Part shown: positions 1 through 62,700 of the stretch, piece by piece
Layout of the letters: every line of letters begins with the position of its first letter
How positions within the stretch are numbered: the stretch's first letter is position 1
Assembly: GCA_030754235.1 (NCBI GenBank)
Contig: JASMAS010000041.1
Coordinates: 1-62,700, forward strand
From: Litorilituus sp.
GTDB lineage: Bacteria; Pseudomonadota; Gammaproteobacteria; Enterobacterales; Alteromonadaceae
DNA length: 62,700 nt
Direction: 5' to 3'
The notes under the pieces: generated by a model
What the model saw: the letters and a program-made list of their open reading frames with translations, nothing else
Databases searched by the model: none
What the model was told of the DNA's origin: nothing
Position numbers and translations under genes: made by a program

Positions 1-1200
1 AGCTTGTACTGCCATAAAGCGCTGAAGTCTTTCTTTTTTTACGGATTCATCAATATGGTCAGGCAATTCATTTGCTGTTGCACCATCAACATCTGAGTAT
101 TTAAAGCAGCCTACTCTGTCTAGCTGTGCCTCTGCTAAAAAGTCTAATAACTCTTGGAACTCTTCTTCTGTTTCACCAGGGAAGCCAACAATAAAGGTTG
201 AACGAATCACGAGTTCTGGACAAACTTCTCGCCATTTAGCAATACGCTCTAATACTCTATCTGAGCTACCAGGACGTTTCATTAATTTTAGTATGCGTTT
301 ATTGGCATGTTGAAAAGGAATATCTAAATACGGCAGTATTGCACCACTTGCCATTAACGGAATAACATCATCAACATGCGGGTAAGGGTAAACGTAATGC
401 ATACGTACCCAAATGCCCTGCTTTGCCAATTGCTGACACAAAGCTAGCATTGAGGTTTTAACTGGCATGCCATCCCAAAAATCTGTTTTATGCTTCACAT
501 CAACACCATAAGCAGAAGTATCTTGAGAGATAACTAATAACTCTTTTACGCCAGCATTAGCTAAACGCTTTGCTTCCCCAAGTACATCTCCAACGGGGCG
601 AGAATCTAGCTTACCACGCATTGATGGAATAATGCAGAAGCTACATTTATGGTCGCAACCTTCAGAAACTTTCAAATAAGCATAATGTTTAGGCGTGAGT
701 TTCACGCCGTGATCAGGTACTAAATCAACATGTGGGTTATGCTCAGGTTTGGCTACGTGTTCACGTACTTGCTTTAACACTTCATCATAGGAATGGGGGC
801 CAGTAATACCTAGAACATTCGGGTGAATTTCACGAATTTCATTTTCTTTTGAGCCTAAACACCCGGTAACTAATACCTTACCGTTTTCTTCCAACGCTTC
901 TTTAATCGTCGCCAGTGATTCTTCTACCGCACTGTCGATAAAGCCACAGGTATTGACAATAACCAGAGCCGCATCATCATAACTATTGATCACTTCATAC
1001 CCTTGTGTACGTAGCTCAGTAAGAATTCGCTCTGAATCCACCAAGTTTTTCGGACAGCCGAGGCTAACAAAACCAACCCTTTTGCTACCTGTTGATTTTT
1101 CTAGAATTATCTGTTCATTATTGACTGCATTTTCTTGTAAAATCTTGGAAGGTGACTCTAATGTTGTAGTTTGCTTTGGATTGAATTGCTGAACTGTCAT
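1..1200 (-). CDS. rimO: Ribosomal protein S12 methylthiotransferase RimO (3' end beyond the window)
   Basis: RimO is a radical-SAM methylthiotransferase that adds a methylthio group to an aspartate of ribosomal protein S12. The reading frame runs from ATG at 1200 to the left edge, giving 400 residues of a family usually about 440-480 long, so the TRAM end is missing. Seen directly: the N-terminal UPF0004 domain with cysteines near residues 49 (SLGCPKN), 85 (NTCGFID) and 114, and the radical-SAM CxxxCxxC motif GCDHKCSFC with cysteines near 182, 186 and 189. A TATAAT-like -10 lies at 1238-1243 on the minus strand, with no good -35. A second, diverged copy of the first codons lies at 6058-6141, so this 5' end may have been exchanged by an insertion. 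The identity is certain; the history is inferred. Confidence 0.97.
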
Positions 1201-1427
1201 TTAAAACTCTATTGCTAAATATCGTGTAATTGAGCGCATTATAACATTATTAATTTAACTCTACATATTCTATTAATTTTATGTGAAACATGTCTAACCA
1301 TATAAAAGCACAACCATACCAGCCTAAATATATCCTGTAATCTCAACACTATAAAAATACACACTCATTTTTAGAAAGGAATATTGTAAAATTTTTTGAC
1401 ACCACCACAGTCGGCTTTGATACGAAA

Positions 1428-1459
1428 GCAGACGTTCAAGTAATTTAATTGGCATAGAC
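1428..1459 (+). repeat. Short island repeat, copy 1
   Basis: This 32-base stretch begins GCAGACGTTCA and ends TTGGCATAGAC. It aligns end to end with 3757-3787 (GCGGTCGTTCA ... TTGGCATGAC). It sits in the 258-base gap between rimO and the esterase gene. I noticed the core GC(G/A)G(A/T)CGTT only inside the 1.2-6.1 kb block. Its function is unknown. Confidence 0.45.
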
Positions 1460-2319
1460 TATAAATATTTATAAATAAACATTAAACCTTTTGCTAGCCC
1501 GACAGGAAATGTTGAGTAATGGTCTGTCCCATCAACAATTTCGTCTTTTATGGTTATTCCTTGGTAATTGCGAGAATGTAAACGTTTTAAGAACTTCACA
1601 TGACCATCAACCATATCATTACGCATTCCATTATCTAAGGTTTCTAAAGCACCAGTAGCTATATATACTTTTGCGTTTAATGAAGTATGATTGTTAAAAT
1701 ATTTTTCTTCTAAGTCAAAAATCCAGTCATTCTTATACCAAAGAGAAGGACTGGTCAAAATGTAGCTGGAAAAAAGTTCTGGCTTTGTCAATAAAACCCA
1801 TACCCCAAATGAACCTCCGAGGGAGTGACCTGCGAGTATCCGTTGATTTACATTAATACGATAATTGTTTTCTACAAAAGCAAATACTTCATGCTCAATG
1901 AACTCTAAATATTTAGGTGCGCCACCCGTTTTATATTTTGTCCAACTTTCATCAATTTCAGGGGTAAGATCCCTCACTCTACTATATTGACCATTTTCCC
2001 CATGTGCGAAAGATATTCCGACAACTATTGCTCTATCCATACTTGGAAAGTGCGTCACACCTGCTGCAACTTTAAACGTATGGGGGGCATCGTTTAGGTA
2101 TAGGACAGGGTATTTTTTAGATTTATTCTCTTTCTTAAAATAATCACGAGGAATTTTAATATTAAGGTCATATTTTCTTCCTAAAACCTTTGATTCAATA
2201 GTAAGAATTTCAGAATTTTTTATCTCAAAGCTGCGATTATCTACAGTATTAGCTAAACTGCAATTTACAGATAACACCAAACATAAAGCCATCAACTTTC
2301 TAAAACTACGTTTATTCAT
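1459..2319 (-). CDS. Secreted alpha/beta-hydrolase, esterase D / Fes-IroE-like
   Basis: This 286-residue protein has an N-terminal signal peptide ending near residues 22-24 (NCSLANT). It has the putative-esterase fold seen in enterobactin esterases (IroE/Fes) and serine esterase D relatives. The nucleophile elbow is GHSLGG, with Ser near residue 166, and the catalytic His is likely in DGTDHYSTFP near the C-terminus. It should be a periplasmic or secreted ester or thioester hydrolase, but the substrate cannot be read from sequence. It lies 20 bases downstream of the M1 peptidase gene on the same strand, so the two are probably co-transcribed. The pair belongs to the block inserted next to rimO. 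A siderophore-esterase role is possible, but no siderophore genes are nearby. Confidence 0.75.
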   Translation of the reverse strand: MNKRSFRKLMALCLVLSVNCSLANTVDNRSFEIKNSEILTIESKVLGRKYDLNIKIPRDYFKKENKSKKYPVLYLNDAPHTFKVAAGVTHFPSMDRAIVVGISFAHGENGQYSRVRDLTPEIDESWTKYKTGGAPKYLEFIEHEVFAFVENNYRINVNQRILAGHSLGGSFGVWVLLTKPELFSSYILTSPSLWYKNDWIFDLEEKYFNNHTSLNAKVYIATGALETLDNGMRNDMVDGHVKFLKRLHSRNYQGITIKDEIVDGTDHYSTFPVGLAKGLMFIYKYL

Positions 2320-2339
2320 TATTATTTCTTATTCCTACG

Positions 2340-3698
2340 TTATAAATTTAAGTTTGGTATTTCTTGACCATATACCCATTTATCAAAAAAATGAGTAAGG
2401 TCAGTACCCGAGATTTGTTCAATAGTAAATTTTAAATTTTGAGTGGTGACTGATTTATTCTTATACGTTTGGGTATATTGTTTTAGTGCCTTCCAAAAAA
2501 ATTCATCTCCTAGTTTCTCTCTGAGCATATAAAAAACTAATGCGCCTTTGCTATAAGCCATAGTTCTATTTATTTCTTGTTCTTCTATTTCATCATGAAA
2601 AGCAACTGGTGCAACCCTATTTTCCTTTACAGCCCGCTCAACTCTACGAACAGCAACATTTAATTCATTTTTATAGGCTTGTTCACCGAATAAATGCTGC
2701 TTATACACAGCCACTAAAAATTGTACTAGTCCTTCATTAAGCCAGAAATGTGAGAAATTGGCACATGTGACACTATTTCCCCACCACTCATGAGCTAATT
2801 CATGTGCAATGAACCAATTTTCATTTTCATCTTCTAAAACCGTATGAACAAATTTTTCACCAACAAGACTGAACCCTGACGCTTCTTGTGCCATATACCC
2901 ATCAACGACAACATAATTATAACTATTCTGATTTAGAGAAAAACCTGCTTTACTCTCATAAAAAGACAACATATCCGCAACATCTGCAAACGCTTCTTTA
3001 ATTAACTTTGGTGTTAGTCCTGAACTATGCTCTGCTCTATATAAAACTACGATATCTGCACTGTTTGTTTTTATCGTTAGCGTTTCTAATTTTCCAATGG
3101 CAAAACCAAAGGTATATAAAGGCATTGACATATCTTGTTGCCAATGAGAGATTACTTTGTTGTTTTCTAACACTTTACGAGAAACTAAACGACCATTACC
3201 AACGGTTGTCATATTAGCGTCATGTGTTAATACAAGGTCAAACGTTGATTTGTCTGAAATATTATTGTGTGAAACTAACCAGTTTTTCGTATGATAAACA
3301 GTGAAAATGTGATCATCATAAAATTTCATGCCCCGCTTCGGGGTTGCGGAATATTCTACCTTGAGTGAATAATTTCGATTGATTTCCAGTTCTTGTTGAA
3401 AGTTTACAGTTAACTGCTCATCAGATAACAAATATTGCGCAACCTTCCCATCAATATAAACTGACTTTATTTGTTTATATTTAGCTGAAAAAGTAAGGTT
3501 TCTTAGTTTCTGTGTTCTAGGTACAAACTTTACCTTTACAGTTCCTTTTAATGATTTTTCTTTAAAATTTGGCTCCAGTTCAGCATGATAGTGAATGAAA
3601 TCTACATCCGAAACACTAACTGTATCATCCTGTGCATAACCATTTATTGGCGACATCAAAATTATGTAGCAAACCAACAGTTTGTTAATTATTCTCAT
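2340..3698 (-). CDS. Exported M1-family zinc aminopeptidase-like protein
   Basis: The 452-residue protein has a signal peptide (cleavage near residue 22, NGYAQDD). The gluzincin zinc site is complete: HELAH at residues 299-303, followed 18 residues later by the third ligand E322 in FWLNEG. This is the M1 spacing HExxH-x18-E. In the exopeptidase region GAMEN is replaced by a divergent segment (QEASGFSLVG), so true aminopeptidase activity is uncertain. It is much shorter than PepN (about 870 residues), having the N-terminal beta domain and catalytic domain only. It lies 20 bases upstream of the esterase gene. The neighbouring gene at 3900-5291 is a second, very different M1-like protein. Confidence 0.82.
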   Translation of the reverse strand: MRIINKLLVCYIILMSPINGYAQDDTVSVSDVDFIHYHAELEPNFKEKSLKGTVKVKFVPRTQKLRNLTFSAKYKQIKSVYIDGKVAQYLLSDEQLTVNFQQELEINRNYSLKVEYSATPKRGMKFYDDHIFTVYHTKNWLVSHNNISDKSTFDLVLTHDANMTTVGNGRLVSRKVLENNKVISHWQQDMSMPLYTFGFAIGKLETLTIKTNSADIVVLYRAEHSSGLTPKLIKEAFADVADMLSFYESKAGFSLNQNSYNYVVVDGYMAQEASGFSLVGEKFVHTVLEDENENWFIAHELAHEWWGNSVTCANFSHFWLNEGLVQFLVAVYKQHLFGEQAYKNELNVAVRRVERAVKENRVAPVAFHDEIEEQEINRTMAYSKGALVFYMLREKLGDEFFWKALKQYTQTYKNKSVTTQNLKFTIEQISGTDLTHFFDKWVYGQEIPNLNL

Positions 3699-3899
3699 TT
3701 TTTATCTCACGATTTATTTCGCTTCACTAAGCTTTAACCTGCAATTCCGCCACATAGCGGTCGTTCACATCATTGTATTGGCATGACTTCTCAGTACCAT
3801 AAGCAGCCGAAGTTGTAATTGAATGGATAAGAGTTTTTATATGGTAAATATAATGTTATCACCTGTGTAGATATAGGAAATAAGTTAAGTGTTGCTTGT
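3699..3899. other. Gene-free gap between the two M1 peptidase genes, with island repeat
   Basis: This 200-base gap holds no convincing ORF. It carries a copy of the short island repeat (3757-3787) and presumably the promoter of the minus-strand peptidase-esterase pair. I see no strong terminator. Confidence 0.5.
3757..3787 (+). repeat. Short island repeat, copy 2
   Basis: This copy starts with GCGGTCGTTCA and ends with ATTGGCATGAC. It matches 1428-1459 over its whole length with a few substitutions and one base of length difference. The bases just before it (CCACATAGCGGTCGTT) also match 5784-5799 (CCACATTGCGGTCGTT). So at least three places in the block share this sequence. Confidence 0.5.
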
Positions 3900-5291
3900 T
3901 TATATTTCTTTAAGTAATACCTTGGCTCTGTTTATCGCATATTCATTTGAGAAATAATTTTCAACTAAAAAAGTTAACTTATTATCGTCATTCAATACAC
4001 TAGCCAAAGTTTCTATCATAAATTTATAGTTGGTTTTTTCTGTTTCGATTGTGAGCATTTTATTAAGCCACAGCCACATATTTTCCTCTCCTATCTCTTT
4101 TTCAATAGCTAACCAAATAATAGGAGCATAAGTGTATACATATAGTTCTCTGTCGCCATAATCTGAATTTTTTTCGATACTTTTAAATCCAGTCAGTTTT
4201 ACGTTATTTAGTGCGTTAAATTTTCCATTTATTTTTCTAAAATAGCTTTTATCACCAAGCAACTTTTTTGTTAATTTTAGTGAAAGATACTCTGCAAACG
4301 ATTCTGTAAACATATCCCCAAGTTCAGAATTAAATTTTTTGTAAGTACCAAAATAATAATGAGCTAATTCATGAGCAATAAAAATCTTATACGAATTTGA
4401 TTCGGTTTTTTCAATCAAATTACTTAAGCCATCTTCATTATGATTCATTAACACTACTGATGGGTAGGCAACAAAAAGCCATGAATCTTTCTTTGATATT
4501 GGAGCTGTATGGATAAAAACAACACTTTCACCATATGGAATTGATAACTTTTCTTGATAATACTTTTCAAAAGTAGATGTCATTTTTCCTAGTTCAAACA
4601 TTTGTTGTATTGATAAATGTGAATTTAAATAATAATTGTTTTTATGCTTACCAATATCATAATCACCTGCAAATAAAGTAAGTGATGTTGGCTTTTCTCT
4701 TTTAAATATTCCGTGATTTGACGAAATTGGCTTACTGCCATTAACGTAAATTGACTTACAATCTAGGCAAGTAACCTTAATATCATAAGTAACTTCGTCA
4801 TATCGCTTATCTTGCTCAATATCATATAAAATTGGATACCACGCGGTTTGGAATCCATCTGTACGAATATTTTTTCCATTAAAGGCAATATTACCTTTCC
4901 AGTCACCACGGTCACTTGCTTTATTCATATCAGTAATAACAGGAAATTTTCCCGTATATTTGAATTTTACAGTATCTGGTAAAAACTTACTTTTAGTTGT
5001 TTCGTCTCGAAAAAAATATCCAAAACTTTCTTCCGAATATTGAGTGTCATAAGATTTTTCATAAATGTAATTGAGATCATCTTTTTCATTTCTAAAATAT
5101 TGAATATTAAAACCAGAGTTTAGATGTATTAGGTAGTCATTTAGTTTTGGAATATTTTCAAGTTGAAAGTTCGCATCAATAGTGCCATTTTTTATTGATA
5201 TTTCAATTGTTCCTGAAAGCTTTATAGGTAATTCAGATGAAAATATTGACGTTGAAAAAAGTAAAAAGAGGACGATTAGTGTTATTTTCAA
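3900..5291 (-). CDS. Second exported M1-like metallopeptidase (divergent)
   Basis: This is a 463-residue protein with a signal peptide (MKITLIVLFLLFSTSIFSS). It has a complete gluzincin site: HELAH at 307-311, then E330 in FTESFAEY, the M1 spacing of 18. Outside the active site it is very different from the neighbour at 2340-3698. Codon use is markedly more AT-rich than in the housekeeping genes, with long runs of Lys, Asn and Ile, which is consistent with acquired DNA. A CxxC pair (CLDCKS, near residue 175) may form a disulfide after export. The start is ATG at 5291, with the signal peptide beginning immediately. The substrate is unknown. Confidence 0.75.
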   Translation of the reverse strand: MKITLIVLFLLFSTSIFSSELPIKLSGTIEISIKNGTIDANFQLENIPKLNDYLIHLNSGFNIQYFRNEKDDLNYIYEKSYDTQYSEESFGYFFRDETTKSKFLPDTVKFKYTGKFPVITDMNKASDRGDWKGNIAFNGKNIRTDGFQTAWYPILYDIEQDKRYDEVTYDIKVTCLDCKSIYVNGSKPISSNHGIFKREKPTSLTLFAGDYDIGKHKNNYYLNSHLSIQQMFELGKMTSTFEKYYQEKLSIPYGESVVFIHTAPISKKDSWLFVAYPSVVLMNHNEDGLSNLIEKTESNSYKIFIAHELAHYYFGTYKKFNSELGDMFTESFAEYLSLKLTKKLLGDKSYFRKINGKFNALNNVKLTGFKSIEKNSDYGDRELYVYTYAPIIWLAIEKEIGEENMWLWLNKMLTIETEKTNYKFMIETLASVLNDDNKLTFLVENYFSNEYAINRAKVLLKEI

Positions 5292-5593
5292 GTGATTTCC
5301 CTATTAAATAATGTTTTATTTTTATAGGGATTATAAGTGGGTAAATTAGTTTGTCTACTATATTGTTTTGATTGGATTTTCTATTAAAAAGATGTGACCG
5401 TTTAAATGTAGTGTTTAGCCTTACAAAAGCAAGATTTGAAAGGAAGACTTGTCGCTCTTAGAGCACAGGTAATGGAAGGTCAACGGCAGCAATGAGCTTA
5501 AAACGGCCTCACAAGATATCAGAAAACTTCGGTTAATTTTGCTTCTCATTTGAGCATGACTTAACAAAAATTTAATGACTGCAATAGGCTCCA

Positions 5594-5628
5594 AGCTGCC
5601 GTTTAGTAATTAATTGCCAACGGCAGCT
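5594..5628. repeat. 10-base perfect inverted repeat
   Basis: AGCTGCCGTT at 5594-5603 is matched by AACGGCAGCT at 5619-5628, with a 15-base spacer. A related CAACGGCAGC also occurs near 5479-5488. The repeat lies in gene-free DNA at the right side of the inserted block. It could be the end of a decayed element or a hairpin in a transcript. Confidence 0.5.
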
Positions 5629-5959
5629 ATTAGGCGACAATTAGCTTGAAGCGGACGTTAGGGTTAATGAGGTGCTAACTTCCTCTATGCGCACCAACTT
5701 GTCGTTAATATATCTTATGAAATATCGAATTTTTAAAGCAAACCTAAAATTCAAACATCGGATTACTCTAAGGGCAGTAGCTACCACATTGCGGTCGTTA
5801 GCATTGGTAAATTAGGAGAGTGTTTTTCGGTCGCTTTGTGCCATGTTAAGACATATGCAGATGAGGTATTAAACTGCAACTCATAACTGAAAGTTGATGT
5901 TTATGTGTTAATTGAAATGACTAATCATTACTGCAAGAGCTAATTTAACTTCTCCTAGG

Positions 5960-5993
5960 TATATGTTCACTATATTGGGATAGTAAACATATA
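5960..5993. repeat. 14-base hairpin near the right junction of the block
   Basis: TATATGTTCACTAT (5960-5973) pairs with ATAGTAAACATATA (5980-5993) at 13 of 14 positions around a 6-base loop. It sits about 65 bases left of the rimO relic. No T-run follows on either strand, so an intrinsic terminator is unlikely. A recombination or protein-binding site is possible. Confidence 0.5.
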
Positions 5994-6057
5994 GCCAAGT
6001 GAATAAAGCCAATTTTGGTCGATTTTAGTGAATTTAAACCTTGTTCTTGTAACTGTT

Positions 6058-6141
6058 TTAACTTTTTTCTTGTGCTCTAATCACCTTTTTAGGTGTGTCA
6101 AGCGTAGTCGTTTGTTTTGGGTCAAATTGTTCAACAGTCAT
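6058..6141 (-). pseudogene. Truncated, diverged copy of the rimO 5' end (27 codons)
   Basis: On the minus strand an ATG at 6141 opens a frame reading MTVEQFDPKQTTTLDTPKK, closed by TAA at 6058-6060 after 27 codons. The intact rimO at 1-1200 begins [19 protein letters not shown]: 14 of these 19 residues are identical, while many silent positions differ. It therefore looks like a diverged homologue, not a fresh duplication. A minus-strand TATAAT (TGTATAATCC, near 6192-6201) lies upstream as a likely promoter relic. The simplest reading is that DNA bringing its own rimO start was inserted here and displaced this one, as SXT-type elements do at prfC. The homology is seen in the sequence; the mechanism is inferred. 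Confidence 0.8.
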
Positions 6142-6656
6142 AGCGTACCTTTGTATATCTGTGGTGTTACAAGTTATAATAAATGTGCAGGATTATACAG
6201 GAATATTGCTGAGCGTAATAGTTATCGCACTTATTAAGTAAGTGTATAAAAATCAGTTGACTACGAGTGAGTAAGTGGCCTTTTTTTTACACTGTTGGCT
6301 TTGTCATATCAGCAAACACAAGTAACACTCAGAAAAACAATAACTTTTATATTATGTTATATATTGTGCTTTTACTGTATACATTAGGTAAACAAAAACT
6401 AATAGCATTCTCTTTGGGAATAATGGTGCTTTTTTATTACTTATAAATAACTAAATCCCTTGATCGAGTAATAGCGCACTATTAGATTAAAGCAAAGTCG
6501 CTGTTTTATATTTAGGCCGTGTAGAGTGATCATATACTTTGACTATTAGTCTTAGTACCAACAGTAAAAGGTAAATATCTTTTTATAAATGACTTCCTCT
6601 ATTTTCAATTGTTCTTCGGTTTTCACATGTAACCATAAATCAATTAACGAGATAAA

Positions 6657-8444
6657 ATGAAAATAAAACGTAAAACACTTTTTTGGAAGTTATACCCTTC
6701 CTTCTTAATCATTTCATTTATTTCATTACTTACCATCGTAATGATTGCCCTTTGGTCATTTAAAACATTCTATTATCAAGAGCGTGCTGACGATTTGGCA
6801 ATCAGAGCAAAAATATTAACACCTCAGTTTTCTAGGCTTATTCAAGCTGCAAATTATCAAGAAATTCAAAAAAAAGCTCAACTTTTAGGTGATAACACCT
6901 CAACACGAATCACTGTTGCTTTACCTTCAGGTATGGTTGTAGCTGATAATAGAAAAAATCCAGCAACAATGGATAACCATAATAACCGTCCTGAAATTAT
7001 TCAGGCAAAGCGTCATGGTAAAGGTTTATCTATAAGGTATGGCCACACACTAAAAACTGATTCCATGTATTTTGCCATGCCAATAATGAAACAAAATAAA
7101 GTGATTGGGATTTTAAGAACATCAACACCTTTAGATACCCTACAAAATGCTTTATTAGTTATTTATTATCAAGTATCGTCGGGGTTTATTATTCTTACCA
7201 TAATTACTGCATTTGCTAGTTGGTGGATGTCTAAATCCTTAGTAAGACCATTAGAAATAATAAAAGTACAAGCTCAACAATTAGCCAAAGGTGACTTTTC
7301 TAGCCGTGTGCAATTGCACTCAAACGACTCGCTTGAATCCGAACAATTAGGTCAAGCCTTCAATGAAATTGCGATTCAGCTAAATCAACGTATTGAGATC
7401 ATACTTAACCAAAGAAATGAACAAGAGGCTGTTTTTTCAAGTATGGTTGAAGGTGTTATCGCTGTTGACAGCAATAAAAAAGTACTTCGTATGAATCAAT
7501 CTGCTTATAATATTTTAAAAATATCACAACAAGATGTTGAAGGCGTTAACTTAAAGAGTATTGTACAAGACGAAGAGTTACATGATCTTATCTTATATGC
7601 CTTGCAACAAGATATTCCCATAGGTCAAGAGGTTACACTTGACGGTGATATAGCACAAGTATTGCTTGCCCAATCGGCACCCTTAGTTGATATACATAAA
7701 AAAAAATGTGGCACCCTTGTAGTATTTAATGACATAACCAAACTCAAAGCGTTTGAGTTACAAAGAAAAGAATTTGTTGCGAATGTATCACACGAACTTA
7801 GAACACCACTTACCGCTATTCAGGGCTTATCTGAAACATTGATAGAGTTTCCTAGTTTACCCCAAGAGAAAAAAGCAAATTTTATTGAAGTCATACATAC
7901 GCACTCTATTCGATTAGAGAGTATTATTGAAAACTTATTGACCTTATCTAAAATTGAAAAAGAAGTAGAAGTAGATGATATTGATTTTGCTAATGAGTCA
8001 ATAACTTTATCCTTAAGTAATGCTATTTTTCTATGCCAAAACAAAGCCTTAAAACGAAACATCAACATTGTATTAAATAATACTAAAGATATTACCTTTA
8101 AACATAACGCTTCCTTAATTGAACAAGCTATTGTTAACCTATTAAATAATGCCATTAAGTACAGTAATGGTAACAGTGAAATTAATATAACGGTTTCCAA
8201 GCAAAGCCATAATATTAAAATAGACGTTGAAGACCAAGGTAGTGGTATTCCTAAGGAGCATTTATCACGACTATTTGAGCGTTTTTATCGAGTCGACAAA
8301 GCTCGCAGTAGAGCGCTAGGTGGCACCGGATTAGGATTATCAATTGTTAAACATATTGCTCTGGCCCATAAAGGTACAGTAAGTGTTAAAAGTGAAATAA
8401 ATAAAGGCAGTATTTTTACTTTAATCTTGCCCCTAGATAAATAA
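6657..8444 (+). CDS. Membrane sensor histidine kinase, PhoR/WalK-like (orphan)
   Basis: The 595-residue kinase has transmembrane segments near residues 12-35 and 168-190 enclosing an extracytoplasmic sensor domain. A HAMP linker (about 190-245) and a PAS-like domain (about 260-360) follow. HisKA has H379 in VSHELRTPL. The HATPase has an N box (NLLNNAIKYS), G1 (DQGSGIP) and G2 (GGTGLGLSIV). All catalytic motifs are intact, so it should autophosphorylate and act on an OmpR-type regulator. Genes of this type are normally paired with a response regulator (PhoB-like), but none lies next to it. Upstream is gene-free DNA and the disturbed rimO start, and downstream is ychJ. The stimulus is unknown. 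Confidence 0.9.
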   Translation: MKIKRKTLFWKLYPSFLIISFISLLTIVMIALWSFKTFYYQERADDLAIRAKILTPQFSRLIQAANYQEIQKKAQLLGDNTSTRITVALPSGMVVADNRKNPATMDNHNNRPEIIQAKRHGKGLSIRYGHTLKTDSMYFAMPIMKQNKVIGILRTSTPLDTLQNALLVIYYQVSSGFIILTIITAFASWWMSKSLVRPLEIIKVQAQQLAKGDFSSRVQLHSNDSLESEQLGQAFNEIAIQLNQRIEIILNQRNEQEAVFSSMVEGVIAVDSNKKVLRMNQSAYNILKISQQDVEGVNLKSIVQDEELHDLILYALQQDIPIGQEVTLDGDIAQVLLAQSAPLVDIHKKKCGTLVVFNDITKLKAFELQRKEFVANVSHELRTPLTAIQGLSETLIEFPSLPQEKKANFIEVIHTHSIRLESIIENLLTLSKIEKEVEVDDIDFANESITLSLSNAIFLCQNKALKRNINIVLNNTKDITFKHNASLIEQAIVNLLNNAIKYSNGNSEINITVSKQSHNIKIDVEDQGSGIPKEHLSRLFERFYRVDKARSRALGGTGLGLSIVKHIALAHKGTVSVKSEINKGSIFTLILPLDK

Positions 8445-8797
8445 TTTGCCAACTTGCATATAAAATCTTTATTAGGATCCTTAATAGAGTGGTCGGCTAA
8501 CATTAACGCTCTAGTGGTATTACCCCTGTTAAGTAAAGAAAACCGTCATTTTTTAATAGAAAATTTATCACACACTTACTTGTTATCTACTTCATTAAGA
8601 ATTATCCAAAATGAAATGTATAGTAGTATTTATATTAAAAATCTTAAATTTTTTTATTATGCTAACTAAGCTCCAGCATGCTAGTTAAGCATTAACTAGC
8701 TAAATAAGGTCTATACTACATACTTACTTCTTTATGGAAAATGGTATACGTTGTGCTAAAATTCAAGCTCAATTTTTAACAGCTCTATTACTACACA
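8445..8797. other. Gene-free gap downstream of the sensor kinase
   Basis: This 353-base region is AT-rich and has no convincing gene. The 71-codon frame at 8454-8669 has no ribosome site and no family character. The region holds a perfect interrupted palindrome (8680-8700) and must contain the ychJ promoter. Confidence 0.5.
8680..8700. promoter_or_regulatory. 21-base interrupted palindrome upstream of ychJ
   Basis: GCTAGTTAA, a 3-base spacer, then TTAACTAGC: the 9-base arms are perfect. It lies about 98 bases before the ychJ start. The symmetry suits a dimeric repressor operator, though a transcript hairpin is equally possible. Confidence 0.4.
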
Positions 8798-9334
8798 ATG
8801 ATGCCAAGCCATTACTCCTGCTTTTGTGGCTCCACTCTTTTATTTGAACAGTGTTGCCAGCCATTTATAAATAAAGAAAAACAACCAAAAACGCCTCAGC
8901 AATTGATGAAATCTCGCTTTAGTGCCTATGCTTATGGCCATTACCAATATATTATTGATACATACGCACACGAAAAAAAATCAACGATTCTAGTTGAGGA
9001 CATTGAACACTCAAGTGAAGGTTGTCACTGGATTGCTTTAGTTATTCATCACAGTAAAAAAATCTTAACCACAACAGCTGTAAACCACAATTATTTTGTT
9101 GAATTTTCAGCGTTTTATATAATTAATAATACCTTATGTGAAATGCGTGAAAAATCTAGTTTTGTGCTTGAGCAGGGTCAATGGCGTTATTTAGATGGCA
9201 TAATCATCAAACATGATGAGTTAAGTAAATTATCAAGAAATCAAATTTGTCCTTGTAACCATTATCCTACTGCATGGACTTTATCAAAATCACCAACAAA
9301 AGCGAAAAAGTATAAACACTGTTGCGGCAAGTAA
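8798..9334 (+). CDS. ychJ: SEC-C motif protein, YchJ family (UPF0225)
   Basis: The 178-residue protein has the YchJ layout. An N-terminal SEC-C zinc motif (CFCGSTLLFEQCCQ, cysteines near 8, 10 and 19-20) is followed by a central NTF2-like domain. A second cysteine cluster lies at the C-terminus (CPCNHYPT ... KHCCGK). Length matches the family (about 150-175). SEC-C motifs bind zinc, and in SecA they contact SecB and ribosomes, but YchJ itself has no established function. The gene converges on the next one with only 14 bases between stop codons. The start could be either of two adjacent ATG codons (8798 or 8801). Confidence 0.88.
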   Translation: MMPSHYSCFCGSTLLFEQCCQPFINKEKQPKTPQQLMKSRFSAYAYGHYQYIIDTYAHEKKSTILVEDIEHSSEGCHWIALVIHHSKKILTTTAVNHNYFVEFSAFYIINNTLCEMREKSSFVLEQGQWRYLDGIIIKHDELSKLSRNQICPCNHYPTAWTLSKSPTKAKKYKHCCGK

Positions 9335-9348
9335 AATTGAAAGAAAAC

Positions 9349-9936
9349 TTAGGTAGTCACGTTTGGCACTAAACGAGATTTAACTAAACTTGTTTGGATG
9401 TTTTTCAACCAACCTTCTACATTCATAGTTAAACGCTTATTTAACACCGCATTGTTTTTTTTATGAAGATGTTTAGCTTGGCAAATTAACGAAGTATTGC
9501 TCATTACTTGATGCGCAATATGTTGTGCATCATCTCTAAAAACCAAGGGGTTTGGGGTTAAAGTACTTGATAAACGAAGGCTTACCATATCATTATTCGA
9601 TATATTCTTTGCTTGGTTATAAGTATTGATTTGTTTTAAATCTTTCAAAGAAAGTGGCGTTGGCTCAGGTAAGTCAAACTGCTTTCTTAACGCCCTATCA
9701 TCAAACTCTTGTTCAAATTGTTTGCCTTGTGGTAAAACAAATTGGCTCTGCTCTCTTACATCATCACTGAGCATAGCTAACATTAAAGAAAAATCTGATA
9801 GCCTTGCTTGATGTACACTTTCATTTAACTGATTTCCTAATTGTAGTTCATGCAGCAACGCCGTTGAATCATCAGAAGAATGGGCCTCTAACGTTAACGA
9901 TGGATTAAGCGGTGGTATTACAACATCTGCAGGCAA
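9349..9936 (-). CDS. VC2046/SO_2500-type conserved protein of unknown function
   Basis: This 195-residue soluble protein has the LxDFSLMLAMLSDDV segment (around residue 46) that I recognise from a conserved family of Vibrio and Shewanella. It has no signal peptide or membrane segment, and its function is unknown. The start is uncertain. The frame is open without an ATG back to a stop at 10027-10029. The first usual start is TTG at 9936, which leaves about 25 residues ahead of the conserved part; another TTG lies further in (ALLHELQLGN). The gene is convergent with ychJ. Confidence 0.65.
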   Translation of the reverse strand: MPADVVIPPLNPSLTLEAHSSDDSTALLHELQLGNQLNESVHQARLSDFSLMLAMLSDDVREQSQFVLPQGKQFEQEFDDRALRKQFDLPEPTPLSLKDLKQINTYNQAKNISNNDMVSLRLSSTLTPNPLVFRDDAQHIAHQVMSNTSLICQAKHLHKKNNAVLNKRLTMNVEGWLKNIQTSLVKSRLVPNVTT

Positions 9937-10131
9937 TGAACAGTACTCTTTATAAAAACGACCAACACTAAAATAGTCATTATCGGGTCTATAAATCAGG
10001 TATCGGCTCTTAAATGTAAAACTTAACTAATTTTTTCAAAAATAACTTGCTCGAATGACACTAAACAAGCAAGATCAGAGTTATATTATTAACTACATTA
10101 AAATCATTCCCAACTTTGAGCTAAATAATTT

Positions 10132-10941
10132 ATGAAAATCATCTCTTTTAACATTAATGGCTTACGTGCCCGTCTCCATCAACTACAAGCGATTATTGAT
10201 AAACATCAACCTGACATTATTGGATTACAAGAAATCAAAGTTCATGATGATGCTTTTCCTTTAAAAGACGTAGAGGCCATGGGCTATCATGTCTACTTTC
10301 ATGGTCAAAAAGCCCATTACGGTGTAGCCATGCTATGTAAAAAGGCAGCGACTAACATACAAAAAGGATTTCCAAGTGATGATGATGAAGCACAACGTCG
10401 TATGATTATCGTGGAAACAACCAATGAATTAGGCGAAAAAATCACTGTCCTTAACGGGTATTTTCCTCAAGGTGAAAACATCAGTCATGAAACAAAATAC
10501 CCATACAAGCGGAAGTTTTATCAAGATTTAATGACATATCTAGATGATAATCATAATAACGATGAAAATATCGTTGTGATGGGCGATATTAATATTTCTC
10601 CAATAGATTTAGATATTGGTATAGGTGAAGTTAATCGTAAGCGCTGGTTAAAAACAGGTAAATGTTCATTTCAACCTGAAGAGCGAGCATGGCTAGAACG
10701 GTTAATGAATTGGGGGTTTATTGATACCTTCCGCCAGTTACACCCTGAACGAGGTGAACGTTATTCTTGGTTTGATTATCGGTCTCGCGGCTTTAATGAT
10801 AACCGCGGACTTCGCATAGATGTTATTTTAGCAACTCCCACACTTAGCAGCAGCTGTATTGAAGCCGAAGTAGACTATGAGCTACGCGGTATTGAAAAGC
10901 CTTCCGATCACGCCCCCATTTGGTCAACATTTACTTGTTAA
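10132..10941 (+). CDS. xthA: Exodeoxyribonuclease III (AP endonuclease)
   Basis: The 269-residue protein has the ExoIII/EEP nuclease fold. It starts [15 protein letters not shown], with the metal-binding Asn and Glu in FNINGLR and GLQEIK, the catalytic motif [13 protein letters not shown], and the C-terminal RIDVILAT and SDHAPI. Length and motifs match XthA. It cleaves 5' to abasic sites in base-excision repair and degrades duplex DNA from 3' ends. The rlmA start follows 8 bases after its stop, so the two genes may be co-transcribed. Confidence 0.95.
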
Positions 10942-10948
10942 TATTTAT

Positions 10949-11761
10949 ATGAAATCTGCAGCCAACTACCTTTGCCCACTTTGTCAGCAAGCATTAACAT
11001 TTGCTGACAAAAGCTATCGTTGTGTTAATAATCATAGTTTCGATCAAGCCAAGCAAGGGTATGTAAACTTGTTACCTGTACAATTTAAGCATTCTAAAGC
11101 CCCTGGCGATAATAAAGAGATGGTGCTTGCTAGAAGAGCTTTCCTTGATAATGGCTTTTATCAACCCTTGGTAGATAAAATGCTTAGCCTTTATCTACAC
11201 TATGGAAAAACTGCTGAGCCATTATTAGATGCAGGTTGTGGCGAGGGTTTTTATAGCCACCAACATAAAAACTCAACGAACCAAGTTTACGGTGTTGATA
11301 TTGCCAAAGAAACTATCAAAATAGCTGCAAAACGCTACCAAGACTGCCACTTTAGCGTTGGTACTCTGTCAAAACTCAGCGTCAGCGATAATTATTTTAG
11401 TTGGGTAACCTCAGTTTATGCGCCGATTTTAGAAGAAGAATTTACTCGAGTATTAAAAGAGAAAGGTTACTTGCTTACAGTAACGCCAGCACAACACCAC
11501 TTATATGAATTAAAAGAATTAATTTATCAAAAGGCACACGAACATGACGTGAATAAAACACCTGTTAAACAGTTAACATTGATCGTCGAAGAGCGATTAT
11601 CATACCCCATGGTATTTGATTGTAACAAAGATGTATTGAATCTACTCGCCATGACCCCTTTTGCTTTTAAGGCAAGCGACGAAGTTATTTGTCAATTAAA
11701 AAGCCGCAAACAATTTACTTGTCAGGCTGACTTTATTTTGCGTCTATATCAAAAACAGTAA
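10949..11761 (+). CDS. rlmA: 23S rRNA (guanine-N1)-methyltransferase RlmA
   Basis: This is an SAM-dependent methyltransferase of 270 residues that modifies G745 of 23S rRNA. The N-terminal zinc finger is visible as C9, C12, C25 and H29 (CPLC ... YRCVNNH). It is followed by the family segment DQAKQGYVNLLPVQ, and the SAM-binding loop is LLDAGCGEGFYSH. I chose ATG at 10949 because the zinc finger begins at residue 9. An upstream in-frame ATG at 10877 would lie inside xthA and add 24 residues without family character. The length fits the E. coli protein (269). Confidence 0.93.
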   Translation: MKSAANYLCPLCQQALTFADKSYRCVNNHSFDQAKQGYVNLLPVQFKHSKAPGDNKEMVLARRAFLDNGFYQPLVDKMLSLYLHYGKTAEPLLDAGCGEGFYSHQHKNSTNQVYGVDIAKETIKIAAKRYQDCHFSVGTLSKLSVSDNYFSWVTSVYAPILEEEFTRVLKEKGYLLTVTPAQHHLYELKELIYQKAHEHDVNKTPVKQLTLIVEERLSYPMVFDCNKDVLNLLAMTPFAFKASDEVICQLKSRKQFTCQADFILRLYQKQ

Positions 11762-11818
11762 GAAATAAAGCCACAAAACTCTCTGATGAGCTTTATCTAA
11801 AGTACGAAATAGTGGCTA

Positions 11819-12286
11819 TTAATGCTTTTGCGCTAAGGTGAGCTGAAGTAATTGCGCTAAGTCTATAAATCTAGGTTTATAAACAGCAAGCTTACTAAAT
11901 TGCTGTTTATTGTTTGTTTCTTTCGCTTTTTCTAGACCATCTCGATACCAAGAGGCCAATGAAGGCGGCAAAAACTTGTCTGCCTTTACACCTAAAATAA
12001 CTAAAGCTTGTACAGGAATAGATAAAATAAACAAGCCATAAACCAAGGCAATACCCAAAGTGTTTACAGCGGCAAACATACTACCTTCGCCAAAGGGTAA
12101 TCCTGAGCCTACATAGACTTGAATAATAAAAGTAAATAACGCTAAAGCTGGAAAGTAACGGCATACAAAGCGGGCACTTTGTACTGACTTATAATCAGAA
12201 AAATAACGCGCCAACTCAGGCTTATCCGGCCAAAATTTAAGGTATTGCTGACCGAGTTTTATAATTTGTACTACAGATAAGTTCAT
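11819..12286 (-). CDS. yfbV: UPF0208 membrane protein YfbV
   Basis: The 155-residue protein has two membrane segments (about residues 45-65 and 75-100) and the family signature near the N-terminus (GQQYLKFWPDKPELARYF). Its position divergent from ackA-pta is the classical one. The function is not established; a link to chromosome macrodomain behaviour has been reported for E. coli YfbV. The length matches the family. Confidence 0.9.
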   Translation of the reverse strand: MNLSVVQIIKLGQQYLKFWPDKPELARYFSDYKSVQSARFVCRYFPALALFTFIIQVYVGSGLPFGEGSMFAAVNTLGIALVYGLFILSIPVQALVILGVKADKFLPPSLASWYRDGLEKAKETNNKQQFSKLAVYKPRFIDLAQLLQLTLAQKH

Positions 12287-12450
12287 AGCCTAACTATAGC
12301 AGGAAAGCGACACTTGGAAAAGTTTCAAAAATAAAACCTTGTAAAGAATTGTTACTTGCTAATTTTATTGGCTTGCATCAATATTCTTTGCTTTTTAACA
12401 GTTATAATAGCATTACTAAAGTCTTTCTCTTTTTTTTAAATATAATCATT

Positions 12451-13695
12451 ATGAATAAAGCAACTCCCCCCTTATCAGAGCACGCTATCCTCGTTATTAA
12501 CTGTGGTAGCTCTTCGGTAAAATTTTCATTAATACGCCCTCATACTGGACAGTCTATACTTACGGGCTTAGCTGAGTGTCTCCTAACACCTCAAGCAAGT
12601 ATTAAAATCAACTATATAGACAAAGATGAAAAACACATAACAGCATTAAATGCACCATATGATCATCAAACAGCCCTAACCCTGCTTGTTGAAACACTAA
12701 TCGCACACAAGTTAGTAAGCGAGATTATTGCTGTTGGACACCGCGTAGTACATGGTGGTGAGCAGCATGCAAAACCCGTTATCATTGATGAAAAAGTAAA
12801 AAAAACCATTAAGCAACTTGCTCAATTAGCACCGTTACATAATCCGGCGAATTTAATTGGTATTAATGCTTGCCAACACGCTTTTGCTAATTTACCCCAA
12901 ATAGCAGTGTTTGATACGGCCTTTCATCAAAGTATGCCTAAAAAAGCCTATCTTTATGGCATTCCTTATTCGCTTTATCAAGAGCATGCTATTCGCCGTT
13001 ATGGTTTTCATGGTACTAGTCATTACTTTGTCGCCAAACAAGCGGCTAATTTACTTAAAAAACCACTAAATCAATGTGACTTAATTAGCGCCCATTTAGG
13101 CAATGGTTGTAGTGTTACCGTCATTAAAAATGGTGAAAGTGTTGATACCAGCTTAGGGATGACCCCGCTTGAAGGGGTTATGATGGGAACTCGAAGCGGT
13201 GATATTGATGCCGGTATTGTAATTCATTTAGTGGAGCAACTTGGCTACACTATAGAGCAGGTTGATACCCTGCTGAATAAACAAAGTGGTTTATTAGGTT
13301 TGTCTGAATTAAGTAACGACTGTCGCACATTAGAAACGGCCATGTTTGATGAAAACAACCCTGACTCAGCCCAAGCAACACTTGCTTTATCAGTATTTTG
13401 TTATCGTATTGCCAAAAGTATCGCTTCCTTTAGTGCTAGCTTAACCAGTTTAGATGCTTTGATTTTTACAGGCGGTATTGGCGAAAACTCAGCTTGGGTA
13501 AGAAAAGAAATCACTAAACACCTCGGCTTATTAAATATAAACATTAGTGAAGAAAAAAATAACGAAATGTGTTTTGGTACTAGTGGTAATATTGCCGCTG
13601 ATAATGCCAGAGCTTGTTATGTTATTGCTACTAATGAGGAATGGGTTATCGCAGAGCAATCAGCCAAATTACTTGCTAATACTCAAGGGGAGTAA
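12451..13695 (+). CDS. ackA: Acetate kinase
   Basis: The enzyme interconverts acetyl phosphate plus ADP with acetate plus ATP, and with pta forms the overflow/acetate-activation pathway. The protein has 414 residues, normal for AckA. Visible motifs are the N-terminal VINCGSSSVKFSL (ASKHA phosphate loop), RVVHGG, RYGFHGTSH and GMTPLEGVMMGTRSGDIDAG. The start ATG at 12451 puts VINCGSS at the usual place. An in-frame upstream start at 12349 lacks family support. pta starts 2 bases after its stop, so the pair is an operon. Acetyl phosphate can also phosphorylate the many receiver domains encoded in this window. Confidence 0.97.
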   Translation: MNKATPPLSEHAILVINCGSSSVKFSLIRPHTGQSILTGLAECLLTPQASIKINYIDKDEKHITALNAPYDHQTALTLLVETLIAHKLVSEIIAVGHRVVHGGEQHAKPVIIDEKVKKTIKQLAQLAPLHNPANLIGINACQHAFANLPQIAVFDTAFHQSMPKKAYLYGIPYSLYQEHAIRRYGFHGTSHYFVAKQAANLLKKPLNQCDLISAHLGNGCSVTVIKNGESVDTSLGMTPLEGVMMGTRSGDIDAGIVIHLVEQLGYTIEQVDTLLNKQSGLLGLSELSNDCRTLETAMFDENNPDSAQATLALSVFCYRIAKSIASFSASLTSLDALIFTGGIGENSAWVRKEITKHLGLLNINISEEKNNEMCFGTSGNIAADNARACYVIATNEEWVIAEQSAKLLANTQGE

Positions 13696-13697
13696 TC

Positions 13698-15818
13698 ATG
13701 TCACATCGTATTATGTTAATTCCTGTTGGTTTTGGTGTGGGTCTTACCAGCGTAGCACTTGGCTTGTTACATGCTTGTCAAGAAAAAGGCATTCAAGTTG
13801 GCCATTTCAAACCAATAAGCCAACCATCTCGCAATAAACTGTCCAAAAAAAACAGTACAACGCAAGCGATTAGTTTATCTGAGAATAGCCGCTGTGTTTC
13901 CTTAAATTATGTCGAAGAAAAAATGGCCGATGGTAAGCATGATGTAGTACTTGAAGAGATTGTTGCTAACTTCAACGATTTTAACCAAGAACAAGAAGTG
14001 GTTATTATTGAAGGCTTAATACCCACCAAAAGACAGCCCTATGCCGGAAGAATTAATCGTGATGTTGCCCAAGCACTGGGCGCTGACATAGTACTAGTGG
14101 CTGCTCCGGGCAATGATACTGCTCATGAGTTCGAAGATAGAATTGAGGTCAGCGCAGGAACCTACGGTGGCACAAAAAACAAACACCTTGTCGGCTGCAT
14201 TATTAATAAACTTAACGCACCCGATCAAGATGAATTTGGTTTATTACCACGTGAAGAAGAAATTAACACTGATTTTGATATTTCTCCTTGGAGAAATTTA
14301 AGTATCTTCAAAAATAAACATTTTGATTTACTTGGCTGTGTTACTTGGGAAATGGATTTAATTGCTCCAAGAATTATGGATATTGCAAACTACCTTGATG
14401 CCAAGATAATTAATATCGGCGATATGGAGCATAGACGTTTTAGGAGTGTGGCATTTTGCGCCCGCAGTGTTAGTAACCTAGTAAGTTACCTTGTACCCGG
14501 TAGGTTAATTGTAACACCGGGTGATCGTACCGATATCATTATTGCCACTTGCTTGTCGGCATTAAACGGTACAAAACTAGGTGCACTTATCTTAACCAAT
14601 GGTTACGAACCCTCAGACCAAGTTTGGCAACTATGCCAACAGGCACTTGATGCTGGTTTACCTGTGCTGTCTGTACCCTGGGATACATGGCAAACTTCTC
14701 GCCATATTTTGAGTTTTAATCCTGAAATTCCTCAGGATGATATTCAACGCCAAGAAAAAATCAAACAACATGTTGCTGACAGCCTTTCTCACGACTGGCT
14801 AACCCGACTTTCAGCTAAAATTGAGTCAAACTATCTCATGTCACCTCCAGCATTTAGACACAAACTAACTGATTTAGCTCGCCAAGCAAATAAATTGATC
14901 GTTCTACCTGAAGGCACTGATATCCGTACAATAAAAGCAGCTACAATTTGTTGTGAACGTAATATTGCACGCTGTCAACTTATTGGTAATAAAGAAGAAA
15001 TACTACGTATCGCCGAACATCAAGGAATTACTCTACCCGACTCTTTATTGATCACTGACCCTCAAAACATTCGAACAAACTACGTCAAGCCGCTAACCGA
15101 ATTACGTAAAGGCAAAGGTGTTACAGAGGTTATTGCCAAAGAAACGCTCAAGGATAATGTTGTCTTAGGCACGATGATGTTGCAAATGGGCCAAGTAGAT
15201 GGCTTAGTTTCTGGCGCGGTAAATACTACAGCAAATACTATAAGACCAGCATTGCAGTTGATTAAAACATCACCGGGTAGCTCATTAGTTTCTTCTATAT
15301 TCTTTATGCTCTTACCTGAGCAAGTACTTGTTTATGGTGATTGTGCTATCAACCCTGAACCAAATGCTGAACAACTTGCTGATATCGCTATTCAATCTGC
15401 CGATTCTGCGGCCGCTTTTGGTATTCCACCTCGCGTAGCTATGATCAGTTACAGTACGGGCACTTCAGGGCATGGATCCAATGTAGAAAAAGTAGCAAAA
15501 GCGACTAAAATAGCACAAGAGAAACGCCCTGATTTAATTATTGATGGGCCGTTACAATACGATGCTGCTATCATGGAAAATGTTGCTAAGAAAAAAGCAC
15601 CGAATAGCCCTGTTGCAGGTAAAGCAACCGTGTTTATTTTCCCTGATCTTAATACCGGTAACACGACCTATAAAGCAGTACAACGCTCTGCCGAACTTGT
15701 TAGTATTGGTCCAATGTTACAAGGAATGAACAAACCTGTGAATGATTTGTCACGGGGCGCTCTAGTTGATGATATTGTGTATACAATCGCATTAACGGCA
15801 ATTCAGGCCATACAATAA
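13698..15818 (+). CDS. pta: Phosphate acetyltransferase (long form)
   Basis: Pta converts acetyl-CoA plus phosphate to acetyl phosphate plus CoA. The 706-residue protein has the three-part layout of enterobacterial Pta: an N-terminal BioD/CobQ-like P-loop-type domain (about 1-200), a DRTGG domain (about 220-330) and the C-terminal PTA_PTB catalytic domain (about 380-705). The signatures VSGAVNTTANTIRPALQ and SYSTGTSGHG fall in the catalytic domain. The first residues (MSHRIMLIPVGFGVGLTS) match the E. coli style. It is translationally close to ackA, with a 2-base gap. Downstream is a hairpin-rich gene-free region. Confidence 0.97.
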   Translation: MSHRIMLIPVGFGVGLTSVALGLLHACQEKGIQVGHFKPISQPSRNKLSKKNSTTQAISLSENSRCVSLNYVEEKMADGKHDVVLEEIVANFNDFNQEQEVVIIEGLIPTKRQPYAGRINRDVAQALGADIVLVAAPGNDTAHEFEDRIEVSAGTYGGTKNKHLVGCIINKLNAPDQDEFGLLPREEEINTDFDISPWRNLSIFKNKHFDLLGCVTWEMDLIAPRIMDIANYLDAKIINIGDMEHRRFRSVAFCARSVSNLVSYLVPGRLIVTPGDRTDIIIATCLSALNGTKLGALILTNGYEPSDQVWQLCQQALDAGLPVLSVPWDTWQTSRHILSFNPEIPQDDIQRQEKIKQHVADSLSHDWLTRLSAKIESNYLMSPPAFRHKLTDLARQANKLIVLPEGTDIRTIKAATICCERNIARCQLIGNKEEILRIAEHQGITLPDSLLITDPQNIRTNYVKPLTELRKGKGVTEVIAKETLKDNVVLGTMMLQMGQVDGLVSGAVNTTANTIRPALQLIKTSPGSSLVSSIFFMLLPEQVLVYGDCAINPEPNAEQLADIAIQSADSAAAFGIPPRVAMISYSTGTSGHGSNVEKVAKATKIAQEKRPDLIIDGPLQYDAAIMENVAKKKAPNSPVAGKATVFIFPDLNTGNTTYKAVQRSAELVSIGPMLQGMNKPVNDLSRGALVDDIVYTIALTAIQAIQ

Positions 15819-15900
15819 AAGTGATTAGCACAGTTTTTGTGCCAAACATTTTTCACTTATAAAACAATAAAGTAAATAATAAACCAACGTGTATGCACAA

Positions 15901-15927
15901 TGATATCCACAGCTTTTGTGGATATCA
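15901..15927. repeat. Perfect 11-base hairpin containing two near-DnaA boxes
   Basis: TGATATCCACA (15901-15911), a 5-base loop, then TGTGGATATCA (15917-15927). Each arm contains ATATCCACA, one mismatch from the DnaA box TTATCCACA, in inverted orientation. No T-run follows, so a standard intrinsic terminator is not supported on either strand. It could be a pta mRNA 3' hairpin or a protein-binding site. Confidence 0.6.
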
Positions 15928-15957
15928 ACAAACCTAACGTTATAAATAATCGCTTTT

Positions 15958-15995
15958 ATTATTAATAATTCATATGAAATCATATTATTAATAAT
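15958..15995. repeat. Duplicated 12-base AT palindrome
   Basis: ATTATTAATAAT, itself a palindrome, occurs at 15958-15969 and again at 15984-15995, with ATATGAAATCAT-like sequence between. The whole 38-base block is nearly self-complementary. It lies 30 bases from the DnaA-box-like hairpin. Confidence 0.55.
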
Positions 15996-16134
15996 CAATT
16001 TTATAAAAAATCTATGAAATACAATGATGCTATAAAACCCGTATATAGAAAATAAGTGTGACAAACTGATTACTAGTGGTCATTAACAAAAGTTGCTATG
16101 CTACTCGGTAAATAATTCATCGCTTGGAATAAAA

Positions 16135-16512
16135 ATGAAGTTGACGCTTAAACTCATTAATGAGTGTTTCGCCATTCACAGTTTACCTGTAAACAGTGAT
16201 ATTCCTGCGCAGGTTTTCAATGCACCTATCTACTTTATTGCTAAAACCTTTGACGAAACTTCAATAGTATTACCTCAACATATATATTTAAACAGTGATG
16301 AGGTTGAGCCTGATTGGCAAGCTTTAGAAGTAGTTGGCCCGTTAGATTTTTCCTTAACTGGAATTTTATCAAGTATTTCAACGGTACTAGCAAACGAAAA
16401 AATCAGCATCTTTGCAATGTCAACTTTCGATACTGACTATATACTTGTAAAAAAAGCAACGCTGCAAGCCGCTATTGCGGCATTACGAACTAATAACTAT
16501 CAAGTAATTTAA
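16135..16512 (+). CDS. ACT-domain protein (CASTOR/DUF-type small ligand-binding protein)
   Basis: The 125-residue protein shows the two-part pattern of small ACT proteins. An N-terminal beta-rich part leads to a C-terminal ACT-like unit (VVGPLDFSLTGILSSIST ... ISIFAMSTFDTDYILVKK). This is the pattern in proteins annotated as ACT domain-containing, related to eukaryotic CASTOR amino-acid sensors. The start at 16135 (MKLTLKLINECF) fits the family better than an in-frame start at 16093. It probably binds an amino acid or similar small ligand, but which one is unknown. It precedes yffB and dapE on the same strand with a 30-base gap and may share their transcript. Confidence 0.72.
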   Translation: MKLTLKLINECFAIHSLPVNSDIPAQVFNAPIYFIAKTFDETSIVLPQHIYLNSDEVEPDWQALEVVGPLDFSLTGILSSISTVLANEKISIFAMSTFDTDYILVKKATLQAAIAALRTNNYQVI

Positions 16513-16542
16513 CTTTACACTCACAGCAATAGAAACAAAGAA

Positions 16543-16917
16543 ATGATCATTACTATATACGGGATAAACAACTGCGATACAGTTAAAAAAGCACTTAAAT
16601 GGCTTAACGAAGCCAATATTAAATATCACTTTTATGACTTTAAAAAACAGCCTCTCACAACTGAAATCATCTGCCAATTTGAACAACTCAGTGATTGGGG
16701 AAAACTTATCAACAAACGCAGTACAACATATAGAAATTTAAGTGATGAGATTAAAAACAATCTTAATGATAAGATCGCCTTTGAACAAGTATTAGTCCAC
16801 CCTACTTTGTTAAAAAGACCATTATTGTTAATTGAAGATGATAGCCAAGAAAAACAATTACACTTAGGTTTTAACGCACAGAATTATCAAGCTTTATTTC
16901 AACATGAGACCGCGTAA
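16543..16917 (+). CDS. yffB: ArsC/Spx-family protein YffB
   Basis: This 124-residue thioredoxin-fold protein of the ArsC/Spx group has a single active-type cysteine in [11 protein letters not shown], and [10 protein letters not shown] near the C-terminus. Only one cysteine sits at the redox position, as in E. coli YffB, whose role is thought to be glutathione-dependent reduction but is not firmly known. Its stop lies one base before the dapE start, reproducing the yffB-dapE pair of enterobacteria. Confidence 0.88.
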
Positions 16918-16918
16918 T

Positions 16919-18088
16919 ATGAACCAAAACAGCAGTGAAGTGATTACATTAGCAAAAGCACTTATTGCCAGACCTTCTATTACGCCAGAAGATGCTGGTT
17001 GCCAAAAAATGATACAAGACCGTCTTGCAAAGCTTGGCTTTAACAATGAATCAATGTTTTTTCATGACACGACTAACCTATGGTCTCGACGAAATGGCAC
17101 TAGCGATTCAAAAAGCCCTCTTTTTTGTTTTGCTGGCCATACTGATGTTGTTCCTCCTGGGAACCTTGACCTTTGGCATACCCCCCCTTTTGAACCCACA
17201 ATAGTAGATGGCATGCTATATGGTCGTGGCGCTGCAGACATGAAAGGAAGTCTTGCAGCAATGATCGTTGCAACAGAGCGTTTTATAAAAGATTACCCAC
17301 AACACTATGGTTCAATAAGTTACTTAATTACGAGCGATGAGGAAGGCCCATTTATCAATGGCACCACCAAAGTGATTGATGTACTGGAATCTCGAAATGA
17401 AAAAATAGACTTTTGCATTGTTGGTGAGCCTTCAAGTACGAACAAAGTGGGTGATGTCATAAAAAATGGCCGTCGAGGGTCTATATCAGCAGAAGTTAAT
17501 ATTAAAGGTAAGCAAGGACATGTTGCCTACCCTGAGCATGTAAAAAATCCTATTCACATTGCTATGACGGCATTAAACGAGTTAAGCCAATATCATTGGG
17601 ATCAAGGTAATGATTATTTCCCTGCGACCAGTTTTCAATTATCCAACATCAATGCTGGTACAGGAGCAACAAATGTGGTCCCTGGACATTTAACCGCCCT
17701 ATTTAATTTACGATATAGCACAGAATTAACAGATCAAAAAATTGTTGAGCAAGTGGAATCAATACTTGATAAACATCAAGTAGACTATGATATAAAATGG
17801 ACGTTTAATGGCAAACCCTTTCTCACAGAGTTAGGTCAAGACGAGTGTGATTTTCTTGCTAATGTCTGTGATGCCGTAGCTTCTGTAACTGGCTTAACAC
17901 CTCAATTATCCACTTCTGGTGGTACCTCTGATGGCCGATTTATTGCCCCTACCGGTGCTAAAGTGATCGAGTTGGGCCCTTGTAATGCAACAATTCATCA
18001 AATTAACGAGAGCGTATCTTGCCAAGATTTAGATAAACTTTGTGATATTTATTACGCTTGCCTTAAAAAAGTAATGGTATTGAGTTAA
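16919..18088 (+). CDS. dapE: Succinyl-diaminopimelate desuccinylase
   Basis: DapE is an M20-family zinc enzyme. It removes succinate from N-succinyl-L,L-diaminopimelate in lysine and peptidoglycan precursor synthesis. Metal-site motifs are visible: [11 protein letters not shown] (His), [14 protein letters not shown] (bridging Asp), [11 protein letters not shown] (catalytic and ligand Glu), GEPSSTN, and a C-terminal His in [12 protein letters not shown]. The start ATG at 16919 (MNQNSSEV) gives 389 residues. An in-frame ATG at 16904 would overlap yffB by 14 bases. The family length is about 375-380. Confidence 0.96.
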
Positions 18089-18091
18089 CTC

Positions 18092-18847
18092 ATGGTGACA
18101 AAAAAAAACGCGTTACCTGAAAACATTCAAGCGCAAATATTAGGGTTAACCGACAGCCATATTGACTACTTTGCTCAAGACTTACAACAGCCTCAAAACA
18201 AGGTAGGTATTCATCACCAGATGTTACCTGCTTTTCAACAGTTAGCCACCAAAGCACTAAGCATTGGTATATCGATCAAAATTGCCAGTGGTTTTCGCTC
18301 ATTCGAGCGACAACTGGTAATTTGGAATGATAAGTTTACCGGTAAAAGAGCGATTAAAAATCAACAAGGTACAGTTATTGTAATTGAGCCATTGTCTGAA
18401 CTTGAACTAAGCAAAGCGATACTATTATACTCCGCCCTACCTGGTGCTAGCAGGCATCATTGGGGCTGTGATATAGATGTTTATGCTGATAATTTATTGC
18501 CTAATGGACAATCCTTACAACTTGAGCACTGGGAATATGCCCAAACAGGTCCTATGGCAAAACTTTCAACGTTTTTAAAACAAGAAGCTCATGCATTAGG
18601 CTTTTACTTTCCTTATGATGCGTATCGCGGCGGTGTTGCTAATGAGCCATGGCATTTATCCTATGCTCCTTTAGCGAAAATCTACCAACAACATATTAAA
18701 ACAGAGCTATTAGCACAACACTTAAGTGCAGTAGAAATTATGGGGAAAAACACGATTATTGATAATATTGAGGCTATTGCTAAACAATTTATTTTTAACA
18801 CTAGCCAGATACCTACAAGCCGAACAATAGGAAACCTTCATGGATAA
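18092..18847 (+). CDS. M15-family D-alanyl-D-alanine carboxypeptidase-like protein
   Basis: The 251-residue protein carries the VanY/DacB (M15B) zinc site: SGFRSFERQ, GASRHHWGCDIDVY (His and Asp ligands) and EPWHLSY (catalytic Glu and third His ligand). It should cleave D-Ala-D-Ala or related peptidoglycan stems. I see no convincing signal peptide at the N-terminus, so export is unproven. It starts 3 bases after dapE and its 3' end overlaps the next gene by 8 bases, so the cluster yffB-dapE-M15-DUF2897 is translationally linked. Confidence 0.85.
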   Translation: MVTKKNALPENIQAQILGLTDSHIDYFAQDLQQPQNKVGIHHQMLPAFQQLATKALSIGISIKIASGFRSFERQLVIWNDKFTGKRAIKNQQGTVIVIEPLSELELSKAILLYSALPGASRHHWGCDIDVYADNLLPNGQSLQLEHWEYAQTGPMAKLSTFLKQEAHALGFYFPYDAYRGGVANEPWHLSYAPLAKIYQQHIKTELLAQHLSAVEIMGKNTIIDNIEAIAKQFIFNTSQIPTSRTIGNLHG

Positions 18848-19031
18848 CTGGATTGCTATTTTAATTATTATTATTGCTGTCGTCCTTATTGTTGGAAACT
18901 TTAGTACTTTTCAACGAACTAGCCACCAAAAATTGCGTAAAACTAACCTCAAGGATCTGAAAGAGACTTTACCGAGAAGCCAAAAAACAGAGCATAAAAT
19001 GCCCACAATTGATAAAAGTAAACTCAAATAA
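18840..19031 (+). CDS. Small membrane protein, DUF2897 type
   Basis: This 63-residue protein has one N-terminal membrane helix (residues about 4-22, AILIIIIAVVLIVGN) and a basic hydrophilic tail. It resembles the DUF2897 family found after dapE in Alteromonadales and is similar in position to ypfN of E. coli. It overlaps the end of the M15 gene by 8 bases. The function is unknown. Confidence 0.7.
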   Translation: MDNWIAILIIIIAVVLIVGNFSTFQRTSHQKLRKTNLKDLKETLPRSQKTEHKMPTIDKSKLK

Positions 19032-19033
19032 TG

Positions 19034-19298
19034 ATACCAATTACATTAAAAAACTTGTCAACTTAGCGTTACATTAGCGAGCCTAGAACAAACAAAATGA
19101 CTTAAACATAGTTGTTCTATATTGTATTAATTTTAAGTGGTTACTAGCTCGCTAATGAACTCACAAAGGGGAACTTTAAAAGGCTGACATGCTTCATTAT
19201 TGATTTTAACAAAGTAAAAACCATTCTTTTTAATCAATGCCTTAGCTTAAAGCCTTTGAATGCTCGCTAAATGATCAATTAATTAATGTATTTGGTAT
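19034..19298. mobile_element. MITE-like non-coding element with terminal inverted repeats
   Basis: ATACCAATTACATTAA at 19034-19049 is matched in reverse complement by 19283-19298 (TTAATGTATTTGGTAT) at 15 of 16 positions. A second inner pair, CATTAGCGAGC near 19073 and its complement GCTCGCTAAATG near 19262, extends the symmetry. The 265-base interior has no ORF. A small non-autonomous element is the simplest explanation. I see no clear target-site duplication. It starts 3 bases after the DUF2897 stop. Confidence 0.6.
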
Positions 19299-19330
19299 GA
19301 GACACTGAGTACTTTCTAGCAATCAAAACA

Positions 19331-19358
19331 AAAAAGCACCGAATTTTCGGTGCTTTTT
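19331..19358. terminator. Bidirectional intrinsic terminator
   Basis: AAAAAGCACCGAA and TTCGGTGCTTTTT form a 13-base perfect stem around a very short loop. There are A and T tracts on the two sides, so it works for both directions. It lies just after the bamC stop on the minus strand and also ends transcription from the dapE side. Confidence 0.88.
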
Positions 19359-19379
19359 AAATTACAATCAGTTAATGAA

Positions 19380-20498
19380 TCAATAAAAATTTCTAAATGA
19401 TAACCCTTTTTCAATAACAGGAAAAATATGTTCAAGCGTTGCTAACTCTAAAGGCTCACCATTGCTGCTATAAATACTAACAGACGTTTTTTCACCTGTG
19501 TCATCAAGTGGCGCTAGCACAAACTGATATGTCGCATCTGGCAATTCAATCACCGACTCGTCATCACCCCAAATAGAATCCCAAAGACTAATAGTAGGCT
19601 TAATAAAGTCAACAAAATAAATTTTATTTGTTTCATCAAGATCTGTAATAGTAAAACCATGTTTTTCGAAGAAAACAGGCATATTTGACCATAAATTATC
19701 TAAGGCCATTTCCACTGCATATGCGGGTTCTTCAACTTTATTCTCTGCTATTTTTACTAATTTTTGGTTTGCTCGCATTAAACGGTTTTCACGCTGCTGC
19801 AAACGGTAGTTATAATCAACTTGGGCAATAAGTTTATTTAACATGGCCATTTCGGCACGTTGCTTATCGATTGGGTCAATATTTTTACTGCCACCTTCAC
19901 TGTCTGTTTTCATATAGTCTATTAATGTAACAGCCAAAGAAACACTTCGTCCGTGGGGCTTAGCAGTCAACTGATAACGAAAACGTAAACTTGTCGATAG
20001 TTCTATTTCTGTAAATAACCAACCAGTTTCAACTTCACTGTGGAACCAGTCTGATTCTACGACTATTGATTGAATCGTTGTTTTACCTTGGTTGGCAGGC
20101 ACTGAAACATCAGTAAAAGCCACTTTATCGGAATTAAGTTGGTCAACCAGTGCTTTTTTTATAAATGTTAACAACTCTCTATCTTCAAGCACTTTATCAA
20201 ACCAAATAAGTGCTTGGTCAGAGCCGGTTTCTACACGAGAGGACGCCGCTAAAGGCAACACTAAAGATGGCGCTCTAATGTCCATTTTATCGCCAACAGG
20301 CCCCTGGTAGCTAATCTTATCCGTAACCAAAAATTGATTTTTTTCTTTAGGTTTATCTAAAGTTTCAGGAACAAAAATTTCCTTCGGCTCCACTTTTTTA
20401 GCATAATCAAAATCTCCCTGTGCTCTTTTACTATCAACACCACTACAAGCTGACAGTGTTAAACTAAGCACTGAAAAATAAAACAATTGACGACTCAT
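19380..20498 (-). CDS. bamC: Outer-membrane assembly lipoprotein BamC
   Basis: BamC is a lipoprotein of the BAM beta-barrel assembly complex. From the ATG at 20498 the protein has 372 residues, with a lipoprotein signal peptide and lipobox LSAC (Cys18). The BamC unstructured lasso follows, then two helix-grip domains. The SYQGPVGDKMDIRAPSLVLPLA segment (split here only for length) is the characteristic N-terminal BamC sequence. An in-frame ATG at 20552 would put 18 residues before the signal peptide and is unlikely. In enterobacteria dapA lies directly upstream; here it does not, and gcvR starts divergently 219 bases away. Confidence 0.9.
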   Translation of the reverse strand: MSRQLFYFSVLSLTLSACSGVDSKRAQGDFDYAKKVEPKEIFVPETLDKPKEKNQFLVTDKISYQGPVGDKMDIRAPSLVLPLAASSRVETGSDQALIWFDKVLEDRELLTFIKKALVDQLNSDKVAFTDVSVPANQGKTTIQSIVVESDWFHSEVETGWLFTEIELSTSLRFRYQLTAKPHGRSVSLAVTLIDYMKTDSEGGSKNIDPIDKQRAEMAMLNKLIAQVDYNYRLQQRENRLMRANQKLVKIAENKVEEPAYAVEMALDNLWSNMPVFFEKHGFTITDLDETNKIYFVDFIKPTISLWDSIWGDDESVIELPDATYQFVLAPLDDTGEKTSVSIYSSNGEPLELATLEHIFPVIEKGLSFRNFY

Positions 20499-20717
20499 TA
20501 AAACTCCTGAGTTAACACTTTTCGCATAGATGCGATTAATCGGACTGTTCATTGGATGGTAAAAAACCGATATAGTTCACTAGAACAATTTTTAGCGCTC
20601 CATGGTACTTGGCTGGTTTTACAAACACAAGCAATTAGCATCTTTTTTCTTAGGCTATTTTTTTTCTTTGCGTAATAAAGGTATAATGCTTTTTTCTTAT
20701 TCAACTTAGGCGTATTA

Positions 20718-21245
20718 ATGTCTCAATATTTAGTGCTAACAGCTATGGGTTCCGATAGAACAGGCTGTGTAAGCGAGTTAACTAAATTAGCAAGTGAATG
20801 CGGTTGTAATATACTAGATAGCAGGATGGCTATTTTCGGTTTAGAGTTCACTTTTATTATGCTATTGAAGGGCGATAACCTTGCCATCAACAAAATTGAA
20901 GCCAGAATTCCAATGGTGGCACAAACCTTAGAGCTTATCACCATGATGAAAAGAACGTCTAGCCATAAATCTTATGACTTAGTTGAGCATTATCAAGCAG
21001 AATACGCCGGCATTGATCAGCCAGGTATTTTAAAAGCGATCACCGCATTTTTTGCTACGCGAAAAATTGATATATCATCATTAAAATCTGAAATTGATCC
21101 AAAAAATAATTATATGCGTGCTAGCATCGCATTTGCCTTAACTAAGGTCATTGATATTGAGACTATTGAGAGTGATTTTTTACAGTTATGTCAACAAATT
21201 GATGTACAAGGCTGTATCAAACAAACACCTCATACCTTAGTCTAG
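20718..21245 (+). CDS. gcvR: Glycine cleavage system transcriptional repressor GcvR
   Basis: The 175-residue protein is two consecutive ACT domains (about 5-75 and 90-165), as in GcvR. GcvR represses the gcv operon by binding the activator GcvA when glycine is low. Characteristic segments are VLTAMGSDRTGCVSELTKLA and AEYAGIDQPGILKAITAFF. It is followed after 40 bases by bcp, the same pair as in E. coli. A TATAAT-like hexamer (GGTATAATGC, near 20680-20689) lies about 30 bases before the start. Confidence 0.9.
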   Translation: MSQYLVLTAMGSDRTGCVSELTKLASECGCNILDSRMAIFGLEFTFIMLLKGDNLAINKIEARIPMVAQTLELITMMKRTSSHKSYDLVEHYQAEYAGIDQPGILKAITAFFATRKIDISSLKSEIDPKNNYMRASIAFALTKVIDIETIESDFLQLCQQIDVQGCIKQTPHTLV

Positions 21246-21285
21246 TCTGGACTATGTCAACATTAACAACTTACAGAGGATAACT

Positions 21286-21765
21286 ATGAATACGCTTACC
21301 GAAGGTGATAACGCCCCACACTTTACGCTACTAGATCAAAACGAAAAACAAGTTGCTTTAGCTGATTTTATGGGTAAACAACAAGTATTGGTTTATTTCT
21401 ATCCAAAAGCAATGACACCTGGCTGTACTATTCAAGCTCAAGGTTTACGTGATAGCCAAAAACAGCTTGCTGAGCTAAATACGGTTGTTTTGGGTATATC
21501 ACCTGATGCCCCAAAACGTTTGGCTAAATTTTGTCAACGAGACGAGCTAAACTTCACCTTACTATCTGATCTTGATCATCAAGTTGCCGATGATTTTGGC
21601 GTATGGGGTTTAAAGAAGTTTATGGGTAAAGAATATGACGGCATTCATCGTTTAAGCTTTTTAATTGGCTTAAATGGTAAAATAAGCCATGTATTTAATA
21701 AATTTAAGACAAAAGAACACCATCAAGTTGTGCTTGATGTACTTAATAAGTTAACTGAAAGTTAG
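21286..21765 (+). CDS. bcp: Peroxiredoxin Bcp/PrxQ, alpha3 resolving-cysteine type
   Basis: The 159-residue thiol peroxidase has peroxidatic Cys47 in the motif PKAMTPGCT. E. coli Bcp has a resolving cysteine five residues later (CTVQAC), but here that position is Gln52. Instead there is Cys83 (LAKFCQRD) in what should be helix alpha3. The Xylella PrxQ type uses Cys47/Cys83, so this is probably an alpha3-type PrxQ and not a one-cysteine enzyme. It reduces hydrogen and organic peroxides with thioredoxin. A ribosome site (AGAGGA) precedes the ATG. It ends next to the convergent perM gene. Confidence 0.93.
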   Translation: MNTLTEGDNAPHFTLLDQNEKQVALADFMGKQQVLVYFYPKAMTPGCTIQAQGLRDSQKQLAELNTVVLGISPDAPKRLAKFCQRDELNFTLLSDLDHQVADDFGVWGLKKFMGKEYDGIHRLSFLIGLNGKISHVFNKFKTKEHHQVVLDVLNKLTES

Positions 21766-21766
21766 C

Positions 21767-22837
21767 CTACTCACTTTCAGTTAACTCTGTTTGACTTGAA
21801 GACCAGGCGTTAATAACAGCTTTAACCAGTGTTGCTAAAGGAATAGCAAAAAATACTCCCCAAAAACCCCACAATCCGCCAAACAAAATAACGGCAACAA
21901 TAATGGTCACGGGGTGTAGATTAACTGCTTCAGAAAAAAGTAACGGGACAAGCACATTACCGTCAAGTGCTTGAATGATACCATAAGCCAACATGACATA
22001 ACCCAATTCGTTACTAAACCCCCACTGAAATAATGCCACCAAAAAAACAGGGAGAGTTGCCACTGTTGCGCCAACATAAGGGACTAGCACTGAAAGACCG
22101 ACTATTACTCCAAGTAAAACAGCATAACGTAAATCTAAACAAATAAAGGTAACCGTTGTGATGCTCCCTACAATTAAAATTTCTATCACCTTACCGCGAA
22201 TATAGTTAAGTATTTGCTGATTCATTTCAGCCCCCACCTGCACTGCCATTCTACGTTCTTTCGGTAAGTAACGGGAAAATCCAACGAATAAATCATGTTT
22301 ATCTTTCAAAAAGAAAAACACCATTAACGGCACCAAAATAAGGTAAACCATCAGGGCGACCAAATCTGAGATAGAATTGAGGGAGGCTGTGAGCACTAAT
22401 TGCCCCCACTCAACAATTTTCTCTTTTATTGCAGAAATAAAGGTCTCAATTTGTGAGGCTTGTATAATATCTGGATATTTCTCAGGTAAGGTTAGTAGAT
22501 ACTTTTGGCCCTCTGTCACCATGTGGGGTATTTCTTGTAATAAATTACTACTTTGCTGCCAAATTATCGGCATTAAACCTAGCCCTGCCACGAGTGCAAA
22601 ACCAATAAAACTACTCACAATAACAGCGGTTGCGCTAGTTCTAGAAAGGTTCAGGTGCATGAGTTTATTGACAGGTAAATCAAGCAAAAAAGCGATGGCT
22701 AATGCAACTAATACAGGCATGAGCAAATGGCTAAACAGTGCGAGAAATAAAAATGAAAAAACGAGAATAAATACGAGTGCAACAGCATGAGGATCAGAGA
22801 ATTTTCGTGTGTACCAATCATTAAACTGCTTAATCAT
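21767..22837 (-). CDS. perM: AI-2E family transporter / PerM-like permease
   Basis: The 356-residue integral membrane protein has the UPF0118/AI-2E layout: an N-terminal hydrophobic pair (about 18-50), a helix at about 70-90, a soluble stretch (about 90-150), then a C-terminal bundle. The bundle includes the family segments LVPLMVFFFLKDKHDLF and the GLSVLVPYVGATVATLPVF block. It corresponds in position to E. coli perM next to bepA. The substrate is unknown. It is 8 bases downstream of the TusA-like gene and likely co-transcribed with it. Confidence 0.88.
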   Translation of the reverse strand: MIKQFNDWYTRKFSDPHAVALVFILVFSFLFLALFSHLLMPVLVALAIAFLLDLPVNKLMHLNLSRTSATAVIVSSFIGFALVAGLGLMPIIWQQSSNLLQEIPHMVTEGQKYLLTLPEKYPDIIQASQIETFISAIKEKIVEWGQLVLTASLNSISDLVALMVYLILVPLMVFFFLKDKHDLFVGFSRYLPKERRMAVQVGAEMNQQILNYIRGKVIEILIVGSITTVTFICLDLRYAVLLGVIVGLSVLVPYVGATVATLPVFLVALFQWGFSNELGYVMLAYGIIQALDGNVLVPLLFSEAVNLHPVTIIVAVILFGGLWGFWGVFFAIPLATLVKAVINAWSSSQTELTESE

Positions 22838-22845
22838 AATGCGCC

Positions 22846-23076
22846 TTAATCTACTCTGTTATTGTGTATTGTTAATTCAACTACGTCATCATCAATAAAG
22901 TTTAAATGATATTCATAACCCAATTTTATCAGTAGCTTGGGTATATCTTCAATGGAGCCATTGTCGCTAATTTTAATGATACAAACATCATTACTCTGCA
23001 TTTTTTTCAAAAGTAAGCGTAAATTAACCAAAGGTAATGGACACTTTTCTTGGCTGGCATCATATTGAAAAATCAT
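22846..23076 (-). CDS. TusA/SirA-family sulfur-carrier-like protein
   Basis: The 76-residue protein has the TusA fold signature: the active-site CPxP motif KCPLPLVNLR with its cysteine near residue 12, followed by the helix and a beta-alpha-beta pattern. Family members carry a persulfide on this cysteine for tRNA thiolation or other sulfur transfer. This copy beside perM and bepA is probably a paralogue and not tusA proper, so I give no symbol. Confidence 0.82.
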   Translation of the reverse strand: MIFQYDASQEKCPLPLVNLRLLLKKMQSNDVCIIKISDNGSIEDIPKLLIKLGYEYHLNFIDDDVVELTIHNNRVD

Positions 23077-23199
23077 TTTACCTTTCTTTGCTTTTTTTTA
23101 ATAAGCGAATCTGAGACAATCTTAATAGAATATGTATTGTCGTATCTTAACGCATCAATTGTTGTTAAATAAAGAAAAAATACTAGGAAGCCATACTAA

Positions 23200-23811
23200 A
23201 TGACTAGTTTATCGAAAAAACCTAACCTAAAAGAAATTAATGCCCTGAAAAAAAAACTCACTTGGGGAGATGTCCCTGCAATTTATCATTTAGTTGCCTC
23301 TTCATTAAGTGAATTAGATGGCATCTTAAGTCATGGCTTTGACAGTAACTTTAAGAACATATTAGATAAAACCACCTGGAACTTACAGGCATTAGACGGT
23401 TATAGAGACACAGATGGCAAAGTACATGTTAAAATCAAACCGCAAATTATTTTACAACACGAATATAATGAGCAAGGTTATGAGTTGCAATGTTACCCTG
23501 TTGTTGAAGGTGAAAAAATTAAACGACCTTTAATTAAAGAGCACAAAAGCCCTTTTCAAACATGGCTTCCTGAAAGTATGCGTATATTATTTCGAATAAA
23601 CAGCTTGGTTGCTTTCGCTATTTTCACCTATCAACGAGGTGACGAAGCGGATTTAGCGCTATTAAAATATGCTTTTTACCGTGTGCAAAAACTAATGGCT
23701 ATTTTATCCGAATCTTTTCAGGTTTTAACGGTCGAAGGCTATAGTATTGCAGAGTTTTATCAAGAAATAGCTCAAAGAAATGGGAATATCCTCAGCGGTG
23801 ATGTTATTTAA
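23200..23811 (+). CDS. Conserved-looking protein of unknown function
   Basis: I do not recognise this 203-residue protein. It is soluble and fairly basic, with no signal peptide. The middle part (about 75-130) is rich in beta-type sequence (VHVKIKPQIILQHEYNEQGY). The C-terminal half has a hydrophobic helix (about 133-150) that is too polar at its ends to be a confident membrane span. The start ATG has the weak ribosome site AGGAAG. It lies between the divergent TusA-like gene and bepA. Codon use looks like that of its neighbours, so I treat it as a real, resident gene. Confidence 0.7.
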   Translation: MTSLSKKPNLKEINALKKKLTWGDVPAIYHLVASSLSELDGILSHGFDSNFKNILDKTTWNLQALDGYRDTDGKVHVKIKPQIILQHEYNEQGYELQCYPVVEGEKIKRPLIKEHKSPFQTWLPESMRILFRINSLVAFAIFTYQRGDEADLALLKYAFYRVQKLMAILSESFQVLTVEGYSIAEFYQEIAQRNGNILSGDVI

Positions 23812-23883
23812 ATCTCAGCGTGAAGCTAATCACGACGATTAATTAACCTTTTTAGCTCAGTTTGTCCAAAATAGGAAAACACA

Positions 23884-25350
23884 TTGTTTAACTTGAAACC
23901 TTTATTGTATACATTTGCCGTTACACTAGTTATTGCTGCCTTAAGCACTTTTAATGTTCAAGCTCTTGGTCAAAATGATAAAAATAAGTTACCTGAAATA
24001 GGTATTTCCGGTTTTAGTGTTTTATCTCTCGATAAAGAACGACAACTGGGTGATGCGATGATGCGCCAATTACGGGCTAGCCAACCGATAATTCAAGATC
24101 CCGTATTGATTGAATATATTAATGATTTAGGAAACAAGTTAGTAAAAAATGCTCAAGATGTGAATTATGCTTTTGAGTTTTTTCTCATCAACAACAATGA
24201 ACTCAATGCTTTTGCGTTTTTTGGCGGCCATGTTGGAATTCATAGTGGCTTAATCACCGCAGCCGATACAGAAAGTGAACTTGCTTCGGTTATAGCTCAT
24301 GAAATATCTCATGTTACTCAACGCCATCTAGCCCGTAGATTAGAGTCACAAAGTAAAACCCAGTCATTAACAATGGCAGGAATGGTGTCTGGCATTTTAC
24401 TTGCTTTGGTAAACCCTACCGTAGGCATGGCTGCATTAAGCGCTTCAATGGCCGCATCACAGCAAGCTGGCATTAATTACACTCGAGGTAATGAAAAAGA
24501 AGCAGACAGAGTAGGAATTGCATTATTAGCAGAGAGCAATTTTGATCCTCAAGGAGCTCCAGACTTTTTTAACAAAATGTCAGAAAAATATCGCTATGCC
24601 AGTAAACCGCCTGCGATGCTACTAAGTCACCCTTTGCCAGAGTCGCGTATTGCAGATGCTAGGCAGCGTGCTCATAATTTCCAAGCAAAACAATTACCGC
24701 CTAGCTTAATGTTTGAATTAGCTAAATCAAGAATTAGAGCGCGATATCAAGGAAATACCTTAGATAACATTACTCACTATAAACATAAATTACACAAACA
24801 AAAATATGCTATAAAAGCCGCAGCTCAATATGGATTAGCATTATCTTATTTTGAAAATAAAGACTATTTATTAGCTAAGAGCTTATTAGAATCACTAACT
24901 CAACAGGATAAAAACAACCTTTTTTATATTGATGCCTTAACCGATGTATACTTATCACTAAATCAGTATGAGCCGGCATTGTCAATGCTAGAACGACTCA
25001 CATTGTTAATGCCACATAATCAGGTTGTAACGCTAAATCATGCTAACGCCTTACTAAAGGCAAAAAAACATCAACAAGCTGCGGATTTATTACAAGACTT
25101 TTTATTAGTGAGTGCAGATAATTATATTGCCTATGATTTATTAGCCTCTGTTTATAAAGCCCAAAAAAAGAATGGCCTTGTGCATATTAATAAAGCTGAG
25201 CAATACGCTTTACTTGGCGCATATCAAAAAGCGGTAGATGAATTGCAAACAAGTTTCAATTTAGTTACCAAGCAACCTTTATTACAAAAACGCATAAAAG
25301 CGCGTATATTACAATTACAAGAGCAAGAGAATAAATTAAAGCGTTTTTAG
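23884..25350 (+). CDS. bepA: Periplasmic M48 metalloprotease/chaperone BepA
   Basis: BepA assists or removes LptD and other outer-membrane proteins at the BAM complex. The 488-residue protein has a signal peptide (cleavage near residue 28, NVQALGQ), the M48 zinc motif HEISH (139-143), a third ligand in NEKEADRVG, and a C-terminal TPR domain (about 310-480). The start is an unusual TTG at 23884, supported by AGGA seven bases upstream and by the signal peptide beginning there; no ATG lies nearby. The order perM, bepA, arsC, hda matches E. coli. Confidence 0.92.
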   Translation: MFNLKPLLYTFAVTLVIAALSTFNVQALGQNDKNKLPEIGISGFSVLSLDKERQLGDAMMRQLRASQPIIQDPVLIEYINDLGNKLVKNAQDVNYAFEFFLINNNELNAFAFFGGHVGIHSGLITAADTESELASVIAHEISHVTQRHLARRLESQSKTQSLTMAGMVSGILLALVNPTVGMAALSASMAASQQAGINYTRGNEKEADRVGIALLAESNFDPQGAPDFFNKMSEKYRYASKPPAMLLSHPLPESRIADARQRAHNFQAKQLPPSLMFELAKSRIRARYQGNTLDNITHYKHKLHKQKYAIKAAAQYGLALSYFENKDYLLAKSLLESLTQQDKNNLFYIDALTDVYLSLNQYEPALSMLERLTLLMPHNQVVTLNHANALLKAKKHQQAADLLQDFLLVSADNYIAYDLLASVYKAQKKNGLVHINKAEQYALLGAYQKAVDELQTSFNLVTKQPLLQKRIKARILQLQEQENKLKRF

Positions 25351-25432
25351 TTCTGTTAATAAAAAGGACGCCAAATTTCTGTTACGCTATATTATTTAAC
25401 ACGATAAAATTTAAAACTACTAAGAGCAAACT

Positions 25433-25774
25433 ATGTTAACGATTTACCATAACCCAAGATGTTCCAAAAGCCGACAAACACTTGAGCTTATCCAAAAAAA
25501 CTCAAACAAAGAAATCACTATTGTTGAGTATTTAAAACAACCGTTAAACAAAAATCAAATTTTGAATCTATTAACTCAACTAAATTGCAAGCCGGTTGAT
25601 ATGATGCGGATAAAAGAAGTAGAATTTAAAGCACAAGAATTAGCTAATGCGGATGATCAACAATTGATAAAAGCGATGATTTCAACACCAAAACTTATTG
25701 AACGCCCTATCGTAAGTGATGGAAATAAAGCGGTTATTGGCCGACCTCCTGAAAATGTATTAGCACTTTGCTAA
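25433..25774 (+). CDS. ArsC-family (glutaredoxin-type) arsenate reductase, YfgD-like
   Basis: The 113-residue protein has the ArsC signature NPRCSKSRQTLELI, with the catalytic cysteine near residue 11, and the RPIV segment with its phosphate/arsenate-binding arginine at the C-terminal side. The true ArsC reaction is glutathione/glutaredoxin-dependent arsenate reduction. E. coli yfgD, at the same place beside bepA and hda, is a relative whose activity is less clear. There is no ars operon here. Confidence 0.88.
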   Translation: MLTIYHNPRCSKSRQTLELIQKNSNKEITIVEYLKQPLNKNQILNLLTQLNCKPVDMMRIKEVEFKAQELANADDQQLIKAMISTPKLIERPIVSDGNKAVIGRPPENVLALC

Positions 25775-25795
25775 TACAACATTGGTTAAATTTAC

Positions 25796-26185
25796 ATGAC
25801 TATCCGAAAAATTAGTACTCACCAATATAAATTAATGGCCTTAACCGGCTATTTTTCATTACTGTTTTATATGCCTTTGTGGTTATTAGTTATATCACCC
25901 AATGGCTTAAGTATTACCACTAATTTACTTTTATTTACTCTGCCGCTGTTATTCCCTTTGAAAGGGCTTTTGCACGCAAACCCCTACACTTATGCTTGGT
26001 CAAACTTTGTTGTTTTAATTTATTTTTTACATAGTTTAACTACACTATGGATACTACCTAACGATAGACTGTGGGCAGCATTGGAGTTGGCTTTTGCAAC
26101 CATTATGTTTTGTGGTTGTAGTTATTACGCAAAATACCGCGGTCAAGAATTAGGATTAAGCATAAGAAAAGTAAAAAAAACTTGA
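25796..26185 (+). CDS. DUF2069 inner-membrane protein
   Basis: The 129-residue protein has about four membrane segments (roughly 14-32, 38-55, 65-85 and 92-110) and a basic tail. Small DUF2069 proteins occur next to the arsC/hda genes in gammaproteobacteria. The function is unknown. It follows arsC by 21 bases and precedes the lipoprotein gene by 10 bases, so the three may share a transcript. Confidence 0.75.
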   Translation: MTIRKISTHQYKLMALTGYFSLLFYMPLWLLVISPNGLSITTNLLLFTLPLLFPLKGLLHANPYTYAWSNFVVLIYFLHSLTTLWILPNDRLWAALELAFATIMFCGCSYYAKYRGQELGLSIRKVKKT

Positions 26186-26195
26186 GGAACATCAA

Positions 26196-28112
26196 ATGAC
26201 ACCAACATGTTCATCATTACCAAAGCGCACCCAATTAACATTAGCGGCCCTGCTTTCACTCGGTTTATCGTTAGCAGGCTGTAATGGTGGTTCAACAAAG
26301 GCTACTAATAATGTTAACTTTGATATAGGAGAAATAGTACAGATAGATGACAGTGTACTTGTAGGACAAAGTGCTGAATTGGTGTTATTTTTTCCTGATG
26401 CCTCCGTAACCAATATCAATTGGCAACAAACAGCTGGAGAAACCGTCCCCTTGCTTACCAAAGCAAATAAAGTAATTGCCTTTACCCCTCAACTGGCAGG
26501 TGATTACACCTTTGATGTCAGCTTTTCCCTTAATAGTGGCGCTTCAAAAACGCTTAGTCACACCATTACAGTAGAAGAACAAAACAACAAAGTTGCTACT
26601 AGGTTAGCTCATAGTGTGCTCAGTGATAATAGTGTTTCTTTACGCAGTTTTACTGACGTTTCTATTGAAAAAACAAGCATAAAGTGGGAACAACTGTCAG
26701 GACCAACGATTAACTTTTCAGAAAATGATCCAACCGGCGACTCTGTGGTTTTCTTTACCGCTCCACAAGTCACGAAAGACACTATATTATCCTTTGAAGT
26801 AACAGCCAGTGATGGTGTGCAAACCTACAATGATAAGGTGATGGTATTGGTAGAGCCCGCAGCTAAAATCGCTGAGAATGCCTACTTTGATGAAAGAGTA
26901 GCAAATGTACTCCCCTACAATAGCACCAGCCCTTATGCTGAAAACTTAGTTGATTGTGTATATAGCAATACACTTACTAGCTCTTGTACCCTAGCTAAAC
27001 TGCCTCTACTTGCAGCAGAAAGTTCTACACCCACTATCACCAACATTATGGATAGAGTTGTTGTGTCACACCAGTGGATGGGAGACAGGTTTAAAGCCTT
27101 TATGATTAATAACGATGATAATAATGACTTCAAACACCTACTACGGGCAACTACTGCCATCGTTATTTCTTATGATGTTCGCCCTTCATTTTATTGGGCA
27201 GCGACAGGTGCTATCTACTTAGATGCTAAAAACTTTTGGTTAACGCCTGATGAGCGAGATACTATTAATGAAGCCCCTGATTACCGTAGTGATTTTGGTA
27301 AAGACTTACAATTTGTGATGCCATGGCGCTATGTTAAAGATAATGACTATGCCGATGACTACTTTGCTGTTGAAGATAGACTAACACGTACGACAAATGA
27401 TGGCTTTTACCGTTTGGCCTCTTTACTTTATCATGAGCTTGCTCATGCCAATGACTTCTTTCCAAGTAATGAGTGGTTTACTCATAGTCTACAAACTCGT
27501 ATTTTAGATGCCGCCACCAGTACAAACTTTGAATCAGATGGTTTATCTATCACTCACCCTCTTCAAAGTAGTAATATGGAAAGTTTAGCGCAAGTTAGTT
27601 TTAAAGGCAGTAGTGCAACAAGCATACAAAAATCATACCTACCAACCGATATTGAACAGTTTTTCAGTCCAGATGTTGCCAATGATTATTATGCTTATTC
27701 TAGTGAACGAGAAGATTATGCCATGCTTTTTGAAGAGCTTATGATGCAAAGTCGTTTTCAAGTTTTTCGTGATGTAGCAATTACTAATCAACCTACAGGT
27801 AATAATATTTCCGCTCGAGATTATATAGTAACTTGGGGGCAACGCGGACGTATAGGCGCTGACAGTATCAAACCTCGCGTTTTATATACCGCCTCAAGAG
27901 TATTACCTGAGTTTGATAGTAGTTCGGCATTAACACAAATACCTACGCCAATTGCCATGATAGAGGGAGGAAACTGGTTAGATAATTTAACGATTTCTCC
28001 TTCTAACCTCGGCACTTCGCAAAGTAAAAAGAATCAAAAACCTATAGCAAGAAAAAATCAACAACGTCCACTACCTAACTTTTATTTCCAAAAAGAATTA
28101 CCTAAAAATTAA
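26196..28112 (+). CDS. Large lipoprotein with PKD-like domains and an HExxH metallopeptidase site
   Basis: This is a 638-residue predicted lipoprotein: N-terminal basic region, hydrophobic stretch and lipobox SLAGC with Cys29. Two Ig/PKD-like repeats follow (about 40-125 and 130-215, including WEQLSGPTINFS, a phrase typical of PKD/REJ modules). A C-terminal domain carries LYHELAHANDFF, an HExxH zinc motif with His at 413 and 417. Glu residues in the downstream DYAMLFEELMM are candidate third ligands. It is probably a surface or periplasmic zinc peptidase, but I cannot place it in a named peptidase family. The first codon is ATG with a good ribosome site (GAGGAAC). It sits inside an otherwise conserved housekeeping stretch. 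Confidence 0.7.
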   Translation: MTPTCSSLPKRTQLTLAALLSLGLSLAGCNGGSTKATNNVNFDIGEIVQIDDSVLVGQSAELVLFFPDASVTNINWQQTAGETVPLLTKANKVIAFTPQLAGDYTFDVSFSLNSGASKTLSHTITVEEQNNKVATRLAHSVLSDNSVSLRSFTDVSIEKTSIKWEQLSGPTINFSENDPTGDSVVFFTAPQVTKDTILSFEVTASDGVQTYNDKVMVLVEPAAKIAENAYFDERVANVLPYNSTSPYAENLVDCVYSNTLTSSCTLAKLPLLAAESSTPTITNIMDRVVVSHQWMGDRFKAFMINNDDNNDFKHLLRATTAIVISYDVRPSFYWAATGAIYLDAKNFWLTPDERDTINEAPDYRSDFGKDLQFVMPWRYVKDNDYADDYFAVEDRLTRTTNDGFYRLASLLYHELAHANDFFPSNEWFTHSLQTRILDAATSTNFESDGLSITHPLQSSNMESLAQVSFKGSSATSIQKSYLPTDIEQFFSPDVANDYYAYSSEREDYAMLFEELMMQSRFQVFRDVAITNQPTGNNISARDYIVTWGQRGRIGADSIKPRVLYTASRVLPEFDSSSALTQIPTPIAMIEGGNWLDNLTISPSNLGTSQSKKNQKPIARKNQQRPLPNFYFQKELPKN

Positions 28113-28130
28113 GCCAAACTTAATGCCTAT

Positions 28131-28161
28131 CTGAGTTTACTCAAAACCGAGCTAAACTCAG
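28131..28161. repeat. Hairpin between convergent genes
   Basis: CTGAGTTTA (28131-28139) and TAAACTCAG (28153-28161) are perfect 9-base arms with a 13-base loop. They lie between the convergent lipoprotein and FAH genes. There is no T-run, so it is at best a weak or Rho-assisted terminator. Confidence 0.45.
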
Positions 28162-28176
28162 ACTCAAGAATGAAGA

Positions 28177-28788
28177 CTACTTTGCATTCCATGTTACTGA
28201 TACGAGTGCTTCATTGAGAGAAAACACTTTTCCTGAAAATTTACTGCCAGCAATAACCTCACCAACGCCTTTTGGCGTGCCTGTCATTACAATATCGCCA
28301 TCTTCAAGCGTAGTAAACTCATGCAGCTGAGATAAAATAACGTCAGGTTTGTACATCATCAAGCCCACACCACCGGCTTGAACAACTTCATCATTGATAC
28401 TTAACTGCAAACTTAATGAGTCATCAATCGTGTCGATCGCGACAAAATCACTAAACACAGCAGCGCCATCAAATGCTTTAGCACGCTCCCAAGGTAAGCC
28501 TTTTGCTTTTAATTTTGCTTGCAAAGCTCGTTTGGTTAAGTCAAGTCCAAGGGCTACAGCACAAAATTTACCTTGATTATATAAAAAGCACAATTCAGCT
28601 TCATAATGTAACGGCTCTTGATGGCTCGCATGTAAAAGAGTAGAGATAGAAGAATTAGCTTTAAAAAATACCACCATTTCATCAGGGATTTCATTGCCTA
28701 ATTCAGTAATATGATCAACATAATTACGGCCAATACAAATAATTTTTGATGGCGTTATAGTCGTATTATTAAAATTCACTGTTTGCAT
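28177..28788 (-). CDS. Fumarylacetoacetate hydrolase (FAH) family protein
   Basis: This 203-residue single-domain FAH protein, similar to YcgM and human FAHD1, has ICIGRNYVDHITELGNE (N-terminal signature) and metal-ligand glutamates in HYEAELCFLY. It also has the C-terminal TGTPKGVGEV. Such proteins act on acylpyruvates or as oxaloacetate decarboxylases; the substrate here is not readable. It lies 9 bases downstream of hda on the same strand. Confidence 0.87.
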   Translation of the reverse strand: MQTVNFNNTTITPSKIICIGRNYVDHITELGNEIPDEMVVFFKANSSISTLLHASHQEPLHYEAELCFLYNQGKFCAVALGLDLTKRALQAKLKAKGLPWERAKAFDGAAVFSDFVAIDTIDDSLSLQLSINDEVVQAGGVGLMMYKPDVILSQLHEFTTLEDGDIVMTGTPKGVGEVIAGSKFSGKVFSLNEALVSVTWNAK

Positions 28789-28797
28789 AAAGGTTGC

Positions 28798-29517
28798 TCA
28801 TTGAAGACTTAGGATTTCTTTAATAAATGGAATAGTGAGTTTTCGCTGCTCTCTCATTGAAGCGTTATCTAAGGTGTCTAATGCACTAAGCAAGCTGGTC
28901 ATTTCTCGAGACAAGCGATTAAGTAAAAACTTTGCCGACTCATCACTTAGCATCAAACCTCGCTGTGATGCTCGGTATTGTAGAACATTCACTTTCTCAT
29001 CATCATCAAGTGGCTTAACTTGCTCTGTTAGTCCCCAAGTTAAACGAGAAACTAAGTCAGGCAAGCTCAAGCCTAATTGCTTAGCACTTTGTTCACCGCT
29101 AATTAATAGACAATTATTTTGCTCTATTACTCGATTATATAGGTCAAAAATAGCTTGTTGCCATAATGGGTTATTCGCCACTAGATGAATGTCATCTAAG
29201 CAAATCAAGTCAATTTGTTCTAGACCTTCTAACACATCAACAGATAGACTTTCTAGCTCAGCACAAGATAAACACACTGACGTTTTACCTAATTGTGCAG
29301 CGTAAGCACTACTAGCATGTAATAAATGTGATTTACCAACACCTGATAATCCAAATAAATAAAAACTCTGCGGTTGCTTTTGCTTCTCAACCGTTTCTTG
29401 CTCAATGAAGTAAATCAGTTGTCCTAGTACCCCTTGATTCACTTTGCTTTTATAACTATCAAAAGTTTCATCATCGGGTAATTGCACAGACAAAGCTAAT
29501 TGTGGATTATTTATCAT
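28798..29517 (-). CDS. hda: DnaA regulatory inactivator Hda
   Basis: Hda binds the DNA-loaded beta clamp and stimulates hydrolysis of DnaA-bound ATP, which prevents re-initiation. The 239-residue protein has the N-terminal clamp-binding motif QLALSVQL, Walker A GLSGVGKSHLL, Walker B LICLDDIHL and a sensor/arginine-finger region, all AAA+. The length is normal (about 235). Its start overlaps the stop of the upstream DUF2066 gene, so the two are coupled. The arrangement beside purM is the conserved gammaproteobacterial one. Confidence 0.93.
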   Translation of the reverse strand: MINNPQLALSVQLPDDETFDSYKSKVNQGVLGQLIYFIEQETVEKQKQPQSFYLFGLSGVGKSHLLHASSAYAAQLGKTSVCLSCAELESLSVDVLEGLEQIDLICLDDIHLVANNPLWQQAIFDLYNRVIEQNNCLLISGEQSAKQLGLSLPDLVSRLTWGLTEQVKPLDDDEKVNVLQYRASQRGLMLSDESAKFLLNRLSREMTSLLSALDTLDNASMREQRKLTIPFIKEILSLQ

Positions 29518-30707
29518 TAATTACCCCAATAGAAAACAGGCGTAAGATCACCTTCATTATTGGTATCAGCTAAGGGATCTGCATATTGTGTTAATTGTTT
29601 ATCAAGCTTTAATGAAGCTAAAAGCGCTTGAGGAGAACCAAGCAATGCTAATTTGAAGCGTCGAGATTCACCTTTAGCACTCAATAAGGTAACCGACTTT
29701 ACCGCCGACAAATCAGTTAAAAATTGGAACACCTTAACATAGGTTTTCAGTGAATCTATATTAGCAACATCAATCACAAAAGAGTTGTCGCTTGTAGTTG
29801 AGAGCGCATAATGTTGATAAATAACTTCGGTAATATCTGCTAACCCTAACATTAATAATTTCTGACGTTCTTGGCCATAATATTGCTGACTGAATGTTTG
29901 TTTACTGGTAATTAAGCTCCAATCCAGTACGTAATCTTGTTGTTCTGCTATGTGTTGTTCACACAATAAGCCACAATCAAACTGTGCCGTAGACATGCGG
30001 CTATCTATCGTTGGCTCGGCCTCCCTTACTTTTAAGCTAGAATCCGACATCCTCATTATCACTATTGCCTGAGCAAAATAGCGCGCTGAAGCCTCTCTAA
30101 TAGGTCCTTCAAACCGCCCCCAAAAATCACTCATGTTAATTTGACTTGCATCCGTTAAGTCCATAAGGGGCATCATAATAGGTAAACCGCGCTGAGCAGA
30201 AAAATCATTTACCAAGTAGGGTAACGCTGAATCAGTTGAATTAGAAATGATTGTGCGTGTCAAACCATTTTCATCAATCAACCACAATAAAACTTGTGGG
30301 CGTAAACTTCCCCATAAGGGTAAATTAGCTTGTTGAAAAAGTTGATTTATTTTTTCTTCATTGAAACTAGCAATTAAAAATAGCTGCTTGTGGTTAGGCT
30401 GTAAGTTTGCCTGACTATTACCTTCCGAGCGTATTACTTTGTATTGATAACGATATTGATTCAGATAAAGCTGATGCTTTTTAAGGCTTTTTTTAATGGC
30501 ATCGTTCTCTAAAACACTTTTTTCACCGCCAACTTTAAGCATAACAGCAGCTAAAGCCTTCTTTAAAGCAATAGCCCTATCACGGCTAGTTTGCGAATTT
30601 ACCGCAACACTGGCCTTATATATATCATTGACCTCCACTGCTTGAGCAGGAAATAAGATTATTAAATCAATAATTAAAAATAGTAATAAAATAAAACTTC
30701 TAAACAT
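29517..30707 (-). CDS. DUF2066 exported protein
   Basis: From the ATG at 30707 the protein has 396 residues, with a clear signal peptide (MFRSFILLLFLIIDLIILF, cleavage after PAQA). An in-frame ATG at 30779 would add 24 residues before the signal peptide. DUF2066 proteins are conserved next to hda and purM in Alteromonadales and Vibrionales. Their function is unknown and periplasmic location is predicted. The 3' end touches the hda start. Confidence 0.8.
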   Translation of the reverse strand: MFRSFILLLFLIIDLIILFPAQAVEVNDIYKASVAVNSQTSRDRAIALKKALAAVMLKVGGEKSVLENDAIKKSLKKHQLYLNQYRYQYKVIRSEGNSQANLQPNHKQLFLIASFNEEKINQLFQQANLPLWGSLRPQVLLWLIDENGLTRTIISNSTDSALPYLVNDFSAQRGLPIMMPLMDLTDASQINMSDFWGRFEGPIREASARYFAQAIVIMRMSDSSLKVREAEPTIDSRMSTAQFDCGLLCEQHIAEQQDYVLDWSLITSKQTFSQQYYGQERQKLLMLGLADITEVIYQHYALSTTSDNSFVIDVANIDSLKTYVKVFQFLTDLSAVKSVTLLSAKGESRRFKLALLGSPQALLASLKLDKQLTQYADPLADTNNEGDLTPVFYWGN

Positions 30708-30903
30708 AGAATAAAAAATAAAGTCTTTTGTAGTGATAATATTACCACAACAAATTAAAACTTTTCTGCCAAATAACAATAATTTCTGGCAAAGGCCTAA
30801 TCTCTGTTCAATCCTTCTCAGGTAGAGTATTTTTATATACTCAAGCCATATACACTGGTAGAATATGCACCTTTAAATTCTTTGGTATTTTTTGAGGTTT
30901 ATT

Positions 30904-31944
30904 GTGAGCGAACAAAAACAGTCTTTAAGCTATAAAGATGCTGGTGTTGATATTGATGCTGGTAACGCCCTTGTTGAAAACATTAAAGGCGCAGTAAAGC
31001 GCACGACTCGCCCTGAAGTTATGGGCGGTTTAGGTGGTTTTGGCAGCGTTTGTCAATTACCTACGGGTTATAAAGAGCCTGTTTTAGTTGCTGGCACCGA
31101 TGGTGTAGGTACAAAATTACGCTTAGCCATTGACTTAGCTAAACATGATACAGTGGGAATAGACCTTGTTGCCATGTGTGTTAATGACCTTATAGTACAA
31201 GGTGCTGAACCACTTTTCTTCCTTGATTACTATGCTACCGCTAAACTTGATGTTAATGTTGCCTCATCAGTGGTCGAAGGTATTGCCGAAGGTTGTATTC
31301 AATCAAACTGTGCTTTAGTTGGTGGTGAAACCGCAGAAATGCCAGGTATGTACCATCAAGGTGATTATGATATTGCTGGTTTTTGTGTTGGCGTTGCAGA
31401 AAAGTCTCGTTTACTTGATGGTAGTAAAGTAGCCGCAGGCGATCAATTAATTGCACTTGGTGCTTCTGGCCCTCATTCAAATGGTTTTTCATTGATTCGT
31501 AAAGTATTAGAAGTCAATAATACCGACACAAGTGAATTACTTGACGGTAAAGCGATTAGCGAGCATTTACTTGAACCAACCAAAATTTATGTAAAATCAG
31601 TGTTAGCCTTATTAAAAGAAATAGACGTTCACGCCTTATCTCACATCACAGGTGGTGGCTTCTGGGAAAATATTCCACGCGTTTTACCTGAAACGGCGCA
31701 AGCAGTAATCAACGGCGAAAGCTGGGAGTGGCCAGAAATTTTTAACTGGTTACAAGAAAAAGGTAACATCACAACCCATGAAATGTACCGTACTTTCAAC
31801 TGCGGTGTTGGAATGATCATTGCTGTACCTAAAGATCAAGTAACACAAAGTATTGATATTTTAACTTCTCATGGCGAAAAAGCATGGCATATCGGTGCTA
31901 TCGCTAACAATGCTGATGATGCTGAACAAGTTGTTTTTGCTTAA
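30904..31944 (+). CDS. purM: Phosphoribosylformylglycinamidine cyclo-ligase (AIR synthetase)
   Basis: PurM makes aminoimidazole ribonucleotide from FGAM in purine synthesis. The protein has 346 residues and the family motifs [46 protein letters not shown] and [14 protein letters not shown] chose GTG at 30904 because it follows a GAGG ribosome site by six bases and gives the usual N-terminus [14 protein letters not shown]. An in-frame TTG at 30892 lies on that ribosome site. It is followed by purN 12 bases later. Confidence 0.96.
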
Positions 31945-31956
31945 GGCTATTAAAGA

Positions 31957-32613
31957 ATGTCAAATAGAATACTGGTATTGATTTCTGGTAGTGGTACAAA
32001 TTTACAAGCCATTATTGATGCAGCAGCATCTGAGGATTACCCTGGGGAAGTAATTGGGGTTATTGCTAATCAAGCAGATGCATACGGCCTAACCCGTGCG
32101 GCTAATGCCAACATAGCCACAGCCACTTTATCTCATAAGGACTATGCTTGTCGTGAACGTTACGATCAGGACCTAATGTTAGCTATAGACAAATTCAAAC
32201 CGGACATTGTCGTACTTGCGGGCTTTATGAGAATTTTAACCCCTGCATTTGTACAGCACTATCAAGGTAAATTACTTAATATTCATCCTTCTTTATTGCC
32301 TAAATATCAAGGGTTAAACACTCACCAAAGAGCAATAGAAGCAGGTGATAAAGAGCATGGTGTCAGCGTCCACTTTGTTACTGAAGAACTTGATGGTGGA
32401 CCAGTTATTTTACAAGCTAAAGTACCTGTGTTTGACGGTGATACAAGTGATGATTTAGCTGAGCGAGTGCATGAACAAGAGCACAGAATATACCCTTTAG
32501 TGGTAAAATGGTTATGTCAAAAACGCCTTATAATGCAAAAAGATAGTGAAAAAGAATATGCTATTCTAGATGGCAATCTATTGCCTACATCAGGCTACGC
32601 TAACGAAGAATAA
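31957..32613 (+). CDS. purN: Phosphoribosylglycinamide formyltransferase
   Basis: PurN transfers formyl from 10-formyl-THF to GAR. The 218-residue protein shows ISGSGTNLQAI (phosphate loop), LAGFMRILTPAFV, the catalytic Asn/His/Asp set in LLNIHPSLLPKYQGLNTHQ and the GVSVHFVTEELDGG region. It forms an operon with purM, as in E. coli. Confidence 0.96.
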   Translation: MSNRILVLISGSGTNLQAIIDAAASEDYPGEVIGVIANQADAYGLTRAANANIATATLSHKDYACRERYDQDLMLAIDKFKPDIVVLAGFMRILTPAFVQHYQGKLLNIHPSLLPKYQGLNTHQRAIEAGDKEHGVSVHFVTEELDGGPVILQAKVPVFDGDTSDDLAERVHEQEHRIYPLVVKWLCQKRLIMQKDSEKEYAILDGNLLPTSGYANEE

Positions 32614-32676
32614 ACTGCTAGTAAGTTGCCTAAAGATCAGGTAAGTTATTTGACTTGCCTTTTCTGACTTTACACG

Positions 32677-33444
32677 ATGCAACTTCAGTTTATGATTGAT
32701 AATAAGTCCTTTATACATTCGTTATTCGTAGTACTCACGTTAATAACATCTAGCGCGTTTGCTAAGCAAACAGAACAAAATATTCAATTACACCAACCAA
32801 TTATCCCCGCATTTTCCGCAAAATATTCCGTATTACGCAAATCAGACCCTGTAGGCTTTGCCATTAGAGCATTAAGTTATCAAAATGATGGCACGATTAA
32901 TTACCATTATAAAACAAAGGTTAAGTGGTTAATTTTTTCGCAAACTCGCGCAGAAACATCAATTGTTACCATAGAAAACAACCAAGTCATTCCACAACAC
33001 TATACCTATAGTAAAAAAGGCACAGGCAAAGATAAATATTATGAATGGCAATACAACGCTAAAGAAAACACCGCTCAAGATCTAGGTAGAAAACATAAAC
33101 ACGTCGCATTGGATTTTTCACATAACTTACAAGATAAGTTAAGCTACCATTTACAACACAGATTAAAGCTTATCGAAGATGCCACAAAAAAAACTTACAG
33201 CTACCCTGTCGTGACCACCTCTGGCACCCTAAAAGATTATACCTATCAATATGATGGTGAAGAAGAACTGATATTACCTTATGGCTTAGTTAAAGCTATT
33301 CGATTTAAAAGAGAAGTAAAAGATAAAGAGCGTATAACTTACGCTTGGTTTGCACCACAGTTAGATTATTTGCTGGTAAAACTTTATCAAACTAAATCAG
33401 GTGCCGAACAATTTGAAGCACAATTATCGTCATTGACATACTAA
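32677..33444 (+). CDS. DUF3108 exported protein
   Basis: This 255-residue protein has a signal peptide and the DUF3108 pattern: beta-rich, with FSAKYSVLRKSDPVGFA near the start of the mature part and YAWFAPQLDYLLVKL near the end. Members are found next to purN in gammaproteobacteria and may belong to a periplasmic lipoprotein-like beta fold. The function is unknown. The start could be 32677 or the internal ATG at 32692, which begins closer to the signal peptide; neither has a strong ribosome site. Confidence 0.77.
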   Translation: MQLQFMIDNKSFIHSLFVVLTLITSSAFAKQTEQNIQLHQPIIPAFSAKYSVLRKSDPVGFAIRALSYQNDGTINYHYKTKVKWLIFSQTRAETSIVTIENNQVIPQHYTYSKKGTGKDKYYEWQYNAKENTAQDLGRKHKHVALDFSHNLQDKLSYHLQHRLKLIEDATKKTYSYPVVTTSGTLKDYTYQYDGEEELILPYGLVKAIRFKREVKDKERITYAWFAPQLDYLLVKLYQTKSGAEQFEAQLSSLTY

Positions 33445-33560
33445 CATAACATTACCAGCCAATAGATAAACTGTTATTGAAAAACTATTTCCTGCTAACA
33501 TGCACGCAGTTGGAATGAAAACTAAAATTTGTTAAACAAAGCTATCATATAGAGGTGTAT

Positions 33561-34586
33561 ATGCGTTCTAACCGTTTGGCTATATTAAAATTTATCACTG
33601 TTATCACAACATGTTTTACGTTATTGGTCATCACTTTAGGTGCATATACAAGGTTGGTTGATGCTGGATTGGGTTGCCCTGACTGGCCAACCTGTTATGG
33701 ACACCTCTGGGGACCAGAGGGATCTTTTGAAGTTAAAGAGGCTAATAGCAACTTCCCTCTCGCACCTGTTGATTTAGCGAAAACTTGGCCAGAAATGACC
33801 CACAGATACTTAGCCGCAAGTCTGGGCTTATTCTGTTTGATTATTTTTGCACTGAGTTGGTCAGTGCATCACTATAAGCATAGCAAACTTTTAAAACATG
33901 CCAGCTTATTAATATGCTTGGTTATACTCCAAGGGATGTTTGGCATGTGGACCGTAACACTTAAATTATGGCCTCAGGTAGTCACTTTACATTTGTTAGG
34001 TGGGTTTCTCACTTTTAGTCTATTATTACTCTTTTACTTAAGGCTTAGTCCAGTTAAGTTAATTCCCGCAAATAAAAAACTCAAAACACTAGCTGCTTTT
34101 TGTTTGGCATTAACACTCTGTCAAGTTGCATTGGGTGGCTGGGTAAGTTCTAATTATGCTGCTTTGGCCTGTTTGCAATTGCCTCTTTGTTCCATGTCAG
34201 GGCTGTCATCAAATGATTTTATACAGGGTTTTAATTTGTTTCAACAAATAGGACCTAATTACTTAGGAGGCCAACTTGATGCTACTTCAAGAGTTGCTAT
34301 TCATGCCAGTCATCGTTTAGGTGCTGTGTTAGTGCTAATAACGATTACAGCTCTAGCAACTAGCCTGGCGCGCAAAGGTTGTATTAGAGAAGCTATTGTC
34401 TTATTTGCCTTACTTTCAGTGCAAATATTATTAGGCATGGCAAATATTTATTTTCACCTCCCCCTATACAATGCTGTGGCTCATAATCTAGGAGGAGCGA
34501 TCTTAGTCGGCTTTTTGATCTACTTAAATTATAGATTATCCAGCAATTTCAGGGCCTATACCGGCAGTCCAAAGAAAGACTGTTAG
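33561..34586 (+). CDS. ctaA: Heme A synthase (COX15/CtaA)
   Basis: CtaA oxidises the C8 methyl of heme O to formyl, giving heme A for cytochrome aa3/caa3 oxidase. The 341-residue protein has eight predicted membrane segments and the family motifs GAYTRLVDAGLGCPDWPTCYG (first half), EMTHRYLAA, HLLGGF, HASHRLGA and HNLGGA, with the four heme histidines. The start ATG at 33561 follows AGAGG by five bases. In related genomes ctaA usually sits before ctaB in the cox operon; here it is about 1.9 kb upstream and separated by a convergent gene. Its 3' end overlaps the opposite-strand Yip1 gene by 51 bases. Confidence 0.92.
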   Translation: MRSNRLAILKFITVITTCFTLLVITLGAYTRLVDAGLGCPDWPTCYGHLWGPEGSFEVKEANSNFPLAPVDLAKTWPEMTHRYLAASLGLFCLIIFALSWSVHHYKHSKLLKHASLLICLVILQGMFGMWTVTLKLWPQVVTLHLLGGFLTFSLLLLFYLRLSPVKLIPANKKLKTLAAFCLALTLCQVALGGWVSSNYAALACLQLPLCSMSGLSSNDFIQGFNLFQQIGPNYLGGQLDATSRVAIHASHRLGAVLVLITITALATSLARKGCIREAIVLFALLSVQILLGMANIYFHLPLYNAVAHNLGGAILVGFLIYLNYRLSSNFRAYTGSPKKDC

Positions 34587-35135
34587 CCCCATCATGCTGA
34601 CTAAAAAAACTAAACCTACCGTTACTAGTGAACTGGCATAAATAAAACCACGATTTTCATCAATTCCCATGATAATAGGAACGCCGGTGTATAGCATATA
34701 TATAGCGTAGGCTAATCCTGCGAAGCCTACACAAATTAAAAACCATAATTCTGGATAAAGGGCAGCAAAACCGACCATATAGATAGGTGTTGCAGTATAG
34801 GCAGACACTTCAATACTTTGCACATGTGAAGGGGTTGCTTCAAAACTGTGCGCCATCCAATGAGCCATTAAGCCCAAGCCAATTACACCACCGAAAAGAC
34901 CGCAAAACATAAGGATAGAAACTGCCAATGCACTTTCTGAAGTAAGAAATAGGCGATTGTTAGCACCAATATCCCAGCCTAAATATACTGAAGAATAATA
35001 TGAACACAGAGCAGGTATTAATGAGATAAAAACTGTGTGTGAAATAGAATTAACCACAGACTCATGTCGCTCAGCAATTTTTTTCCATTCTTGTTTTGGG
35101 TGGGTATATATCCCCCAAATATGAGATAAAACCAT
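34536..35135 (-). CDS. Yip1-domain inner-membrane protein
   Basis: The 199-residue protein has the prokaryotic Yip1/DUF1282 layout. A short cytoplasmic N-terminus carries the phrase HPKQEWKKIAE, and about five membrane helices follow. The function is unknown. It is convergent with ctaA, and the last 51 bases of both genes overlap on opposite strands, with both C-termini looking authentic. Confidence 0.8.
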   Translation of the reverse strand: MVLSHIWGIYTHPKQEWKKIAERHESVVNSISHTVFISLIPALCSYYSSVYLGWDIGANNRLFLTSESALAVSILMFCGLFGGVIGLGLMAHWMAHSFEATPSHVQSIEVSAYTATPIYMVGFAALYPELWFLICVGFAGLAYAIYMLYTGVPIIMGIDENRGFIYASSLVTVGLVFLVSMMGLTVFLWTAGIGPEIAG

Positions 35136-35334
35136 AATTCACCTACTATTAATTTTATATACAATAATTGCACTTACAATGCGCTAAATTTTAATTTAGC
35201 GGCTATTTTTTATCTTTCTAACTTTCTCTAATACTTATCGCTCAATACTTGTGCTAAATCAAGGTTTATTTCACTTTTTTATTGACAGCGAGCCGCCACC
35301 ATGATTCAAATACGCACAAAATATAAGCATTTAC

Positions 35335-35364
35335 TTGCTGTTTAAACTAATTTGTACTTATAAT
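35335..35364 (+). promoter_or_regulatory. Candidate sigma70 promoter of the cox operon
   Basis: TTGCTG (35335-35340), an 18-base spacer and a perfect TATAAT (35359-35364) face the ctaC gene. This is the best promoter match in the gap. A transcription start is expected near 35371. Confidence 0.55.
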
Positions 35365-35365
35365 G

Positions 35366-35398
35366 ACCTTAAGGCGACCGTCGTTAAAACCTTAAGGT
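35366..35398 (+). promoter_or_regulatory. Duplicated ACCTTAAGG palindromes at the cox transcription start
   Basis: ACCTTAAGG occurs at 35366-35374 and 35389-35397, 23 bases apart. Each contains the palindrome CCTTAAGG. Placed directly after the -10 box, they could be paired operator half-turns (about two helical turns apart) or a leader hairpin. Confidence 0.4.
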
Positions 35399-35482
35399 AT
35401 TGCCCTGAAAGAAGTTATTGCATATAAAAAAATAAAGTAATTCGAGGCTGCGAAGCTGCACTACCATAACAAGAGCTATAGG

Positions 35483-36613
35483 GTGAGTATCGTGTATAAA
35501 ATAATAATAACCTTTGCTTTACTGGTTTTCTCTAGTATTGCAACAGCACAAAGTGACTATAATTTACCTCTAGGTGTAACGGATATAAGTCAAAAGGTCT
35601 ATAACCTACACATGACTATATTTTATGTCTGTATAGCCATTGGCCTAGTAGTATTTGGCTTAATGTTTTTTGCCATGATTAAGCATCGAAAGTCCAAAGG
35701 AGTCAAGGCAGCGCAATTTCATGAAAGCACTTTGATTGAAATCATCTGGACTGTAATACCATTTTTTATTTTAATTGCATTGGCCGTCCCTGCAACACAA
35801 ACGTTAATCGAAATGGAAGACAACTCTAATGCCGACATTACCATTAAAATCACTGGTTCACAGTGGAAATGGCACTATGAATACTTCGATCACGATTTTG
35901 GCTTTTATAGTTTGCTCTCTACTTCACCAGAGCAAATTGCTAATACGAAAGAAAAAGGGGTTAATTATTTATTAGAAGTTGATAAACCCCTAGTACTCCC
36001 TATAAATAAAAAAGTACGATTTTTAGTAACCGCTGATGATGTAATTCATTCTTGGTGGGTTCCTGCGTTTGCAGTAAAGCAAGATGCTAATCCAGGATTT
36101 ATCAATGAGGCTTGGACGCGCATTAATGAGCCGGGTGTATATCGAGGACAATGTGCTGAATTATGCGGCAAAGACCATGGTTTTATGCCGATCGTCGTAG
36201 AGGTTCTCCCTGAAAAAGAATACCAACAATGGTTAGACTCCCAATTATCGAGTGTTCTATTAGCTAAAGAAAAAGAGCAACAGGATCTCAATAGCGGTAT
36301 GACTATGGAAGAAGCAATGACCTTGGGTGAACAGGTTTACCTATCTCTATGTGCTGCATGCCATATGCCTAGCGGAGAGGGTATTCCAGGAGCCTTTCCT
36401 GCTCTAAAAAATAGTAAAATAGCTTTAGGGGATGTTAAAAAGCATATTGATATAGTTGTTAATGGTGTAGAAAAGTCAGCTATGCAAGCATATGGCCAGC
36501 AACTCAGTTTAAAAAAATTAGCAGCTGTTATTACCTACGAAAGAAATGCTTGGGGAAATAATACGGGTGATTTAGTACAAGCTAACGATGTTCAGCAACC
36601 AGCTAACAAATAA
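35483..36613 (+). CDS. ctaC: Cytochrome c oxidase subunit II with fused cytochrome c domain (caa3 type)
   Basis: Subunit II accepts electrons at the binuclear CuA centre. The 376-residue precursor has a signal peptide (ending ATAQS near residue 23) and two membrane helices (about 45-65 and 88-108). It has the CuA site GQCAELCGKDHGFMP with upstream His in DDVIHSWWVP. The extra C-terminal domain carries the heme-c motif CAACH (about 290) and a late Met ligand candidate (SAMQAYGQ). The fusion makes it a caa3-type subunit. The start is GTG at 35483; another GTG at 35492 is possible. Confidence 0.95.
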   Translation: MSIVYKIIITFALLVFSSIATAQSDYNLPLGVTDISQKVYNLHMTIFYVCIAIGLVVFGLMFFAMIKHRKSKGVKAAQFHESTLIEIIWTVIPFFILIALAVPATQTLIEMEDNSNADITIKITGSQWKWHYEYFDHDFGFYSLLSTSPEQIANTKEKGVNYLLEVDKPLVLPINKKVRFLVTADDVIHSWWVPAFAVKQDANPGFINEAWTRINEPGVYRGQCAELCGKDHGFMPIVVEVLPEKEYQQWLDSQLSSVLLAKEKEQQDLNSGMTMEEAMTLGEQVYLSLCAACHMPSGEGIPGAFPALKNSKIALGDVKKHIDIVVNGVEKSAMQAYGQQLSLKKLAAVITYERNAWGNNTGDLVQANDVQQPANK

Positions 36614-36625
36614 GAGGTATTATCG

Positions 36626-38233
36626 ATGAGTACTTTAGTGAAAAATAATAATAAAAAAGCGGATATTGATGACTTTGACCACGCTCATGATGAAAAACCT
36701 AGAGGCATAATGCGTTGGCTTTTAACCACTAACCACAAAGATATAGGCACTTTATATTTAGGGTTTAGCTTACTGATGTTTTTTGTTGGTGGTGCTATGG
36801 CAATGGTTATACGCGCAGAACTTTTTCAACCTGGAATGCAAATTGTTGACCCAAACTTTTTTAATCAAATGACTACCGTTCACGGTCTTATTATGGTTTT
36901 TGGTGCGGTGATGCCCGCATTTGTTGGCTTAGCCAATTGGATGGTCCCTTTAATGATTGGTGCGCCTGATATGGCTTTACCCCGATTAAATAACTGGAGT
37001 TTTTGGATTTTACCCGCGGCTTTTAGTGTACTTATTGCATCATTATTTATGCCTGGCGGAGGGCCAAATTTTGGCTGGACCTTCTACGCCCCACTCTCTA
37101 CTACTTATGCACCTGATAGCACAGCGTTGTTTGTTTTTGCGGTACATATTATGGGAATTTCTTCTATTTTAGGCGCTATAAATATCATAGTGACAATCAT
37201 GAATTTACGAGCACCCGGTATGAGTTACATGAAAATGCCAATGTTTGTATGGACTTGGTTTATTACTGCATTTCTTCTTATTGTTGCCATTCCTGTTTTA
37301 GCAGCAGCGGTTACTATGATACTTACTGACAAGTATTTTGCGACTAGCTTTTTTTCTGCCGCAGGTGGTGGAGACCCGGTACTGTTTCAACATATATTTT
37401 GGTTTTTTGGTCACCCTGAGGTGTACATTATGATACTGCCTTCGTTTGGTATTATCTCGACCATTATACCTGCATTTTCTCGTAAAAAGCTCTTTGGCTA
37501 TTCATCTATGGTATATGCAACCGCATCAATAGCACTGTTATCTTTTGTGGTTTGGGCTCACCATATGTTTACTACAGGTATGCCATTAGCAGCCGAACTT
37601 TTTTTCATGTACAGCACAATATTAATTGCTGTCCCAACAGGTGTAAAAGTATTTAATTGGGTAGCAACTATGTGGCGTGGGGCTATCAGTTTTGAAGTAC
37701 CCATGCTTTTTGCTATTGCTTTTATCATACTCTTTACCATAGGTGGATTTTCGGGGTTGATGCTAGGCATAACACCATTAGATTTCCAATACCATGATAC
37801 CTATTTTGTTGTTGCTCATTTTCACTACGTATTAGTGACAGGTGCGATATTCTCTATTATGGCAGGGGCTTATTTTTGGTTACCTAAATGGACGGGTTAT
37901 ATGTACGATGAGCGTTTAGCTAAATTGCATTTCTGGTTATCGTTAATTTCTGTCAATATATTATTCTTTCCTATGCACTTTCTTGGTCTTGCAGGCATGC
38001 CTAGACGAATACCTGATTATGCCTTGCAATTTGCAGACTTTAATCAACTAGTTAGTCTAGGTGGTTTTGCATTTGGCATATCACAGTTACTGTTTGTCGT
38101 TGTTGTAGTCAAATGTGTTCGCGGTGGAGCTAAAGCACAAGAAAAACCTTGGGATGGCGCAGAAGGATTCGAATGGGAATTACCCTCGCCTGTGCCTTAC
38201 CATACCTTTAGCACACCACCTAAAGTAAAATAG
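36626..38233 (+). CDS. ctaD: Cytochrome c oxidase subunit I
   Basis: This is the catalytic subunit with heme a, heme a3 and CuB. Its 535 residues have about 12 membrane helices. Visible sites are the heme a His in MTTVHGLIMVF, the cross-linked CuB/K-channel region WFFGHPEVYIMILPSFG, the CuB histidine pair HHMFTTG, and the heme a3/heme a histidines in HDTYFVVAHFHYVL. The start follows ctaC by 12 bases. Confidence 0.98.
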   Translation: MSTLVKNNNKKADIDDFDHAHDEKPRGIMRWLLTTNHKDIGTLYLGFSLLMFFVGGAMAMVIRAELFQPGMQIVDPNFFNQMTTVHGLIMVFGAVMPAFVGLANWMVPLMIGAPDMALPRLNNWSFWILPAAFSVLIASLFMPGGGPNFGWTFYAPLSTTYAPDSTALFVFAVHIMGISSILGAINIIVTIMNLRAPGMSYMKMPMFVWTWFITAFLLIVAIPVLAAAVTMILTDKYFATSFFSAAGGGDPVLFQHIFWFFGHPEVYIMILPSFGIISTIIPAFSRKKLFGYSSMVYATASIALLSFVVWAHHMFTTGMPLAAELFFMYSTILIAVPTGVKVFNWVATMWRGAISFEVPMLFAIAFIILFTIGGFSGLMLGITPLDFQYHDTYFVVAHFHYVLVTGAIFSIMAGAYFWLPKWTGYMYDERLAKLHFWLSLISVNILFFPMHFLGLAGMPRRIPDYALQFADFNQLVSLGGFAFGISQLLFVVVVVKCVRGGAKAQEKPWDGAEGFEWELPSPVPYHTFSTPPKVK

Positions 38234-38244
38234 TTGGGTTAAAA

Positions 38245-38802
38245 ATGTCTGACAAAACTTTAGTACATAAAAAAAACAACCAATTAATTGCTAAACTTGT
38301 CTCAGTAGTAATGCTGATGTTTTTATTTGGTTATGCTTTAGTACCTTTATATGATGTTTTTTGTGATATCACTGGCATTAATGGTCGTCGCTTTGTTCAA
38401 TCGACACCACAAATTTCGGGGCTTAATGAATCAAGGCTAATAAATCTTCAGTTTACTACCTCGGTAGCACCCGATATGCCATGGAAATTTAGCCCCATGA
38501 CCAAAACTATTGAAGTACATCCTGGAGAAAATAAGGTGGTCAAGTTTAGTGCTACCAATATTAGCCCTAACACTGTGGTAGGCCAAGCAATACCCTCTGT
38601 TTCACCCGGAATAGCCTCATTATATTTAAACAAAGTAGAGTGTTTTTGCTTTAACCGACAAGAATTAAAAGCAGGTGAGCAAGTTGAAATGGGGCTGAGT
38701 TTTTTTATTTCTTCTGACATACCTGAAGATATTAATACACTGACCTTATCTTACACTTTATTCAATGTAACAGCAGTAAACCAAAATAAACAACCTATTT
38801 AA
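38245..38802 (+). CDS. ctaG: Cytochrome c oxidase assembly protein CtaG/Cox11
   Basis: Cox11 inserts copper into the CuB site of subunit I. The 185-residue protein has one N-terminal membrane anchor (about 15-38) and a periplasmic domain. The copper-binding CFCF motif is present (VECFCFNRQEL), with its family partner YDVFCDITGINGR near the anchor. It lies 11 bases after ctaD. Confidence 0.95.
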   Translation: MSDKTLVHKKNNQLIAKLVSVVMLMFLFGYALVPLYDVFCDITGINGRRFVQSTPQISGLNESRLINLQFTTSVAPDMPWKFSPMTKTIEVHPGENKVVKFSATNISPNTVVGQAIPSVSPGIASLYLNKVECFCFNRQELKAGEQVEMGLSFFISSDIPEDINTLTLSYTLFNVTAVNQNKQPI

Positions 38803-38825
38803 AATAGGCAGTAAGGAGTATTGGA

Positions 38826-39701
38826 ATGAGTGAAAAACCGATTAATTATTATGTTCCTAGTCAAAGTATTTGGCCTACCTTAGGTGCCTTAGGGTTACTT
38901 TTTACCGTGATTGGTGCTGGTATGTCTGTTCAACAATTAGGGAGTAACTCCAGTAGTGGTGGCTGGATCTTAACGTTAGGTTTTATTGTCATACTCGTGA
39001 TGATGTTTGGTTGGTTTAATGATGTTATTGATGAATCTCAGGCCAATTTATACAGTGAGCAAATGGACAGATCTTTTCGTCAAAGTATGACTTGGTTTAT
39101 TATTTCTGAAGTGATGTTTTTTGCTGCTTTTTTTGGTGCATTATTTTATGTACGCAATATTGCAATACCTTGGCTTGGCGGAGCCTCTAATAACGCCATG
39201 ACTAATCTAGTTTTATGGCCTAATTTTGAAGCCATTTGGCCATTAACCACAACACCTGACGGTGTAAAAACGCAAGCTATGCCCTGGCATGGTCTTCCAC
39301 TAATTAACACTATTATATTATTAACTTCCTCAGTTACATTGCATTTTTCTCATATTGCTTTAGAGAAGAAAAATCGTGGTCAGCTAACTATTTTCTTAGC
39401 GATAACCCTAGTATTAGGTATCAGTTTTATTATGTTTCAAGGACAAGAGTATGTTGAAGCCTATCAACATATGGGGTTGACATTAAGTGCAGGAGTTTAC
39501 GGTAATACTTTTTTCTTATTGACTGGCTTTCATGGGCTCCATGTAACTATTGGCAGTATAATGCTTGCAGTAATGTTATTTCGGGTAATTAAAGGGCACT
39601 TTACACCAGAAAACCATTTTGCCTTTCAAGCAACAAGTTGGTATTGGCACTTTGTCGATGTGGTGTGGTTAGGACTTTTCTTTTTTGTTTACATCATTTA
39701 A
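38826..39701 (+). CDS. ctaE: Cytochrome c oxidase subunit III
   Basis: The 291-residue protein has seven predicted membrane helices and the subunit III signatures FIISEVMFFAAFFGALFY, GNTFFLLTGFHGLHVTIG and ATSWYWHFVDVVWLGLF. Subunit III stabilises the catalytic core and proton uptake. The stop is followed immediately by the opposite-strand DUF2909 gene. Confidence 0.97.
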   Translation: MSEKPINYYVPSQSIWPTLGALGLLFTVIGAGMSVQQLGSNSSSGGWILTLGFIVILVMMFGWFNDVIDESQANLYSEQMDRSFRQSMTWFIISEVMFFAAFFGALFYVRNIAIPWLGGASNNAMTNLVLWPNFEAIWPLTTTPDGVKTQAMPWHGLPLINTIILLTSSVTLHFSHIALEKKNRGQLTIFLAITLVLGISFIMFQGQEYVEAYQHMGLTLSAGVYGNTFFLLTGFHGLHVTIGSIMLAVMLFRVIKGHFTPENHFAFQATSWYWHFVDVVWLGLFFFVYII

Positions 39702-39911
39702 TCAATAAGGTTTAGGATTTGGTGTTAAAAATCCTAAGCTAATTGAGAAAAGTATTATAAATAAAATAGCTAGAGACAGAAATAGCCTTCTTCCAAGGTA
39801 TTTAGACATTGATATTTTAGGATTTTTTTCTTGCATGATTTTTAATGCTGTAAATAAGCTATAGATGACAAAAATAAACAAGCAAATAAGTAGTAACTTT
39901 ATTATGTTCAT
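39702..39911 (-). CDS. DUF2909 small twin-TM protein
   Basis: The 69-residue protein has two membrane helices (about 4-22 and 46-64) around a basic loop (SKYLGRRLF). DUF2909 genes sit on the opposite strand after ctaE in many gammaproteobacterial cox operons, exactly as here. An assembly role is likely from context, but its function is unknown. Confidence 0.78.
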   Translation of the reverse strand: MNIIKLLLICLFIFVIYSLFTALKIMQEKNPKISMSKYLGRRLFLSLAILFIILFSISLGFLTPNPKPY

Positions 39912-39949
39912 TTACTGACTCTGTTCTATGGTTAATAACCTGAGGCTAT

Positions 39950-40714
39950 ATGAAAAGTCGTGTTAAAGCAACCGTCAAGCTAAGTTCTATTTTAATGAGC
40001 TTATTAGTGGGCTTACTAGTAATTATATTGATTAATTTGGGGTTCTGGCAGTTAGATCGAGCTAAAGAAAAACAGCACTACTTATTATTAATGGCACAGC
40101 GCGCAAAAGGGCCTGAAAAAAAGCTTATTGAACTCAACTTAAATGACCTTGATTTTTGGCAGGTTCGCGTTAAAGGTAAATTATTACATGATTACACTTT
40201 TTTGTTAGATAACCAGGTTCAAAATAAAAAAGTTGGCTATCAAGTTGTGGTGCCATTTTTAACGCACTCTTCGGTACTACTGGTTAATCTAGGCTGGGTT
40301 GCTGACAACGAAAACCGCCAAGCATTACCTCCTTTACAGCAGTGGTTAGGCGTTATTGAGCTAACAGGTAGTATGTATCAACCTAAAGTTAATCCATTTT
40401 CACTACCAGCACCAAATACACCACAATGGCCAAAGCTAGTTTCGCAGTTAACCCCCGAAGAATTAAAGAAAAGTTTATTACCTTATATCAATGAAAAAAA
40501 ACTGTTTCCAGCAGTGCTTAGACTGTCAGAAAAATCTGATATTGGTTACGAAAAAAAATGGCGTTGGAGCAACATGCCACCTGAAAAACATACGGCTTAT
40601 GCTGTACAGTGGTTTTGTTTAGCTGCAATGTTGCTTTTGTTATTTTTTGCACATTGGAGAAAGAATTCACTAAAACAAAGGGTCGATGACAATGAAACAA
40701 AAGATAGAGCCTAA
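39950..40714 (+). CDS. SURF1-family oxidase assembly protein
   Basis: SURF1 helps deliver heme A to subunit I. The 254-residue protein has two membrane helices near the ends (about 15-35 and 222-240). It carries the family segments NLGFWQLDRAKEKQ, LLDNQVQNKKVGYQVVVPF, LVNLGWV and HTAYAVQWFCLAAM. Its 3' end overlaps the next gene by 29 bases. Confidence 0.92.
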   Translation: MKSRVKATVKLSSILMSLLVGLLVIILINLGFWQLDRAKEKQHYLLLMAQRAKGPEKKLIELNLNDLDFWQVRVKGKLLHDYTFLLDNQVQNKKVGYQVVVPFLTHSSVLLVNLGWVADNENRQALPPLQQWLGVIELTGSMYQPKVNPFSLPAPNTPQWPKLVSQLTPEELKKSLLPYINEKKLFPAVLRLSEKSDIGYEKKWRWSNMPPEKHTAYAVQWFCLAAMLLLLFFAHWRKNSLKQRVDDNETKDRA

Positions 40715-41258
40715 TAACAAACAGCTTGTGAGAAAAAAACCACTTTTGAGCATTTTTTTTGTTTTTCTATTACCACTAATACTAGCTAAAATCATGCTAA
40801 ATCAAGGGATAAGTGGTAAGATAATAACGAAAGGAGGTGAATTAATCAGACCAATAACAGGTTATCAGCAACTTAACTTAACTAACCCAAAACCCGAAAG
40901 TTGGCAATTAGTTTATGTGACTTTAGACTCTTGTGAACTGCCATGCAAAAATAGTCTATATAACATACAACAAGTATGGCAAGCTTTAGGGGCTGAAATG
41001 CCAAGAGTAAAACTGATTGTTAAAGGAAAATCTCATGCTGCCTTTTCTTCTAAAGATATCCAATGGAAACTGTTTCATGTAGAAGAAAAAGAAAACATAT
41101 CTTGGGTAGATTTTGCTGGGGAAGTGTTGATAGTTGATCCCCAAGGAAATTTTGTCATGCGTTACTTATTTGATGATAACAAACAGCAATCATTGGCTGA
41201 AGCAGGAAATATGTTAAAGGATATTAAACGACTATTAAAACTGTCCCGAATAGGTTAG
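40686..41258 (+). CDS. Sco-like thioredoxin-fold oxidase assembly protein
   Basis: The 190-residue protein has one N-terminal membrane anchor (about 20-38) and a periplasmic domain resembling a minimal thioredoxin fold. YVTLDSCELPCKNSL contains CxxxC, the copper-site spacing of Sco1 (CPDIC in the neighbouring sco). The typical Sco distal His is not obvious: FHVEEKEN is the only candidate region. Genes like this sit between SURF1 and ctaA/ctaB in many cox clusters. A copper or thiol-redox role in CuA assembly is inferred. The start may be ATG at 40686 or 40692; both lie inside the SURF1 gene. Confidence 0.72.
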   Translation: MTMKQKIEPNNKQLVRKKPLLSIFFVFLLPLILAKIMLNQGISGKIITKGGELIRPITGYQQLNLTNPKPESWQLVYVTLDSCELPCKNSLYNIQQVWQALGAEMPRVKLIVKGKSHAAFSSKDIQWKLFHVEEKENISWVDFAGEVLIVDPQGNFVMRYLFDDNKQQSLAEAGNMLKDIKRLLKLSRIG

Positions 41259-41266
41259 GAGGCGAT

Positions 41267-42169
41267 ATGAGTAAGTATGCACAGTCTTTACCCACAGTTG
41301 TAAGTCATAGGTCAAACTGGAGAGATTATTATTATTTAACTAAACCCAAGGTGATTTTATTATTACTTTTAACTGCATTAGTTGGCATGTGTTTAGCCGT
41401 AGAAGGGTTCCCTCCACTGTTTAAAGTAACCTTCGCAAGTTTAGGCATTGGCCTTTTGGCGGCTAGCGGTGCTGTTTTTAATCATTGCATTGACCATAAT
41501 ATAGATTGCAAAATGGCTAGAACTCATAAAAGACCTATACCGCAAGGAAATGTGACTATATATCAAGCTGTCACTTTTGCCATTAGTTTATCACTATCAG
41601 GCTTTATTGTTCTGTGGTATTTAATTAACCCATTAACTGCAGTATTAACCTTTATATCTATGCTCGGCTATGCCGTTCTCTACACGTTATGGCTAAAACG
41701 AGCTACCCCACAAAACGTAGTTATTGGCGGAATTGCCGGTGCAGCACCACCATTACTGGGTTGGACCGCGATAACAGGGCAATTTGACGGTAATGCTTTA
41801 TTATTGGTAATGATTATTTTCACTTGGACACCTCCACATTTCTGGGCTCTTGCTATTGATCGTTACCAAGACTATAAAAAAACGGGTTTACCTATGTTAC
41901 CTATTACTCATGGTATTGAATTGACTAAAACCATGATTTTACTTTACACTTTGTTATTAACGTTAGTTTGTTTATTGCCATTTTTAACAGGATTATGTGG
42001 TCATTTATATTTAGTAGGTTCCTTAGTAGTTAATAGTCGCTTCGTTATATTGGCTTGGCAACTTAAATTCTCTCCGCAAAAACGCAGTGCTATTTCAGTG
42101 TTTAAATTTTCAATTTATCATTTAATGCTACTCTTTTTTATTTTATTAGCGGATCATTACTTGGTATAA
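41267..42169 (+). CDS. ctaB: Protoheme IX farnesyltransferase (heme O synthase)
   Basis: This UbiA-family enzyme adds a farnesyl group to protoheme to give heme O, the substrate of CtaA. The 300-residue protein has about nine membrane segments, the prenyl-diphosphate motif NHCIDHNIDCKMARTHKRP, and the second Asp motif region DRYQDYKKTGLPMLP. It starts 8 bases after the Sco-like gene behind an AGGAGG ribosome site. It is equivalent to cyoE. Confidence 0.95.
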   Translation: MSKYAQSLPTVVSHRSNWRDYYYLTKPKVILLLLLTALVGMCLAVEGFPPLFKVTFASLGIGLLAASGAVFNHCIDHNIDCKMARTHKRPIPQGNVTIYQAVTFAISLSLSGFIVLWYLINPLTAVLTFISMLGYAVLYTLWLKRATPQNVVIGGIAGAAPPLLGWTAITGQFDGNALLLVMIIFTWTPPHFWALAIDRYQDYKKTGLPMLPITHGIELTKTMILLYTLLLTLVCLLPFLTGLCGHLYLVGSLVVNSRFVILAWQLKFSPQKRSAISVFKFSIYHLMLLFFILLADHYLV

Positions 42170-42172
42170 CAT

Positions 42173-42817
42173 ATGTTTAAAAAGCTTTTAATAGTCTTTA
42201 GTGTCTCTATTTTTTGTCTAGTCGCTTATAGTTACTGGGACAATAATAAAACTACCTCTTCAGCGTCTCTTTCAGCATTTGCAAGAGTCGTTACACCCGC
42301 TAAAAATATAGATGAATTTGCGCTAAACGAATCAAGTAAGAGAATTTTCAACAATGACTCATTAAGAGGTCGATGGAGTTTTGTGTTCTTAGGTTATACC
42401 CATTGCCCTGATATTTGTCCTACAACATTGGCTCGATTTAGCGCCATATACCCTCAGCTGAAACAACTAGCTAAAGTACAGCTAGTATTTATTTCTGCTG
42501 ATCCACTACGTGATAATGTTGACGATCTACACAGTTATGTTAGCTATTTTTCTGATGAGTTTCGCGGCGTAACAGCGAGCCATAATAAGCTATATCCTTT
42601 CACTCAAGCTCTTTACTTGCCTTATACTATAGTCGCTGAAAAAAAATCGGAACAATACTCGGTTGGTCACAGCGCTTCTATTGCTTTAATCGACCCCGAA
42701 GGAAAATTACATGCCATTTTTAAACCTTCATACAACGTAGGTGATATTCCTATTATCAATATGCAGCAATTAGTTAAAGATTTTAACTTAATACTCAATC
42801 AGGCAAAACCCAGCTAA
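42173..42817 (+). CDS. SCO1/SenC copper-delivery protein
   Basis: The 214-residue protein has an N-terminal membrane anchor (about 4-22) and the Sco thioredoxin fold. The copper-binding cysteines are in GYTHCPDICPTTL, and the distal His is in YSVGHSASIALID. It matures the CuA site of subunit II. It starts 3 bases after ctaB. Its 3' end overlaps the opposite-strand DUF2970 gene by 23 bases. Confidence 0.93.
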   Translation: MFKKLLIVFSVSIFCLVAYSYWDNNKTTSSASLSAFARVVTPAKNIDEFALNESSKRIFNNDSLRGRWSFVFLGYTHCPDICPTTLARFSAIYPQLKQLAKVQLVFISADPLRDNVDDLHSYVSYFSDEFRGVTASHNKLYPFTQALYLPYTIVAEKKSEQYSVGHSASIALIDPEGKLHAIFKPSYNVGDIPIINMQQLVKDFNLILNQAKPS

Positions 42818-42986
42818 CTAGAGCAAGAATAATAAGTATCAAGGTTAAGGTTATGAGTAAGCCGACAAAAATAAATGTAATTAAATTCCCTTGGCTAAAA
42901 TCTCGATGACGTGTTTTATCGTTTTGAACACCAAAAAAAGCGGAAACCACACTTAATATGACTTGCCATAAAGTAAGGTTTATCAT
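42795..42986 (-). CDS. DUF2970 small membrane protein
   Basis: This 63-residue protein has the phrase LWQVILSVVSAFFGVQNDK, typical of DUF2970, followed by a basic linker and one membrane helix (about 37-60). Members accompany cox genes in proteobacteria; the function is unknown. It is convergent with sco with a 23-base overlap. Confidence 0.75.
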   Translation of the reverse strand: MINLTLWQVILSVVSAFFGVQNDKTRHRDFSQGNLITFIFVGLLITLTLILIILALVSWVLPD

Positions 42987-43085
42987 TGGCTTTACCTATT
43001 CATTAACTTTTACGATACGAGTGAGTAGTAGTTGGTATCACTCAATAATTTTCCTAGATACCACTATGTCTTTCAAAACGGTAAC

Positions 43086-43604
43086 TTAATGGTGATGCTC
43101 TGCAGTGGCGTTTGTGTTATTTTTATCATGGCTATTTCTCACTGTTACAATAACTTCAATGTTACCTTTTTTTGCAAACGTTAAGTGTAAAGGAAATTGT
43201 TGACCTGCTTTTAACTGTGACTGTAAAGAAATCAACATCAAATGATATCCGCCTGGTTCAAAGTAAAAGCTTTGATTAGCTTTTACATCGATAAAATGCT
43301 GTTGCTCCATCATAAGGTGATCACCATGATGAATGCTTTTGTGCAAAGTGACTTGCTTTGCTACTGGGCTATGAGCAGCTAAAATACGATCATTTATATT
43401 GCTATTATTATCAATTGTTAAATAAACCGCTCCGTTTGGTGTGATGGGAGGTAAGGCTCTAGACCAAGCAGAGTGAACATTTATGCTTTTCGTATTTTTC
43501 TGCTCAACGTTTTTGAATGTAGAGTTGTCGTTATATGCTAAGCTTGGCTTTATTAGAGAAAATGTAGCACACACAAAAATGATAATTATTGTTTTCATAT
43601 CCAT
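43086..43604 (-). CDS. Periplasmic copper chaperone PCu(A)C
   Basis: The 172-residue exported protein of the PCuAC family has a signal peptide ending near residue 23 (PSLAYND). The Cu(I) site is formed by His and Met residues in AAHSPVAKQVTLHKSIHHGDHLMM and GGYHLMLISL (key residues H, M; split by the family's H-x10-M-x21-H-x-M pattern). The C-terminus is His-rich (EHHH). PCuAC delivers copper to Sco and CuA, which fits its place beside the cox operon. The start at 43604 has GAGG upstream. Confidence 0.88.
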   Translation of the reverse strand: MDMKTIIIIFVCATFSLIKPSLAYNDNSTFKNVEQKNTKSINVHSAWSRALPPITPNGAVYLTIDNNSNINDRILAAHSPVAKQVTLHKSIHHGDHLMMEQQHFIDVKANQSFYFEPGGYHLMLISLQSQLKAGQQFPLHLTFAKKGNIEVIVTVRNSHDKNNTNATAEHHH

Positions 43605-43782
43605 GATAATACCTCAGAAATTGGCAGCTTTTCGCTGTAATCTTTTTAGTCATTAATAAATAATAACCAAACAAAAAAATATATTCTACAGTTTTGCTGT
43701 GCTTCGATGATGTTTGTATTGAGCTGAGGAATATATCATATTTCAGTATGAATTTAATCACAAAACAATCTTAAATTATTCA

Positions 43783-43881
43783 TTAATACCAATGCTAGTA
43801 AGCTAGTGATCAATTATCAATTAGGCTGAATATTCAAAAACAAAACGCTTTATTGTGTAATGGCTAGCTATTGGGATTAAA
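43783..43881. mobile_element. Possible tiny MITE
   Basis: TTAATACCAATGCTAG at the left (43783-43798) resembles, in reverse complement, the right end near 43864-43881 (CTAGCTATTGGGATTAA), with one base inserted and one changed. The interior is non-coding. Only one copy is seen in the window, so this is weak. Confidence 0.3.
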
Positions 43882-43939
43882 AGTAACGACATTATTAAAA
43901 TATTTAGTCCATTTAGCGGCAGTTGCTCTTTCGAAATTA

Positions 43940-44076
43940 CTTTTGCAGCGAATTATTTTGTATTTATACAAGGTAGAGGCTTTGTCATGTGGTTGTTGCA
44001 CATAAAAAGACGATAACGAAGTAAAAATGTCCAACATACACTGTTTGAAGGATTTGGCTAAAACCATTGTATTCTT
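43940..44076. repeat. Dispersed repeat, copy A
   Basis: Over roughly 135 bases this aligns with 53296-53432 in the same orientation and with equal spacing. Shared blocks are GTCAT.TGGTT, AAAAAG.CGATAACG, a CTGT..GAAGG.TT.GG.TAAAA run and AAA between. The copies have diverged by many substitutions. Both carry a short minus-strand open frame containing SxFY and a polar tail, so a decayed coding element cannot be excluded. Confidence 0.6.
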
Positions 44077-44305
44077 TGTTGAGGTGTATTTGCTTAGAAT
44101 GACTAGGCTACACACTTCTTGCTGCAACTAAAATGCTTTTATCACAAACAAAATTTAACCCTGAAAGATAAACAGATGTAGAATGGTCACAAATTTATTT
44201 GTATTGCTAGTATGTTGTCCTGCTTGCCAAAAAGTATCTACAGCCATTTAAACAAAGCACATAGCATGCAAGCTTACATTAGCCAATATTATCATAACGG
44301 CTAAT

Positions 44306-45088
44306 TTAATCAGTAGAGCAATTAATCGATTCACCTAAACAAAAAAGTTGCCATTGGCCAGCACTCATTTTATGCCATATTTCATCATCTGTCAGTGGTT
44401 GCGTGGCAATAACGGTAACAATATCATTCGGTGTAGTCTCTGTATGAAAGTCAACGGCGACCTCTGCGTCAATTAAACTCGCTTTACCAAAAGGTGCTCG
44501 GCGAGTGATCCAATGTAAATTATTAGCACAATAAGCAAATAAACTTTCACCATCAGTAATAATAATATTAGCGACCCCTAGTTCATCTATTTTGCTTGTT
44601 AAAGTAGCAATAAAGCTAAACAGTACTTTCGCTGTAGGTTGTTGTTCACCAAACTGATAATGAAGCTGATCCAGTATCCAACAAAATGCATGTTCACTGT
44701 CAGTAGTACCAATAGGTAAGTGCAATGTTATGGGTAACGTTTCTTTAAATCCTTTGAGCTGGCCATTATGGGCGTATGTCCAATTTTTCCCCCACATTTG
44801 ACGAGTAAAAGGGTGTGTATTCTCTAAACATACTCCACCTGAATTTGCTTGGCGAATATGACAAACTACCGCCTCACTTTTCATTGGGTACTTTGTTACT
44901 AATTCAGCGATAGGTGAATGTGCGCTTGGTTGTGGGTCTTTAAAGCTACGACACCCCTTACCTTCGTAAAAAGTAACTCCCCAGCCATCCTTGTGGGGAC
45001 CAGTATTGCCGCCACGTTGCATTAAACCACTAAAACTAAAACAAATATCCGTTGGAACGTTTGCAGACATCGCCAAAAGCTCACACAT
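44306..45088 (-). CDS. yafJ: Class II glutamine amidotransferase-like protein YafJ
   Basis: The 260-residue protein has the Ntn-type class II GATase domain. The catalytic Cys2 (MCELLAMSAN) becomes the N-terminus after Met removal. RGGNTGPHKDGWG, HIRQANSGGV and the glutamine-binding TYAHNGQLKGF and GTTDSEHAFCW follow. It has no synthase domain, so its acceptor is unknown, as for E. coli YafJ. It is divergent from fadE, and fadE and yafJ are also neighbours in E. coli. Confidence 0.9.
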   Translation of the reverse strand: MCELLAMSANVPTDICFSFSGLMQRGGNTGPHKDGWGVTFYEGKGCRSFKDPQPSAHSPIAELVTKYPMKSEAVVCHIRQANSGGVCLENTHPFTRQMWGKNWTYAHNGQLKGFKETLPITLHLPIGTTDSEHAFCWILDQLHYQFGEQQPTAKVLFSFIATLTSKIDELGVANIIITDGESLFAYCANNLHWITRRAPFGKASLIDAEVAVDFHTETTPNDIVTVIATQPLTDDEIWHKMSAGQWQLFCLGESINCSTD

Positions 45089-45242
45089 AACTATACCTTT
45101 TTAAAAGACAAAACCTATTCACACCCGCAAAAAATCAGCTTGGCTTACGGGTTAATTTAACTTATAAATACAGTATACCATTGAAAGAAAATATTTTGAC
45201 ATTCATAACTTTAACAATGATCTGTTTAATTAAGGGAAACAT

Positions 45243-47681
45243 ATGAACATAGGTATTTGGTTATCAGCTGCATTCGCACTGTGTTGGTTTACAAGTTACA
45301 AAAGGATTTCTTTATCGAGCTTTACTATCGCATTTGTTATGTTAATGGTGATAGGTACTTTTTTAAATATTATTGGCTTTGTTTCTTGGCTATTATTTGC
45401 AGTTATCTTACTGCCATTAAATATTGATAGTATTCGACAACAGTTCATTTCTTTACCCCTGTTATCTTTATACCAAAAGATAATGCCTGAAATGTCTGAA
45501 ACAGAGCAGCAAGCCATTGATGCTGGAACAACATGGTTTGAAGCAGAACTTTTTCGTGGCAATCCTGATTGGACAAAGTTACATCACCTTCCTCAACCTC
45601 GACTTAGCGCCGAAGAAAAAACCTTTATAGATGGCCCGGTTGAACAAGTTTGTACTATGATGAATGATTGGCATACAACACATGTAATAGCTGACTTACC
45701 ACCAAAAATATGGCAATTTCTTAAAGACAACAAATTTTTTGCCATGATAATTAAAAAACAATATGGTGGTCTAGAGTTTTCTGCCTACGCCCAATCAAGA
45801 GTGTTACAAAAACTCACCAGCGTTAGCACTACATTAGCTAGCACGGTTGGAGTACCTAACTCCTTAGGACCAGGCGAACTATTACAAGAATATGGAACCA
45901 CAGCTCAGCAAGAGCATTACCTACCTCGTCTTGCATGTGGCGAAGAAATTCCTTGTTTTGCACTTACAAGCCCTGAAGCAGGTTCTGATGCCGGCGCAAT
46001 TCCTGATACAGGGGTTGTTTGTATGGGTAATTTCAAGGGGAAAGAAGTACTCGGAATGACATTAAACTGGGATAAGCGCTATATCACCTTGGCACCCATT
46101 GCAACAGTGCTTGGCTTAGCCTTTAAGTTAGAAGACCCTGAGCATTTATTATCCGATCAAATTGAGCTTGGCATTACCTGTGCTTTGATCCCGACCAATT
46201 TAGATGGCGTGACTATAGGCCGTCGACATTTCCCCCTTAATATTCCTTTTCAAAATGGCCCAACGCAAGGTGAAAATGTTTTTGTACCGCTAGATTATAT
46301 TATTGGTGGCAAAGAAATGGCCGGACAAGGTTGGCGTATGCTTGTTGAGTGTTTGTCGGTAGGACGTGCTATTACGCTACCTTCCAATAGTACTGGCGGA
46401 GTAAAGTCTATCGCGTTAGCAACAGGTGCTTACAGTAGAATTCGCCGACAATTTAAATTACCCATAGGTAAAATGGAAGGTATAGAAGAGCCTTTAGCAC
46501 GCCTTGGTGGTAATGCTTATTTAATGGATGCCGTTACCACTTTGTCTACCGGAGCAATAGATTTAGGTGAAAAGCCCTCGGTAATATCAGCTATTGTCAA
46601 ATATCATTTAACTGAGAAAATGCGCTCATCAATCATAGATGCTATGGATATCCATGGAGGTAAAGGGATTTGCATGGGGCCAAGTAATTATCTCGCCCGT
46701 GGTTATCAAGGAGCTCCCATTGCAATCACAGTAGAAGGTGCAAACATTTTAACTCGCAGTCTGATTATATACGGTCAAGGTGCTATTCGCTGTCATCCTT
46801 ATATTTTAGCTGAGCTACAGGCAGCAAAAAATGACAATAATGAACAAGCATTAACTGATTTTGATCATGCCTTATTTGGCCATATTGGCTTTACTATAAG
46901 TAATATTGCTCGCAGCTTTTGGTGCTCTATTACTGGAGCGCGATTTATTCTAACCCCCTACTCAGATCACACTAAAAAGTACTATCAATTGCTTAGCCGC
47001 TTTAGTAGTAATTTAGCTGTATTATCAGACATTGCCATGCTAACTCTTGGGGCAGATTTAAAACGTAAGGAGAGAATATCTGCCCGCTTAGGCGATGTGT
47101 TAAGTCATTTATATTTAGCCAGTGCTTGTTTAAAACGTTTTAATGATGAAGGGAGACAGCAAGATGACTTGCCCTTACTACAATGGACTGTAGAAGATTC
47201 ACTTTTTAACTGCCAGCAAGCAATTAAGGCAACGCTTCATAACTTTCCTAATAAATGGGTTGCTTTCATTTTAAAAGTCATTATTTTTCCTGTGGGTACC
47301 TGGTTACATAAACCAAGCGATGCCTTAGATCATAAAGTGGCGCAACTTCTACAACACCCAAGTAAAACAAGAGATCGTCTTGGTAAAGGACAATACCTAA
47401 CCAGAAATAACACTAACGTGTTAGGTATGCTAGAGCAAACATTGGAAGACATCATTGCTTGTGAACCTATCTTTAGTAAGGTATGTATTGCTTTAGATAA
47501 AAAACTCCCTTTTTACCATTTAGATAAAGCAGCTGAATTGGGCTTATCAATCAGTGCTATTACCAAAAAAGAAGCTGAATTACTCATTAAAGCTGAGCGA
47601 GGAAGAAAAAATGTAATAGCTGTCGATGATTTTGATTCAAGTGAACTTAGCATAAACGATATCAGTTCAGAACGCGATTGA
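45243..47681 (+). CDS. fadE: Acyl-CoA dehydrogenase FadE
   Basis: FadE carries out the first oxidative step of fatty-acid beta-oxidation. The 812-residue protein has the large gammaproteobacterial FadE layout: N-terminal membrane segments (about 3-20, 25-60), the acyl-CoA dehydrogenase core (about 120-520) and a C-terminal DUF1974 domain. Motifs include [13 protein letters not shown] (FAD/substrate loop), [29 protein letters not shown] and [13 protein letters not shown]. The catalytic Glu is probably in [18 protein letters not shown] lies at about 45196-45201, but I cannot see a matching -10. A terminator follows at 47715-47746. Confidence 0.95.
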
Positions 47682-47714
47682 ACATAAATAATTAAATGGT
47701 AAATTAAACCAAAA

Positions 47715-47746
47715 AAAATGCACAAACTTCATTGTTTGTGCATTTT
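47715..47746. terminator. Bidirectional intrinsic terminator after fadE
   Basis: AAAATGCACAAAC (47715-47727), a 6-base loop and GTTTGTGCATTTT (47734-47746) form a perfect 13-base stem. Upstream A and downstream T tracts serve fadE and possibly the convergent dehydrogenase gene. Confidence 0.88.
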
Positions 47747-47830
47747 AATAATGTTTATCTAAGTTAAACTCGGCTTAAAAAATAACTCTCTAGCAGCTAT
47801 TTAACTTCTCTCTTAAACCGTAGGGTTAAC

Positions 47831-49654
47831 TTATAAGAAAGAAAACAGCTCAGGATCGAGTTGCATCACAGACTTTGGATCTGCCATCATCGTTTTACCT
47901 AAAGACTTAGTTTTAGGCAACATACGTTCAAAATAAAACTCTGCTGTTTTGATCTTAGAGCGGTAAAAATCACGATTCTCTAAGCTTTTATCTGCAAGTT
48001 TTTCATAAGCAGTTTGAGCCATTTGAGCCCAGAAATAGCCCATCACAATATAACCAGAGAACATTAAATAATCTACCGATGCCGAGCCTACAATATCACG
48101 GTCTTTTTTCGCCTTTAATGCTAAACGAATAGAATATTGTTGCCAATTAGCCACGGCTTTACTGAGCGGCCAGATAAATTTGTTCATCTGACGCTTATGA
48201 GGATTACTTGAAATCATGCTATGGTTTTTACAGAAACCAAGAATTTCTTTCGTATAGGTTTTTAAAGAACGACCATGCGTTAATAAGATTTTACGGCCTA
48301 ATAAATCAAGAGCTTGAATACCAGTCGTTCCTTCATACAAAGTAGCAATACGAGTATCACGAACAATTTGTTCCATACCCCACTCTTTAATAAAACCATG
48401 CCCACCGTAAATTTGAACACCATGATTTGCACACTCTAAACCAAGTTCAGTTAAGAAAGCTTTTAAAATAGGAGTGATAAACCCTAATTTATCATCAGCA
48501 TCTTTTATTTCTTGCTCTGATTTAGATGTTTCGATGACATCAACCAACTTAGCTGCATAATAGATCATGGCTCGACCACCTTCAGACACAGCCTTTTGTG
48601 TCATCAGCATTTTTCGAACATCAGGGTGAACTATAATTGGGTCAGCAACTAATTCAGGGTTTTTCTTTCCCGTTAGTGAACGCATAGATAAACGCTCTTT
48701 AGCGTAAATAAGTGCATTTTGATACGACAATTCAGCCGCACAAACACCTTGTAATGCAGTACCAATGCGAGCTGTATTCATAAAGGTGAACATACATTCT
48801 AACCCTTTATTTTCAGGCCCTATTAATTCACCTACTGCGTTATCAAAGTTTAATACTGCCGTTGCAGAAGCTTTAATACCCATTTTATCTTCGATAGAAC
48901 CACAAGTCACATTGTTAGACTCGCCTAAATTACCTTGAGTATCTGTTTTGACTTTAGGCACAATAAATAAAGAAATACCTCGAGTTCCAGCAGGTGCGTC
49001 CGGTAATCTTGCTAAAACAATATGGATAATATTATCAGTTAAATCATGTTCACCTGCTGAGATGAAAATTTTTGTGCCGCTAATTTTATAAGTACCGTCA
49101 CCATTAGGCTCTGCTTTAGTCTTGACCTGACCTAAGTCAGTACCACATTGTGGTTCAGTCAAACACATAGTACCTGTCCAATTACCTTCAGTAAGGCGCG
49201 TTAAGTACAAATCTTTTTGTTCTGCTGAGCCATGCGCCTTAATAGTATTCATAGCACCATGACTTAAACCTGGATACATAGCCCAAGACCAATTAGCCGT
49301 TCCCATCAATTCAGAGCTAATCATACCAAACGAGGGAGGTAAACCTTGTCCGCCATGATCAATTGGGTGAGATAAGCTTTGCCATCCACCTTCAACAAAC
49401 TGATCATAGGCTTTTTTAAAGCCTTTAGGGGTGATTACGTTACCGTCTTCCCAACGACAACCTTCTTTGTCACCACTTTGATACAAGGGTAATAATTCAT
49501 TTTCACAAAACTTAGCACACTCTTGAATAATTGCATCACCTAAGTCTGGCGTAGCTTCTTCAAACTCAGGAAACTTTTTAAAATGTCCATAATAATCAAA
49601 AACGTCTTCGATTAAGAATTTAATATCAGCAATGGGTGCTTTATAACTAAGCAT
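47831..49654 (-). CDS. Acyl-CoA dehydrogenase, DmdC/AcdA-like
   Basis: The 607-residue acyl-CoA dehydrogenase belongs to the long subfamily that includes 3-methylmercaptopropionyl-CoA dehydrogenase (DmdC). It has an N-terminal helical cap starting MLSYKAPIADIKFLIEDVF, the core motif MCLTEPQCGTDLGQVKTKA, and KISGTKIFISAGEHDLTDNI (first half). YGGHGFIKEWGMEQIVRD and the YEGTTGIQALDL loop with the catalytic Glu follow, then the C-terminal AcdB-type extension. A DMSP-degradation role is possible in a marine bacterium, but the dmdA, dmdB and dmdD partners are not here, so general medium/long-chain acyl-CoA oxidation is equally likely. Confidence 0.9.
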   Translation of the reverse strand: MLSYKAPIADIKFLIEDVFDYYGHFKKFPEFEEATPDLGDAIIQECAKFCENELLPLYQSGDKEGCRWEDGNVITPKGFKKAYDQFVEGGWQSLSHPIDHGGQGLPPSFGMISSELMGTANWSWAMYPGLSHGAMNTIKAHGSAEQKDLYLTRLTEGNWTGTMCLTEPQCGTDLGQVKTKAEPNGDGTYKISGTKIFISAGEHDLTDNIIHIVLARLPDAPAGTRGISLFIVPKVKTDTQGNLGESNNVTCGSIEDKMGIKASATAVLNFDNAVGELIGPENKGLECMFTFMNTARIGTALQGVCAAELSYQNALIYAKERLSMRSLTGKKNPELVADPIIVHPDVRKMLMTQKAVSEGGRAMIYYAAKLVDVIETSKSEQEIKDADDKLGFITPILKAFLTELGLECANHGVQIYGGHGFIKEWGMEQIVRDTRIATLYEGTTGIQALDLLGRKILLTHGRSLKTYTKEILGFCKNHSMISSNPHKRQMNKFIWPLSKAVANWQQYSIRLALKAKKDRDIVGSASVDYLMFSGYIVMGYFWAQMAQTAYEKLADKSLENRDFYRSKIKTAEFYFERMLPKTKSLGKTMMADPKSVMQLDPELFSFL

Positions 49655-49969
49655 GTAGGCTCCAATGTTTTTTGGGTATTTAATTACCTATAGACTAGCC
49701 TAGAATTATCAATCTGTAAACTGGTCATACCAGATTTTTATAATAAGAGTCCATTTAATGATAATTTTGTAGTTTAAAAACTAGGATTTTTGAAGGGTGA
49801 ATCATGGAAAATTCGCAAAAACATAAACAATGTAATTTTTATTACCATAAGCCACTAGTATAATGGCGGCGCTTAATAAGTGTCATATACAAAATGCCAC
49901 TACTTATATAAATAATCATGATGCGCAATATCACGGTGATGAAGTTTTCGATCCCGTTTCACTGAAAAG
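49655..49969. other. Promoter region between the dehydrogenase and cytochrome b561 genes
   Basis: 315 bases without a gene. A plus-strand TATAAT occurs near 49858-49863 (CTAGTATAATGGCGG), although both flanking genes are on the minus strand; I see no ORF behind it. The promoter of the acyl-CoA dehydrogenase gene must lie at the left side. Confidence 0.4.
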
Positions 49970-50509
49970 TTAACGTATCATTCTTTTTAAAGTTTCATCT
50001 TTATCAATAACATGGTGCTTAACGGCAGCAGCCCCATGTAAAATTGATAACGCCACTAAAATATAAGCGACATATTGATGAATAAACCCGCTAATATCTG
50101 CTTGTTTGTCAAACAATTCACCTAAAGCAGGAATACTAAACCAGTTAAAAACATCGATGGCGCGATCATCCGCAGTTGAAATTAAATAACCACTAATCAT
50201 CAATACAAACAACAAAACATAAATAACTAAATGTGCTATTTTTGAAGCTTTTTTTACTGAATTTGAATGGCTAGATATAGGTAACGGAGAAACATTTACC
50301 CAGCGCCATAAAAGCCTAAGAGATGTGATGATTAATAAAATAATACCTACACTTTTGTGCCAATGAGGGGCAGTTTTATACCACGGACTATAGTAAGTTA
50401 AATCAACCATCCAAAAACCAACAGCAAACAAGCCAAAGACCATTACCACGGTAAGCCAATGTATCGCCTTTGTTACAAGACCATAAGCTGTTTCACTATT
50501 TTTCCACAT
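49970..50509 (-). CDS. Cytochrome b561 (di-heme membrane cytochrome)
   Basis: From ATG at 50509 the protein has 179 residues and four membrane helices. Heme-ligand histidines lie in the usual places: AIHWLTVVMVFG, APHWHKSVGIILL, KIAHLVIYVLL and FIHQYVAYILVALSILHGAAA. An in-frame ATG at 50548 would add 13 residues with no family match. Such proteins pass electrons between quinol and periplasmic partners. Together with the upstream YceI gene it resembles the yceJ-yceI pair of E. coli. Confidence 0.9.
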   Translation of the reverse strand: MWKNSETAYGLVTKAIHWLTVVMVFGLFAVGFWMVDLTYYSPWYKTAPHWHKSVGIILLIITSLRLLWRWVNVSPLPISSHSNSVKKASKIAHLVIYVLLFVLMISGYLISTADDRAIDVFNWFSIPALGELFDKQADISGFIHQYVAYILVALSILHGAAAVKHHVIDKDETLKRMIR

Positions 50510-50701
50510 AAAGTAATTCCTTGGTATATAAGTATGCTGACAAAACAATGATAAAAGTTTAGCACGTGGAATAAAGATGTATTAAACAAAGAATAACCTC
50601 AGCTTAGGCACAATCATTGTAAAGTTTTATTTAAAGTAAGAACACAGCCAGCCACACACGTGGATGGTGGTGCTCTTTTATACTTTGTTTAATTAAATCG
50701 C

Positions 50702-51262
50702 TTACTGGCGGATGCCTTCAATATAAAGGTTCAAATTTACTTTACCAAAGTCCATTTTAAAACCAAAATCTCCCATAGCAATTTGTGTAGTGCCACTAAA
50801 ACCTAAACGGTAGCCCCCCCAAGGATCACTTCCCTCGCCTATTTTAATCGCATCTATCACTATAGATTTAGTAATGCCATGCAAAGTAAAGTCACCTTTT
50901 ATGGCTAATTTACCATTTCCTTTATCTTCTACTGTTGTGGAAGTAAATGTTGCGGTACCAAATTTACCTGCTGATAAAAAATCATCTGAGCGTAAATGTT
51001 TATCACGCTCAGCATGATTAGAGTCAATACTTGTAGTATCTATTGTGACTTTAATTTTTGATGCGGCTATATTGGCTTCATCGTAAGAAAAAGACCCGTT
51101 AAAAGTATTAAATCTACCCGTTAAAACACTAAAGCCCATATGTTTTGTATTAAAGTTAATTGAGGCATGTGCCCCTTTAGTATCAATAATATAATCTGCC
51201 GCGTATAAAGGCGTTAATAATGAAGTGGATAATAATGCCGTAGCTATAAATAATTTTTTCAT
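50702..51262 (-). CDS. yceI: YceI-family periplasmic lipocalin-like protein
   Basis: The 186-residue precursor has a signal peptide (cleavage at LYAADY, about residue 21). It has the YceI beta-barrel pattern: IDTKGAHASINFNTKHMGFSVLTG, then DDFLSAGKFGTATFTST, then GDFTLHGITKSIVIDA. The family binds long polyprenyl chains such as ubiquinone-type lipids. It lies upstream of and in the same direction as the cytochrome b561 gene, with a gap of about 190 bases. Confidence 0.93.
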   Translation of the reverse strand: MKKLFIATALLSTSLLTPLYAADYIIDTKGAHASINFNTKHMGFSVLTGRFNTFNGSFSYDEANIAASKIKVTIDTTSIDSNHAERDKHLRSDDFLSAGKFGTATFTSTTVEDKGNGKLAIKGDFTLHGITKSIVIDAIKIGEGSDPWGGYRLGFSGTTQIAMGDFGFKMDFGKVNLNLYIEGIRQ

Positions 51263-51789
51263 TTTGTCTTCCTAAGATTTAATTTTTGCCCTGTATAGGC
51301 ATTATTTTTAAATGTAAGAACATAATAACAACTGCTATTTAGGCAATAAATACTGAAAATGTAAATAATAATTACAGTAAAGGTAATAATAGTAATGACG
51401 GATTATCACAAAACATTATTTTACTACACTAATGGACTAAGTAGGCGTTTTAAACATTTGGAATATGTATTAAGGTGTTAGATTATTAAACAGAACAACA
51501 AAACAAATTGAAGTGGCACAGTTAGGTGGTAAAAAAACTTAAGCTGAGGTCAAACACCTGTATTCAGATAAGTTGATTACTGGTTGAATTAAGCGATATT
51601 TTCAGTTACAAACCCCATATTAAAATATTGATTGCCCCTTCGTCGTATGTGTAAAAAAGAGCTTTATTTTTCAGGTGATAAATAATAACCAAACAGTTTA
51701 TAATTATTAGCTTTTTGGTTTGCCACCAATTAGTGGTATTGTATCCGGTATAGATACTTTAGGGCTATTATATAAATGGGAAACACTAA
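51263..51789. other. Gene-free region before the orphan regulator
   Basis: 527 AT-rich bases without a supported gene. They contain the yceI promoter (left) and the promoter of the regulator at 51790 (right). I see no strong repeat or operator in it. Confidence 0.45.
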
Positions 51790-52473
51790 GTGATACACAA
51801 ACATATCTTAATAATTGAAGATCAGTCAAGTATAGCTGACACCATAAGTTATGCGCTTCAAACAGAGGGGTATAATTGCTCTTGGGCTAGCAATGGAACT
51901 AATGGCATCGAAATGTTAACAAGTAACGTCGTTGATTTAGTGATCCTTGACATAGGCTTACCTGACATGAGTGGTTTTGAGGTATGTAAACTAATCCGAA
52001 AAAAATCTGATCTCCCAATAATTTTTCTCTCTGCACGCGATGATGAAATGGACAGAGTTGTAGCTTTAGAGATAGGTGGAGATGACTATGTCGTTAAGCC
52101 ACATAGCCCCCGTGAACTTTTAGCTAGAGTCAAAGCGATACTCAAGCGGCAAACTAGTGATAACCTTGCCATTATAAACAATAAAATTAAGTTTATTGTT
52201 CACGAACAAAAAAGAACAATTGAATTTTGTAATATTCCGCTTGACCTGACAAATTATGAATACGGTATTTTAAAAGTGTTACTTTCTTCTCCTGGTCGAG
52301 CATTCAGCAGAGAACAACTGATGTCTGCGGTTTGGGCTTCACCTGAAGAAAGTTATGATCGCTCTGTAGATACCCATATCAAAACTATCCGCGCAAAAAT
52401 TCACGCAATCAGCTCAAAAGATAACTCATTAATCACACACAGGGGCTTTGGCTACAGTATAAAAATAGATTAA
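51790..52473 (+). CDS. OmpR/PhoB-family response regulator (orphan)
   Basis: The 227-residue DNA-binding regulator has a receiver domain (about 4-115) with the acidic pair IIEDQ, phospho-acceptor Asp in VILDIGLPDMSG, and the switch Ser (FLSARD) and Lys (VVKPHSP). A winged-helix output domain (about 128-225) with DLTNYEYGILKVLL and SVDTHIKTIRAKI follows. The start is GTG at 51790. It is CreB-like in character, but no kinase gene follows; downstream is only an IS3 relic. Its partner may have been lost, or it may be served by one of the kinases in the operon at 53.5-62.3 kb. Confidence 0.9.
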   Translation: MIHKHILIIEDQSSIADTISYALQTEGYNCSWASNGTNGIEMLTSNVVDLVILDIGLPDMSGFEVCKLIRKKSDLPIIFLSARDDEMDRVVALEIGGDDYVVKPHSPRELLARVKAILKRQTSDNLAIINNKIKFIVHEQKRTIEFCNIPLDLTNYEYGILKVLLSSPGRAFSREQLMSAVWASPEESYDRSVDTHIKTIRAKIHAISSKDNSLITHRGFGYSIKID

Positions 52474-52602
52474 AAACTCTGAAATCGGGCCAGATGTTGC
52501 TTCTCCATTTGACCCCGTATATAAGTATTCATCTAATTTATATTAAACTTTTTATTTTTGACGTTAATGATGTGTCTAGATAAGAGCCTATGGTAACTAG
52601 TG

Positions 52603-52752
52603 GTGGATTTACACTCTCGTCGAATTGTTGGCTGGGCTATGAGCAAACGAATGACTGTTGATTTAACCATGAGATCTTTTCAAATGGCTATCAATTTACG
52701 TCAACCAAGAGCAAGCTTGATTTTCCATAGTGATAGGGAGGCACAATCATAG
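52603..52752 (+). pseudogene. IS3-family transposase (OrfB) fragment
   Basis: The plus-strand frame reads VDLHSRRIVGWAMSKRM, then TVDLTMRSFQMAI, ending FHSDREAQS and a stop. This is the central part of the IS3-family DDE integrase: DLxSRxIVGWAMS carries the second region and HSDRGxQY the next conserved block, here frame-shifted after HSDR. No ends, OrfA or remaining OrfB are visible, so it is a decayed relic directly downstream of the orphan regulator. Confidence 0.85.
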
Positions 52753-52879
52753 TAATGATTGCCAAAGGGTTAATCCGCTATTTCGCTAGTATTTTATCTT
52801 CTGTCACCACAAAATCAATTAACGTTTACCCTTTGATTATTTGCTTAAAAAAACACAAGTCAATAGCGCTTAAAAACAA

Positions 52880-53020
52880 TTATATTACATTTATTTCTTT
52901 CAAAGAGTAGTCAGGCATTTCTTGCTTTTCAACTAAGACAACAGGTAACTGTTCATCTTCAACGTCATCTTCGTAGTACAATAATGCGTCAATTTCCTCT
53001 TTTGATAATAAGTTACTCAT
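52880..53020 (-). CDS. 46-residue protein resembling the FliM N-terminal CheY-binding segment
   Basis: This small gene is ATG at 53020 to TAA at 52880-52882, with a GAGG ribosome site about five bases upstream. The product starts MSNLLSKEEIDALL, closely matching the FliM N-terminus (LLSQDEIDALL), the segment that binds phosphorylated CheY at the flagellar switch. An acidic stretch (EDDVEDE) and a short tail ending DYSLKEINVI follow. The FliM middle and C-terminal domains are absent, and no flagellar genes are nearby. It lies about 475 bases downstream of a minus-strand operon encoding six receiver domains. A receiver-binding peptide is inferred; a truncated fliM relic is the alternative. Confidence 0.65.
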   Translation of the reverse strand: MSNLLSKEEIDALLYYEDDVEDEQLPVVLVEKQEMPDYSLKEINVI

Positions 53021-53295
53021 TCTATCCTCTATTTGTTTGAGATGAATATGTGCTGTCAATAGCTTACTGACAAACTAAAACTGTACTTGTTTAACAGTTT
53101 TATACTGTACGCCTGTTTTATGTGCAAAATATGTGCTGTGTGTGAAGTGAGCTATTATTTTTATTAAAATAACGCGACAGACTAATTTTTATCCCCTGAT
53201 CAAAAACAGGAAAATAGGTATTGCTCCATTCAGAATTTTAGCTACCTTCATCTGGCGAAGTTACAGACTTGATGTCTATTGATTTTTCAAGATTG

Positions 53296-53440
53296 TTTTT
53301 ACCGCAGTTTGTTGGTTATTCACACAACTCAGAGCTGTTGTCATATGGTTATCCAGATAAAAAGGCGATAACGCCCTAAAAGGGACCATAAACGCTGTCC
53401 GAAGGGTTCGGTTAAAAGCAACATAACTGAAGTGGAGTAC
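53296..53440. repeat. Dispersed repeat, copy B
   Basis: This is the partner of 43940-44076, aligning in the same orientation without large gaps across about 135 bases. The best-conserved part is 53340-53418 (GTCATATGGTTATCC ... GTTCGGTTAAAAG). A minus-strand frame of 67 codons (53276-53479) covers it but shares only scattered residues with the other copy. Confidence 0.6.
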
Positions 53441-53495
53441 ACGGTAAGAAAAGAATCTTCCCCCCTTATGATGTAACATTAATATAACAGATTTT

Positions 53496-55364
53496 TCAGC
53501 AAAGCTTTATCAGCCCTAGAAAGTCAGATTGATTAAAAGGCTTTTGTAAAAAGTTGATATCTGTTTCAATATCATCAGACAAAATTTCACTGCGTTCATT
53601 AGCTGAAAGAATGAAATATTGCGCTGAACTATGTACTATTTTTAGCTGTTTAATTAAAGTAAGTCCGTCAGTATCATCAAGTTTATAATCAGAGATAATA
53701 ATCTCGGGTTTTAAGTCATGAATACTTGCAAGCGCCATATTACCAGAGGTGAATGTACTCACTTTCATTCCTAATTCTACAAGTGATCGCGAGCATAACT
53801 CTAAGTTCATCTCATTATCGTCAACCAATAACACAGACTTACCTTTCAGCTGACTGACATCGATACGGGCACTGCGCTCATTATGTTCATAAGGAAATCT
53901 AAAAATGACTAAGGTACCTTTATTGATCGTGCTTCGAATAAATATTTGCCCACCAATACTATCAATTATTTTTTTACAGGTGTACAAGCCAACCCCAATA
54001 CCCGATTGACCACCCATTTGATTTGCCGAGTTTCCAGTGGTAAAGGGTTTATTAAAAACACTACGCGCTTTAACTGCCATACCTTGACCGTAATCACGTA
54101 CGGAAACTCGAAGAAAACTGCCTTTGTCAGTGTTAACCGTTGAGACATAACAATCGACGAGTGCACCTGAACTGTATTTAAATGAATTGTTGATAATATT
54201 GGTGGTTAATTGGAAAAAAACAGATATATCAAGTTTAATAAACGAACTGATATTTACCAATGGGTGAACCTCTAAGCGTTTATTTGATTTAGCCGTATAA
54301 GAGTGGTAATTGTCTCTAATACGTTGTAGCAGCTCATCAAGATTAACTGGGGCATTATACAGTTTTAATAACCCGGCTTCTGCACGACTGTAACTCAGTG
54401 TGTTTTCTGCCACACTGTTAAGCATATTCGCCGACCATATAACACTTTCTATCAGTTTTTTTTGTTCAGTGTTATCAGTCACGGTTTTTTTTAGCATGGC
54501 ACTATAGCCTAACACGGCATTGATTGGCGTTCTGATCTCATGATTTATTGACGAGAGTAATGCAAGTTTAGAATTATTTTCGATATTTTGTTGAGCATTT
54601 TTTTGGTTGATGCGTATTCTGAAAAACAGCATATAAGCAGCAAATATTCCCATTAAACTAATAACACATAATATACCAAGTAAATCTAAATGGTCTTCCC
54701 AACACACTTCAAGACGAGCCGCAATCGTGTAATATTTGTTTAATGAGTTAATCGTAACAAACACACTATTTTTATAGGTTTTCAGACGATTAAACCAAGC
54801 TTTATCACTTTGAGCACAATGAGGATTTTCAATGATTTTATCTTTATCAATTAACTGAAGACACAAATTCCCAGACGCATCAAGCATAGAATGAAAAACT
54901 GAATCCGCGATTATATAGACTAAATAAGGATTTGCATCTTGTGATAATTTAGCGGTAAAAACAGTATGCCCCGGCATAGTAACCACAGGGATTTCTGCAG
55001 GGGTAGACATAATAATGGCTTGTTCTTCAACAAAAGAAAAGTTATCTGATGAAGCAAAGTCCCATTCACTTTTATGATTTAGTGTTGAAATAAAAATATT
55101 ATTTTGCTTAATTAACTTACTGGTGAATAACCTAAATTCGTCTTTAGTGACCAAATTAGATGCTTCAAAAAAAGCTTTAATCGCATTAATGTTTGCTTCA
55201 TGGTGAAGCAATTGTTTTTTCTTCTCGAGAATATTCAATTGGGACACTTTGAAAAAATGATCTTGTTGACTTTTTTCAGCTTCAATGAAAATAATCCAAC
55301 TGGTCATCAGGGTAAATAAAATGATACCTATAGAACTTGCCATGGCAAATTTATAAAACTTCAT
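53496..55364 (-). CDS. Membrane hybrid histidine kinase with C-terminal receiver
   Basis: From ATG at 55364 (preceded by AAAGGA) the protein has 622 residues. It has a membrane helix (about 8-28), a periplasmic sensor domain (about 30-215), a second helix (about 222-245), HisKA with H275 in NHEIRTPINAV, and a HATPase domain with NIINNSFKYS, DYGQGM and GIGVGLYTCKK. A receiver follows (about 505-620; VLLVDDNEMN, phospho-acceptor in IIISDYKLDDTDG, FLQKPF). An in-frame ATG at 55397 is possible. No HPt domain is present, so its phosphate may pass to the HPt of the 56533-59715 protein. It is the last large gene of the signalling cluster, 140 bases after the HD-GYP gene. Confidence 0.9.
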   Translation of the reverse strand: MKFYKFAMASSIGIILFTLMTSWIIFIEAEKSQQDHFFKVSQLNILEKKKQLLHHEANINAIKAFFEASNLVTKDEFRLFTSKLIKQNNIFISTLNHKSEWDFASSDNFSFVEEQAIIMSTPAEIPVVTMPGHTVFTAKLSQDANPYLVYIIADSVFHSMLDASGNLCLQLIDKDKIIENPHCAQSDKAWFNRLKTYKNSVFVTINSLNKYYTIAARLEVCWEDHLDLLGILCVISLMGIFAAYMLFFRIRINQKNAQQNIENNSKLALLSSINHEIRTPINAVLGYSAMLKKTVTDNTEQKKLIESVIWSANMLNSVAENTLSYSRAEAGLLKLYNAPVNLDELLQRIRDNYHSYTAKSNKRLEVHPLVNISSFIKLDISVFFQLTTNIINNSFKYSSGALVDCYVSTVNTDKGSFLRVSVRDYGQGMAVKARSVFNKPFTTGNSANQMGGQSGIGVGLYTCKKIIDSIGGQIFIRSTINKGTLVIFRFPYEHNERSARIDVSQLKGKSVLLVDDNEMNLELCSRSLVELGMKVSTFTSGNMALASIHDLKPEIIISDYKLDDTDGLTLIKQLKIVHSSAQYFILSANERSEILSDDIETDINFLQKPFNQSDFLGLIKLC

Positions 55365-55504
55365 GTCTAACTTTCCTTTGAGCATTCTTTTTACCATTGA
55401 CAGAATTTTGTTGTTTCTACGACGTTTCTGACGCCTTCCAAACGTTCATTATGTTGTAACGAGCGCAGGGCTTTAATCTTTATAAACATCAACAAGAGAC
55501 ATTA

Positions 55505-56536
55505 TTACTCTGAATATGTTTCTTTTATCATTAATATTTTATCTAAGTTATTTACAAATAGTGGTACCAGTAACGGATCAAAATGATTGCCAGCCCCTTC
55601 TTGTAAAAAAGTAATCGCTTCATTTACTGACCACGCTTTCTTGTAAGGCCTCTCTGATGTTAATGCGTCAAAAACATCAGCTATGGCTACAATACGTCCC
55701 TCCAATGGAATACTTTCACCACTCAGACCATTAGGATAACCCGAGCCATCCCATTTTTCATGATGACTAATAGCAACCGTTCGTGCGAGTTTTAATAGTT
55801 CACTACCATCATCACCGATAATCTTCGCACCAATTTCACTGTGGTTTTGCATGTGCTTATATTCTTCTTCTGATAAACGTCCTGGTTTTTTAAGAATATT
55901 ATCAGGAATACCTATTTTTCCAATATCATGCATAGGTGCGGCATTAGTTAATAACTCAACATGCTCTTCACCAAGTCCCGCAGCTTGAGCTAATATCTTA
56001 GTGTAGCGACTCATTCTAATGACATGTAAACTTGTTTCATTATCTTTATATTCTGCGGCACGACCCAGTATATGAATAATTTTATGCTGCGTTTCTTGTA
56101 GTTGATTTGTTCGAATTGCCACTAAGCGTTCTAATTCTTTCGTTTGGTTATTTAAAGCAAGATGCGTTTTAATCCTAGCTTTCACAATGGCTTGGTTAAT
56201 TGGCTTTGTTAAAAAGTCGACAGCACCTACTTGTAAGCCATATTCTTCATCTTCAGACTGGTCTTTTGATGTGATAAAAATTACGGGAATTGTTCGTGTA
56301 TTTGGCTGTTCTTTTAAACGTTGACAAACCTGATAACCATCGAGATCAGGTAGCATAATATCAAGTAAAATTAGGTCGGGTTTATTATCTGAATTGGCTA
56401 TTTCAAGTGCTTTATTGCCATTTAATGCTGCAACAACTTGATAAAACGGTTTTAAGATTTTACTTAAAATTGCAATATTATCAGGCTTATCGTCAACAAT
56501 TAAAATATTTACTGACTTGTTTTTCATTTTTTTCAC
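55505..56536 (-). CDS. Receiver-HD-GYP protein, cyclic-di-GMP phosphodiesterase
   Basis: The 343-residue protein has an N-terminal receiver (about 8-125; [10 protein letters not shown], phospho-acceptor in [24 protein letters not shown]) and an HD-GYP domain (about 155-335). HDIGK lies at 203-207, and [16 protein letters not shown] contains the [14 protein letters not shown] is also present. Metal and GYP residues look intact, so it should degrade c-di-GMP when its receiver is phosphorylated. The start is GTG at 56536, overlapping the previous stop by 4 bases; an ATG at 56527 is an alternative. It is the probable output of the phosphorelay. Confidence 0.92.
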
Positions 56537-59500
56537 TCTGTATTTAGCCCCGTTTTATTTTCGTCAACCAACGTTTCTAATAACGCTAGCGCATCTTCAA
56601 ATTCATACTCATCAATAAACCCAACAAGCTGTTCAACTGCATTAGAGGAAAACTTTTGCTTTAATGCAGTTTTAATTTGGTGGCATTTATCATTAGCATC
56701 GGTATCTGAAGCAATTAAAAATAAACGTAATTCATCAATATCCTTTGCTAAATCAATAATGTTATCGCTGACTTTAACGTCTTGTTTTTCAAGTGCCATG
56801 GCATTTATATACTCAATTACCTCCATAAGCTCATCGTGAACATCTGTTGCTAAACTCAGTAAGCAATCGTTATTGTTCTGTGGTGTGTCACATGCTAACT
56901 CTAATTTTTTTGCCCTATTGGCTAACCTTAAGGCACCAATATTAGCAGCACTGCCTCGTAATGAATGAACTTCAAGCTTTGCTGATTCAACATCAGGCTT
57001 CGATAATAACTGACTAAAGCGAACAGAAAAATTTGCTTCATTGTTAGCAAACCGACTCAGTAAATCATAATATAGCTCTTTGCACCCTAACGATATTTCG
57101 AGCCCTTTATTGATATCTATTACCTCATCAGCCTGCTCATAAGGCGCCTCAAAATAGCTATTTTTTTGATTTGGCAACTCCGTCAAAGCAACCGGGGTTG
57201 ATGGTGTGATCCATTTTGCCATTGTAGATAAAAGTTGCGTGACATTAATCGGCTTGGCGACATGATCATTCATACCCGCCTCCAGTACTTTTTCCTTGTC
57301 ACCAGCCATAGCACTTGCGGTGATGGCAATAATAGGCAATTCACGATATTGTATTTTAGCTCGAATTTTTCGCGTGGCCTGATAGCCATCCATTACCGGC
57401 ATCTGACAGTCCATTAAAACACCATCAAAACTTTCTGTTTCCAAGATAAATAATGCCTCTGCACCATGCTGAGCAACAGTAACGTCAATATTATAAGAGG
57501 ATAAAATATTGACTGCTAATTCACAATTAATTTCATTGTCTTCCACTAACAGTATGTGGGCTCCCGATAAGTATCTTGCCGAAGCTACCAATTGTTCCGG
57601 TAGTTCCTTTTCTTCTAAAGGTTCTTTTTGTCTGTCATCAAAGACCGTAGAAATAGCATGACTAACTACTTTAGATGTGAGCGGTTTATCTAAAAAGATA
57701 TCAATATACTGGCTATTGGTATGTTGATATACTTCTTCTCTATCGTATACCGTAGTCATTATGACTTTGGGCTGTTGAAAGTTATGTTGCTTAACAAACT
57801 TGTTGATCTCATCAAGTGCCGTTAACCCATCCATATTAGGCATAGCCCAATCCATTATAACTAAATTAATGGGAGAGGTGGCCGATTGAGATTTGAATTT
57901 GTTAACTGCCTGTACGCCATCTACCGCACTAGTTACCTTGATCCCTAATTCGGCTAAAATACGATTTAAAACAGATCTTGCTAAATCATTATCATCAACA
58001 ACTAAGGCATGTATCTCTTTGGATATTTTGGGAAAGTCAAATGACATTAATTGAGTTTCAGTAGATTTTAATCTAACGGTAAAAATAAATTCACTTCCTT
58101 GCCCGTATTCACTGTTCACCGAGATATTTCCGCCCATTAATTCGATCAGTTGCTTACTGATCACTAAGCCTAATCCTGTACCGCCATATTCTCTTGTCGA
58201 TGAGTTATCTGCTTGAGAAAAAGAAGAAAATAATTTATCAATGTCTTGTTCTTTTATACCAACACCATTGTCCCTAATGACAAATTTTAGTGTAATATCG
58301 TTGCCAACCTCTTCGAGCAATGACACCGCCACTAGCACTTCGCCTTGCTCAGTAAACTTGATAGCATTACTAGCAATATTCACCAATACTTGCCGAAGAC
58401 GAAGAGGATCACCTAAGTAAGTTTTATGCAAAGCTAAAGGAATATCAAAAACTAATTCAATATGCTTATCTTTTATCAATAAAGATAAATAACTCGATAG
58501 GTTGTCAAATAAATCGTGTAACTTAAATTCGGAAAAGACAAGTCCAAGTTTACTTGTTTCGATTTTTGAAAAATCTAAAATATTATTTAATAACCCCAAC
58601 AGGGATTCAGCAGACTTATGAACTTTTTCAACATAGTTTTTTTGTTTATTATCCAGCTCTGTTTGCAAAGTTAAATAAGACAAACCAATAATGGCATTCA
58701 TCGGCGTTCTGATTTCATGGGAGACATTAGCAAGAAAACTCGATTTTAAATCATTCGCATTTTCTGCTTGTATTTTCGCCTTCTTCATTCTACTAGCCAT
58801 TTTAACAATGCTCGCGGTGCTTTTTTTTACGATAACTGCCAGTAATAAGATAGCAATGATAAATACCAATGCTATATACATTAAATTTGAAGTAAAATCT
58901 TTCGCTTTATATGTAGATAAAAGCTGTATATTACGTAAACGATAAAGTTCAGTATTTGCTTTAGTGGTGATTATGTTGAGTGTTTCATTAATTTTAGCTT
59001 GATAAATCATCCTCTTTTCAAGTTCGATAAATTTAAGCTTAAAGCTCTCGATAGTGCCTTTAAGATCGGCGCTATTAGTCAATGAAGTGTTAGCTAACTG
59101 ATGCAAAATATTACTCAATAATTGTTTAATACTCTGGGCTAAATTATTTTCCCCTGCTATTCCTTCAAAGAGGATAAAGCGCTCGACCAATTCACCGACT
59201 TTATTGATATTAGTCTCAATTTCATCATATTTTTTGATGATACTTGCCTGACTTTCTTGCGCATAAGTATGGTAATGAAACAAAGTTAGGTTATCGTGTA
59301 AACCCGTATTTAGTGACATAAACGTCTGTTTAGCTAACTGCGTTTGTTTCTGTGCACTAATTAACGCTTTGAAGTTAAGTTGATAGTCTTTCAACAGCTC
59401 AATTAATATAGAAACATCATATTGCGTATCCACTTCAAAATTTGTGTGCATTAAACTATTGAGTAAAGAGATACTTTGGCTAATATCTTCACCAGCCATA

Positions 59501-59715
59501 AAACTATTGTCAGTGGTCGAATCTATACGATAAACCATGACCTTAAATTGAGCTTGTATTAAGGTATCTACAACCTCATCAATCTCCATATAATGCTCAA
59601 CCGTATCGTTATAATTCTTTAAACTCCACCAGCCAACAAGTGCCGAGCCGATTAATATAGCTATAACAGCAATAAAGCTTATAAAAATAAGATGACCATC
59701 GTGGTATTTTCTCAT
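56533..59715 (-). CDS. Multidomain hybrid histidine kinase (TM-sensor-HisKA-HATPase-REC-REC-HPt)
   Basis: The 1060-residue membrane kinase has membrane helices near 9-31 and 277-298 enclosing an all-helical periplasmic domain (about 32-275). HisKA has H333 ([13 protein letters not shown]). The HATPase domain has [15 protein letters not shown] and [12 protein letters not shown]. Receiver 1 (about 570-690) has LVVDDNDLA and the acceptor in [12 protein letters not shown]. Receiver 2 (about 718-835) has [10 protein letters not shown] and [14 protein letters not shown]-terminal HPt has H917 in [12 protein letters not shown]. All parts of a complete BarA/TorS-type phosphorelay are on one chain. The HPt can pass phosphate to the REC-HD-GYP protein whose start overlaps its stop. 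Confidence 0.93.
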
Positions 59716-59745
59716 TTTTACTTACCCCATATGTAGGTTGATAAA

Positions 59746-61290
59746 TTAAACAATTGATTGGTTTAAATCAAAGGTGAGCGTAAAAGCAATATCCTGCTCT
59801 GATTGCCATGAACAGGTTAAACTACCTTGTTGAACTTCTGCCATTCGCCTTGCACTATAAAGTAATAACGCATCGAAATTAGTATCATGGCCCGGTTGAT
59901 AAGAATCGAGTAATTTATCTTTTTCGACCGAAGAAGCTATTGAATCTAGTTCAATGATTAATTGGCATTTTTCCCTATTTTTTTCTAACTTAATGATAAT
60001 ATGAGAATTAGGTTCTGCAATATTAATACAAAACTCCAATACCTTAGCGGTAACTGAACGCAATAAAACAGGTTCCCCGCTCACGTTGTAATCTTGCAGT
60101 ACAAAAGAGGTATCCAAGTTTTTTTCTTTTATTGTCATACCAAAGGCTAATAAGACTTCCTTTGCTAAAACACCCAAATTTAATTCACTTCGTGATATTT
60201 TGTAAGACTCATCTTCAATTTTATAAAGTGTCAACATATTATCAATTGATTGGCTTAACAATTTAGTACTATGATTTAGAGTCGCTTTAGCAAAATTAGT
60301 ACGTTTGTCTTGACCTAGTTTCTCATTGATTATGGTGATAGATTTCATCATTTCACTGAGAGGGCGCTTTAAATCATGCTGAATAAGAGATTCAAAGTCT
60401 TCACGCAATTGCGCATTACTGAGCATAATATCAACTTGACTGCGTAACTGGAGCTGTTGATAAATAAGTTTACAATGAGTTTTAACACGTGCTTTCAATA
60501 TTGCTGCATTTATTGGCTTGGTAATATAGTCAACCGCTCCGGCCTCTAGCCCTTTAACAATATGAGAGGTTTGATCTAATGCTGTAGTAAATATAATACT
60601 GATATGTGACAAAAATGGATTGTTTTTTATCAACCGGCACAGCTCTAACCCATCCATACCCGGCATCATAATATCAAGTAAAATAAGATCTGGCGGGCTA
60701 TCAGACTCACATATTTTAAGAGCTTTTATCGAATTATTGGCAGCTTTAATTTTGTAATCTTCCCGTAATATATTAGAAATGATTTTAAAATTATCTACTA
60801 TGTCATCAACTATCAAAATTGTTGGTTGTTTTTTTTGCGCTTGGGCACGAGCTATATTGCCTCTTGTTTGCGCAGATGACATTTTTTTTACCGGTTTACT
60901 CAAGGCATAATATAATTTTTCTTCCAAAATTTTTGCCGTAAATGGTTTAACCAGATAATCTGAAACCCCCAGTGAAATAGCGTAAGCAACATCTTTATGA
61001 TCAATATTAGCGGATACTATAATAAATGGCATAGTTGCCGTTAATGGATTAGTACGAACATTTTTCAGTAATTCTGTGCCTGATATATTTGGCAATTCAT
61101 AATCGCTAATAATAATATCAACATGAAAATTATCTATATTTGACAAAGCATCTTCCCCATTTGATACTTTGTATAAATCAGAGATGCCTATAGACTGCAA
61201 AGTTGAAGCGATGATGTCGGACATTATCGGCTCTGGCACAACAATTAATGCTGTTTTATCTTTAAAAACTTTTTTATTGATCACGCTCAT
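59746..61290 (-). CDS. Double-receiver protein with histidine-kinase-like C-terminus (degenerate ATPase)
   Basis: The 514-residue soluble protein begins with receiver 1 (about 8-125). This has an altered acidic pocket (LIVVPEP where two acidic residues are usual), but keeps the acceptor Asp in IIISDYELPNISG and Lys in LVKPF. Receiver 2 (about 155-275) is complete: ILIVDDIVDN, LILLDIMMPGMDG, YITKPIN. A HisKA-like region has H305 in IQHDLKRPLSEMM. The C-terminal HATPase-like domain (about 385-510) has no DxGxG (G1) or GxGxGL (G2) box, so ATP binding is doubtful. It resembles a phosphate-accepting or docking protein. Its ATG overlaps the FGE-like gene's stop by 4 bases. Confidence 0.88.
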   Translation of the reverse strand: MSVINKKVFKDKTALIVVPEPIMSDIIASTLQSIGISDLYKVSNGEDALSNIDNFHVDIIISDYELPNISGTELLKNVRTNPLTATMPFIIVSANIDHKDVAYAISLGVSDYLVKPFTAKILEEKLYYALSKPVKKMSSAQTRGNIARAQAQKKQPTILIVDDIVDNFKIISNILREDYKIKAANNSIKALKICESDSPPDLILLDIMMPGMDGLELCRLIKNNPFLSHISIIFTTALDQTSHIVKGLEAGAVDYITKPINAAILKARVKTHCKLIYQQLQLRSQVDIMLSNAQLREDFESLIQHDLKRPLSEMMKSITIINEKLGQDKRTNFAKATLNHSTKLLSQSIDNMLTLYKIEDESYKISRSELNLGVLAKEVLLAFGMTIKEKNLDTSFVLQDYNVSGEPVLLRSVTAKVLEFCINIAEPNSHIIIKLEKNREKCQLIIELDSIASSVEKDKLLDSYQPGHDTNFDALLLYSARRMAEVQQGSLTCSWQSEQDIAFTLTFDLNQSIV

Positions 61291-62300
61291 AACCTTAAAT
61301 CTTCTTGCATATTACCTTGAGCCAGTCTAAAGCCGTCGCCATTTGACCTAACATGAGGAAAATCACGTCCTCGATATGAAGAAAAACTAAACATAGGTCT
61401 AAAGCGAAAGCCTCCTCCCCTGATCACACGTCTGTCACAACCATGAAGAATATTGGCACGACTGTCTCTGTACGTTAGGTTATAATTAGCAAAACAATCT
61501 GCTGTCCACTCCCACACATTACCATGCATGTCATAAACACCAAAACTATTAGCAGGAAATGACATAACGGGTGCCGACGAAATATTATCCCATGGGCTAC
61601 CACAGCCCCAGCAGTTGGCTAAACCTAATTTAACTTTATTACCCCAGTAATAATGAGTTTTTTGACCCGAACGAGCAACATACTCCCATTCTGCTTCAGA
61701 AGGAAGACGAAATTTACTATTGGTTTTATTGTTAAACCAAGGAATAAAAACATTGGTTATTTCTTGCCAACTTACACCGGTGACAGGGTGCGAGTTGCCA
61801 ATAGTGTTGTCCCGCTTTTGGGCCGTACAAGCCCCATCTGCCACACAAAGTTCATAGAGTGCCCAAGTAACTTCATGTTGCATAATACGAAATTCATTAA
61901 CCAAGATCTTTCGGGCTGGATTGGCTCGCTCAGAGTCATCATCCCCCATGATAAACTCACCCGAAGGAATGCCTTTAAAAAGCACACTAGTGCCATTAAT
62001 GTTATAGGTTTTGTCATGTGAAAGTTCAAAAAACAAACGAGGTTTTAGAGTAACAAACTGTTTTGTTTCAGCTGATTGAATGGCAACAACCTTTGTCACA
62101 TAGTCATCATGGCTGACTTTTACATAGCCTTGTTTACTTGCGCCAGTGTCTTGATCAAAATAACTGACTAGTGCATTTTCCGGAAAAGTAATGATATGTT
62201 CAAATTTAGACTGAGGGCTTTGGCTAAATAAAAAAGCTCCTAAAGTAAAAAGTCCTAGGAAAAACGTGATGGTAAGCTTAATTTTATTCACTTCAAACAT
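61287..62300 (-). CDS. Membrane-anchored FGE/sulfatase-modifying-factor-fold protein lacking the catalytic cysteines
   Basis: The 337-residue protein has an N-terminal signal anchor (about 8-26), a beta-rich stretch (about 30-105) and an FGE-sulfatase domain (about 108-330). Motifs are IPSGEFIMGDDDSE, HEVTWALYE, HPVTGVSWQE, RLPSEAEWEYVARSG, FGVYDMHGNVWEWTADC and RVIRGGGFRFRPMFSFSSYRGRD. In true formylglycine-generating enzymes the last segment carries the two active-site cysteines (RGGSFxCxxxYCxRYR); here these positions are Phe and Ser. A binding or sensing role is therefore more likely than catalysis. It is first in an operon of phosphorelay genes and may be its periplasmic sensor partner. 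Confidence 0.88.
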   Translation of the reverse strand: MFEVNKIKLTITFFLGLFTLGAFLFSQSPQSKFEHIITFPENALVSYFDQDTGASKQGYVKVSHDDYVTKVVAIQSAETKQFVTLKPRLFFELSHDKTYNINGTSVLFKGIPSGEFIMGDDDSERANPARKILVNEFRIMQHEVTWALYELCVADGACTAQKRDNTIGNSHPVTGVSWQEITNVFIPWFNNKTNSKFRLPSEAEWEYVARSGQKTHYYWGNKVKLGLANCWGCGSPWDNISSAPVMSFPANSFGVYDMHGNVWEWTADCFANYNLTYRDSRANILHGCDRRVIRGGGFRFRPMFSFSSYRGRDFPHVRSNGDGFRLAQGNMQEDLRL

Positions 62301-62471
62301 AAATGATACTACTATAATCAGCTTTCTAAAATATAAAAAATTGTGCTATTACTGAAATTTTTTATGGTCATACATGGTTATTTACCGATTCTTTTATCTT
62401 ATAATATATGAAGAAATATTAATACAAATTAAGCTCCTATATCTCTATAATATAGCCCACGATAAGATCAT
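62301..62471. other. Upstream region of the signalling operon
   Basis: This 171-base AT-rich gap lies between the operon's first gene and the IS end. It must hold the operon's own promoter if one survives; TTATAATATATG near 62399-62410 is AT-rich but not clearly oriented. Confidence 0.4.
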
Positions 62472-62489
62472 GGCGTTGTTGATCAAATC
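62472..62489. repeat. Terminal inverted repeat of the IS5-family element
   Basis: GGCGTTGTTGATCAAATC differs from the remembered IS903 terminal repeat at three positions. The nine bases to its left (62463-62471) are the expected target-site duplication, to be checked at the other end. Confidence 0.65.
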
Positions 62490-62540
62490 AAAATAGAGGT
62501 TAAATAGACCTGTTTTATATGGATTTTATTAAGCTCCCCC

Positions 62541-62700
62541 TCATTTGGGCATACCAATCCCTGTCATTTTATTAAGTATTTTTACATTTGCTAAGGCTTC
62601 GCTCACTTGTGCGTTGAAGCAGCGAAGAGATAGTGTGTCACTGGTCAGTGTTTTGTACCTATACATGGCTGTTTCCGATAACGAACGTGCATGGTAACCA
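62541..62700 (-). CDS. IS5-family transposase, C-terminal 52 residues
   Basis: The frame is open from the right edge to TGA at 62541-62543. It reads YHARSLSETAMYRYKTL, then LRCFNAQVSEALANVKILN and KMTGIGMPK. RSLSETAMYRxK is the region around the catalytic Glu of the DDE domain in IS5/IS903 transposases, and the rest is the usual C-terminus. It is intact as far as visible. Confidence 0.9.
   Translation of the reverse strand, partial: GYHARSLSETAMYRYKTLTSDTLSLRCFNAQVSEALANVKILNKMTGIGMPK

Follow-up and report, generated by a model that had tools for sequence, protein, structure and literature searches.

A 46-codon FliM-N-like open reading frame standing alone in one Litorilituus genome

Introduction

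The N-terminal segment of FliM (FliM-N) docks on the alpha4-beta5-alpha5 face of CheY. In the window analysed here, by which we mean the whole stretch of 62,700 nucleotides from Litorilituus sp. (contig JASMAS010000041.1), a short open reading frame (ORF) begins with a sequence of this kind, closes after 46 codons and lies beside an operon rich in receiver domains. The locus raises the question of whether the ORF is a leftover of a fliM copy, a small peptide with a selected role, or a partner of the neighbouring phosphorelay. Passages of earlier papers indicate what such a peptide could bind. Phosphorylated CheY is described as binding E. coli FliM-N about 20-fold better (excerpt of PMC7355467). 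In the relevant part of PMC5677366, a Caulobacter FliM fragment (residues 2–65) binds CleA, a synthetic Caulobacter FliM peptide (47–62) binds CleD with c-di-GMP, and the binding of fragment and peptide is lost when ID in the motif is changed to WA. Sections of PMC12826062 state that the interaction between FlhG and FliM runs through the FliM N-terminus, and that FlhG also inhibits FlrA in monotrichous flagellates.

Results

The ORF and its parts are as follows.

52880–53020, minus strand: stand-alone FliM-N-like ORF, 46 codons plus stop
53025–53030, minus strand: ribosome-binding site AGAGGA, 4 nt before the ATG of the ORF
52979–53017, minus strand: codons 2–14, SNLLSKEEIDALL, counterpart of the FliM CheY-docking segment (10/13 identity)
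52883–52948, minus strand: tail, codons 25–46, a DY pair followed by departure from the FliM block

The frame runs on the minus strand from an ATG at 53020 to a TAA at 52880–52882, and its product of 46 residues is MSNLLSKEEIDALLYYEDDVEDEQLPVVLVEKQEMPDYSLKEINVI. The preliminary description had named a 46-codon frame with a good ribosome site, and AGAGGA at 53030–53025 agrees with it. No Pfam family was matched by the product, and against NCBIfam only a sub-threshold FliM match was obtained (TIGR01397, 12.8 bits vs a cut-off of 219.6).

The FliM of the same genome begins VSDLLSQDEIDALLHGVDDVEEEE. Residues 2–14 of the ORF are identical to it at 10 of 13 positions, and the same 10/13 identity was found with every one of the 29 genus FliMs compared (own included), which are nearly invariant in this segment. 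The match that had been noticed between the first 14 residues and the CheY-binding segment is thus upheld. The three motif changes (D to N, Q to K and D to E) are all conservative. Directly after the motif, HGV of FliM at residues 15–17 is replaced by YYE, and the change is uneven along the ORF, with three of 13 residues altered in the motif and three of three behind it. The linker opens with the acidic stretch DDVEDE, as had been observed earlier. All of the 29 genus FliMs start with GTG, and the ORF with ATG. The DNA divergence between the ORF and the own fliM is about 28%.

When the own FliM was searched against the window by tblastn, the ORF site appeared at an E-value of 1e-4 (47% over 34 residues) and the runner-up site at 0.98. 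A profile of FliM-N (A1) matched the ORF at 1.7e-21, a value that is partly by construction as the ORF is one of the eight rows in A1. The codon pattern for LSxxEIDAL, with its S position loosely coded, had three matches in the 3.33 Mb genome, namely in fliM, in the ORF and in an LTxxEIDAL sequence resembling them; the pattern reversed as a control had none. For the exact LLSxxEIDALL, about 1.6e-4 occurrences are expected by chance from residue frequencies in six frames of the whole genome. Therefore, because of the rarity of the motif and the few codon-pattern matches, the likeness of the ORF to FliM is real, and from the motif the descent of its first part from FliM is nearly certain. The list of open reading frames shows many short frames in the window, which would suit a chance frame with an accidental FliM-like start. 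However, the motif expected so rarely sits at the very first residues after a ribosome site, and this reading was discarded as scarcely conceivable on the motif expectation, the codon-pattern counts and the coding score given below.

The tail is a different matter, and its descent from FliM is not proven. In alignment A1 the ORF falls on FliM 1–45 with a single gap before DY; the DY pair stands one residue earlier than in genus FliMs, and past it the tail departs from their invariant DYDFSSQDRIVRG block. In a by-eye register, only 9 of 5000 shuffles were as good, a register that was hand-picked. A free local alignment was equalled by 366 of 1000 shuffles, and tail homology to FliM is not claimed.

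No FliM core was found near 53 kb by tblastn of the own FliM or in the six-frame translations of 52400–52920. By the same two approaches, the FliG-binding middle domain and the SPOA domain were not found in the ORF and its surroundings, in line with the described lack of a core. A longer decayed fliM around the ORF was looked for in this way as well and was not found. The picture of a FliM-N standing alone, without core and with a plausible start, is therefore sustained.

Contig C38 carries a complete fliM, flanked by fliL and fliN, within a flagellar and chemotaxis cluster. Since this full gene is in place, the ORF, which stands outside the fliL-M-N operon, is an extra copy. The cluster contains three regulators (FlrA, FlrB and FlrC type), fliE, fliF to fliR, flhB and flhA, together with flhF, flhG, fliA, cheY, cheZ, cheA, cheB and more; these gene names were assigned from sequence and gene order rather than by family search. 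Solved CheY structures align with almost the whole of the own CheY; 3to5 is the best match (E 2.9e-67), and a sequence whose entries include 1f4v is matched at 2.8e-52. Considering the genes encoded beside fliM and these structure matches, likely partners of a FliM-N peptide are present in the genome; the possible ones are CheY, CheZ, CheA, FlhF, FlhG, FliA and the FlrA-like regulator.

The surroundings of the ORF contain remnants of mobile elements and repeats.

52600–52752, plus strand: transposase remnant, fragment of an rve integrase core (Pfam PF00665, 2.2e-9)
53107–53242, strand not given: solo end of an IS66-type element, with three other copies
53274–53419, strand not given: dispersed repeat of about 146 bp, matched by at least 36 further stretches of the genome

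The transposase remnant, which we take to be of IS3 type, lies downstream of the ORF and the IS66-type end upstream. Two of the three other copies of this end adjoin IS66 transposase sequence: the frames beside them match PF03050/PF13817 at C1 and PF13817 at C36, and the neighbour at C24 has no Pfam match. The count of the dispersed repeat is a lower bound as 40 of 68 candidates were scored. The matched stretches are at 73–85% identity to it, and it carries a small terminator-like hairpin (AGGGCGTTATCGCCTT). Beside the transposase remnant, a 72-bp stretch (52488–52559) has two further copies (C56 and C57) at 83–85% identity. Directly upstream of the ORF, two inverted repeats were seen by eye in 53060–53110, AAACTGT-N9-ACAGTTT and TGTCA-N9-TGACA, and both are possibly operator-like dyads. 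An OmpR-type response regulator is encoded at 51790–52473 (plus strand), with no adjoining kinase among the listed frames. At a threshold of E 1e-60, none of the 38 other genus genomes contains a match to it, and its only relative is a paralogue of 59% in the own genome (C7:2926-3591). The lack of a genus match fits accessory DNA.

Relatives of the ORF were searched at several depths. The 46-residue query had a match in 37 of 38 other genus genomes, each in a frame of FliM length (354–379 residues), and two of these genomes gave an additional weak match (E 0.8 and 1.0). Conservation of the full 46-residue frame was thus not seen in the 38 genus genomes, whose matches are of FliM length or weak (E of at least 0.8). 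In the order search (394 genomes, own included), 250 genomes had matches to the ORF query, and among the matches listed all were FliM-length frames except the ORF and one frameshifted fliM. The latter, a short frame in G284 considered as a stand-alone FliM-N, was rejected as it is a fliM broken by a frameshift within its own operon. At this locus (L056, G284:C1:1999500-2007500) an early frameshift splits fliM, by mutation or sequencing error, in a flagellar operon that otherwise looks whole.

In the family, profile A1 matched 138 of 157 genomes (own included) strongly, with E-values of 7e-13 or lower. These 139 strong matches, to which the counts refer as the weakest matches extend beyond those listed, comprise 137 frames of 353–376 residues, one fliM cut at a contig end and the ORF. 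The cut gene is a 66-aa frame in G1230; it continues into the core and was rejected as a stand-alone form. A 39-residue frame in G1192, STQDEIENLIFYLDDVQ, was also rejected, with an E-value of 0.21 at chance level and no ATG ahead in its open stretch. No second stand-alone form was thus confirmed in the 157 family genomes. Together with the genus result, this is the outcome that the preliminary description had named as refuting, and it speaks against a conserved gene. An exact 8-mer scan of 84,980 species genomes, a collection from which the source genome and its closest neighbours may be missing, yielded 590 stretches, none of them a relative at E 1e-3. No related frame was found in the phage, plasmid and viral collections, including viral contigs. 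Carriage on a phage or plasmid was set aside on this result; there were two weak tblastn matches only, one to an Aeromonas record (residues 1–25, E 0.4, no annotated feature beneath) and one to a Streptococcus phage tail fibre (E 7). The class and phylum searches gave no relative either, and they are weak tests in which even FliM was mostly missed. ORF orthologues with a conserved tail were found in none of the 38 genus, 156 family and 84,980 species genomes, the last by exact 8-mers. Among the genomes searched, the stand-alone FliM-N form is known from one.

The same searches bear on the origin of the divergence. The ORF might stem from another FliM, of a second flagellar system or acquired DNA, that had already diverged and was cut recently; all of the divergence would then have accumulated while that FliM was at work. 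This would account for a frame in good condition although its DNA differs from the own fliM by about 28%. On the other hand, no FliM closer to the ORF than genus FliMs was met in the 394 order genomes, the 157 family genomes or the genome contig collection, nor in the class and phylum searches, which test this weakly, and genus FliMs hardly vary in this segment. Such an origin is therefore regarded as rather improbable.

The neighbouring operon was then considered as a partner.

53496–62300, minus strand: receiver operon, not shown to belong with the ORF

It encodes a formylglycine-enzyme-like protein, a double-receiver protein, a hybrid kinase (two receivers and Hpt), a receiver-HD-GYP protein and a kinase-receiver protein. 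Its first gene (61287–62300, minus strand) is the one for the formylglycine-generating-enzyme-like protein (PF03781). With six receiver domains in four proteins, the operon is indeed receiver-rich, as had been said. The ORF does lie beside it, but 475 nt past the end of the last operon gene (53496) and hence outside the operon, and the gap holds the IS66 end and the dispersed repeat. According to the preliminary description, the ORF could encode a receiver-binding peptide that couples the adjacent phosphorelay to motility, or its anti-activator. The six receivers encoded in the nearest genes speak for this proposal, together with the first receiver of the 59746–61290 (minus strand) protein, which is CheY-like near its C-terminal helix (YLVKPFTA..LEEKL vs YIVKPFTA..LKTKL) and has the best score against the own CheY (170). 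However, the remaining five receivers score 70–161 and the OmpR-type receiver, used as a yardstick, 137, so that no operon receiver stands out as CheY. In addition, this first receiver has VP in place of the acid pair DD of CheY (LIVVPEP vs LVVDDFS); because of this replacement it may escape phosphorylation in the usual way. Among the 38 other genus genomes, 25 contain relatives of the HD-GYP regulator, at up to 60% identity. Over a total of 1.53 Mb, comprising nine genus HD-GYP loci, the best 80 of 584 double-receiver loci (many of them related through receiver domains alone) and two regions of the own genome, no frame with the FliM-N motif was seen. The absence of such frames from the related loci leaves the link between ORF and operon unsupported, and the coupling is considered very unlikely.

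The ORF was also compared with genes and with decaying sequence. At 0.27 per codon, its coding score surpasses every one of the 178 spurious short frames that lie within long genes of the window, as well as all 40 other intergenic frames. It exceeds 293 of 347 real 46-codon pieces, which belong to the genes on which the coding scale was trained. The runner-up among the intergenic frames is the transposase remnant. Considering the training overlap and this runner-up, the score is evidence of coding ancestry and not of use at present. The tail alone scores at the median of real-gene pieces, and 16 of 258 spurious pieces are equally high. Neutral simulations were run from genus fliM 5' ends, conditioned on 4–6 changes at residues 15–24; an open 46-codon frame with at most three motif changes resulted in 5.7%, 1.8% and 0.6% of runs with 0, 0.05 and 0.1 indels per substitution, respectively. 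In the pseudogene-decay test, the frame was intact and the change uneven, and selection on the ORF branch was not significant. For codons 2–14, three synonymous and three non-synonymous changes were counted over about 10 and about 29 sites (Fisher 0.16) when only changes present in no compared genus FliM were taken; the loosest counting gave Fisher 0.016. Upstream, sigma-70-like sites were at chance level (5 found vs 5.7 expected), the best sigma-54-like site (53138, two mismatches) was equalled in 99 of 1000 shuffles, and a sigma-28 scan allowing six mismatches gave one poor site.

Discussion

Truncated gene fragments left by insertion sequences are of a familiar kind. On balance, the ORF is somewhat more probably a leftover of a fliM copy without a selected role. 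The motif occurs in the genome only in fliM and the ORF, the form occurs in a single genome, and element remnants flank it. On the other hand, its frame, start and codon use are better than old neutral decay predicts, and the closer FliM from which an already diverged piece could recently have been cut was not found in the order, family and species-genome searches. In our judgement the leftover has the higher prior; the condition of the sequence speaks for a piece that is constrained or young. The ORF resembles insertion-sequence-left fragments in its flanking remnants, its single-genome distribution and the intact parent gene elsewhere, but differs from them in its intact frame, good start, own stop and lack of run-in to element sequence. 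As for the earlier suggestion of a fliM relic, a relic is at least as likely as a free peptide; no longer decayed fliM was found around the ORF.

As events, a copy of the fliM 5' end, with docking segment and linker, would have become detached and its core lost. Because element remnants flank the ORF on both sides, we infer that the core was lost through a rearrangement linked to insertion sequences, and the fragment would have stayed in the scarred accessory DNA of this one species. With frame, ATG and ribosome site intact, the ORF may still be translated. The product, if made, would be an unanchored FliM-N peptide docking on phosphorylated CheY and possibly on FlhG. Since FliM-N binds CheY-P, Cle proteins and FlhG, a free copy would, by analogy, act as a competing ligand of CheY-P or FlhG; in competition with the motor FliM, it would lower the effective CheY-P or disturb the control of flagellar number.

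A small peptide with a selected role is possible, but less probable than the leftover. It would be a young microprotein acting as a free FliM-N decoy: by titrating CheY-P it would damp motor reversals or, in a variant, by titrating FlhG it would change flagellar number and FlrA-dependent expression; such a decoy is put forward only tentatively. The motif was kept with conservative changes while residues 15–17 changed from HGV to YYE, an ATG with AGAGGA stands where the compared genus FliMs have GTG, and the coding score surpasses the 178 spurious and 40 intergenic frames, with the tail at the real-gene median. Parts of the literature are consistent with it, as the CheY-like CleA and CleD are bound by the N-terminal segment of FliM given as a fragment or peptide (excerpt of PMC5677366) and the FliM N-terminus contacts FlhG (excerpt of PMC12826062). 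However, no orthologue was found in the genus, family or species genomes searched, purifying selection on the ORF branch was not significant (3 vs 3, Fisher 0.16), and the sigma-70-like and sigma-54-like sites are no better than described above. The specific form of a species-specific anti-switch microprotein from a cut fliM copy, competing for CheY-P or keeping FlhG from FliM and FlrA, appears unlikely, if still worth naming.

Compared with known systems, the ORF shares with FliM-N (EIDAL motif) a docking sequence at the very N-terminus, an acidic stretch next to it and a similar linker length. Unlike FliM, it has no middle domain or C-terminal SPOA domain, carries YYE for HGV after the motif, and is a separate 46-codon frame outside the flagellar operon. 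The motif is also carried outside FliM, by FliY or FliN, as described in passages of PMC6946799 and PMC12826062; there it lies within a larger C-ring protein, whereas in the ORF it stands alone. A narrow phrase search of open-licence literature for small proteins of the FliM N-terminus and for truncated or decoy FliM found no paper.

As a docking site for CheY-P and FlhG, the FliM N-terminus is transferable. A natural stand-alone copy, if true, would show how a single step from a flagellar gene can yield a soluble competitor, and it would offer a simple test of the tuning range of the motor by CheY-P titration. If the ORF is a leftover only, it would be an ordinary gene fragment, and it would serve mainly as a caution against function calls based on motifs.
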